Source of the DNA: Acidobacteriaceae bacterium
GTDB taxonomy: Bacteria > Acidobacteriota > Terriglobia > Terriglobales > Acidobacteriaceae
Direction of reading: 5' to 3'
Length of the DNA: 42,398 nt
NCBI GenBank assembly: GCA_025357215.1
Contig: JANXPR010000412.1
Span: 1-42,398, forward strand
Under the pieces are notes generated by a model. That model had not been told where the DNA came from. It made no database searches and saw nothing but the letters and a program-made list of their open reading frames with translations. Of the stretch, positions 1 to 42,398 are shown piece after piece (the first letter of the stretch is position 1; every line of letters starts with the position of its first letter). The position numbers and the translations under genes are program-made.

Positions 1-826
1 CGAAGCCGGCCCAGAACGCCGTCCAGAAGACCGGTCCGGCGCTTTCAAAGAAGTTGCCTAGCCCATAGGCGGCGCCGCTGAGGGCCACATGCAGGATGGC
101 AACCAAGCCCAGGTTGGGCCACAAGCCTTCTGAAGTAGCGAAGTAGAGATAGTAGTCGCCGGCGCGGCGGGCCTGGCGGTTCTTAGGATTATCCTTGATT
201 ACTCCGCCCAGGACCAATCCCGCGGCCATGACCAGCGCCAGAGAAAAGACTACCGGAGTTCCGGAGTACGCAATGTTGGTGGCGGACTGCAAGTCGAGCA
301 GGTCACGCTCTTTGGCGGCGGCGCGCTGTTTGTATTGCTCCAGCGATATCTTGCCTTCGGCTAGGGAGTTGTTCAGTTCGGTCAGGGCCTGTTGGCGAGT
401 CAGCACCGTCGACGACATGTGCAAATTGAAAACGCTTTTCGAAGAGTTGGAAATCCGGCGGATCTCAGCCTGCGTGGCTTCCATGATTTCGGCTTCGCGT
501 TTTACTTCCAACTGCGTTTGCGCTTGCAGGCTGTTGATCTGGTCCTGGACTGGGCCGCTGTGCCGTATGAAATACCAGTTGGACAGGGAGACAACCATGG
601 CTACCAACACCAACCCTTGCAGGGCGAACATGCGCGGATTGGCCCAGCCGCTGAGCGGCACGACTCCGGCGTACGCCATGAGTTCGGCGTTCTGGTCGAT
701 GACGGTTTTCTGTTTCCAAAACGGGATGGGTCCGGGCTGCTGGTTCCACTGCGCGCGGAACTGCTCGGCGGGTGACATCTCAATTTCAGAGAATACCTGT
801 TCGTCTTCGTACTGTTGGGCCAGCAT
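1..826 (-). CDS. Hypothetical membrane protein (C-terminus runs off the window)
   Basis: Open frame on the minus strand starting ATG at 826 (MLAQQYEDEQVFSEIEMSPAEQFRAQWNQQPGP...), with hydrophobic segments; continues past position 1. The listed + strand ORFs here are shadows. Confidence 0.7.
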   Translation of the reverse strand, partial: MLAQQYEDEQVFSEIEMSPAEQFRAQWNQQPGPIPFWKQKTVIDQNAELMAYAGVVPLSGWANPRMFALQGLVLVAMVVSLSNWYFIRHSGPVQDQINSLQAQTQLEVKREAEIMEATQAEIRRISNSSKSVFNLHMSSTVLTRQQALTELNNSLAEGKISLEQYKQRAAAKERDLLDLQSATNIAYSGTPVVFSLALVMAAGLVLGGVIKDNPKNRQARRAGDYYLYFATSEGLWPNLGLVAILHVALSGAAYGLGNFFESAGPVFWTAFWAGF

Positions 827-1034
827 ATCCCGGCTAGTTTGGCACGTTTATCAACTAGGCAACAAATATCGGGAGTGCATGGCGTAAAGTGCCCGGCAGG
901 CGGGAGGACTACCGTCTTTTCGTGCTAAGAGACAGGATTTGCTGCCGGGACTCGGCGCCAGGGACGGAAGGCAGTCCACGGCGACTTGAACGCTGGGTCA
1001 GGCGTGGTTCGAGCTAAAAGTTTTGAGCCAGCCG

Positions 1035-2141
1035 CTATTCGCTGGCGGACGTCATCCAGGCGGCAGCAACCGGTACGCCAACGGGCGCACCGTTCACTTT
1101 GGAAAGCTTGCCGGTGCCGCTGATCAAGAATGCGACCACATCGTTGGTGCCCTGGTCGGCGACATATAGGAAGGACGACGTTACGGTGAGCACGCCAGGT
1201 CCGGTGCCGCCGGTGGCGAAGGGCGATCCGCTGATCTGGCCGAGGTTACCGGTGCTGGAATCGATCACGAAAGCGGAAACATCATTGGAACCGAAGTTGG
1301 CGGTGAACAGGAAAGATCCCTGCGCGTCCGTGGCAACAGCTTTAGGTTGCAGGCCAGCCGGGAACGGAGATCCGCTCATCGCGGTGAGCGTGCCGTTGGA
1401 TTGAATGCTAAAGCCCAACACCGTGTTGTGCGCCGAGTCGGCCACGAACAGGAAGCGTCCGCTGGGATCGACGGTGATCGCCACCGGAGTTGCTCCGGTG
1501 CCCATGCTAAAGGCCGCTCCCACTGAAGTGAGCACGCCTTTGGCGTCAATGGAAAAGCCGGAAACCGTAGCCGCGGCGGGATTGGAGACGTAAAGAAAAT
1601 TTCCCTTGGGAGCAATCGCCATGGCCTGCGGCGCCGCGGGGACAATAAAAGGAGATCCGGCAACCACGCCAAGATCGCCCGTGCCGGTATCAATAGTGAA
1701 TGCGGAAATGTTTGCCGAACCCTGGTTCAACACAAACAGGAAAGGCGCTCCGGCGGGAATCGCCATGGCGCTGGGGCCAGTCCCGGTGTTGAAGATATTG
1801 GGCGGCGTTGGCGGAGTAATAATGAGCGTGGAAGTGGGTATGGAAAGCTCGCCATTGCCACTGTTTACGTCCAGCAAAGTCACGTTGTTCCCGGCAAAAT
1901 TGGCGATATAAGCGAAGTCGCCCGGAGGATGGATCACAATGGAAGAAGGCTGGGAGCCGGTGGCGAAATTGGGGTTGCCCATCGGCGTAAGGGAGCCGTC
2001 GCCGTGCTGTATAAAGCCAAAGACTTCGTTCGAGGCTGGTCCAGTCACGTACACAAACTGCTTGCTGCCTTTGATGCATCCGGCAAGCCCGGCCAGTCCG
2101 GCCACCGCAATCAATAATGCCGCTAAAACCCTTGCCCTCAT
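1035..2141 (-). CDS. Secreted YVTN/lactonase-like beta-propeller lipoprotein
   Basis: Start at MRARVLAALLIAVAGLAGLAGC (lipobox); repeated blades such as GSPF..G..P.AIA..P.G.FLYV.N....VS.F.ID..TG.L typical of lactonase/YVTN propellers. Confidence 0.85.
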   Translation of the reverse strand: MRARVLAALLIAVAGLAGLAGCIKGSKQFVYVTGPASNEVFGFIQHGDGSLTPMGNPNFATGSQPSSIVIHPPGDFAYIANFAGNNVTLLDVNSGNGELSIPTSTLIITPPTPPNIFNTGTGPSAMAIPAGAPFLFVLNQGSANISAFTIDTGTGDLGVVAGSPFIVPAAPQAMAIAPKGNFLYVSNPAAATVSGFSIDAKGVLTSVGAAFSMGTGATPVAITVDPSGRFLFVADSAHNTVLGFSIQSNGTLTAMSGSPFPAGLQPKAVATDAQGSFLFTANFGSNDVSAFVIDSSTGNLGQISGSPFATGGTGPGVLTVTSSFLYVADQGTNDVVAFLISGTGKLSKVNGAPVGVPVAAAWMTSASE

Positions 2142-2653
2142 GGATTTCTCCTCGGAACACTGTATGAATAATAACGAGACGTGCATCAAAGGATACATGA
2201 AACCGGCCCGCCTGTGGTACCGCCAGGGTAAATCCGGGCCGCGCTCCCCGTCCCAGTAAACAGGAACGCGCCAGGGTGGAAATTTTGCGGACTGAGTTGC
2301 TGCCGCTCTTTCGTAAATTCTCTTTTCATGGCATAGTAGTTCCTGCAGAGGCCAAGTTGCCCATCATGACAAGATCGTTACATTCCGATCTGCGACAGCA
2401 AACCACCCGGCAAGCCGGGCCTGGTTGCTATCGGGCGACAGCTACGCGCAATAGCTAAGCGCGATTTTTCTTCCAGGCTTTCTCCGGCCTGAATCCTCTG
2501 CAAAAGCGAAATCGCACAAATTCAGCGCCAGCTTTCTTTTCGTCCAGCCCCCGACTTTCAACTGCCGACTTTTTCGCGGCCATTGCATTTTTTGGCCGTT
2601 GGCGAAGACTAAATTGCTAAGTAGTCTCGACACACAAGAATGGTTATGACTTT

Positions 2654-3883
2654 ATGAGTGATAGCACTTTCAACGTATTTAAGCCGAAGAACGGCGTACC
2701 CATCAAGGCCTGGACCAAGGGTGTCCCGGTGGAAGAGGCCGCGCAGAACCAGTTGCTGAACGTGGCGCAGTTGCCGTTCATCTACAAGTGGGTCGCGGCC
2801 ATGCCAGACGTGCACTGGGGCGTTGGCGCCACCGTGGGCAGCGTGATTCCCACCAAGGGCGCGATCATCCCCGCGGCCGTGGGCGTGGACATAGGCTGCG
2901 GCATGATGGCCGCCCGTACCAGCCTGAACGCGTCGCACTTGCCGGACAACTTGCTTGGCATGCGTAGCGCGATTGAGCAGGCCGTCCCGCACGGACGTAC
3001 CGACAACGGCGGCAAGAACGACCGTGGCGCGTGGAATGACGCTCCAGCGAACGTGGTGGATACCTGGGGAACTTTGCACCCGCGTTATGAAGCGATTGTG
3101 AAAAAGTATCCCAAGCTGAACCACCCGCAGCGCGTGAACCACATGGGAACGCTGGGTACTGGCAACCACTTCATTGAGGTTTGCCTGGACGAAGCGCAGA
3201 ACGTTTGGTTCATGCTGCACTCGGGATCGCGTGGCGTGGGCAATCGTTTCGGTACGTTTTTCATCGAGCCGGCCAAGCAGGACATGCGCCAGTGGATGAT
3301 CAACTTGCCGGACGCGGACCTGGCTTACCTGCCGCAGGGCACCGAGCACTTTGACGATTACGTTGAGGCCGTGCACTGGGCACAGGAGTACGCCTTGCTG
3401 AACCGCCAGTTGATGATGGCCAACATTGTGGCGGCCGTCCGCAACAGCGGAGAAGTGCCCGCGTTTGAAGCCGCAGTGGAGGCCGTTAACTGCCACCACA
3501 ATTACGTAACGTGGGAACACCACTACGGAGAGAACGTCCTCATCACCCGTAAGGGCGCGGTGCGTGCGCGTGAGGGTGATATGGGCATCATCCCCGGCAG
3601 CATGGGAGCCCGCTCCTTTATCGTGCGCGGAAAGGGCAACCCGGAGAGCTTTAGCTCTTGCAGCCACGGTGCGGGACGCGCGATGTCCCGTACGGAGGCC
3701 AAGAAGCGCTACACCGTGGCAGACCACATTGCCGCGACGCAAGGCGTGGAGTGCCGTAAGGACGAAGACGTGATCGACGAGACTCCCATGGCGTACAAAT
3801 CCATTGATGCCGTGATGGAAGCGCAGAAGGACCTGGTCGAGATCGTCCACACCCTGAGGCAGGTGGTGTGCGTGAAGGGGTAA
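2654..3883 (+). CDS. rtcB: RtcB-family RNA ligase
   Basis: Family motifs: AMPDVHWGVGATVGSVIP, GVDIGCGMMA, GTGNHFIEV, LHSGSRGVGN, SCSHGAGRAMSR. Confidence 0.93.
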   Translation: MSDSTFNVFKPKNGVPIKAWTKGVPVEEAAQNQLLNVAQLPFIYKWVAAMPDVHWGVGATVGSVIPTKGAIIPAAVGVDIGCGMMAARTSLNASHLPDNLLGMRSAIEQAVPHGRTDNGGKNDRGAWNDAPANVVDTWGTLHPRYEAIVKKYPKLNHPQRVNHMGTLGTGNHFIEVCLDEAQNVWFMLHSGSRGVGNRFGTFFIEPAKQDMRQWMINLPDADLAYLPQGTEHFDDYVEAVHWAQEYALLNRQLMMANIVAAVRNSGEVPAFEAAVEAVNCHHNYVTWEHHYGENVLITRKGAVRAREGDMGIIPGSMGARSFIVRGKGNPESFSSCSHGAGRAMSRTEAKKRYTVADHIAATQGVECRKDEDVIDETPMAYKSIDAVMEAQKDLVEIVHTLRQVVCVKG

Positions 3884-3996
3884 AGCTTTAGCCGCAGATC
3901 GCGCGGATGAAAACGTGGATTTGGAGCAACATTTGATCCGCGTTTCATCCGCGAAAATCCGCGGTAGAAAATATTTGTGCAAATGTTCTTGGCGCG

Positions 3997-5129
3997 TTAT
4001 TTCTCCGCGGGCTTCTCCGCCGCGGGCTTGGCGAACTTGGCGTCGTCAATCGCCACGTTCTGCTGTATCTCGCTTACCTGGATGGTGAACCGTCCCGCCG
4101 GACGTGCTACTGTCCACTGGAATGGCAGCTTCACGCCACCGTCCACTCGATAGTCCGTGTAGTCCACTTGCGTGGGGTTGCGGCCGAGCGGAGTTTCTGT
4201 ATAGCGGATGGTGCGCACCAGCAGGCTGGATTCTTTGTCAAAAAAGAACCGTACGGGCGCCTTGCCGTCTCTGAATCCGATGACCTGGATCACGTCGCGT
4301 CCGGCAATTTTTTCATCCGGGCGCATGCGGAGCTGGCTAAACATCTTTTTGATTTCCAGTGGAAGGTAGAAAGTGGCCTCAACACTGACGGCATCGTTTT
4401 CTTGCGAGTTCATGTCCTGAGGTGGCCGCCCGCCGGAGCCGCCCAGCCATCCCGCGTGGCCGTCGTAGGCCGTGATGCTATCGCCGTTCGGCGTGTGCAC
4501 CACGGAGATGCGTTTGTTGGGAGCCTTGGCAAAAACTTCCACCGAAATTTCTGTTGGCCAAAGTTGATGTCGCCTTTCATGATGCGGCTGGTGTTCTTCC
4601 GCAGAGCGTCAGCGCCGCCCACGGCGGCAAGGTATTTGTCGATGATCTGGTCAGCGGCGGGAAACTCCGGCCCGATCACACCGCCAGAAATCAGGGGGCG
4701 CTTCGGTTCTTCGTCAGGGATGGCCGGTACTGACACCGGATTTAACGTTCCGCGGTGGCACGAAAAGCAGGTGACTTCCTGCCGGCCGTTGAAGTGGTCT
4801 TTGTTGATCGCCAGCTCCATCTCGATCATTTTGCGCGCCATCAGTTTGGGTTTCTTGTCGTCTTTTTCGCGTGCGTTGTCCACGTGGCAGAACTCGCATT
4901 GCACGCCCAGGGACGCGCTAATGAACTGCATGGCCGGAAGCAATTGGTCGGCCTGGACACCTTTCAACACTTGAATGTTTTTGAAACGCTGCTCGGTGGT
5001 TTGCGGAGCGGTATCTACGGCAGACGCGGGAGCGGCGGCGCCGTGCTGTGCGGATACCTTCGGTGCTAAAAAAACAGAACAAAGGATGACGAGCGCAGCC
5101 AACAGCGTATTGATCCGGTTGGTGTTCAT
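3997..5129 (-). pseudogene. PRC-type c-type cytochrome protein with C-terminal domain, split by an apparent single-base frameshift
   Basis: Upstream ORF (4410-5129) has a signal peptide and two CXXCH motifs (CEFCH, CFSCH); downstream ORF (3997-4542) continues the protein in another frame (VEVFAKAPNKRISVVHTPNGD...). Adding one T to AAATTT on the sense strand near 4545-4549 gives ...GQQKFSVEVFAKAP.... Confidence 0.75.
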
Positions 5130-5271
5130 GGCGTTTCCTTGGGTTGAATTTAGAAGGTCGTATTTTAGAACGGAAAGTTTAAATGACCACAGCTGATTTC
5201 CGGGTCAGGATTTTGTAAAACCCCTCGCCGCTGGTTGGGCGGATTCATCTGCGACTTCGCGCGGAAAGACG

Positions 5272-5862
5272 TTACTCCACGCCCAGCTTCTTCTTGATCT
5301 CCGCCACGCTGTGGTCCAGCCAGAGTTCTTTGTAATTTTCCACGGTCATGAGCGTGCGCGGGTACATGCGGTCAATGTAAACGGTCCCGAACAGATGGTC
5401 GATCTCATGTTGCAGGATGCGCGCGTACCATCCGCTGGCTTCAATTACCTGCGGCTGGCCTTTTTCGTTCAGGCATTCTACTTTTACCTTCCGTGCGCGC
5501 GGTACGATGGCCATCAGGTTGTTCAGGCTCAGGCAGCCTTCAAAGAATTCCACATGTTTGTCGCCGATCAAGGTGATCTTGGGATTGATGATCACGTGGA
5601 AGGGAATTACTTCGCGCTCGCGCGCTGCCAGTTGTTCTTTACTCCAGTCCTTGGTGTAGTCCGGAAGATCTTCAATCACCGCGAGTTGCAGGTTGCGGCC
5701 AATCTGCGGAGCCGCCAGCCCCACGCCGGGAGCGGTGTGCATGGTGGCCTTCATGGCGGCAATCAGTTCGCGAATCTCTTTGCTGCGAATTTCGTTGGGA
5801 CGAAGCGCGCGCGCCTTCTGCCGCAACACCGTTTCACCAACCTGGACGATAGGAAGTAACAC
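5272..5862 (-). CDS. def: Peptide deformylase
   Basis: Motifs GVGLAAPQ, EGCLSL and HEIDHL. Confidence 0.95.
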   Translation of the reverse strand: MLLPIVQVGETVLRQKARALRPNEIRSKEIRELIAAMKATMHTAPGVGLAAPQIGRNLQLAVIEDLPDYTKDWSKEQLAAREREVIPFHVIINPKITLIGDKHVEFFEGCLSLNNLMAIVPRARKVKVECLNEKGQPQVIEASGWYARILQHEIDHLFGTVYIDRMYPRTLMTVENYKELWLDHSVAEIKKKLGVE

Positions 5863-5997
5863 TTTGGGGCACCTTTTATTTGGAGTGAACGAGATTTATT
5901 GTACAAAAGCGGGAAGCCCGCCGCGGCTTGGCGCGGATGAACACGAATCAAAGGCCGGTCGGCTAGCGTAATTCGCAAAACGACGTCAAAATCATTG

Positions 5998-6576
5998 ATG
6001 GACGTCGGAACAACAATGCCCTCAACTTTCTCAATCCGCCTCGCCGTTCCTGCCGACACTCCGGTGCTGCGCAAACTGATCGCCGCCTCCGTTCGCGGCC
6101 TGCAAGCGGGAGACTACACGTCGTCACAACTCGAAGGCGCACTGGCTTCCGTGTACGGCGTGGACAGTCAACTCATCGCTGACGGAACTTATTTCGCGGT
6201 CGAAACTGCTGATCCCGAGGGTGGTGCGTCGCCGGTCATTGTCGGCTGCGGCGGCTGGAGTAAACGCAAAACGCTCTATGGTGGCGACGTGTGGAAAGGC
6301 CGCGAAGACTCGCTGCTCGATCCCGCGAAAGATGCGGCAAAGATCCGCGCGTTCTTTGTGCATCCGGCGTGGGCCCGCCGCGGCATTGGGACCATTGTCC
6401 TGGACGCTTGCGAAGCCGCCGCCAAGACCGCGGGATTTCGCCGTCTGGAAATGGGAGCCACGCTGACTGGCGTCCCGTTCTACAAAGAAAAAGGCTATGT
6501 GGAAATGGAAACACTTGCGGTGCCGCTCAGCAACGGCGAAGCTTTGCCGATCGTGCGCATGGGGAAAGACGTCTAG
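5998..6576 (+). CDS. GNAT-family N-acetyltransferase
   Basis: IRAFFVHPAWARRGIGTIVLDACEAAAKTAGFRRLEMGATLTGVPFYKEKGY: acetyl-CoA-binding region and C-terminal motif of GNAT proteins. Confidence 0.88.
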   Translation: MDVGTTMPSTFSIRLAVPADTPVLRKLIAASVRGLQAGDYTSSQLEGALASVYGVDSQLIADGTYFAVETADPEGGASPVIVGCGGWSKRKTLYGGDVWKGREDSLLDPAKDAAKIRAFFVHPAWARRGIGTIVLDACEAAAKTAGFRRLEMGATLTGVPFYKEKGYVEMETLAVPLSNGEALPIVRMGKDV

Positions 6577-7233
6577 TTACTCTCCGCTGCGCACGTGCCA
6601 TGTCTTCCAGTGGAAGCGAAGCGCCAGGATGCGCAGGCAAAACCCTGAAGCCGCGCCAATGATCGTGGACGTCTCCCGCGCGAAACGGAAATGATCGAAC
6701 ACCAGGAACATTGAGGCGCCAAACCCGGCGGCAATGGCGTACAACTCGCCGCGTTCAAAGATTTTCGGGGTGCGTCCGCTGAGCACGTCACGGATGCACC
6801 CGCCACCCACGGCGGTAACGCCGCCGAGCAGAAGTGCCGGAAGCCATCCCAACCCGGCGTTTAACGCGCGTGTGCTCCCGGCCACGGCAAACAGGCCCAG
6901 CCCGGCGGCATCGATCCACACGATCACCCGCTCCGTGCTCTTGCCGATGTGCGGCGCAAACAGCATGCCGGCGATCGCGCCCAGCAAAGCGGTCATGAGA
7001 TAACGCGGGTCGGCGAACGCCAGCGGCGGGCCCTCTTGCAGGATAAGGTCGCGGGTGATTCCGCCGCCCAGCGCGGAGGCCAAAGATAGTCCGGCCACGC
7101 CCACCACATCATACTTATAGCTCTTGTTGCGGATGGCGATCAGCGCGCCACCCAGCGCGCCGGCGAACACGCCCAGAAAGTCGATGACCAGAAATAGTGT
7201 GTCGATCGGGATTTTGTGAATGGGCAGCGGCAT
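6577..7233 (-). CDS. TRIC/UPF0126 family membrane protein (YadS-like)
   Basis: Two homologous halves: FLGVFAGALGGALIAIR...GGGITRDL and AAGLGLFAVAGSTRAL...GGVTAVGGGCIRDVLSG. Confidence 0.9.
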   Translation of the reverse strand: MPLPIHKIPIDTLFLVIDFLGVFAGALGGALIAIRNKSYKYDVVGVAGLSLASALGGGITRDLILQEGPPLAFADPRYLMTALLGAIAGMLFAPHIGKSTERVIVWIDAAGLGLFAVAGSTRALNAGLGWLPALLLGGVTAVGGGCIRDVLSGRTPKIFERGELYAIAAGFGASMFLVFDHFRFARETSTIIGAASGFCLRILALRFHWKTWHVRSGE

Positions 7234-7481
7234 GAGGCGTTAATCCCGGCCTTTACTCAGGCCGTTCAATCAAAAGCTGAACCCATCAACCTATAATCGA
7301 ATTTCGCGCGGGTAGCAACCCTGGCCGTTTCGTAGAATGGTTTTCGGGTACGATTCACCGCTGCGCAGCGCCGGGTTACGTGATCCCGAACGCTCATCCT
7401 CAGGTGCAACTCAGCGAGGAAAATCAGGGCACAGCCTTCAGTAATCTTCAAACCCTTCGTGTAAGGGTGGATCATTGTTCT

Positions 7482-7850
7482 ATGCCTCAATTCCCCCAGT
7501 CGCAAAGCAGATCACGCTCTCCTCGATTCCGTATCCCCAACCAGGGATCTATCCGATTCAATCTCGGCGAACATTACGTCCAGGCTGTGTTGCATCGCCT
7601 TTCGATGACCGGCGGACTCGCCGAGTTCAAGGGCAGCATTGGTGACGTCACCATCGCCGAAGCCAAGTTGAATACTCCAGCCGGCGTGGTAAGCGGTCTG
7701 GTGGAGTTTCTGCGCCCCCAGAAAGACATCGGTCCGGCGGCCCGAGCGTTCCGCTTCATCGCGCTGGGTGACGGCGACTACAAACGCCTGAATGTGACCC
7801 TGGAACTGATGCGCCGCAAAGGCTACGCCGAAGAAGTGCGCACCGCCTAG
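7482..7850 (+). CDS. Hypothetical protein
   Basis: Internal ATG start MPQFPQSQSRSRSPRFRIPNQGSIRFNLGEHYVQAVLHRLS...; compact single-domain protein between well-supported genes. Confidence 0.6.
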   Translation: MPQFPQSQSRSRSPRFRIPNQGSIRFNLGEHYVQAVLHRLSMTGGLAEFKGSIGDVTIAEAKLNTPAGVVSGLVEFLRPQKDIGPAARAFRFIALGDGDYKRLNVTLELMRRKGYAEEVRTA

Positions 7851-7895
7851 TCTCAGATTTCCGGCGCCATCCTTCTTCCTTCTATAATCGCGGGC

Positions 7896-8855
7896 GTGAA
7901 TTGCACTCGCGCTTTTTCCCGCACGAAATCAATTTCCATATTCCTCATGCTTAGCTGCGTTCTATTGGGCTGGAGCGCGATTTCGTCGGCGCAAGTTCCC
8001 GATTGGTGCCGCACGCTTCCGCGACCGGCCTACAAGAAGCTCGAGCGCGTCAAGACTGCCGACCCGTGGTTTGAGGTCTATCGTGTCCGGCCTGGCGTGT
8101 TCGCTATCTACGAACCGCATCAGTCGGAAGAAGTGATTTCCTATCTGATTGTCGGCAGCAGCAAGGCCTTGCTGTTTGACACCGGCATGGGTATCAGTGA
8201 CATCAAGAAGCTGACCTCTTCGCTTACTCAACTGCCGGTAAGCGTGGTGAATTCGCATACGCACAACGACCATGTAGGCGACAACTGGCAATTCGCTGAT
8301 GTTTACGGCATGGACACCGATTTCACACGGTTGAGCGCCAAAGGTTCGCGCGAAGACGCACAGGCCGAGATTGTTCCGGGAGAAATTTGCGGCGATCTGC
8401 CTAAAAACTTCAACGCCGCTCTTTATGCCACGCGGCCGTTTCACGTCACGCACTGGCTGCATGATGGCGACATGATTGATCTGGGCGGACGCACCATACA
8501 GATCGTGGCCACGCCCGGGCACACGCCGGACGCCATTTCATTGCTCGACGAGAAAAACGGACTGCTGTTTACGGGAGATACGTATTATCCGGGGCCGATT
8601 TATCTTTATCGTCCGGAGACGGATCTTGATGCCTATGAAAGTTCGCTCCAGAAGATGATTGGACTTTTATCCAAAGATCACGCCCCAAAGTTGAAGTTGC
8701 TGTTGCCGGCGCACAATGTCCCGGTGGCCGATCCCAAGGACTTGCGGCGCGTGCTGGCGGCGTTCCGCGAAGTGCGCGCAGGAAAAGTGAAGTCGTCTCC
8801 GCGGGGCGAGAAGAAGGAATACAAGTTTGCAGGGTTTTCGTTTTTGATGAAGTAG
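7896..8855 (+). CDS. Secreted MBL-fold metallo-hydrolase
   Basis: Signal peptide; HTHNDHVGDN metal-binding motif, ATPGHTPDAISL, LLFTGDTYYPGP. Confidence 0.9.
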   Translation: MNCTRAFSRTKSISIFLMLSCVLLGWSAISSAQVPDWCRTLPRPAYKKLERVKTADPWFEVYRVRPGVFAIYEPHQSEEVISYLIVGSSKALLFDTGMGISDIKKLTSSLTQLPVSVVNSHTHNDHVGDNWQFADVYGMDTDFTRLSAKGSREDAQAEIVPGEICGDLPKNFNAALYATRPFHVTHWLHDGDMIDLGGRTIQIVATPGHTPDAISLLDEKNGLLFTGDTYYPGPIYLYRPETDLDAYESSLQKMIGLLSKDHAPKLKLLLPAHNVPVADPKDLRRVLAAFREVRAGKVKSSPRGEKKEYKFAGFSFLMK

Positions 8856-9193
8856 GCGCGTTTGTGTTCCGCCGTCCGGGCTCAACCGGCAATTGTCAAC
8901 GTGGTGTCATTCCGAGGGCCGAGCCTCGATTGCGGTTTCATTCGGGTTGAGCTCGTGCGAGGGCCAGGAATCTGCTCCGCGGTCTTCCGGGACGACTAGT
9001 GTTGATTTACCTTGGCGGCAACCGGAGCCATCCCTCACTTCGCGCAAGGAATCCGCGAAGCCGACCGCAGTGCAGTGGCGCTCGGTTTGGGATGACGAAA
9101 CTCACCCGGCAATCGTGACAGATCGCGAACTCCATCCTTGGAAAAACCTTCTGCGACCGTGTACTCTGGGACTGCTTGGAGACGTTTTCAAAA

Positions 9194-10906
9194 ATGAACA
9201 TGAACCCCACGATGAAAATGACGCGCCTGACACTGACTTCCGCCAGGCGTTTTGCCGCTGCGCTCTTCGCCCTCGCTTTTTTTTGTTCGTTCCTGCCCAC
9301 GCTGTCCCGCGCCGCTGACACGCGCTTTAAGGTTTCTCTTCCAGCGTCCGCACGTCAGCCGGCGACCGGTCGTGTGTTTGTGATCGTCTCCAAGATTGAC
9401 AATCCGGAGCCGCGCTTGCAGGTGGGCTCGTGGCGTTCACGCGCGGAACTTCTGGGTCGCGATGCCGACATCGGTCCAGGACAATCCGCCACGCTGGACC
9501 AATTAACTCCGGGCTTTCCGCTGAAGACCGTGCGCGAACTTCCGCCGGGTGATTATTACGTCCAGGCGGTGTTCAACGTTTACACGCGTTTTCAACGCTC
9601 AGACGGCTACACCATCCTGGGCCACATGGACCAGTGGGAAGGCCAGCAGTTCAACAAGTCCGCCGGTAATCTTTATAGTGACGTGCGGCGTTTCCATCTT
9701 GATCCGCTCAGCGGGTACGAAATCCAGCTTTCTCTCAATCACACCATTGCCGCCGAGCCCATGCCCGCTGACACGCAGTACGTAAAGCACATCAAGATCC
9801 AGAGCAAGTTGCTCACGCAGTTCTGGGGACAACCCATCTATCTCGGCGCCACGGTGCTTCTGCCGGAAGGCTATGATGCACATGCCGCGGCGCATTACCC
9901 CGTGGTGTATGAGCAAGGGCATTTCAATCTGCGTCCGCCGCTGGGGTTCAGCACAGAGCCGCCGCCCGCGGGCACGCCGCTGCGTGAAAATCGCCTTACC
10001 GGCATTGACCTCTACGAGCGCTGGAAGGGCGCGAATTTTCCCCGCATGATTGCCGTCACCTTTCAGCATCCCACAATTTATTTTGACGATTCTTACGCCG
10101 TGAATTCCGCCAACAACGGCCCGTATGGTGACGCGATCATGACCGAGTTGATCCCGTACGTGGAAGAGCATTTCCGCATCATCCGTCAGCCTTACGCGCG
10201 CGTGTTGACCGGCGGCTCCACTGGCGGATGGGAATCGCTGGCGCTACAGGTGTTTCATCCAGACTTTTTCGGCGGCACATGGACCGGCTATCCCGATCCC
10301 GTGGACTTTACGCGCTACGGAATGGTTGACGCCTATAACGACGTAAACGCATTCGTGGCTCCCGGTTTTGACGCGCCAGGGCCGGAGCGTCCGATGTCGC
10401 GCAGCCCAGAGGGCCAGGTGGAGACCACCAACCGCCAGCTCAGTCAATTAGAAGACGTGCTGGGCAGCCACGGACGCAGCGGCCAGCAGCTTGAAGCCTG
10501 GGAAGCGGTGTATGGACCGGTGGGAGCCGATGGCTATCCAAAACCGCTGTGGGACAAGCAGACCGGCAAGATCGATCCGCAAGTCGCGTTGTACATGCGC
10601 GATCACGGTTACGATCTGCGCTATTACCTGGAGCAAAACTGGCCAGTGATTGGACCGAGGTTGGTGGGTAAAATTCACGTGTTCTGCGGTGACATGGACA
10701 ACTTTTATCTCAATCTGGCCGTGTATCGTCTGGAAGATTTTCTCAAGAGCAAGGGCACGCCGCACTACGGAGGCTCGTTTGAATACGGCCGCCCGATGAA
10801 AGGCCACGGCTGGACACCGCTGAATCAGTCTGAGATGCTGAAAGTAATGGCTGATCACATCAGCCGCAACGCTCCGGCGGGCGCCGACAACTCCTGGAAG
10901 TATTAG
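9194..10906 (+). CDS. Secreted esterase-like alpha/beta-hydrolase protein
   Basis: Signal peptide; YPVVYEQGHF, ARVLTGGSTGGWESLALQVFHPDFFGG (GxSxGG elbow-like) as in esterase D-like proteins. Confidence 0.75.
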   Translation: MNMNPTMKMTRLTLTSARRFAAALFALAFFCSFLPTLSRAADTRFKVSLPASARQPATGRVFVIVSKIDNPEPRLQVGSWRSRAELLGRDADIGPGQSATLDQLTPGFPLKTVRELPPGDYYVQAVFNVYTRFQRSDGYTILGHMDQWEGQQFNKSAGNLYSDVRRFHLDPLSGYEIQLSLNHTIAAEPMPADTQYVKHIKIQSKLLTQFWGQPIYLGATVLLPEGYDAHAAAHYPVVYEQGHFNLRPPLGFSTEPPPAGTPLRENRLTGIDLYERWKGANFPRMIAVTFQHPTIYFDDSYAVNSANNGPYGDAIMTELIPYVEEHFRIIRQPYARVLTGGSTGGWESLALQVFHPDFFGGTWTGYPDPVDFTRYGMVDAYNDVNAFVAPGFDAPGPERPMSRSPEGQVETTNRQLSQLEDVLGSHGRSGQQLEAWEAVYGPVGADGYPKPLWDKQTGKIDPQVALYMRDHGYDLRYYLEQNWPVIGPRLVGKIHVFCGDMDNFYLNLAVYRLEDFLKSKGTPHYGGSFEYGRPMKGHGWTPLNQSEMLKVMADHISRNAPAGADNSWKY

Positions 10907-10930
10907 CAAGCGACTCAAAGAGGTACAAAG

Positions 10931-12451
10931 ATGATCAAGAATGCGGCAATCGCAATCGTCGTCCTGTTTCTGTGTGTGCGCGTCGCTGGTGCGCAGGAAC
11001 ACGAACACGCTGCACCGGAAAAACTTGGCAAAGTGTCATTCCCGACGAGTTGCGCTGCTGGAGTGAAAGCCAGGTTTAATCGTGCCGTGGCTCTGCTCCA
11101 CTCGTTTACTTACGAGCCCGCGGAAGCAGCGTTTCAGGAAGTAGTGAAAGAGGATCCCACGTGTGCCATGGCCCATTGGGGTATCGCCATGAGCGGCTAC
11201 CGTCAGCTCTGGCAGCCTCCTTTGCCGGGTGATGCGCTGGCGAAAGGCCATGGGGAGTTGGAACTGGCCAGGCAAGCGAAGGGAAGTTCCGCCGGGGAAC
11301 AGGAGTACCTTGCTGCCGCGGCAATCATTTTCGATGCAACGGTTGGATCGTATCCGGAGCGCGCTGGAAAATACCGCGATGCCATGGCCGCGCTGGCGCA
11401 GCGCCATCCTGACGATACTGAAGCGCAAATTTTCTACGCACTGGCGTTGCTTTCTACGGCGACTCCACAGGACAAAACGCACCACAACCAGAAAGCGGCT
11501 GCGCAGATTCTGGAACCGCTCTACAAAAAGTATCCACAACATCCCGGCCTGGCGCATTACATCATCCACGCGGATGACAATGCGGAACTGGCGGCCCGTG
11601 GCGAGAGGGCGGCCCGCGACTATGCGCAGATTGCGCCGTCGGCTCCGCACGCGTTGCATATGCCCTCGCACATCTACACGCGGCTGGGAATGTGGGACGA
11701 TTCCATCCGCACGAACCAGAAAGCCCGCGTGGCGGCGCACAAACAAGGAGACACCGGGGAAGAACTGCACGCCATGGACTATATGGTCTATGCGGCTTTG
11801 CAGAAAGGCCGCGATGAGCAAGCGGCTGCAATCCTGAACGAGCTGAAAGCCATGAACCTGCAGAGCGCGAAAGAATTCAAAGTGGGATATGCGGCCACGG
11901 CGATGCCCGTCCGCTATGCCGTGGAACGCCAACAGTGGAAAGATGCCACGCAGTGCGTGGCTACAGAAGGAGCGCCGCCGCAGGTAACTGCGCTTGCGGT
12001 ATGGGCCCGCGCGTTGGGATACGCGCGGTCCGGCAACGTGCCCGCAGCCGCAGCTGAAGTGGAAACTCTTAAGAAACTGGTGGATCAGTTGCTGGCCGCA
12101 GGCAATCAATATTGGGCCGGCCAGGTACAGATCCAGGTTGAAGAAGCAGGCGCCTGGGTAGCCATGGCAGAAAAAAAACCCGAAGACGCGGTAGTACTGA
12201 TGAAGAAAGCCGCCGACGAAGAAGATGCCGTGGAAAAACTTCCAGTGACGCCTGGTCCAGTGGTCCCCGCGCGCGAACAACTGGGAACATTGCTGAGCAT
12301 GGCGGGCCACCATCAAGAGGCGCTGGTTGAATTTGAAAAGGCCCTGAAGGATTCGCCGGGAAGGCGTGGAGCTTTGCAGGGAGCCATGCTGAGTGCGAAA
12401 GCGGCCGGGTCAGAGAACAAGACGGCGTTCTATGAAGCGCTGTTGAAATGA
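10931..12451 (+). CDS. Secreted TPR-repeat protein
   Basis: Signal peptide; helical repeats (PAEAAFQEVVKEDPTCAMAHWGIAMS, LAHYIIHADDNAELAARGERAARDYAQIAPSAPHALHMPSHIYTRLGMWDDSI). Confidence 0.85.
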   Translation: MIKNAAIAIVVLFLCVRVAGAQEHEHAAPEKLGKVSFPTSCAAGVKARFNRAVALLHSFTYEPAEAAFQEVVKEDPTCAMAHWGIAMSGYRQLWQPPLPGDALAKGHGELELARQAKGSSAGEQEYLAAAAIIFDATVGSYPERAGKYRDAMAALAQRHPDDTEAQIFYALALLSTATPQDKTHHNQKAAAQILEPLYKKYPQHPGLAHYIIHADDNAELAARGERAARDYAQIAPSAPHALHMPSHIYTRLGMWDDSIRTNQKARVAAHKQGDTGEELHAMDYMVYAALQKGRDEQAAAILNELKAMNLQSAKEFKVGYAATAMPVRYAVERQQWKDATQCVATEGAPPQVTALAVWARALGYARSGNVPAAAAEVETLKKLVDQLLAAGNQYWAGQVQIQVEEAGAWVAMAEKKPEDAVVLMKKAADEEDAVEKLPVTPGPVVPAREQLGTLLSMAGHHQEALVEFEKALKDSPGRRGALQGAMLSAKAAGSENKTAFYEALLK

Positions 12452-13108
12452 GTGGCTCCATTGGCTAACGCAATAAGAACCGAACGAAAGCATCGCAAGG
12501 CCGGGAAACCAGTGAGCTTAGCCACCTGCATGCGGTTGCTGCTGCTTGTTTTGACGTTGGTCGGGGACCAAGCCATCTTCGCGCAAAGCCCGATCAAACT
12601 TGATGTTGGAGCAAAGCTCCCGTCTCTACAGGGCCAAACGCTTGACGACAAGGAAATCATTTTGCCGGATGCGGCCGCAGGCAGGATCTCCCTGGTAATT
12701 TTTACGTTCAGCAAAGCCGCCGGCGACCGCTCGCGTGTCTGGCAAGACCACTTTGTAAAAAGTTTTCCGGAAGCGGCCACGCCGGAAGCCGGCGCCGCGC
12801 AAAACTCAAGGATCACCAGCTACTCGGTTGCCATGTTGAGTGATGCGCCGGGATTTGTGCGCGGCATGATCCGGTCGGCCATGCGCAAGGGAACTCCGCC
12901 GGCTCTGCGCTCGCGCACGATTACCGTCCTAACGGACTCGAAACCTTGGAAGCAGCGCGTGGAAATGAGTAATGACAAAGACGACTACCTGTTTCTGCTT
13001 GACACAAAAGGCCAGGTGGTTTGGATCTATCACGGTGAATTTGGTGACAAGCCCGACCAGGAATTGAAAGCGAAGATCACCGAACTGCTTTCAGGACAGA
13101 AGAAATAA
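12452..13108 (+). CDS. Secreted thioredoxin-fold-like protein (weak ATP10/redoxin resemblance)
   Basis: Signal peptide; PIKLDVGAKLPSLQGQTLDDKEIILPDAAAGRISLVIFTFSKAAGDRSRVW and C-terminal YLFLLDTKGQVVWIYHGEF. No CxxC. Abuts the TPR gene stop (TGA then GTG). Confidence 0.6.
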   Translation: MAPLANAIRTERKHRKAGKPVSLATCMRLLLLVLTLVGDQAIFAQSPIKLDVGAKLPSLQGQTLDDKEIILPDAAAGRISLVIFTFSKAAGDRSRVWQDHFVKSFPEAATPEAGAAQNSRITSYSVAMLSDAPGFVRGMIRSAMRKGTPPALRSRTITVLTDSKPWKQRVEMSNDKDDYLFLLDTKGQVVWIYHGEFGDKPDQELKAKITELLSGQKK

Positions 13109-13146
13109 TTCGGGACAAGGTCCAGGTCCTTCGGGAAGCGGCCAGC

Positions 13147-13509
13147 CTACTGCGCGGCAAAATCGAACTTAACGATCATGACCGAAGCCTGCGGCTCGGG
13201 CTCGAACAGCCACTTTTCCGCCGCGTCCACTGAAGCCTGCACCAGCACCGGACTTCCGCCCAGCACCTTGATATTTTTCACATGGCCATCCGCGCTGATT
13301 TGTAGTTCCAGACGCACCGATCCACGGACGCCATGTTTCCTTGCCAGATCAGGATATTCAGGCTGCACCTTGTGGCGGATCTTGCGGCCGACTTCTTCGG
13401 CATGAACGGGCAGTGCGCTGCTTGCCATCAGAACGGCGATGAGCACTGCGGATGTGTAAGCGAAAAACCACCGTATCAGGCGGATTCGGCTGCGGCGATT
13501 GCGGCTCAC
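13147..13509 (-). CDS. TonB-family energy transducer (C-terminal domain protein)
   Basis: N-terminal TM segment; KVQPEYPDLARKHGVRGSVRLELQISADGHVKNIKVLGGSPVLVQASVDAAEKWLFEP. Confidence 0.88.
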   Translation of the reverse strand: MSRNRRSRIRLIRWFFAYTSAVLIAVLMASSALPVHAEEVGRKIRHKVQPEYPDLARKHGVRGSVRLELQISADGHVKNIKVLGGSPVLVQASVDAAEKWLFEPEPQASVMIVKFDFAAQ

Positions 13510-13670
13510 TTCTCAACTCCTGGAACGCCTGTTGCCCGGGACTTAAAAACTTTCCGGAAGCACCGAAGCACAGGCGACTTGATACTCAAGATCGTATTGC
13601 GGACGAGATGAAAGATTCAAAGTACGAAGGTAATAAGGTGGCGTGGTTCGTGCCGCTCATGCAGCATCTA

Positions 13671-14915
13671 CTATGCAGCCGTTTGCACACTCGTCTGGTT
13701 TTTCCCGCGCATCATCAAGTATCCGGCGGCGGTAATCACCACCATGGCTCCCGCGGACGTCAAAAACAGTTGGCGAATTCCCAGTTTTTGCGCCAAGAAT
13801 CCGGATAGTACCAGGCCAAGTACTTGTCCGATCCACATAAGAGACATGAAGCTGCCGCTTACGCGCGCCACCATGCTGGGTGGTGTTTCCTGCTGGGACA
13901 TGGTCTGCGCCGGAATCAGCACAAACGAAATGGCCAGGCCAATCAGAAACATGCTGGCCGCGGCCATGGCAAGAAAACGGAATGCGCCAAGACCCGCCGC
14001 GCCCAGGCCCAGGATGAACAGTCCGCTCAGAACGACGTTGGTGCGCGAAAGCGCGCGATTCACCCGCGGCAACAGTTGTCCGCCAACGATCAACCCGATG
14101 CCGACCATGGAACTACACAACCCAAAAACGAACGGACCGGCGTGCAGCATATCGCGAATGTAGATTGAAATAAGCGGGCTGAACGAGCTCATCACAAACG
14201 TGGCTACGGCCATGGCCAGAAATACAAACGATAGTCCGGAATGAGTGAAGATGAACTTGTTGCCTTCAAGAAAATCCGCGGTGAGTGAAGCCAGCGTCTT
14301 CTCGCCTTGAGCGCGCGGCGGGCGCACCACAGTCAAGCTGAGGATCATGAGCGCGGGAAAGATGAAGCTGGCGGTGTCCACATAAAAGCACGCCTTTTCG
14401 CCCAGCGTGGCGATCAAGGTGCCGGCGGCAAACGGTGATACCAATCGCACAACGAAGAATGCGTTGGTCATCAGTCCGTTGGCGGCCAGCAGGCCTTCCG
14501 TGGGGACTACGGTCCGCACGGTGACGGATTGTGCTGGTCCAAAAAACGCGGAGACCGTGCTGATGGCGAAAAAGATTGTGCAGATCTGCCAGACGTCTGT
14601 AACGAAAAGCAAAAGAAGGATCAGTACAGCCCGTACCACGTCGCTGACGATCATTACGCGCTTTACGTTCCAGTGGTCAACAAAAACGCCGGCAATCGGA
14701 CTCAACACCGCGAGCGGCAATACGTAGGCAATTGTCACTGAGGTGACCTGCACCGCCGTGCCGTGCAGTTTGAAAGTAATCAGGCTGATTACACCGAACA
14801 GGGCGAGAAAATCGCCAAAGATGCTGACGAACTGGGCCATCCACAAAATGCGAAACGGCCGGTGCTTCAAAATTGTCTTCTGCGTGAAGGCAGAGGTGGT
14901 TGCAGAGGCAGCCAT
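13671..14915 (-). CDS. MFS transporter (macrolide-efflux-like)
   Basis: About 12 hydrophobic segments; FRILWMAQFVSIFGDFLALFGV, GVFVDHWNVKRVMIVSDVVRA. Confidence 0.9.
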   Translation of the reverse strand: MAASATTSAFTQKTILKHRPFRILWMAQFVSIFGDFLALFGVISLITFKLHGTAVQVTSVTIAYVLPLAVLSPIAGVFVDHWNVKRVMIVSDVVRAVLILLLLFVTDVWQICTIFFAISTVSAFFGPAQSVTVRTVVPTEGLLAANGLMTNAFFVVRLVSPFAAGTLIATLGEKACFYVDTASFIFPALMILSLTVVRPPRAQGEKTLASLTADFLEGNKFIFTHSGLSFVFLAMAVATFVMSSFSPLISIYIRDMLHAGPFVFGLCSSMVGIGLIVGGQLLPRVNRALSRTNVVLSGLFILGLGAAGLGAFRFLAMAAASMFLIGLAISFVLIPAQTMSQQETPPSMVARVSGSFMSLMWIGQVLGLVLSGFLAQKLGIRQLFLTSAGAMVVITAAGYLMMRGKNQTSVQTAA

Positions 14916-15350
14916 AGGGGGAATTCTCGCTCCGTTGTTCTTAGTGTTCTAGATTAAATCAAAAGTGAAGCTCATACGCGGAACGCAAAGCATTCGGCGA
15001 CGAGACAATTGCCGCAGTTTCGCACGGCGCCTTCATTTTTCGAGTCCGAAGCGAGTGAGACTGATATGCAGTTGGTTTCGTGCTGGCCAACTTCCTGTCA
15101 ATAACATGCGCTGATTTCTGTCGGTCTGGCAATCTGGCCATAGCGAACGGGTACAAGAGGTCAGTCCGCGTCCGGCCATGTGGACACAAGCCAATTGCAC
15201 CTCTCTATTGGAGTTCCTAATCAGAGTTTCCTAAGAAACTCCATAAGTTATTGATTCATAAAGGATAAAATCCAACGGTTTCGCTTTCATAGGCAAAACG
15301 TATAGAGTATTATCAATACCCGACTCGAGTCGGGCTCAGAAGACCCTTAT

Positions 15351-15722
15351 ATGCATCCGATTCCAGCAGCTTCCCTCCTGTTGGTCATGGCCACTGACGC
15401 GGCGCTTAGGCTTAGACGCGATTGGCTTGAACAAGCAGGTTATCGTGTCAGCCCGGCGTGCAGCTTGAAAGAAGTTGAGCTTGCCTGTCACGCCCACGCG
15501 TTCGACATTGTTCTTGTCGCCGACGCCGTTGAACCCCGCATGAAGAAAGCCATCGGCCTCACTGTCCGGCACTTTTGTCCGGAAGCGCACATCCTGCAAA
15601 TGGGACGCATTCGTCCGGACATCGACGGGACGTGTTTCGTTACCGGCGATTCCAACGAAGACGTGCTGCAATCGGTGGGCAAGATCCTGCGGCGTGACGA
15701 AATACCTCCTGCGGCGATCTAA
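15351..15722 (+). CDS. Small response-regulator-like (receiver-fold) protein, degenerate
   Basis: LLLVMATDAALRLRRDWLEQAGYRVSPACSLKEVELACHAHAFDIVLVADAVEP resembles a receiver fold, without a clear DD pair or canonical phosphoacceptor. Confidence 0.6.
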   Translation: MHPIPAASLLLVMATDAALRLRRDWLEQAGYRVSPACSLKEVELACHAHAFDIVLVADAVEPRMKKAIGLTVRHFCPEAHILQMGRIRPDIDGTCFVTGDSNEDVLQSVGKILRRDEIPPAAI

Positions 15723-15760
15723 TTTTTTTCGCGACATCCCCTAAGTTCATTTCAAAATGC

Positions 15761-15788
15761 AAAGAGGAGCCGAATGGCTCCTCTTTTT
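15761..15788 (+). terminator. Rho-independent terminator
   Basis: AAAGAGGAGCC-gaat-GGCTCCTCTTT hairpin plus T-run, between convergent genes. Confidence 0.85.
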
Positions 15789-15817
15789 AGTTTGCTTTCT
15801 TGCCGCAGCGCACAAAA

Positions 15818-17536
15818 CTATTTCTGCGCTGTCGCCTTCGTCCCAATCGCTTCGCCAGAGAGCACCAGTTCCACGCGACGATTCGCCTGCCGGCCTTCCG
15901 GAGTGTCGTTCGTCGCTACCGGAGTGGTCTTGCCAAATCCGCGCGCGCCAATCGTGCCTTCCGCAATGCCTTGCTGGACGAGATAATTCCGTACCGCGCC
16001 GGCGCGACGCTCAGAGAGTGTCTGGTTGTAGTCGTCGCCGCCTACGCTGTCCGTGTGGCCTTCCACTTCCATATGCAGTCCGGGATGCGCCAGCACAATG
16101 CCGGAAATTTTTGCCAAACGTTCACGAGCTCCGGGCAAAAGCTCAAAGCTGCCGGTCTTAAACAGGACGTCCGACATGCTGGCGATCAATCCGCGGGCTG
16201 AGTCGCGCGTGGCCAGCACGGCGTTGAGTTGTTGCAGAAGCTGTGCGCGAAGATCGGTTTTTTCTTTTTCCGCTTGCGCCCGCAGACGGTCGGATTCCTC
16301 GGCGGACTTGCGCGCTTTGTCGGCTTCAATGGCGAGTTGTTGTTGCTGCGCCACGGCCTGGGCCTTGGCGGCTTCGGCTTCCTGGCGAGCCTGGTCGGCG
16401 TCCTGCTTCATGCGCATGGCTTCGGCGCGCGCCTGTTCGGCTTGCTGGCGGGCCTGGTCCGCCTGTTGGCGAGCGGTGTCGGCGTCAGCTTTTGCGCGTT
16501 CGGCATCCATGCGGCGCTGGGCTTCGGCTTGCTGCGCCAGCCGGGCTTGCGCTTCGCGTTCTTCGGCGGCACGTTTGTCGGCGGCGGCTTTGGTCTGGGC
16601 TTCTTCTTCCGCGCGCTGCTTTACGGACATTACTCGAGCTTCCTCGGCGGTGCTTACCGTTTCACGCGCCAGAGTTTCAATCGTGCCTTTATTCTGCTTG
16701 CGGACGTACGCTTCCTCCGCTGCCTTCAGCTGCGTATCGGCCTTCGTCAGAATGGACGACGCGTATTTATCCGCGGCGGCAATCCGTGCAATGCGGACTG
16801 CGTTGCGCGCTTCAAACAACGCGCGTGGCGTCTTCTTGTCGATGCCGAAGATCGCGTCCTGAATGTGCGTGTTCACCGAGGAGTACGTGCCGCGTCCCAG
16901 CAGCTCGTAGCGCGCTTCAATGTTTTCCTGGCGGCCGCCAGTCGGCACCACGTTTTCCAGTACCACCATGTTGCCCGGCTGGTTCACCGCAAAGTAAGGC
17001 TCGGCCGTAACGATCAGGCCAAAGGTCTGCATGTCCGTGATGGCTTTTACCTGCGCGTGATTGTGATCGTTCACCAGCTCGCCCAGGTTCACCGCGCGGC
17101 CTTCCGGCGAAACGGCCCACAGCACCAGCGTCAGGTATTCCAGGCCAAACTTGGTGGGATCGTCCAGATTTTCAAACTTGGCGTCAATTTCAATGCTGCT
17201 CTTCTTACCGGTCACGCGGGCTTCGCCCGTGGCGTTGGACATCAGGTCCGTGCCGTGAAAGTCCACTTTCAGCGTGTCCGTGCGCAGACGATAGTTGATG
17301 GCCTTGGTGGTGCGCGTCACCACGCCGGCTTGCTGGTTCCCGGACGCGCCCATTTGGTTCACCTGGACGCCATTATGTCCGCCGACGGCTGCGGCGCTCG
17401 TGGGGACGAGAAGTTGGAGCGTCATTACAAGCCCGCCAGCAAGCAATGAGACTGCGTTCAACGTGGCGCTCTTGGGCGCAGCGGTTCTCAAAGTAAGAGC
17501 GGCATTCGGCGCGATTCGAACCAGGTGATTCTTCAT
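15818..17536 (-). CDS. OmpA-family protein with long Ala/Gln-rich coiled coil
   Basis: Start MKNHLVRIAPNAAL; coiled coil ARQQADQARQQAEQARAEAMRMKQDADQARQEAEAAKAQ; OmpA C-terminus VEGHTDSVGGDDYNQTLSERRAGAVRNYLVQQGI...GRQANRRVEL. Confidence 0.93.
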   Translation of the reverse strand: MKNHLVRIAPNAALTLRTAAPKSATLNAVSLLAGGLVMTLQLLVPTSAAAVGGHNGVQVNQMGASGNQQAGVVTRTTKAINYRLRTDTLKVDFHGTDLMSNATGEARVTGKKSSIEIDAKFENLDDPTKFGLEYLTLVLWAVSPEGRAVNLGELVNDHNHAQVKAITDMQTFGLIVTAEPYFAVNQPGNMVVLENVVPTGGRQENIEARYELLGRGTYSSVNTHIQDAIFGIDKKTPRALFEARNAVRIARIAAADKYASSILTKADTQLKAAEEAYVRKQNKGTIETLARETVSTAEEARVMSVKQRAEEEAQTKAAADKRAAEEREAQARLAQQAEAQRRMDAERAKADADTARQQADQARQQAEQARAEAMRMKQDADQARQEAEAAKAQAVAQQQQLAIEADKARKSAEESDRLRAQAEKEKTDLRAQLLQQLNAVLATRDSARGLIASMSDVLFKTGSFELLPGARERLAKISGIVLAHPGLHMEVEGHTDSVGGDDYNQTLSERRAGAVRNYLVQQGIAEGTIGARGFGKTTPVATNDTPEGRQANRRVELVLSGEAIGTKATAQK

Positions 17537-17804
17537 GGTGGTGTTACCTTCCCTATCGTTTATTGAGCTGCGCAACCCGCTCGGCGTTTCTCATCCTGCC
17601 GGACATACAAAACTGCGCTTGCGACAGCCCCTTTTGGTTATTGGCCAGAATTGGTGTCCTCTAACTCTAGGGGCACTCCGTGGCGATGAAAAGGAGTACT
17701 TAGTACAAGGGGTAAATGGTACTTTCGTACCGACTAAGAGTACGCGGCGTCGATGGTTAGTGCAATATCGTGCGCGAGTCCCCGCTTGGGACGAAACAAC
17801 CTTT

Positions 17805-17893
17805 AGCCCGGCACGTAAGTGCCGGGACAGAAAGCGAAAAGATTCTTTCCTCGCTGCCGCAGGCCAGAGCAGAGCCGCAGGCGGAGCGAGAGT
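17805..17893 (+). repeat. Composite hairpin repeat, copy 1
   Basis: agCCCGGCACgtaaGTGCCGGGacagaaagcg...ctttcctcgctgccgcaggc...gccgcaggcggagcgagag; near-match in inverted orientation at 19781-19868. Confidence 0.75.
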
Positions 17894-17900
17894 CTAAAAG

Positions 17901-18299
17901 CTAGCGGTTCTCCTTCAATCTGTTTAGTGCGGCGAACAACGGGGCTTTGCGCTTTGAGATGCTACACTCCCGAATCCTGAAGACGCTCCACCCGAGCGCC
18001 CGAATTGCCCGGTTGTTTCGATTGTCTCTTTGCCTGTTTCGAGTCAGCTTGATTTTCCAATACTGTCGATTGTTTTTCGGTAGATGTCCATCGCCACAAT
18101 ACGGGCACCTATGCCAGAAGCACCCGTCAATGAACACGGCCGTTTTTATCTTTGGAAATGCAAAATCGGGTCGGCCGATATCCCATCCAAGGGTTCGGAT
18201 CTCGCGTAGACGTTTTTGCCAATCGTCTTGACGGGCGACGGCGCCCAATAGAAAGCGGGTCCGAAACCGCAAGGTTCGCCATTGCTTCACCTCTCCCAA
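17901..18299 (-). CDS. Vsr-like (very short patch repair-type) endonuclease; 5' end uncertain
   Basis: GRPDFAFPKIKTAVFIDGCFWHRCPYC...NNRQYWKIKLTRNRQRDNRNNRAIRALGWSVFRIRECSI matches the Vsr-family core; N-terminus atypical, with only a TTG start in this frame. Confidence 0.8.
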   Translation of the reverse strand: MGEVKQWRTLRFRTRFLLGAVARQDDWQKRLREIRTLGWDIGRPDFAFPKIKTAVFIDGCFWHRCPYCGDGHLPKNNRQYWKIKLTRNRQRDNRNNRAIRALGWSVFRIRECSISKRKAPLFAALNRLKENR

Positions 18300-18330
18300 G
18301 AGAGGATTCGACCAATACCCTGCGACTCTT

Positions 18331-18349
18331 ATGTTCTAGTTTAGAACAT
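18331..18349. promoter_or_regulatory. Inverted-repeat candidate operator between divergent genes
   Basis: ATGTTCTA-gtt-TAGAACAT: perfect 8-bp arms, 3-nt spacer; ends 32 nt before the XRE start (18382) and begins 31-49 nt before the candidate vsr-like starts. Confidence 0.6.
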
Positions 18350-18381
18350 TTTCGATCTGTACAGGCATTACTCTCTCGGTT

Positions 18382-18630
18382 GTGATCAGGAGAGTTGCGC
18401 TGAAAAACATAGTAGGCAGGCGGGTGGCTGCGGCACGCCAACGCTCTGAACCAGCACTAACGCAAGATGCACTTTCAGGGAGGCTCGCCAAACTCGGGAT
18501 TCAGGTCGACCGAGCCGCAATTGCCAAAATAGAAAATGGCCACCGCCATGTACTCGACTACGAACTTAAGGCTCTCGCGAATGCCTTAGGCGTGGATGTC
18601 AGTTGGCTTCTTGGGGACAAAAAAGGTTGA
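18382..18630 (+). CDS. XRE-family HTH regulator (82 aa, controller-protein-sized)
   Basis: VGRRVAAARQRSEPALTQDALSGRLAKLGIQVDRAAIAKIENGHRHVLDYELKALANALGVDVSWLLG: HTH_3-type domain; GTG start. Confidence 0.85.
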   Translation: MIRRVALKNIVGRRVAAARQRSEPALTQDALSGRLAKLGIQVDRAAIAKIENGHRHVLDYELKALANALGVDVSWLLGDKKG

Positions 18631-19280
18631 AAGATCCAATTCTCAAGCTACGTTCGGCTACGCGGCGGGCCAAGTCGGACGTGGCGAACAAGTTGATCAG
18701 TATGTTTCTTCATGAACTGAGTCGAAAGATCAGCCAGAGCTGGTCAGTTAAAGTTGACGGAGAGGAATACGGCAACCTTGTCCGAAAGTGGTTCAATACC
18801 CAATGCCCATATTGCTGTTGCGATCTGACGAATACCGAATCCGTAATTGAACATCTCGACGGCATGAATCGATATCGGGTCGGCCTCCATGTACCTGGCA
18901 ATGTTTTGATGGCGTGCAGAAGATGCAACAGTGAGAAACGCCGTGACGACTCATTGAGAGTGCTGTTGCTTGCTCAATCTGGGTGGGAATCGTTCTTGTC
19001 TCACGACGGCACCCGTTGCGTCACTCTCTGCCGCACATGCCGGTATTGGAGGAGTATCTGGAACGATGATATCGAACGAAGACTGCGGCTGAACGAGAAC
19101 TTGCAGAGAATTCGTTCGTTTCGCAGCGGATTTCCGGAGCTTTTGCAGGTTCTCCCTTCCTTTACACAGACGCATCCAGAGTTGTTGGGCAAACTCTACT
19201 CCGATTGTCAAACTTTTGCTGAAATGGAAACCAAGTCCCTCTTGGAAAGAGTTGATTCAGGATCCAAGCCCCAATCTTAA
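18627..19280 (+). CDS. HNH-endonuclease-like protein
   Basis: CPYCCCDLTNTESVIEHLDGMNRYRVGLHVPGNVLMACRRCNSEKRRDD: CxxC...H...N...CxxCN pattern; likely TTG start overlaps the XRE TGA (TTGA). The ORF track starts at 18603. Confidence 0.8.
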   Translation: MKDPILKLRSATRRAKSDVANKLISMFLHELSRKISQSWSVKVDGEEYGNLVRKWFNTQCPYCCCDLTNTESVIEHLDGMNRYRVGLHVPGNVLMACRRCNSEKRRDDSLRVLLLAQSGWESFLSHDGTRCVTLCRTCRYWRSIWNDDIERRLRLNENLQRIRSFRSGFPELLQVLPSFTQTHPELLGKLYSDCQTFAEMETKSLLERVDSGSKPQS

Positions 19281-19470
19281 ACTGGTTCATATCGTTGGCC
19301 AAGGAACGATCTGTCTTTTTAAATACAATAGCCCCCTTCCAGTTCAAAAACACGTAGTTTAGCTCACTGTCTATTGAATTATGTGCGCGCTAGCATGGGA
19401 TGAGGGTGGTCAGTAGTTATTTTTCATCGCTGGGTTGAACATAAACGGCGAGATCGAAGTGGATAGTGCT

Positions 19471-19758
19471 ATGACCGATCTAATTCCACCTGATGCCACA
19501 GCCGATGATAGTCCGACCAACGCTGAACGAGCGTCCTGGGCGGAAGTCGCTTTGCGGGCGTTTGGCCGTCGGACCGGAACTGTCGGAAAGAAGGTAGGAG
19601 ACGACGAGGCCCCCTATCTGATCATTACCGACCTGCTGGCGGACCTGGCGCACTGGTGTGACCGCAACGACGTTGATCTGCCGTCAGCGCTGGCGAGTGC
19701 GGCGCGGTATTACCAGGAAGAGACTGCCGGAGAAGGCAAACAGTTGGGTGGAACCTAA
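19471..19758 (+). CDS. Hypothetical small protein
   Basis: ATG start MTDLIPPDATADDSPTNAERASWAEVALRAFGRRTGTVGKKVGDDEAPYLIITDLLADLAHWCDRNDVDLPSALASAARYYQEET; well-folded composition. Confidence 0.65.
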   Translation: MTDLIPPDATADDSPTNAERASWAEVALRAFGRRTGTVGKKVGDDEAPYLIITDLLADLAHWCDRNDVDLPSALASAARYYQEETAGEGKQLGGT

Positions 19759-19780
19759 AGGAATCCTTGTCTCCTCATTT

Positions 19781-19868
19781 TCCTAGCTCCGCCTTCGGCT
19801 GCGCGCGAGCCTGCGGCGCGAGGAAGATGTTTTTCTTCTCCCTTCTCCCGGCACTCACGTACCGGGCT
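19781..19868 (-). repeat. Composite hairpin repeat, copy 2 (inverted relative to copy 1)
   Basis: Reverse complement reads agcccggtacgtgagtgccgggagaagg...cttcctcgcgccgcaggctcgcgcgcagccgaaggcggagctagg, aligning along its length with 17805-17893. Confidence 0.75.
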
Positions 19869-19930
19869 ACAGACTGTGGCGTCCCCATAGTGGGGACTGG
19901 CCAACCAACAGGGCCAAGGCTAACGCGCGG

Positions 19931-20057
19931 AGCCCACCACCCCTCGAAACGCGACTGTCATCCCAGATTACGCGTGAGCAGCATAATCCTGGAGGTATGG
20001 AACCACAAGATGTTGGGTTGGTCTAAGGTGAGGCAACCCTAGATTTTGTGGTGGGCT
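19931..20057. other. Structured intergenic element (candidate ncRNA or MITE-like element)
   Basis: Terminal inverted repeat AGCCCACCAC/GTGGTGGGCT (10/10) plus internal hairpin CCACAAGAT...GGGTTG...CAACCC...ATTTTGTGG. Confidence 0.5.
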
Positions 20058-20232
20058 ATTATTCGCTGTACTATCGCCAGATTTCCATTGACTTATCGGC
20101 CTGACAGTGATAACATAAGTCATTTAATTGCAATAGCTTAGGAGAGTTCCGTGTACTGCTGGCGGGGATACGGGGAGGGTGAGAAAATGGCTAGTTTTTG
20201 GGTCGAAATCGCTGGGATGAATCGGCTAAGTG

Positions 20233-20520
20233 CTTTAGATCTTGGGATGAAGGGGGAGGGGAGTAGATCTGGTGATCTGGTGATCTGGTGATCGCCGTGA
20301 TCGTGTGATCGGAAGGCAGATTCCTCGCGCCGTTAATCGAGATCGCAGAACCAGGAAGCATACACAGCCGAGAGCGGCTGCGCTCCACAAATCGAGAAAC
20401 TCACGCCAAATTGGGATGCGGCGCGTAAGTCTTTTAGATCTTGGGATCAAGGAGGAGGGGGGCCGCGCAAAGCTCGGCATCGCCGGAATCGCCGTGATCG
20501 CCGTGATCGGGTGATCGGAG
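20233..20520. repeat. Pair of GATC-rich composite intergenic repeats
   Basis: TTTAGATCTTGGGAT(G/C)AAGG(G/A)GGAGGGG followed by GTGATCGCCGTGATCG...GTGATCGGA occurs at ~20233-20315 and ~20431-20520; copy 1 also has tandem GATCTGGT. Confidence 0.7.
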
Positions 20521-21016
20521 AACAAGAACCACTTACCGCAGAGGACGCAGACGGCGCGAAGGGGAAAGATAGCAGAGGAAAAAGACATCAGAGGAATCGA
20601 GGAGCGAATGAAGCAAATTGACGCGGTGGGAAAAGCGGGATCGACGGTCGTAGGCGCGAGAGGCATCGGTGAGAGAGCTTGCGTGCGTACCCCAAAGTCC
20701 AATACCCTCACCGTCCGTCCACCGTTGTCCCAACTCGCCTCTAAGTTTCCCCTCGGTAACGCGCACATTTTTGCACCAGAGGATATGCTTAGTTCAACCC
20801 TGAACGTTTGGATTCAGCGTGCAACGCCGGATCCAAGACCCCTCGATGTTCGAAATGGAGATCTTCAAAACGAAGACCTTCGACAAGCAAGTTCTCGCGA
20901 ACCCTCACTGGAACAAATTCGCCTTTATTGATTCGTGATATCTGAAATGGTCGTGAAGTTTTTTTGACTGTTTCGCTTGAACCACATTCGCCCGCGCGTG
21001 CGTAAGGAGTTCGTAC

Positions 21017-21706
21017 ATGAAGATTCTGCGGTTCGTCCTGCTGTCGGCAATTTTAGTTGTCGCTTCAAGTTTGTCTGGATTTGTGCAAAACGCCGTTGCG
21101 CAGAACCGGAGCCAGTCCGGCGCCCGCCCGGATCTGATGTCCGCCTTGTTGGAACTGGACCGCCAGGCTGCGGCCACCAACAGTGACATCAGCCATCTCC
21201 AAATCGACAAATGGAAAGGCGGCTGGAAGACCGGCTTTACCACCAGCAGTTCACACAAGAACCAAGCGTCGCAAACGGCGCAGTCCTTGCAGCGTAACCT
21301 GCATGGCGGATTGCCGGACCTGATTCGCGACGCGCTGAATTCCCGCGGCAACCTGTACACCACGTTCAAGGTTTATGAAGACGTGGGCCTGGTGTGCGAA
21401 GCGTTGGACGGACTGGCCACCACTGCCCATGAGTTCGGCAAGCAAGAGGAGTACGCGCCGCTGGCCACGGACTACAACAGCCTGATTCGTCTGCGCCACG
21501 TGCTCTCGACTTACATTCAGCAAAAAGCCGCGGCCGTGGATGGCGGCGGGTCGTCGTTTTCCAGCATGACGTCCAGCGCGTCGCCGGACGGCCTGGGCAT
21601 GCCCAAGAAAATCATTATTGATGATGGCTTGCCGGACAAGCCGACGAAGTCCGTGGCGGCCAAGAAGAAAAAGACTTCGACCATGCCGTTCAGTAACGGC
21701 CAGTAA
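21017..21706 (+). CDS. Secreted protein of unknown function, paralog 1
   Basis: Signal peptide; DKWKGGWKTGFTTSSSHKNQASQTAQSLQ...YAPLATDYNSLIRLRHVLSTYIQQKAAAVD shared with the next gene. Confidence 0.82.
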   Translation: MKILRFVLLSAILVVASSLSGFVQNAVAQNRSQSGARPDLMSALLELDRQAAATNSDISHLQIDKWKGGWKTGFTTSSSHKNQASQTAQSLQRNLHGGLPDLIRDALNSRGNLYTTFKVYEDVGLVCEALDGLATTAHEFGKQEEYAPLATDYNSLIRLRHVLSTYIQQKAAAVDGGGSSFSSMTSSASPDGLGMPKKIIIDDGLPDKPTKSVAAKKKKTSTMPFSNGQ

Positions 21707-21822
21707 AGTTTTGCGGGAAGGTGGCCCGGGGGCTTCAGGTTTTGTTCTGAACGCCGCGCCGCTGAAAGGTGTCAACGCCATGGAAGTCTAACGTCTGAAA
21801 AAGAATTTACCCCCACAGGAGT

Positions 21823-22551
21823 GTGCCCATGAAAAAGTTAACGGCTGCAGTCTTTGTCTTCTCTCTCGCTGCTCTCTCACTTCAGGCGAGCGGATTCGCT
21901 CAGTCTCACTTGCTGAAGTCCGACTCCAAGTCGCATGACACGGCTGCCGCAACAACAACGGCCGCGTCTCCGTCCACCGCGGCGCCGGCATCATCTTCTT
22001 CCACGTCAACATCCATCAAGCCCACGGACTTGAATTCCATGTTGACGGACGCGGACAGCGTGGTTGGCAGTACCAACACCGATCTCGCGAATCTGCGGAC
22101 AGACAAATGGGCCTCTGGATGGAAGACGGGCTTCATCAAGAAGAGTTCACACAAGCAGCAAGCCAGCCAGGTTGCCGATACGCTCAAGCTCCAGGCCGGC
22201 GCGTTGCCGGGCATGATCAGTGACGTGCGTTCGTCGCACGGCAGCGTGGGTGCAACATTCAAGCTGTACAACAATCTCACCATGGTCTGCGAGAACCTGG
22301 ATATCCTGGCGGAAGCCACGCAGAACTACGGCAAGAAAGACGACTACACCAAGCTCTCTACCGACTACACCAACCTGCTCCGCTTGCGCGCCAGCCTGTC
22401 CTCTTACGTCGAACAGCGTGCCGCACTTGTGGACCCGCGCGGCAACGTGTCTTCCTCCAGCACCGCTACCGCGAAGAAGGATGACACCACGGCGCCTAAA
22501 AAGCACATCGCCAAAAGTCGTAAAAAGCCGGCATCCGCTTCAGGCCAATAA
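21823..22551 (+). CDS. Secreted protein of unknown function, paralog 2
   Basis: Signal peptide; DKWASGWKTGFIKKSSHKQQASQVADTLK...YTKLSTDYTNLLRLRASLSSYVEQRAALVD; SD-like AGGAG upstream of GTG/ATG region. Confidence 0.82.
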   Translation: MPMKKLTAAVFVFSLAALSLQASGFAQSHLLKSDSKSHDTAAATTTAASPSTAAPASSSSTSTSIKPTDLNSMLTDADSVVGSTNTDLANLRTDKWASGWKTGFIKKSSHKQQASQVADTLKLQAGALPGMISDVRSSHGSVGATFKLYNNLTMVCENLDILAEATQNYGKKDDYTKLSTDYTNLLRLRASLSSYVEQRAALVDPRGNVSSSSTATAKKDDTTAPKKHIAKSRKKPASASGQ

Positions 22552-22720
22552 CGAGTTACCAACAAATTCGTGCCCGCCAAGGCAAATCGGCTCCTGGCAA
22601 CGGGGGCCGTTTTTTTAGGCTATAAGTCCGTTGAACATTCTTGTGGTTTTGTTGTTGGCCTGCTCACCAGCGATAATGTTCTCCGTCAATACAACTGGAA
22701 AGGATTCCAAACTTACACCC

Positions 22721-23254
22721 ATGAATATGCGGAAAATATTTACGCTGGCCATTGCGCTGAGCGTTCTCACGCTTTCGGCCTTCGCCCAGCAGGATAAGAG
22801 CAAGCGGCCCAGCCCTCCGGGAACGGCGGAAGTCACCCTGAAAGGCAAGGCCATCAAGATTGATTACAGCCGTCCGTTCCTGAAAGGCAGAAAACTTGGG
22901 ACCGAGCTGGCGCCCTACGGACAAGTTTGGCGCACTGGCGCGAACGAAGCCACCACTCTTACCACGGCTGTGAACCTGAACATTGGCGGAGCCAAAATCC
23001 CCGCCGGCACTTACACCTTGTGGACGCTGCCTTCCGCCACCGGATGGAAGCTGATCATCAACAAGCAGACCGGTCAGTGGGGCACCAATTATGACGACAA
23101 GCAGGACCTGGTCCGCGTGGACATGAAAACGTCAGCGCTGGCCCAGGCGGTTGAGCAGTTCACCATTTCCTTCGACAAAAAAGGTGACGATTCCGCCAGC
23201 TTGGTGCTCGACTGGGAAAGCACTCGCGTGACCGTGGCCGTGAAAGCCGAATAA
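22721..23254 (+). CDS. DUF2911-domain secreted protein
   Basis: IKIDYSRPFLKGRKLGTELAPYGQVWRTGANEATTLTTAVNLNIGGAKIPAGTYTLWTLPS is characteristic of DUF2911. Confidence 0.9.
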   Translation: MNMRKIFTLAIALSVLTLSAFAQQDKSKRPSPPGTAEVTLKGKAIKIDYSRPFLKGRKLGTELAPYGQVWRTGANEATTLTTAVNLNIGGAKIPAGTYTLWTLPSATGWKLIINKQTGQWGTNYDDKQDLVRVDMKTSALAQAVEQFTISFDKKGDDSASLVLDWESTRVTVAVKAE

Positions 23255-23277
23255 CAGCAGGGAAGTTTCATCGGAAG

Positions 23278-23300
23278 GCGCAGCTTTGGCTGCGTCTTTT
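23278..23300 (+). terminator. Probable Rho-independent terminator
   Basis: GCGCAGC-tttg-GCTGCGT hairpin followed by cttttg. Confidence 0.65.
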
Positions 23301-23437
23301 GTTTATGCGTGTAAATTCTGGTGTGCGCGAACGATGTGTGCCAACGATTGATGCGAGAGAAAAGGCTGGTCACGCACAAACGCACGACTGCACATGCTTC
23401 AAGATTTATGACTTGATGAAGATGGGGTGGAAACGAA

Positions 23438-23968
23438 CTAGTTGCCGCAGGTCCCGTCAGCGCCAATTGCGAACCGTCCGCCACCTGTGCCCGAGGACGA
23501 CTTCAAGATAAAGCCGCTCTGATCGGTGGAGAAAGTGCAGCGCCCAGATGCCGTCGATGATTCCGGAGTTCCCGTCAAGGAATAGCCGCGAACCGGCGTG
23601 CTGCCGTCGCCCAGCAACTCAAAGATGTATCCGCTCTTTACTCCGCTGAGCAGCGCATCGTCCATGATGATGCAGGAATTGTGCGCCGTGACGGCGGTAC
23701 AGTCTGTGCCGTTCGGACCCAGTTCCGCCAGGCTCGGCGCAAACCCTTCGTCCGGATACTCGGTGCTGTACAAAGTTTCCGCCATTTGCACGGTGCGCAT
23801 CGAAGCCACAGCAGCGGCTTCATTGGCTTTCATGCGGGAGTTCACCAAGCTGGGGATGGCGATCGCGGCAATGACCAGAATCACCATAACTACCACCAGC
23901 ACCTCAACCAGGGAAAACCCTCGGCGGGTGCTGACGCTTGGGGAGAGCGTTATTTTTGTACTTACCAT
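23438..23968 (-). CDS. Type IV pilin / type II pseudopilin-like protein
   Basis: Prepilin signal RRGFSLVEVLVVVMVILVIAAIAIPSLVNSRMKANEAAAVASMRT. Confidence 0.9.
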   Translation of the reverse strand: MVSTKITLSPSVSTRRGFSLVEVLVVVMVILVIAAIAIPSLVNSRMKANEAAAVASMRTVQMAETLYSTEYPDEGFAPSLAELGPNGTDCTAVTAHNSCIIMDDALLSGVKSGYIFELLGDGSTPVRGYSLTGTPESSTASGRCTFSTDQSGFILKSSSGTGGGRFAIGADGTCGN

Positions 23969-24375
23969 AGGGATTACAACCTAAGTAACTACTGAGAGAG
24001 TACCAGCATACCCTAAAAGTAGATTACCGTACTCACATTAATTTCTCTTATCTTGGCCCAGAAACCGTACCTAGACCCCACTCATTATCTAACCTATATA
24101 ATTTTCAAGCAATTAGGGTCTTTACCTTGGAACTCTCCTGGCCAATACCAATCCGACGGGAACCCCGCAATTTGGTTGTAGCAAGAAAGCGGCCAAATCA
24201 CCCGGAACTCACCCGAGTCTGCCTGTGTTTTCATGCAGATTTTTGTACTTGATCCCGGTCTCGAACATCAGCCAATCGCCCCCCAATCACCCCGCCGTCC
24301 CCGCTTCCTGTTGACAATCAACATCAAGCAGCCTAGGCTGGCCATGGGCAATGCCGCCCCGGGAGTGCACCGGTT

Positions 24376-24720
24376 TTGACTGATTCCAAAGCAGACGTTC
24401 TGCAAGGTACGCTCGACTTGATGGTGCTTAAGACCCTTGAAGCCTTGGGACCTCTGCATGGTTATGGCTTGGCGCGGCGCATTGAGCAGGTTTCAGAGAA
24501 CCTGCTGCATTTGAATCAGGGTACGCTTTATCCCGCGCTGCTGCGCTTGCAGCAAAAAGGCTGGATCGCTTCGGCCTGGGGCGTATCGGAAAACAACCGC
24601 AAGGCCCGCTTCTATACGCTTACCGCTACCGGCAAGAAACAGCTCGTTGTGGAAGCCCGCAACTGGGAACGCATCTCCCGCGTGATGGGGCGACTGCTGA
24701 ACGGTTTGCAGGAAGCCTGA
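24376..24720 (+). CDS. PadR-family transcriptional regulator
   Basis: LQGTLDLMVLKTLEALGPLHGYGLARRIEQVSENLLHLNQGTLYPALLRLQQKGWIASAWGVSENNRKARFYTLTATGKKQL. Confidence 0.93.
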   Translation: MTDSKADVLQGTLDLMVLKTLEALGPLHGYGLARRIEQVSENLLHLNQGTLYPALLRLQQKGWIASAWGVSENNRKARFYTLTATGKKQLVVEARNWERISRVMGRLLNGLQEA

Positions 24721-24830
24721 TCAAATCGACCGTGCTGCATGAAGCACATTACAATATGACTTTTAATGAATAACTGGCAGCTCAAGGGACTATTGGGTCT
24801 CGATACAATGTTCGGTTCGCAACGCGACGG

Positions 24831-25286
24831 ATGACATCAGCAAGAAACGGGAAGAAAAAGGCTGTGCTGGCACAAGCTAAACAATGGAAGTTTCTCCTGG
24901 GTTGCGTTCTTTTTCTGTCTGCAGCCTTTGATCTCTCTTGGGCTCAAGTGCCGCTCAGCGGATCAATGGAAATGGTTTGCATCCCCCCGGTGTTTCTCGA
25001 CCTGCATCTGAAGCGCATCTCAAATGGTGAGAGCCTCGTGGTGCACATGTGGACAGCGCCGATGAAGGAGTCCTTGGCAAAAAACACCCCACATGAGGCA
25101 AGAGGTCAATGGTGCTCTGCCGAAAACCATTGTGAAACAGTGGAAACAAGCATAACGTTCAAGAAATTCAATTTAGAAAAGCAAGCAACCGGGAACTACG
25201 TCGTAGCATTTGCCGATGGCCACGAACAGAAGGGGACGCTTAGCGTCGTCAGAAAGCCGTACAAGAAACCATTTCTCTGTATGTAG
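24831..25286 (+). CDS. Hypothetical secreted protein
   Basis: Signal-like N-terminus (FLLGCVLFLSAAFDLSWA); four Cys in the mature region; unrecognised family. Confidence 0.6.
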   Translation: MTSARNGKKKAVLAQAKQWKFLLGCVLFLSAAFDLSWAQVPLSGSMEMVCIPPVFLDLHLKRISNGESLVVHMWTAPMKESLAKNTPHEARGQWCSAENHCETVETSITFKKFNLEKQATGNYVVAFADGHEQKGTLSVVRKPYKKPFLCM

Positions 25287-25381
25287 CTTGTTGGTGTCCG
25301 AGTGTTTGGGAAAAGGCTGCTTAACCTGCAACCGTCCATGCAGTTTTGTGGATCTCAATTTCCGTTTTTGACAATGAAGTC

Positions 25382-27979
25382 TTAAGCGGCGGAACGATCG
25401 TCGCCCGTCGCTGGTTTCTCCTCCGGCGCGTGATCGCTCAAAATCACTTCTTCTTGCGGCAGTGGCTGGTTCAACGGCGCGGCTTCCTCTTGGGGGAACG
25501 GCAGGAACATGCAAAAGCATGTGCCATGGTTGCCGCCGTCGCGGGTGCTGCGCACGCGAATTGTCCCTCGATGTTTCTGTATGATGCCGGTGCTTACCCA
25601 AAGTCCCAGGCCGGTGCCTTTGGCTTCTTTGGTGCTGAAAAATGGTTCGAAGATCTTGGAAAGATTTTCCTGTGGAATGCCCGGACCGTTGTCCGCCACG
25701 GTGATCCTTATACCCAGGCGCCGCTGGCTGTCGCGCGACTCGCGTACGCGTATGGAAAGTCTTCCGGATTCCGGCAAAGCTTCCAGCGCGTTGAGCACCA
25801 GGTTGGAGAACACTTGTCGGAGTTCTCCCGGAAATGCCGTCAGTTGCCCAACGTCTCTATAGGCGGTCTCTGCCGCAATCTTGTTTTTCTCGATCCTGCT
25901 GCCGTACGCGGAGAGCACTTCTTGCACCAGCTGCGGTACATAAATCGGCACCGGCGTGGAAGGTTCACGATAAAAGCCCAGGGTCTGTTTGGTAATGTGG
26001 ACCACGCGCGCCAGCTCCGCTTCCGCCGTCCGTACATACTCCAGCGAACTCTGCGGCATGCCCGGACTTACCCGCAATATGTACAGCGCGTTGGTTACCG
26101 CCGCCAGCGGATTGTTGATTTCATGCGCAATGCTCGCGGCCAGGCGGCCCGTGGCGGCAAGTTTTTCTGAACGCCGCAAGGCTTCTTCCGCCAGTTTGCG
26201 CGACGTAATGTCCATGGCCACGCCCAGCATCCGGACCGGCGTCGTGCCGATCATCATCGTGCGTCCGCGTGTCTCCAGCCACTGCACGGTCTTGTCGGCA
26301 AACACCACGCGGTATTGCACTTCATATTCGCCGTTGCGGGAAAGCGCGTCCGTAATCAGCCCGTGTACCTGCTGGCGGTCCTCTGGATGTATGCATTCCA
26401 TCCAGCTCTCGTATTGGCCGTCAAATTTTCCCGGCTCCACGCCATGCAGGCGGGAGATTTTGTCCGTCCACGCCAGCGTTTCCGTGTGCAGGTCCCATTC
26501 CCAGATGCCAATGCCCACGTATTGCTGCGCTAGTTCCATGTTTTCTTTGCTGCGTTCCAGCGCTTCCTGTGTGCGTTTGATTTCCGCAATCTGTTCCTGG
26601 GCTTCACGGTAGAGCCGCACGTTGTCCGTGGCCACGGACGCCATGTGCGCCAGCTGGACCAGAATGGCTTCGTCATCTTCCGTGAACTCGCCGTTCAGTT
26701 TGCCGAACAGCTGGATCAAGCCCAGGTTTCTTCCATCGCGCGTGACCAGGGGCGCGGCCATCCATCCTTGCCGCGTGGATTGTTCATTCTTCATCATCGC
26801 GCGCCACGGACGCGTGCCGGCTCCACTGGAATCCAGCCGCACCGGCTTGTTCAAATTGCAGGCCAGAATGAAATTTTCAGAACTCTCCAGCGGAAACGAA
26901 AACGCCGGTTCGCCTTCCGCGACAGAAACACACGTCAGGCTGCGGCTCCAGGCTCCTTTGGCCAGCAGCGTGGTAAACGATTGCCGTGCGCCAATGATGC
27001 TGCGCGCCTGGTCGGTGATCGCTTGCAGCACCGAATCCAAAGTCAGCGCGGCGTTGATTTGTACGGACGCTTCCGCCAGCGACCGCAATACGGCCGTGCG
27101 GTGTTGTTCGGCGGCCAGCGTGTCCAGTGAGTCGCGATAGAGCCGCGCGTTGTCCAGCGCATTTGCCGCCTGGCGCGCGTAGAGTTCCACCAGCCGGGAT
27201 TGCCGGTCGCTGGGGCTGTGCGGCTGGCGGAAGAATGTCACTACCACGCCCAGCGGCTCGCTGCGCGCATTCATGATCGGCATGCTGAACACGGCGCGAA
27301 AATTAATTTCTTTCGCCGCGTCCATGAAAGGGAAGTACGTCCCCGGAGCCAACAGGTCTTCAATTGAAACCCGCTCTTCCAGGGAAAAGAACGACGCCGG
27401 AAACTCTCCGAAAACCTTGATCTGCTCCGGCGTGAACCCGGCGTAAGTTTCCACGCGCAGCGCTTTGCTGGTACGTTCCGGCAACACCAGCAGCAATGCC
27501 AGGTCAGTTTTTTGCAGCGTCGCCACGGACGTAAGTACGTCATTGAGCAACCGTTGGAGTTCCAGACTGCTGGAAAGCCGTACGCTCAAATCGTGAAAGC
27601 GCCGCAGGTCCGTGCGTTGTGATTCCAGTTCGTCGCGCAGACGCGCCAGGTCCGTGCTCAACCGTCCGGCCAGCATTTCCGCCGCCGACCATTTTTCTCT
27701 CGCGTAACCTACCAGCAGCGCGACTACAACCAGCAGCAACGTCCACAGTTTTAAATCTCTGGGTTGGGCCGCGGGCAGGTAGAGCGTGGCAAAGATGTTC
27801 ATGGCGGCGGCGTTGAGCACAACCGCGGCCAGCGCCATGCGTATGCCGCCTATCGCCGCGGAAAGCACCGCGGCTGCGGTAAAGAATGTGCCGAGTCCAG
27901 GATGGAAGAACGAGTGTATGTAGCTGGTGAAAATCCAGGCGGCAACAGGCAGAAGAATAGTGATGACCCAAGAGACCAC
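25382..27979 (-). CDS. Multi-domain sensor histidine kinase (TM, GAF x2, PAS, HisKA, HATPase)
   Basis: LAASIAHEINNPLAAVTNALYIL H-box; VFSNLVLNALEAL N-box; VADNGPGIPQENLSKIFEPFFSTKEAKGTGLGLWVS G-boxes; PAS-like WEWDLHTETLAWTDKISRLHG. Confidence 0.93.
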   Translation of the reverse strand: MVSWVITILLPVAAWIFTSYIHSFFHPGLGTFFTAAAVLSAAIGGIRMALAAVVLNAAAMNIFATLYLPAAQPRDLKLWTLLLVVVALLVGYAREKWSAAEMLAGRLSTDLARLRDELESQRTDLRRFHDLSVRLSSSLELQRLLNDVLTSVATLQKTDLALLLVLPERTSKALRVETYAGFTPEQIKVFGEFPASFFSLEERVSIEDLLAPGTYFPFMDAAKEINFRAVFSMPIMNARSEPLGVVVTFFRQPHSPSDRQSRLVELYARQAANALDNARLYRDSLDTLAAEQHRTAVLRSLAEASVQINAALTLDSVLQAITDQARSIIGARQSFTTLLAKGAWSRSLTCVSVAEGEPAFSFPLESSENFILACNLNKPVRLDSSGAGTRPWRAMMKNEQSTRQGWMAAPLVTRDGRNLGLIQLFGKLNGEFTEDDEAILVQLAHMASVATDNVRLYREAQEQIAEIKRTQEALERSKENMELAQQYVGIGIWEWDLHTETLAWTDKISRLHGVEPGKFDGQYESWMECIHPEDRQQVHGLITDALSRNGEYEVQYRVVFADKTVQWLETRGRTMMIGTTPVRMLGVAMDITSRKLAEEALRRSEKLAATGRLAASIAHEINNPLAAVTNALYILRVSPGMPQSSLEYVRTAEAELARVVHITKQTLGFYREPSTPVPIYVPQLVQEVLSAYGSRIEKNKIAAETAYRDVGQLTAFPGELRQVFSNLVLNALEALPESGRLSIRVRESRDSQRRLGIRITVADNGPGIPQENLSKIFEPFFSTKEAKGTGLGLWVSTGIIQKHRGTIRVRSTRDGGNHGTCFCMFLPFPQEEAAPLNQPLPQEEVILSDHAPEEKPATGDDRSAA

Positions 27980-28390
27980 ACGAAAGCGAGGCGTGGGGGA
28001 AGGAGGTATCGCGTTTCTCCTGTTGCAAACCTTATTAAGACGCTTGTTGGATTAAGACCTTGTGAGCATAGCACGCAGAATTGCTCGCGGAGGCAGTCAG
28101 TTGGTCTAGTTCGTAAGGACGGGGCAGTGTACTGTCCGGATTTCAGATAAGCTTGTCCGATCTCGAAAAAGCCGATCTGCGGTTCGCCCGACCTAATTTT
28201 CCAAAACTGTCATCTTGAGCGAGTCCGAGGAAGCAAAGCGACTGAGGGCGAGTCGAAAGATCCCGACGTCGTGTCCTTTGCCATGTAGTTTCAAGGCGTT
28301 TCACCGAAGAACAGCGGACCACAAGTGCTCATATTTCCCAGCTTTTGGTTTTTTTGTTCCGGTCAGAGCGAGGAATCCGGCCCCTGCGCG

Positions 28391-29233
28391 CTACCTTTGG
28401 CAATTCGGGCAATAGTGCGTGCCGCGTCCGCCGACCACGATTTTCTTAATCGGCGTCTTGCACTTGAGGCATGGTTTGCCTTCGCGACCGTACGCGCGAT
28501 GCTTGATCTGGAAATAGCCCTTTTCGCCGTCGGCGTCAACGTAGTCAGAAACGGACGACCCGCCGGCGGCGATAGCTTCCTTGAGTACCTGCTGCAAAGC
28601 TGCATGCAGCTTCTTGAGTTCGGCCGTGGTAAGAGTATTCGCCCGGCGGCGCGGACGGATTCCGGCCCGGATCAGGCTTTCGTCGGCATAGATATTTCCC
28701 ACGCCATGTAGAAACTTCTGGTTCAGCAATGCCGCCTTGATGAATGCGGAACTCTTGTGGAAGAGCCGCGCGAATTCTTCCTGGGTAATGGTCGTCGGCT
28801 CAGAGCCAGGACCGCTAAACCCTGTCTGCCGGACTTCCAACCGTCCAAAGCGGCGCGGATCGACAAATCGCAACTCCCTGCCGGAAGCCAGCTTGGCGAT
28901 CAGATGAGTATGTTTCGCGGTTTCGGTTTCCGCCGTCGCCACCAGCATGCGTCCGGTCATCCCCAGGTGGACGATGAATTGGGAGTTCTTGTGGCTCTCG
29001 GGTCTCCCGGAAGCCGCACCGCGATCATTGCTCGGGTGCAGATGAAAAACAATATGCTTGCCCACGCGGTGAACGCGCTCAATGGCCGCGCCTTCCAGCG
29101 TGCGGACAATCTCCGCCGGCTTGGACTTCAGCGGCTCTTTCTTGTTGCCGACCCACACGGAATCGATGCGGTCTCCGGCAACGCGCTTGTGCAGTCCGTT
29201 GGCAATGGTTTCGACCTCAGGTAACTCTGGCAT
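28391..29233 (-). CDS. mutM: Formamidopyrimidine-DNA glycosylase
   Basis: N-terminal MPELPEVETIANGL, HLGMTGRM, FVDPRRFGRL, and C-terminal zinc finger CLKCKTPIKKIVVGGRGTHYCPNC. Confidence 0.95.
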   Translation of the reverse strand: MPELPEVETIANGLHKRVAGDRIDSVWVGNKKEPLKSKPAEIVRTLEGAAIERVHRVGKHIVFHLHPSNDRGAASGRPESHKNSQFIVHLGMTGRMLVATAETETAKHTHLIAKLASGRELRFVDPRRFGRLEVRQTGFSGPGSEPTTITQEEFARLFHKSSAFIKAALLNQKFLHGVGNIYADESLIRAGIRPRRRANTLTTAELKKLHAALQQVLKEAIAAGGSSVSDYVDADGEKGYFQIKHRAYGREGKPCLKCKTPIKKIVVGGRGTHYCPNCQR

Positions 29234-29325
29234 GTTTTTTCGTAAGCGTCCTGATCAATTATCGCAGGAACAATCCTCTGTTCTGAAAACGGCGGCTCAA
29301 TTAAGCTGATGCTTGGATTGTTTGG

Positions 29326-30417
29326 TTGGAATCAAGTCCGGCTTTCAAGGTGGCGCTTCTGAACCCTTTTGACAAACGTACCGCCAAGGTCCTGTTCACG
29401 GCGCTGGTATTTGCCGTGGGACTTCTCTTCTTTTATGCCGCGTGGCGCGCGCTGCTGGCTTTTGTTTTTGCCATCTTTTTCGCCTACCTGCTGGAAGCTC
29501 CGGTGGCTCGTGTCCAAAAACTGCTCCGTGGCTCGCGCGGTGGGGCCATCACCATTGTCTACCTGATCTTCATCGGACTCCTGGTGGTGGTGTTCGCCAT
29601 GGCTGGCCCCCCGGTCGCCCGGGAAGCTCAGTTGCTTCGGCAGACCGCTCCAGAAATGGCCAAGAACATTAGCCCGGAGAAAATCGTCCAGCAGTTTGGT
29701 GCACAGCGCGGCTGGAGTGAAGAAACCATGAAGACGCTGATGGGCTTTTTTACCGACCACAAGTCGGAAATCATCAGCGCCGCGCAAAAGCTGGTGGTCA
29801 GCGCGGCCACCACCATCCAGGACATGTGGTGGTTGCTCCTGGTCCCAATTCTGGCGATTTTCTTTTTGCTCGATGGCGACAAGTTCGGTCAGATGATCGT
29901 GCGCGCCGTGGAAGACACGCGCAATCGCGCCATCGTGGCTTCCACCGTGGACGCCATCAATTCCATGCTGGGCGCGTTCATCCGCTCGCAAATCACGCTG
30001 GCGGCGCTGGCCGTGGTGGTGATTACGCTGGTCCTCTGGATCATGAAAGTGCCGTACGCGCTGGCCCTGGGCCCGGCGGCCGGCGCGCTGGAGTTTATCC
30101 CCGTGGTGGGTCCGATCATCGGAATCGTGGTGCTGATGGCCGTGGGCTTCATGGCCGGCTACGGACACCTTTTTGGGCTACTCATGTTCCTGGTGGCATG
30201 GCGCGGCATACAGGATTACATCACTTCGCCGCGCATCATGGGCAGCACCTTGGAGTTACATCCGCTGGCCGTGTTGTTCGGAATATTTGCCGGTGGCGAA
30301 GTGGCGGGCGTAATCGGCGTATTTCTTTCCATTCCGGTCATGGCCACGTTGCGAATCTTCTGGCACACATGGCAGAAGCAGAAGAAGATGTTGGTAGGCG
30401 AACAACACGCCTCGTAA
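29326..30417 (+). CDS. AI-2E family transporter
   Basis: Polytopic; LVVVVITLVLWIMKVPYALALGPAAGALEFIPVVGPIIGIV...YITSPRIMGSTLELHPLAVLFGIFAGGEVAGVIGVFLSIPVMA. Confidence 0.92.
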   Translation: MESSPAFKVALLNPFDKRTAKVLFTALVFAVGLLFFYAAWRALLAFVFAIFFAYLLEAPVARVQKLLRGSRGGAITIVYLIFIGLLVVVFAMAGPPVAREAQLLRQTAPEMAKNISPEKIVQQFGAQRGWSEETMKTLMGFFTDHKSEIISAAQKLVVSAATTIQDMWWLLLVPILAIFFLLDGDKFGQMIVRAVEDTRNRAIVASTVDAINSMLGAFIRSQITLAALAVVVITLVLWIMKVPYALALGPAAGALEFIPVVGPIIGIVVLMAVGFMAGYGHLFGLLMFLVAWRGIQDYITSPRIMGSTLELHPLAVLFGIFAGGEVAGVIGVFLSIPVMATLRIFWHTWQKQKKMLVGEQHAS

Positions 30418-30449
30418 GTTCGCCTGATTCGAAAAACGATTTCAACGTA

Positions 30450-30480
30450 GAGACGTGGCACTGCCACGTCTCATTTTTTA
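30450..30480 (+). terminator. Rho-independent terminator / palindromic intergenic unit
   Basis: GAGACGTGGCA-c-TGCCACGTCTC followed by ATTTTTTA, between convergent genes. Confidence 0.75.
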
Positions 30481-30517
30481 TCTCTTCATCCGTGTGAATC
30501 CGCGGTAAGTTTTGCTC

Positions 30518-31762
30518 TTATCCCAGAAACTTCAAGAAGTCTTTCGGACTACTCTTCTCAAATCCTGGAAAAACTTTCTGCAGATTGTCCGTTCCTAAAT
30601 GGCGCGTGAGTGATTCGCTCAAGACTTGTCGGAAGTCAGTAGTCACGGCCAGGTCGCGGCCTTCGTAAAGCTGACCGGCTTGTAGTCCGGGCCAGCGGCC
30701 GTAAATCTTTCCACCCTTCACCGGTCCGCCAAGCACAAACATGACGTTGGCATGACCGTGGTCGGTGCCGCGGTTGCCGTTTTCGCGCGCGGTGCGTCCA
30801 AACTCTGACATGGTCACGATCACCGTGTCTTCGGCGAGATCACCCAGATCAGTCCAAAAGGCGGCAATGGATTGCGAGAACTCCCGTGTCAGGTTGGCGA
30901 TCTGGCCTTGCACGCTGCCTTCGTTCACGTGGTGGTCCCATCCGCCAATGTCGGCAAAGGCCACTTCCACACCTAGGTTGGCTTTGACGAGTTGCGCGAC
31001 TTGGCGAAGGCTGTCACCGAAGCGTCCGCGCGGATAGTCGGCGCCGGCGGCGGGCGTGTATTTTTCCGGATCGGCCGACTTCAACATTTTTACGGCTTCA
31101 AACGTTTCGTTGCCCGTACCGTGCAGGACCGAATCCACGGACTGTTCGTACATGGCTTCAAAAGTATTGCTGGCAGCGTTGCCTGCCGGCCCGCGTCCGC
31201 CGACAGCGAAGCTGCGAATATCTGACATGGCCACCGCCGGAACTGATCCAGCCAGCGTGCGCGGCACGGCTCCGCCCATGGCCACGGCGCGGAACGGCGA
31301 TGCCTGCGGTTCTTTCAGCCCGCCCAGCGCGCGATTGAGCCAGCCGTCCTCGGTGGACTTGACACCGGGCGTGCCGGATTCCATATAGTCCTGTGCGTCA
31401 AAGTGCGAACGTGTGTTGTCCGGCGATCCGGCAGCGTGGACGATCGCCAGATGTTTCTGGTCCCACAGCGGCTTGAACGCGGACATCGATGGATGCAGCC
31501 CGAAGAAGCCATCAAGATCGAGCACGCTCTGGCGCGGGATCGCGATGTTAGGACGCATGGCGTAATACGCCTGCTCGCCGTGCGGGACAACAATGTTCAG
31601 CCCGTCCGCGGCGCCGCGCTGGAAAAGGACAATGAGACGCTTCTTGCCCGGAGCGGCAGTTTCTGCGGCGTAAATGGCGCGCGTAAGAAACGCGGGAACA
31701 ATGCTGGTGCCGACGATGGCAATTGCGCCGTTCTTCAGGAAAACTCTGCGAGTAATGGACAT
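30518..31762 (-). CDS. DUF1501-domain protein (Tat-like signal)
   Basis: SITRRVFLKNGAIAIVG...; LIVLFQRGAADGLNIVVPHG, VTMSEFGRTARENGNRGTDHGHANVMFVLGG. Confidence 0.93.
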   Translation of the reverse strand: MSITRRVFLKNGAIAIVGTSIVPAFLTRAIYAAETAAPGKKRLIVLFQRGAADGLNIVVPHGEQAYYAMRPNIAIPRQSVLDLDGFFGLHPSMSAFKPLWDQKHLAIVHAAGSPDNTRSHFDAQDYMESGTPGVKSTEDGWLNRALGGLKEPQASPFRAVAMGGAVPRTLAGSVPAVAMSDIRSFAVGGRGPAGNAASNTFEAMYEQSVDSVLHGTGNETFEAVKMLKSADPEKYTPAAGADYPRGRFGDSLRQVAQLVKANLGVEVAFADIGGWDHHVNEGSVQGQIANLTREFSQSIAAFWTDLGDLAEDTVIVTMSEFGRTARENGNRGTDHGHANVMFVLGGPVKGGKIYGRWPGLQAGQLYEGRDLAVTTDFRQVLSESLTRHLGTDNLQKVFPGFEKSSPKDFLKFLG

Positions 31763-31766
31763 GGCG

Positions 31767-34133
31767 TTACCTTTTCTGGAATTCCGGTGAGCCCATGATT
31801 AATCCGGCGATAGCGCCGGCGTTGGGTGTGCGATTGGGGTCATCCAATTTGCGCTGCGTGACCGTGGGATCATTCAATTGTTTTTGCATGACAGCATGCG
31901 TTTGCGGAGAAACGTCACCCGACAAGATTCCTTGTTCCAAAACAGCCAGCGCGGCGTCGGAATCCGCCGGCGTGGCCCCGTTCAACAGAATTTTCTGGTC
32001 CACCGCTGTACCTTGAAGCTTGCCGCTGCCTAGTTGCAGCGCAAAGTTCATGCGGTTGAGTAGCGCGGAAGAATTCACCCACGCGTCGCTTTTCATGGAA
32101 TAACCCGTGGGCGGTTGCATCCCGTGGAGCGGCATGCCCATGCGGTTGAGGAACTGGACCATCGGCAAAGCGTTCTGAACGTCTGCTCCGGAAGCGCGCG
32201 CCGCGGACGCCACGAATTCCAGCGGCGTTTTTACCTTGGCGCGGTACGCATCAGGCGCCCAGAATTCCGGCGACTTGAACATGGTGCGCAGCACTTCCTT
32301 GATGTCTCCGTCTTTCTTCATGAACGTTTCCGCCATGCGATCGACCAGCGATTGCGGCGGATTGTCCGACACAAAGCGCATGGCTAGCTTTTTAGAAATG
32401 AATTTGGCGGTGGAAGGATGGTGGGCCAGAATGTCCAGCATTTCCATGCCTTCGCCTTCACCGTGATTGCCGATCTTGTGGCCCAGCACGTGTTTGTCGC
32501 CTGGTTCATGTGTGCGTTCGTTGAATTTGAAGCCGCCGCCTTCCTGCGGTTTTTCAATACTCCATCCGGTAAGGACTTTGGCCAGTTCGGTCACGTCTTT
32601 CTGGGTGTAGCCTCCGTCCACGCCAAGCGTGTGCAGTTCCATGATTTCGCGTGCGTAATTTTCATTCAGCCCGCTTGGCCGGTTCTTGTTCTGCTGAGGA
32701 CGCGGGAAGCGCTGATACCGGCCGCGATAACGGGGCCGGCCTCCAGGACCGAAGACCGCCAGTTCTGAATTCGGGCCCACGCTTTGCCAGTTGTCGAGAT
32801 AGAAGAGCATGGCTGGGCTTTTTGCCGTGGCGTTCAGCAGGTCCTTGAACTTGCCCAGCGCGTGCGGACGGATCACATCGCGTTCATACGCGGTGATCAT
32901 GTAACGGTCCGGGCCTTTGCCGATGAAGACGTTGAAGTGGTTGTACCAGAAGTCGGTCATCACTTCGTCGAGCTGGCGTTCGCTGTAAACTGCGCGCAGC
33001 ATCTTGCCTTCAGACAGTTCACCACCGACTACCATCTGAGGGTTCACAATGGCTTCCACGGTCTCCTGATTTTCCGGCTTCATGCCTTCCACCAGTTTGA
33101 AGACCTTGCCGCCACGGTAGCTGTCCGCCATGTCCATGCGTTCCTCCGGCGTCATCTTCAGGATGGCCTTGTAGCGGTCGTCAGGCGGCATTTGCAGCAG
33201 ACGGTCATCGGATTTTGCCAAGTCAGTAAACATCGCGTCAGCTTTTTGTTGGGAAGCTCCAGACTGAGTTGACGGACTCGCTGGCGGTTGCGGTTTGGCG
33301 GCGGCCCCCGGTTTCGGCTGAGTCGCTGGATTCGGCTGCGCCGCTGGAGCGGAAGCCGGAAGCATGTTGTTGCCCGGCGTGCTCGTGCTGTTGCTGGGTT
33401 GCGGACCTGTGCCAAGATCGGCATACATAGCGTCTTCACGCTGCTTTTGTTTGGCTTTGCGCTGCGCCGGGGTGAGAGACGAATCGTCGGCCGCCGGTTT
33501 GGAGTCAGACTGCATGTCGCCTGATGCCTTGGACATGTCAGCGTTGGTATTATTCGAAGATGTGCTGTTGCCTGCTTGGTTCGAAGCTAGTTGGTTCGAA
33601 GCTGCCTGGTTCGAAGGAAGCTGGTTCGAAGCCGGCGAGTTCTTCACCGGCTGGTTGTCGCCGTTTGGTGCGCCGGCATTCTGCTTGCGTTCCTGGCGCT
33701 CTTCGCGCTTCATCACCTGTGCTTCATACACGGCGCGCTTGGCTGGATCGTGGGGAAGACCTTTGCGTCCGTTTTCAATGGCCTTCACAACTTGGGGTGG
33801 CGGAAAATTGTCCACCATTTCGCGGGTGCTCATCTTCAGCGTGCGAAAGCGTTCCAACCGCGCTTCCAGGCCGCCGTCTGCAATCTTGTCGGGGTGAAGC
33901 TGCTGGTCAAACCATTTGTCCAGCCCCACAGATCGGACGCGTTCCACGTCACTGGGGCGAATGCCGAAAGTAAACCGATTCAGCGCATGGACGATCTTTT
34001 TATCGTCGTCCATCTGAGCGGCAGCAGTCTGGGACTGGTTCTTCTTTTCTTTCTTGTCCGCGGCAACCAGCAAGGCGGCCGAAATCATGGTGACTAAAGA
34101 GAGTAAAACCAGTGCCTTACGCGTGGCGGGCAT
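31767..34133 (-). CDS. DUF1800-domain protein
   Basis: HALNRFTFGIRPSDVERV, FWYNHFNVFIGKG, LNENYAREIMELHTLGVDGGYTQKDVTELAKVLTGWSI; low-complexity linker; lies 4 nt upstream of the DUF1501 gene. Confidence 0.93.
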   Translation of the reverse strand: MPATRKALVLLSLVTMISAALLVAADKKEKKNQSQTAAAQMDDDKKIVHALNRFTFGIRPSDVERVRSVGLDKWFDQQLHPDKIADGGLEARLERFRTLKMSTREMVDNFPPPQVVKAIENGRKGLPHDPAKRAVYEAQVMKREERQERKQNAGAPNGDNQPVKNSPASNQLPSNQAASNQLASNQAGNSTSSNNTNADMSKASGDMQSDSKPAADDSSLTPAQRKAKQKQREDAMYADLGTGPQPSNSTSTPGNNMLPASAPAAQPNPATQPKPGAAAKPQPPASPSTQSGASQQKADAMFTDLAKSDDRLLQMPPDDRYKAILKMTPEERMDMADSYRGGKVFKLVEGMKPENQETVEAIVNPQMVVGGELSEGKMLRAVYSERQLDEVMTDFWYNHFNVFIGKGPDRYMITAYERDVIRPHALGKFKDLLNATAKSPAMLFYLDNWQSVGPNSELAVFGPGGRPRYRGRYQRFPRPQQNKNRPSGLNENYAREIMELHTLGVDGGYTQKDVTELAKVLTGWSIEKPQEGGGFKFNERTHEPGDKHVLGHKIGNHGEGEGMEMLDILAHHPSTAKFISKKLAMRFVSDNPPQSLVDRMAETFMKKDGDIKEVLRTMFKSPEFWAPDAYRAKVKTPLEFVASAARASGADVQNALPMVQFLNRMGMPLHGMQPPTGYSMKSDAWVNSSALLNRMNFALQLGSGKLQGTAVDQKILLNGATPADSDAALAVLEQGILSGDVSPQTHAVMQKQLNDPTVTQRKLDDPNRTPNAGAIAGLIMGSPEFQKR
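33576..33635 (-). repeat. About four copies of a 15-nt in-frame tandem repeat
   Basis: TGGTTCGAAGCTxxx units encoding SNQ-rich repeats (ASNQLPSNQAASNQLASNQAG). Confidence 0.8.
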
Positions 34134-34205
34134 AGCAACTCCAGAGCTGAGGTTTTCCAGAGGATATTAACCCGATTTTGCCGGAAAGTTGTGGACCCGA
34201 AGGGA

Positions 34206-35612
34206 TTACGTTAGGAATACCCTTCCGCGGGTGGTGCGGTGGTTGAGCTCGGAGACCAGGTGGTCAATGTCCGTGGGAGAAATGTTGCACGGGATGGAAG
34301 GATCAAGGAACGGTTTGCGCGTGCGCTCCAGTGACGATGCCCACGGTCGCGGCGGCGACATCAAAGAAACAGCGTCACGCCGTAACTGTATCAGCAGGGA
34401 CTGCACCACGTCCGCATCAAGTTTTGCAGGGGCTAGCCAACTGAGTTGCGCGGCGGCTTCACCTAAAGTCATTTTTTTGCGGTACGGACGTTCGCTGAGC
34501 ATGGCGTCAAAGGTGTCCGCCACGGCAACGATCTTTACCGGCATGGACATTTCGTCATTACGCAGGCGATCCGGATAGCCGGAACCGTCCGCGCGTTCAT
34601 GGTGCGAGCGCACAACTTCCGGAACATGCGGCCAGGGGAATTGCACCGTCGAAACAATCCGGTGACCAACCACGGTGTGGTCCGCCATCTCCTGGAACTC
34701 ACCCGAATCCAGCGCGCTGGGTTTGGTAAAGATGTGCTTGTCCACGGTGACTTTGCCAATGTCATGCAGATAGCCAGACGCGCGCATCTCGCCGACTTCA
34801 GTCGGATTCAGCCCGAGCGCTTCTGCCATGCCAGCGGAGTAGCGTCCCACGCGGAGCGAATGGCCGTGCATCTCCTTGGACTTACTGTCGATGGTGGCGG
34901 CGAATCCGGCAAGCGCGTCGTCCCAGAAAGAGTGGACGGACGCGATCAGCTTTAAGTTTTCCGCGGTGCGCTCTTCCAGGGACATAAGCAGTTGATGGTT
35001 GTAAATGGCCAAGCCGATGAACGGAGCCAGATCTCCCACCTGTTTGAGGTTTTCAGCGGAATATTCCGATCCGCCTTCACGCTCGCCCAACAATAAAGCG
35101 CCAATCAGTCTTCCGCGTACGCGCAACGGCACCACACACCGGAACCAGACGCTGGAAATGTTTCCCGTAGAACTAAGGAAAATGTCACTACGGTCGCGGC
35201 TGATGCGCTGCGGTCCAGGCGCGCCGAGAAGCGCGTGCACGTGCTTGGGCATCAAGGGGAAAACGGCGGTCTGGGGGAAGACGGCGAAGCCGGCGGCAGC
35301 GATGGAACTAAGCATGGCCGGTTTTTCCTGGAAGCGGAAAAGCGCTCCGGAACTGGCCTGGACGGCAGCCATTACAACTTCCAGCGCGGCAGCAGCCGTG
35401 GTGGCAAGGTCTCTCTCGCCCGTAAGGACTGGTCCCAGTTCAGCCAGCACCTGGGAGGCGAGTAAAGGAGGTCTACTTGTAACGAAGGGGTCGGCCAAAA
35501 TGTGTGGCGCGAACTCCAGAGCAAGTTGAGAGTAACAGCTTAGGAGAGGCTTATAAAGACTTAGTACCGTAGTGGTAAACAGAGGCGGAACCAAGCCTTG
35601 CCGCTGATTCAA
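34206..35612 (-). CDS. GAF-HD-GYP domain protein (putative c-di-GMP phosphodiesterase)
   Basis: HSLRVGRYSAGMAEALGL, YLHDIGKVTVD, HHERADGSGYPDRL. Confidence 0.9.
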   Translation of the reverse strand: MNQRQGLVPPLFTTTVLSLYKPLLSCYSQLALEFAPHILADPFVTSRPPLLASQVLAELGPVLTGERDLATTAAAALEVVMAAVQASSGALFRFQEKPAMLSSIAAAGFAVFPQTAVFPLMPKHVHALLGAPGPQRISRDRSDIFLSSTGNISSVWFRCVVPLRVRGRLIGALLLGEREGGSEYSAENLKQVGDLAPFIGLAIYNHQLLMSLEERTAENLKLIASVHSFWDDALAGFAATIDSKSKEMHGHSLRVGRYSAGMAEALGLNPTEVGEMRASGYLHDIGKVTVDKHIFTKPSALDSGEFQEMADHTVVGHRIVSTVQFPWPHVPEVVRSHHERADGSGYPDRLRNDEMSMPVKIVAVADTFDAMLSERPYRKKMTLGEAAAQLSWLAPAKLDADVVQSLLIQLRRDAVSLMSPPRPWASSLERTRKPFLDPSIPCNISPTDIDHLVSELNHRTTRGRVFLT

Positions 35613-35675
35613 GCAGATGAGGGCAGGACGGTAAGCGAGGCAATCCGCAAGGTACTTAGTCCCGGCCCCAGATTA

Positions 35676-36737
35676 CTAGCCCGCACTTTCCATCTCTAGT
35701 AGCGCAGCCTTGCGCTTGAGGCCCCAGCGATATCCAGCCAGACTGCCGCTCTTCTGCACCACCCGATGGCACGGGACCACCACAGCTACCGGATTGGACG
35801 CGCACGCGCTGGCCACAGCCCGTACGGCGCGGGGCTTGCCGATGGTTTTGGCCACGTCGGTATAGCTGCGCGTTTCACCGCGCGGGATTTGGCGCAGCGC
35901 TTTCCATACAATCTGCTGGAACGCCGTCCCTTGTACATCAAGCGGGATCTTGATGGCCGCTGGCTTGCCACGCAGCAATTGTTGGACTTGCTCGGCAACG
36001 GACGCGAGTTCGTGGTCGTTGCGCGTAAATTCAGCGGCAGAGAATTCCTGTTTCAGTTCGCGAACCAGAGCAGCTTCACTGTCGCCAAAACGGACGGCGC
36101 AAACCCCGCGCGGCGTGGTCGCCACCAGTAGCTTACCGAGCTCACTCGCCACCACGGAGAAAGCAATCGGCACGCCCTCTCCCTTGCGTTTGAACGCCGA
36201 CGGCGTCATCCCCAGTTGCGCGTTAACCGATTCATACGCCCGGCTGCTGGAACTGTAACCGGCTTCGTAAACGGCATCTGTAATGCGGGATTCGGTTTGC
36301 AAAGCACTGCGAAATTTTCCGGCACGGCGTGCTTGCTGATACTGGCGCGGACTGATACCCAGCGTCCGCTTGAAAAGGCGCTGAAAGTGGAACGGGCTCA
36401 AACTCACGTGGCGAGCAATCTCGCTGAGAGTAAGCGTAGTCTCGTTGTCGGTCGCCGTTGTTTTGTCAATGTAGCGGCAGGCAGCGTTGACTTTTTCGAT
36501 TTGAGCGTTAAGGTCCGCCGGAGTACACCGGCGGCACGCGCGGTATCCGGCTTTCTGGGCCTGTGTGGGCGAACCAAAAAACTCCACCATCTCGCGCCGC
36601 GGACGCCGGCTGGGACACGATGGCCGGCAGAAAATTCCGGTGGACTTCACCGCGTAAACGAACTGTCCATCGGCTTTCAGGTCACGGGCCATGACCAGGG
36701 CCCACATATTGTTGCTGTTGATCGCCACGATTTGCAT
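35676..36737 (-). CDS. ada: Ada-like bifunctional regulator / O6-methylguanine-DNA methyltransferase
   Basis: Ada Zn domain VKSTGIFCRPSCPSRRPRREMVEFF...GYRACRRC; AraC HTH; C-terminal PCHRVVQKSGSLAGYRWGLKRKAALLE. Confidence 0.93.
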   Translation of the reverse strand: MQIVAINSNNMWALVMARDLKADGQFVYAVKSTGIFCRPSCPSRRPRREMVEFFGSPTQAQKAGYRACRRCTPADLNAQIEKVNAACRYIDKTTATDNETTLTLSEIARHVSLSPFHFQRLFKRTLGISPRQYQQARRAGKFRSALQTESRITDAVYEAGYSSSSRAYESVNAQLGMTPSAFKRKGEGVPIAFSVVASELGKLLVATTPRGVCAVRFGDSEAALVRELKQEFSAAEFTRNDHELASVAEQVQQLLRGKPAAIKIPLDVQGTAFQQIVWKALRQIPRGETRSYTDVAKTIGKPRAVRAVASACASNPVAVVVPCHRVVQKSGSLAGYRWGLKRKAALLEMESAG

Positions 36738-36911
36738 TCTATCCTCCGCTACGAGAACCAGAGTAGTGGAAACAGAAAAATGCGCCTATCCGCGGATTGC
36801 GGTCAAAAGTCTGCGTCAAAAGACTGCGGTCAGGAGTTTTCTCGAGACGCCCGCCCCGCCGGGGCGCAGCGTCCAGTGGGGGCCGTGGTTGTCCTCTTGG
36901 AATGCTTTTGT

Positions 36912-37694
36912 CTACTTAGTCCCCAGTACCTGCGTACTGGCTTGCAGCTTTCTCAGTCCGCGGATCCAGCGGTCGTAGTCGTTGGCTTTGTTCTGGAAGA
37001 ATTTCGCTACTTCAGGATGCGGCAGGATCAAAAACTTTTCGTCGGCGATGCCTTTCACCACGTCCCCAGCGACCTGTTCCGGCTCGATGGCCGTGTCCAG
37101 CAGGAACGCGCCACCGGCAAATTCCGCGCGACGCAGCATGTTGGTCCGTACGCCCTGTGGGCACAACGCCGAGACGCGGATTCCGCGGTCGCCATACGTG
37201 ATACTGAGCCACTCGGCAAAGCTGAGCGCCGCGTGCTTGGTCACGGCGTAAGGCGCTGATCCAATCTGGGTCAGCAATCCAGCAGCCGATACGGTCTGCA
37301 CCAGGTAGCCTTCCTTGCGTTCCAGCATTTGCGGTAGCACGGCGCGAGCGGCGAATACGTGCGACATCACGTTCACGTCCCAACTGCGTTGCCAGTCGGC
37401 GTCCGGCGCTTCTTCGCCACCAGCCACGCCAATGCCCGCGTTGGAGCAGAAAATATCCACCTGGCCAAAATCCTTGGTCACGGTTTCCACCAGCCGCGCT
37501 ACTTCGCGCTCCTGGCCCACGTTCGCCGGAATGGAAACGGACTTGATTTCACTCGCCACTTGTTGCGAGCCCTGCACGTCAATGTCTGACACGATGACGG
37601 CTTTGGCGCCCTCCTGGGCGAACCTGTGGCACAACGCGCGGCCAATCCCGTTGGCCCCGCCGGTTACGATCACAACTTTGCCTGCGATTTGCAT
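36912..37694 (-). CDS. SDR-family oxidoreductase
   Basis: [54 protein letters not shown]. Confidence 0.92.
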
Positions 37695-37770
37695 GTGAAA
37701 GAAGATAATTCGTTTCTACTGTATCCTTCAAATGCCCGGAAAGTTTTTCGCCGGCCGGAGCCCGTTTCGC

Positions 37771-38799
37771 ATGACCACTTTTGCTATTGGCGTTGATCTC
37801 GGCGGCACCAACCTGCGTATTGCCGCCGTGGACGAATCCGGAAAAATCCTCGACCGCATCACCACCAGCACCGCTGTCGGTGGCAGCCGTGACGGCGTTA
37901 TCGACGACATGTGCCAGGCCGTCCGGGCGGTCCAGTCCAGGCTGGCATCCTCAAAGCTGCTGGGAATCGGCATCGGCGTGCCCGGAATCATTGACCTGCA
38001 TACGGGCATGTTGCGCCAATCACCGAATCTTCCTGGATGGGAAAACTATCCTGTGCAACAAGAGATCGAACGCCGGCTCGGAACAAAAGTCTTCTTGGAA
38101 AATGACGCGAACGCCGCCGCTCTGGGCGAACAATGGCTGGGCGCCGCCGCCGGATTTGAAAGCTCCTGCATGATCACCATGGGCACCGGCGTTGGTGGCG
38201 GCCTGGTATTCGACGGAAAAATATTTCACGGCATGCTCGGCATGGCCGGAGAAATCGGTCACGTCAACGTGGAGCCGGAAGGCGCGCCGTGCGGGTGCGG
38301 CAGCCGCGGATGTCTGGAGCAGTATGCGTCGGCCACCGCCATCAAACGCATGGCTACGGAGGCAGCAAACTCCGGCCTGGCGCCGCGTCTCGCGCAGGCC
38401 ATCAAGGACGATCCGAATTTCGATTCCGCCAAGGTTTATGACCTGGCCATGTCCGGCGATGCGCCTTCGCAGGAAGTGTTTCGCCGCGTGGGGACCGCTC
38501 TTGGTATCGCTCTCGCCGGCCTGATCAACATTTTCAATTTGCCCATCTATGTGATTGGCGGCGGCGCCGCGGCATCATGGGACGCATTTACCCCTACCAT
38601 GTTTGAAGTCGTGAGGAAATATTCTTACATCTATCGCGCAACTTCTGCCCCGGAAAGCCCGCGCCAAAACGTGGGTACCGATCGCGAGCAAAGCGCGCTC
38701 ACAGCGAAAGTCACTCGCATCACGCGCGCGTCTCTTGGTGGTGACGCCGGATTGATTGGCGCCGCGCGGCTTCCGATTTCCGCTATGCTGGGTTCTTAA
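37771..38799 (+). CDS. ROK-family sugar kinase (glucokinase-like)
   Basis: FAIGVDLGGTNLRIAAVDESG; MGTGVGGGLVFDGKIFHG; GEIGHVNVEPEGAPCGCGSRGCLEQYASA. Confidence 0.93.
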   Translation: MTTFAIGVDLGGTNLRIAAVDESGKILDRITTSTAVGGSRDGVIDDMCQAVRAVQSRLASSKLLGIGIGVPGIIDLHTGMLRQSPNLPGWENYPVQQEIERRLGTKVFLENDANAAALGEQWLGAAAGFESSCMITMGTGVGGGLVFDGKIFHGMLGMAGEIGHVNVEPEGAPCGCGSRGCLEQYASATAIKRMATEAANSGLAPRLAQAIKDDPNFDSAKVYDLAMSGDAPSQEVFRRVGTALGIALAGLINIFNLPIYVIGGGAAASWDAFTPTMFEVVRKYSYIYRATSAPESPRQNVGTDREQSALTAKVTRITRASLGGDAGLIGAARLPISAMLGS

Positions 38800-39273
38800 G
38801 TAAAACCTTAATCACTCACGTCGCGTGATCCTTGGAAAAATATTTTCAAAAACCAGCTTCCCGCTCTTGCTTTCGCCGTCTAGTGCGAGCGTATACTTCT
38901 CGCGTCAGAGAAAGCACCAGCCATTGGAATTTGTCTGACAAACTAATCAGGGTCAACCTCAGGGGTCTCCGGAGGAAAGACTAAAACTCAAAGCGTTACA
39001 TTTCCAGGATTAACGTTGGCATCCGGCTCTTGCTTACGCTGTTCGCCTTTGCGCGACGGTGAAAAGCGCGACGGTGCAAAGAAAGTAACGCGAGTTTCCT
39101 GTTCTTTGGCCTTGTATAGCCCCCGCCCAATCGAGCGGCCAGCCCCAGTCATCGCCCGGTCAGGACGGAACACTAAACCTGCGCAGTAACCAACGCTTTT
39201 TCGTTTGAGCTGTTGTTTTTCCCCCTACCTTCCGAACGCGCCGCTCTGGCGCAAGAAAATCAGGAGTTGTATT

Positions 39274-39645
39274 ATGGCAACTGCACCAAAAATCACTCCG
39301 ATCCGTGAAGTTGAAAATATTCTGGCATTCAGGACCAAGGTTGGCGCTGAGACCGTACGCGGCGGCGAGACAAAAGAACTGGGCACGGTTGAAGTTGCCC
39401 GCTTTGACAAGATCCGTCTGGTGTGTGACGAGCGTATTGGCTCCACCTGCAATGTTCTGGTGCGCCTCACCATCATGGAAGGCAATGAACTGGTGGCCTT
39501 CCTGGATACGGTGATGCTGACCCCGCATGCTCAGTTGACCCGCGTGTATGACGTTCCTGGAACCAAGCTCAACGTGGCGATTGATGGTATTGGCTCGTCG
39601 AGCACCCAGGGCTCGGTGGACGTTCTGATTTACGGCCAATTATGA
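39274..39645 (+). CDS. Small hypothetical beta-rich protein
   Basis: SD-like AGGAG 8 nt upstream of ATG; MATAPKITPIREVENILAFRTKVGAETVRGGETKELGTVEVARFDKIRLVCDE...; followed by a strong terminator. Confidence 0.75.
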   Translation: MATAPKITPIREVENILAFRTKVGAETVRGGETKELGTVEVARFDKIRLVCDERIGSTCNVLVRLTIMEGNELVAFLDTVMLTPHAQLTRVYDVPGTKLNVAIDGIGSSSTQGSVDVLIYGQL

Positions 39646-39670
39646 GCTGACAAGCTGTTCTTACAAAAAT

Positions 39671-39705
39671 AAAAGCGCACCGTACGCAGGTGCGCTTTTT
39701 TGTTT
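39671..39705 (+). terminator. Rho-independent terminator
   Basis: AAAAGCGCACC-gtacgca-GGTGCGCTTTT followed by TTgttttt. Confidence 0.9.
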
Positions 39706-39731
39706 TTGCAGGATTTCTGTTATCTGCCCGG

Positions 39732-40475
39732 CTATGCCGCGCGGCGGGCCATTCTGTCCAGTTCAATCCCGTCCAGAGCGCGCCATAGGGCCTTGGCTAC
39801 GCGTTCGGCCGCATCCAGCGCTTTTTCTTGCAGGGGAATGTTCGGACCCTGGACTTGTTTTTCCAACTGCTCGCTCCACACCAGGGAGTGATAAACGTCC
39901 GCGGACTGGTGATGGGTAAAGTACGCGCAGGTTGCGTCATTAGCGGCGTAGTGTTTCTTCAATCCCACGGCTTTTTCTTCCGCGATGCGCGGGACCTGCG
40001 ATTCGTAAGCGTAGAAAGCCGCCAGCGCTTCCGCCGCCGATCCCTGCCGTGCGATGTTTTCGAATGTGGCAATCAGCTCGTCAATTTCCGGCAGCGGGTT
40101 CGCGTTGGCCACGGCCGAACGGTCCGCTCCCATGCCTTCCGCAAAGTCCAGCCACAATTCCGCGTGCGGACGTCCGTCCGCCGAGTCTGCGCCTTCTTCT
40201 TCCGCGCGGTTCCGGGCCACGGCTTCCGTCAGCCGGACGTCGCCCTGCAAACGGCACTCAAACATTTCCAGATATTCCGGGAACAAAGCCACGTGGTGAA
40301 AATACTGCAGCGCATAGGCCCGCAGGTCTTCACGTGTGAGTTCGCCCTTGGTCCAGGCTTTGTAGAAAGGATGGCAAAGAAGATCGTACTTGGCGATGCG
40401 GGACTCAAGTTGCTTGCGAAAATCGTTGAGGGTCACGGGGAACGTCCTTAATTGTGATTTGCGGCTTGGCAGCAA
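39732..40475 (-). CDS. CADD/PqqC/TenA-like heme-oxygenase-fold protein
   Basis: LLCHPFYKAWTKGELTREDLRAYALQYFHHVALFPEYLE...RNRAEEEGAD...HAELWLDFAEGMG...LAAFYAYESQVPRIAEEKAVGLKKHY...YFTHHQSADVYHS. Confidence 0.85.
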   Translation of the reverse strand: MLPSRKSQLRTFPVTLNDFRKQLESRIAKYDLLCHPFYKAWTKGELTREDLRAYALQYFHHVALFPEYLEMFECRLQGDVRLTEAVARNRAEEEGADSADGRPHAELWLDFAEGMGADRSAVANANPLPEIDELIATFENIARQGSAAEALAAFYAYESQVPRIAEEKAVGLKKHYAANDATCAYFTHHQSADVYHSLVWSEQLEKQVQGPNIPLQEKALDAAERVAKALWRALDGIELDRMARRAA

Positions 40476-40522
40476 TATACGCGAATGCCTCCGCTGTGTT
40501 CAACTCCCCGCGCGGATTTCTT

Positions 40523-41515
40523 CTATTGCAGCAGTTGCCGGGCAACCGTGCAATACAGGTCAATGGCCTCATGCAGCTGCTTTTTGGAAATAAATTCGCG
40601 GTCCGTGTGCGCCACGTGGATCGATCCTGGTCCCAGTAGCACCGGGGTTCCCCATTTGCTTAGCGCGGGGATGTCCGTGGTGAACGCCGCCACCATGCTT
40701 TCCACCCCCGGTACCGTTCGCAATTTGACGAAAGGAATCTCCAGCACGAAGTTAGCCTCCGCCAGCCCTACAACCGCCGTGGTGATCTCTTGGCGCAGTA
40801 CGTCCGAGGCTCCCACCAGACGGTACAGTAACTGCGCGCGCGCATGATCGGGAATCACATTCGGCGCGCGACCGCCTTCCAGCAGACCTATATTTAGCGT
40901 GCACGGGCCAACTTCAGGATTGTCCGGCAATTTCATGGCGCGCAGTTTTTCCAGAGCGGTAAGCAGCTTGTCGATGGCGGATTCACCCAGGTGCGGGTAT
41001 GCCGAATGCGCCATCTTTCCTTTGCCTGTAAGCTCCACGCGCAACGCGCCTTTCGACGCCACGGCGATTTTATTTTCTGTTGGCTCACCGTTGATCAGGA
41101 ACCGGCTGCCCGGCGAATGCTCGTTGGCGACCTTTGCTCCCAGGCTGTCGCGTTCTTCGCCCACCACAAACAGCATGCCTACCGGCGCGCCTTCCTGCCT
41201 CAGGCGCTGGCAGGCGGCGATCTGCGCGGCGATGATTCCCTTGGCATCGCACGTACCGCGTCCGTACAGGTTGTCCGCGTCTTCTGACGATGGAATGAAC
41301 GGCGGCACCGTGTCCATGTGCGTGGAAAAGACAATCTGCGGCGTCACGCCGTCAATGGTCGAAAACACGTTGAAGCGCTCGTGCTCCACCGGAATCTTGT
41401 GTGTGGTGTAGCCCAGCCGGCAAAGCTCATCGTAGAGTTCGGCGCCCACTGCGCCTTCATGACCAGAGGTGGATTCAATGTCAACGAGTTTGCGGGTCAG
41501 CCGTATGGGGTCCAT
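40523..41515 (-). CDS. M20-family metallopeptidase (ArgE/DapE-like)
   Basis: IVFSTHMDTVPPFIPSSEDADNLYGRGTCDAKGIIAAQIAA; MLFVVGEERDSLGAKVAN; FLINGEPTENKIAVASKGALRVELTGKGKMAHSAYP. Confidence 0.92.
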   Translation of the reverse strand: MDPIRLTRKLVDIESTSGHEGAVGAELYDELCRLGYTTHKIPVEHERFNVFSTIDGVTPQIVFSTHMDTVPPFIPSSEDADNLYGRGTCDAKGIIAAQIAACQRLRQEGAPVGMLFVVGEERDSLGAKVANEHSPGSRFLINGEPTENKIAVASKGALRVELTGKGKMAHSAYPHLGESAIDKLLTALEKLRAMKLPDNPEVGPCTLNIGLLEGGRAPNVIPDHARAQLLYRLVGASDVLRQEITTAVVGLAEANFVLEIPFVKLRTVPGVESMVAAFTTDIPALSKWGTPVLLGPGSIHVAHTDREFISKKQLHEAIDLYCTVARQLLQ

Positions 41516-41619
41516 ATTCGAGTGAGCGACTTGGATTACTGGAATAGTGCGCTATCAAGAATAAATGGTTAGGCCCGCATTGCAAAAATCTCCGCACGTT
41601 TGCGAATGAAAGCTCGGGC

Positions 41620-42398
41620 TCAGTACCCCGGTGGTAGACCGTCCGGCAGATCGCCCAGCGGATCATCGATCTCCCGGTAGGCACGTTTCACAAAGACGTC
41701 AAGGAAGTAGCCCTGGAATTCTTCCGCGCCATTCGCTGGTACGCCGATCATGCCGGCAAATTCGGCGCCTTGTTTGCCAAGCGCTTCAGCAGTTTGCTCG
41801 GCCGTCATGCCTTTCGCCTTGGCATCTTTCACACGCAAGAGCGTTTCTTCAAACATCCGCAGGGTATTGTTCAGGAACTTTTCGCCTTCCTGCGCCGCGC
41901 CGTGACCGGGAATGATCCATGCCGGCTTGAGGGCGGCGAAATGTTTGAGCGTGGCGATCCATTCCGCGGGATACGTTCCGCCGATAGCGTAAGGATAAGG
42001 ATCCAGCAGGATGTCGCCAGTGATAAGGATCTTTTCCCTGGGCAGAAAAATGTACGTGTCGCCGGGCGTGATCGCGCGCGCGTGCAGCACCTGGATTTCG
42101 CGGCCGCCCATGTGCAAGGTCAACGCGTCAGAGAACGTCACGTTAGGCAGCGTCTTGTGTAGCGTCTGTTTTTGCTTAAGGAAGTTGCGGTCCACGGTAA
42201 GACGTTCCTCAGCGGCCTTGATGCGTTCTTCGCTGGCCCCTTTGGCCTTGATCGCCGCAATTTGCTTTTCAAACTGATCGAGAAATCCCGGCAGGTCTTC
42301 TTTGAGTCCGTGATCGTTCCAGCGCGGCTCCACGTCGCGCATCATTTCAAGGTTCTTTTCGTGGCTGATCATCTGCAATCCAGGGTTGGCTTCCAGAA
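41620..42398 (-). CDS. MBL-fold metallo-hydrolase (N-terminus outside window)
   Basis: ILITGDILLDPYPYAIGGTYPAEWIATLKHFAALKPAWIIPGHGAAQ: C-terminal half of the MBL fold; frame stays open to 42398. Confidence 0.82.
   Translation of the reverse strand, partial: LEANPGLQMISHEKNLEMMRDVEPRWNDHGLKEDLPGFLDQFEKQIAAIKAKGASEERIKAAEERLTVDRNFLKQKQTLHKTLPNVTFSDALTLHMGGREIQVLHARAITPGDTYIFLPREKILITGDILLDPYPYAIGGTYPAEWIATLKHFAALKPAWIIPGHGAAQEGEKFLNNTLRMFEETLLRVKDAKAKGMTAEQTAEALGKQGAEFAGMIGVPANGAEEFQGYFLDVFVKRAYREIDDPLGDLPDGLPPGY

Follow-up and report, generated by a model that had tools for sequence, protein, structure and literature searches.

Conflict between restriction–modification (R–M) systems and modification-dependent nucleases has so far been shown in a few strains. 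The methylation-dependent HNH restriction endonuclease (REase) PcaRCII has been proven to clash with a resident C5 methyltransferase, and the StyLTI–Mrr exclusion offers a second precedent for such a conflict (PMC8989522). The R–M systems of concern here are C5-cytosine operons of the NgoMIV/NaeI type, full-length M-R pairs of which occur on Acidovorax pAOVO02 and Paracoccus pAES2. NgoMIV itself cuts GCCGGC (PMC4081073), and other relatives probably share this specificity, to judge from family membership. We describe here a nuclease cassette that lies among the wreckage of such operons, an association for which we found no description in open-access papers.

The cassette was recognised in a 42,398-nucleotide stretch of DNA from an Acidobacteriaceae bacterium, hereafter the window, with the following features:

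17788 to 17890, no strand: left arm of the imperfect inverted repeats on either side of the island, an interspersed repeat found by repeat search
17946 to 18176, minus strand: Vsr remnant, profile positions 47-123 (E=3.9e-29 in the six-frame window set), with GRPDF...DGCFWH... retained
18177 to 18254, minus strand: REase remnant of 26 residues (..ARQDDWQKRLREIRTLGWDI), matched by the L153+L075 REase profile (E=2.3e-6) and fused in frame to the Vsr remnant
18331 to 18349, no strand: palindromic operator ATGTTCTA-gtt-TAGAACAT, a perfect 8+3+8 inverted repeat upstream of the XRE gene
18382 to 18630, plus strand: XRE/C-protein-like regulator of 82 aa (Pfam HTH_3, E=9.9e-8; PADLOC control protein, E=3e-5)
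18627 to 19280, plus strand: 217-aa HNH nuclease, its family unnamed, whose TTG start overlaps the XRE stop (TTGA)
19471 to 19758, plus strand: small acidic protein of the phrog_3963 family (E=1.3e-12), probable start ATG 19471, 95 aa
19783 to 19885, no strand: right arm of the same imperfect inverted repeats, found by repeat search

The functional unit is a two-gene cassette, operator–XRE–HNH, at about 18331-19280 of the window. Its palindrome sits between a divergent Vsr-similar ORF on the minus strand and the XRE gene on the plus strand, and the G+C content around the HNH gene is 48-50%, compared with 55-60% nearby. Two features of PvuII-type C-controlled systems are present, namely a small XRE protein that overlaps a nuclease gene and a palindromic, C-box-like operator. 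The sequence-only reading of this DNA had already described a controller-type layout with no visible methyltransferase, and both points hold for the window; the overlap it reported between an 82-aa XRE gene and an HNH-like gene through TTGA is likewise borne out, the relatives showing that the HNH protein does start at TTG 18627. The small ORF that it placed after the HNH gene is also real, and corresponds to the phrog_3963 protein listed above. A protein of this family is found within about 1 kb of several cassettes, on either strand (L033, L043, L047, L048, L059 and L082), and the window's genome carries a second copy (G000, contig C338). The arms of the flanking inverted repeats are ~100 nt long, with four other partial copies elsewhere in the genome. 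They were considered as a mark of transposition and rejected as such, being interspersed repeats with other genomic copies and no sign of transposition.

The Vsr-similar ORF (17901-18299, minus strand) matches Pfam Vsr (E=2.1e-9) and the E. coli Vsr structures (PDB 1vsr, E=2.7e-13). Its earlier description as a divergent Vsr-family gene is thus right as to similarity, but this is no ordinary gene. The first 46 profile positions are absent, with the Vsr part beginning at about residue 42, and His64 of E. coli Vsr is replaced by Asp; in the closest relative, L043, the Vsr counterpart has a stop and no N-terminal half. The 26-residue REase remnant fused to the window's Vsr part resembles the C-terminal region of an HNH-type enzyme, one that adjoins a full-length methyltransferase in L153. 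The next best match of the L153+L075 profile in the window has E=0.39, and L045 also matches the remnant. On its sequence, the ORF is best read as debris, a chimeric leftover of an HNH-type REase and a Vsr protein. Elsewhere in the window's genome two other C5 methyltransferases (G000 contigs C345, locus L012, and C478, locus L013) each have a Vsr gene nearby, so this genome does have such pairs outside the window; a methyltransferase of the NgoMIV type was not found in it.

A search of GTDB genomes gave 57 XRE/HNH loci, from environmental bacteria of the phyla Acidobacteriota and Verrucomicrobiota. The majority come from metagenome-assembled genomes, with some contigs short, and the calls of orientation and of remnants rest on profiles built in this analysis. 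The XRE gene lies directly upstream of the HNH gene in nearly all 57, and in the closer relatives the stop codon of the one overlaps the start codon of the other. Most other loci also have a TGTTC..GAACA palindrome in a comparable position, the Acidobacteriota most clearly so. Distances among the HNH and among the XRE proteins are correlated (Mantel r=0.57, 0/2000 permutations), and between the window and L043 the dN/dS ratio is 0.13 for the XRE gene and 0.15 for the HNH gene. These results show that the XRE–HNH pair is a real, intact and conserved unit under selection. Of the recurrent XRE, HNH and Vsr trio envisaged from the window alone, the first two co-occur as expected, and Vsr is absent from most loci. 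At L033, from the same genus as the window, the HNH gene is intact, no XRE gene was detected, a frameshifted Vsr lies downstream, and the orientation is opposite to that in the window. An origin from a phage or plasmid was rejected, since no relatives of the cassette were found in the viral contigs or in the phage and plasmid collections searched.

The HNH site is strictly conserved. Among 47 aligned homologues the catalytic residues Glu75-His76, Asn92 and Asn101 are invariant, as are the zinc ligands Cys60, Cys97 and Cys100 and a second group of cysteines; the remaining zinc ligand, Cys63, is kept in 45 of the 47 and has been lost twice. The doubt raised earlier over whether the catalytic HNH residues would survive alignment is thereby settled in favour of an intact site. 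The AlphaFold model has a pLDDT of 93.4, and no fold relative was found for it below E=0.1, the best matches, Cas9 (E=0.11) and TagI (E=1.3), being weak. Assignment to a known HNH family was rejected on this ground, together with Pfam scores below the cut-offs and PDB sequence matches confined to the HNH core. There is a distant likeness in the HNH domain to Septu PtuB and retron HNH effectors (PADLOC, E=7e-7). Pfam detects no modified-base-binding domain, SRA or similar, in the HNH protein. A recurrent ATPase neighbour, PtuA or other, was not found beside the cassettes; their neighbours are the XRE gene and R–M remnants.

The ORFs that flank the cassettes are pieces of REases of the NgoMIV, NaeI or other HNH types, of Vsr, and of a C5 methyltransferase whose near relatives pair with NgoMIV REases. 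Remnants of such M–R–V operons lie within 3 kb of the cassette in 40 of 60 loci, the other 20 being without them. None was found in 124.5 kb of control flanks, on which ground random co-location was rejected. With profiles built from full-length systems, methyltransferase fragments were called in 19 loci, and all are N-terminal, with 20–139 codons remaining of about 320. The loss always takes in codons 140-318, and seven of the fragment ends fall within codons 119-139; the ends, spread over codons 20-139, mark no one precise insertion point, and with its C-terminal half absent the methyltransferase is not split into two flanking parts. No C-terminal half of the methyltransferase, and no intact methyltransferase of the NgoMIV type, was found at the cassette in any of the 60 loci, although intact C5 methyltransferases of other kinds lie near a few (L094). 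The possibility raised earlier, that relatives would hold a methyltransferase at the same locus, is therefore correct for many of them as regards its presence and incorrect as regards its integrity, the gene surviving solely as an N-terminal fragment. REase and Vsr pieces, for their part, as a rule keep the end distal to the cassette. The spans kept are 162-294, 75-294 and 81-294 for NgoMIV-type REases, 5-170 for a convergent NaeI, and 33-134 and 20-134 for Vsr. Near-complete REases occur in a few loci (L046, L077, L085, L087 and L093), that of L085 appearing on inspection to be without its active-site residues. The window itself has no methyltransferase fragment, only the fused REase/Vsr stub, and it is through this stub and its relatives that it is linked to a lost methyltransferase.

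Three arrangements of fragments deserve mention in their own right. In L093 (5085-7895) one cassette lies between two N-terminal pieces of methyltransferase, with a near-complete NgoMIV-type REase after them, possibly through duplication or a nested event. In L118 (3611-4105) a cassette genome, G759, shows a second N-terminal fragment that breaks off within the same stretch of codons; the contig stops right after it, where a second cassette may lie. The sole C-terminal remnant seen (codons 273-314) is in L119 (5902-6339, genome G753), where its neighbours are a Vsr gene and an HNH REase and no cassette is present.

In the window's phylum 8 genomes out of 396 contain full-length methyltransferases of this type, one further genome having a truncated copy at a cassette; the corresponding count of full-length copies in a second phylum is 19 of 328. 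Close truncated matches in both surveys sit at cassette loci (G171, and G776 and G797 of the second phylum); the second-phylum survey also gave a partial match, of 75% identity, inside a 364-aa ORF of G1002. At the full-length loci that were inspected the XRE–HNH pair was present in 0 of 24 and a recognisable REase stood alongside in 23 of 24. These REases differ, being of the NgoMIV, NaeI or other HNH types, so that the methyltransferase is the common part. Only 1 of 50 cassette genomes has a full-length methyltransferase of this type, which is not clearly fewer than the base rates of 2-6%; we therefore claim a local association solely, and not mutual exclusion across genomes. The one exception (L091, genome G795) has an HNH protein without the zinc ligand Cys63, a single case in which a binning error is possible. 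Cassette genomes do retain other C5 methyltransferases, implying that the target of the HNH nuclease is not 5-methylcytosine in general.

How often has this happened? The methyltransferase fragments group with different full-length lineages, and their descent as a single clade is rejected (AU test, p=1.2e-4, on 102 columns with modest branch support). On the HNH tree the orientation of the cassette relative to the operon flips 7 times, at least 5 of them on well-supported branches, and the REase type changes 9 times. The mixed ancestry of the fragments and these changes imply that the cassette was placed repeatedly, or that it moved among operons by recombination through their ends. In either case the data show that it has repeatedly come to lie within NgoMIV/NaeI-type C5-cytosine R–M operons, and that at such operons the C-terminal half of the methyltransferase, usually with an adjoining part of the REase or Vsr gene, is gone. 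This suggests that the nuclease and that methylation are incompatible, or that such systems are a specific target of invasion by the pair.

Our preferred reading, to which we give a probability of roughly one half, is that a Type IV-like, modification-directed HNH nuclease displaces R–M systems of the GCCGGC class by destroying the methyltransferase. The HNH protein has two features of the Type IV kind, with no partner methyltransferase and an intact catalytic site. The XRE protein would act through the palindrome as an autoregulator, keeping HNH expression low while allowing a burst in a naive cell, and the target of the nuclease would include the mark made by these methyltransferases. In a cell that holds such an R–M system, the HNH gene could then gain a foothold only if the methyltransferase were destroyed. 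The replaced part would be the middle of the operon, perhaps exchanged by recombination via the 5' end of the methyltransferase gene and the 3' end of the REase or Vsr gene, so that a single replacement would both install the cassette and remove the methyltransferase. The HNH nuclease would later restrict DNA carrying this methylation and bar the return of such R–M systems; what is left of the REase, Vsr and methyltransferase genes would decay meanwhile. Conflict alone, however, leaves unexplained why the entire C-terminal half of the methyltransferase is always gone.

That constant loss, and the clustering of seven ends at codons 119-139, are better explained if the cassette is a homing-like parasite, the main rival, which we regard as possible but doubtful. 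The HNH nuclease would cut methyltransferase genes of the GCCGGC type at a site in their conserved 3' half, and the cassette would replace them, copied into the break, by homing or gene conversion, from DNA with methyltransferase-5' and REase/Vsr-3' arms; in a naive cell XRE would let HNH expression surge and then shut it down. The occurrence of the cassette specifically at these operons in many lineages, in both orientations and with incongruent trees, is in keeping with such a parasite, as is the fact that the methyltransferase is the shared part while the REases vary. Yet the ends do not fall at a single exact codon, there is no intron or intein, and the cassette is absent from the viral contigs, phages and plasmids searched. 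Homing genes usually decay once their target is gone, whereas the HNH gene is intact and under purifying selection after the loss of the methyltransferase; this lasting selection favours the Type IV-like reading.

The weak similarity to PtuB/Septu and phage HNH proteins and the frequent turnover of R–M loci could instead point to an unrelated nuclease module, defensive or toxin-like, which ends up in R–M loci because they are recombination hot spots. We consider this unlikely, as the position is specific to one methyltransferase family found in 2-6% of genomes and is always on the 3' side of the methyltransferase. Could the pair be the C and R genes of a Type II R–M system that has lost its own methyltransferase? 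The size of the XRE protein, the gene overlap and the operator are all C-protein-like. However, none of the 60 loci has an intact methyltransferase next to the pair, the REases of full-length systems are different ones (XRE–HNH in 0 of 24), and an active, unprotected REase would be lethal, yet the HNH protein is conserved. This explanation is largely refuted already and we judge it very improbable. The sequence-only reading of the locus as an R–M remnant without its methyltransferase is thus sound in that an R–M system once stood here and its methyltransferase is gone, but not in taking XRE–HNH as the C–R pair of that system. Its other proposal, a module of two nucleases, Vsr and HNH, directed at mismatched or modified DNA, has fared worst and now seems scarcely credible. 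The two genes do adjoin in the window and in some relatives, but most loci have no Vsr, it is broken in L033, L052, L095 and L043, it lies on either side and strand, and in the window it is chimeric, so that its lack of conservation already contradicts a joint module.

If the preferred reading is true, these loci amount to a controlled comparative example of one unnamed family of nucleases repeatedly displacing one methyltransferase family in two phyla and leaving legible remains. Two questions become open to experiment: do nucleases of Type IV physically purge R–M systems, and are there homing parasites specific to R–M operons? The loci also point to GCCGGC methylation as the likely target of a nuclease family not yet characterised, and they caution against taking every XRE–nuclease pair next to R–M genes for a C–R pair.

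Finally, the cassette shares something with each of several known systems and coincides with none. As in PvuII-type C-controlled R–M systems, a small XRE gene overlaps the nuclease gene and a palindromic operator lies upstream, but no intact partner methyltransferase is present at the cassettes in 60 loci. Septu PtuB and retron HNH effectors have a distantly similar HNH domain, with other flanking domains and with an ATPase or retron partner of which no counterpart was recognised here. Like homing endonuclease genes, the HNH gene is found repeatedly in one conserved gene family with incongruent trees; unlike them, the cassette destroys its host gene, has no intron or intein and no single insertion point, and carries a nuclease that has long been under selection. 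PcaRCII, McrA and TagI are likewise stand-alone HNH nucleases without a partner methyltransferase. Their recognition domains are not detected in the window's HNH protein, and the latter is paired with an XRE protein and sits within the operon of its presumed antagonist rather than elsewhere. The NgoMIV/NaeI-type (GCCGGC) C5 R–M operons with Vsr, of which the flanking pieces are relatives, supply the remaining comparison: at the cassettes the methyltransferase is truncated wherever it is present, and the XRE–HNH pair stands in its place.
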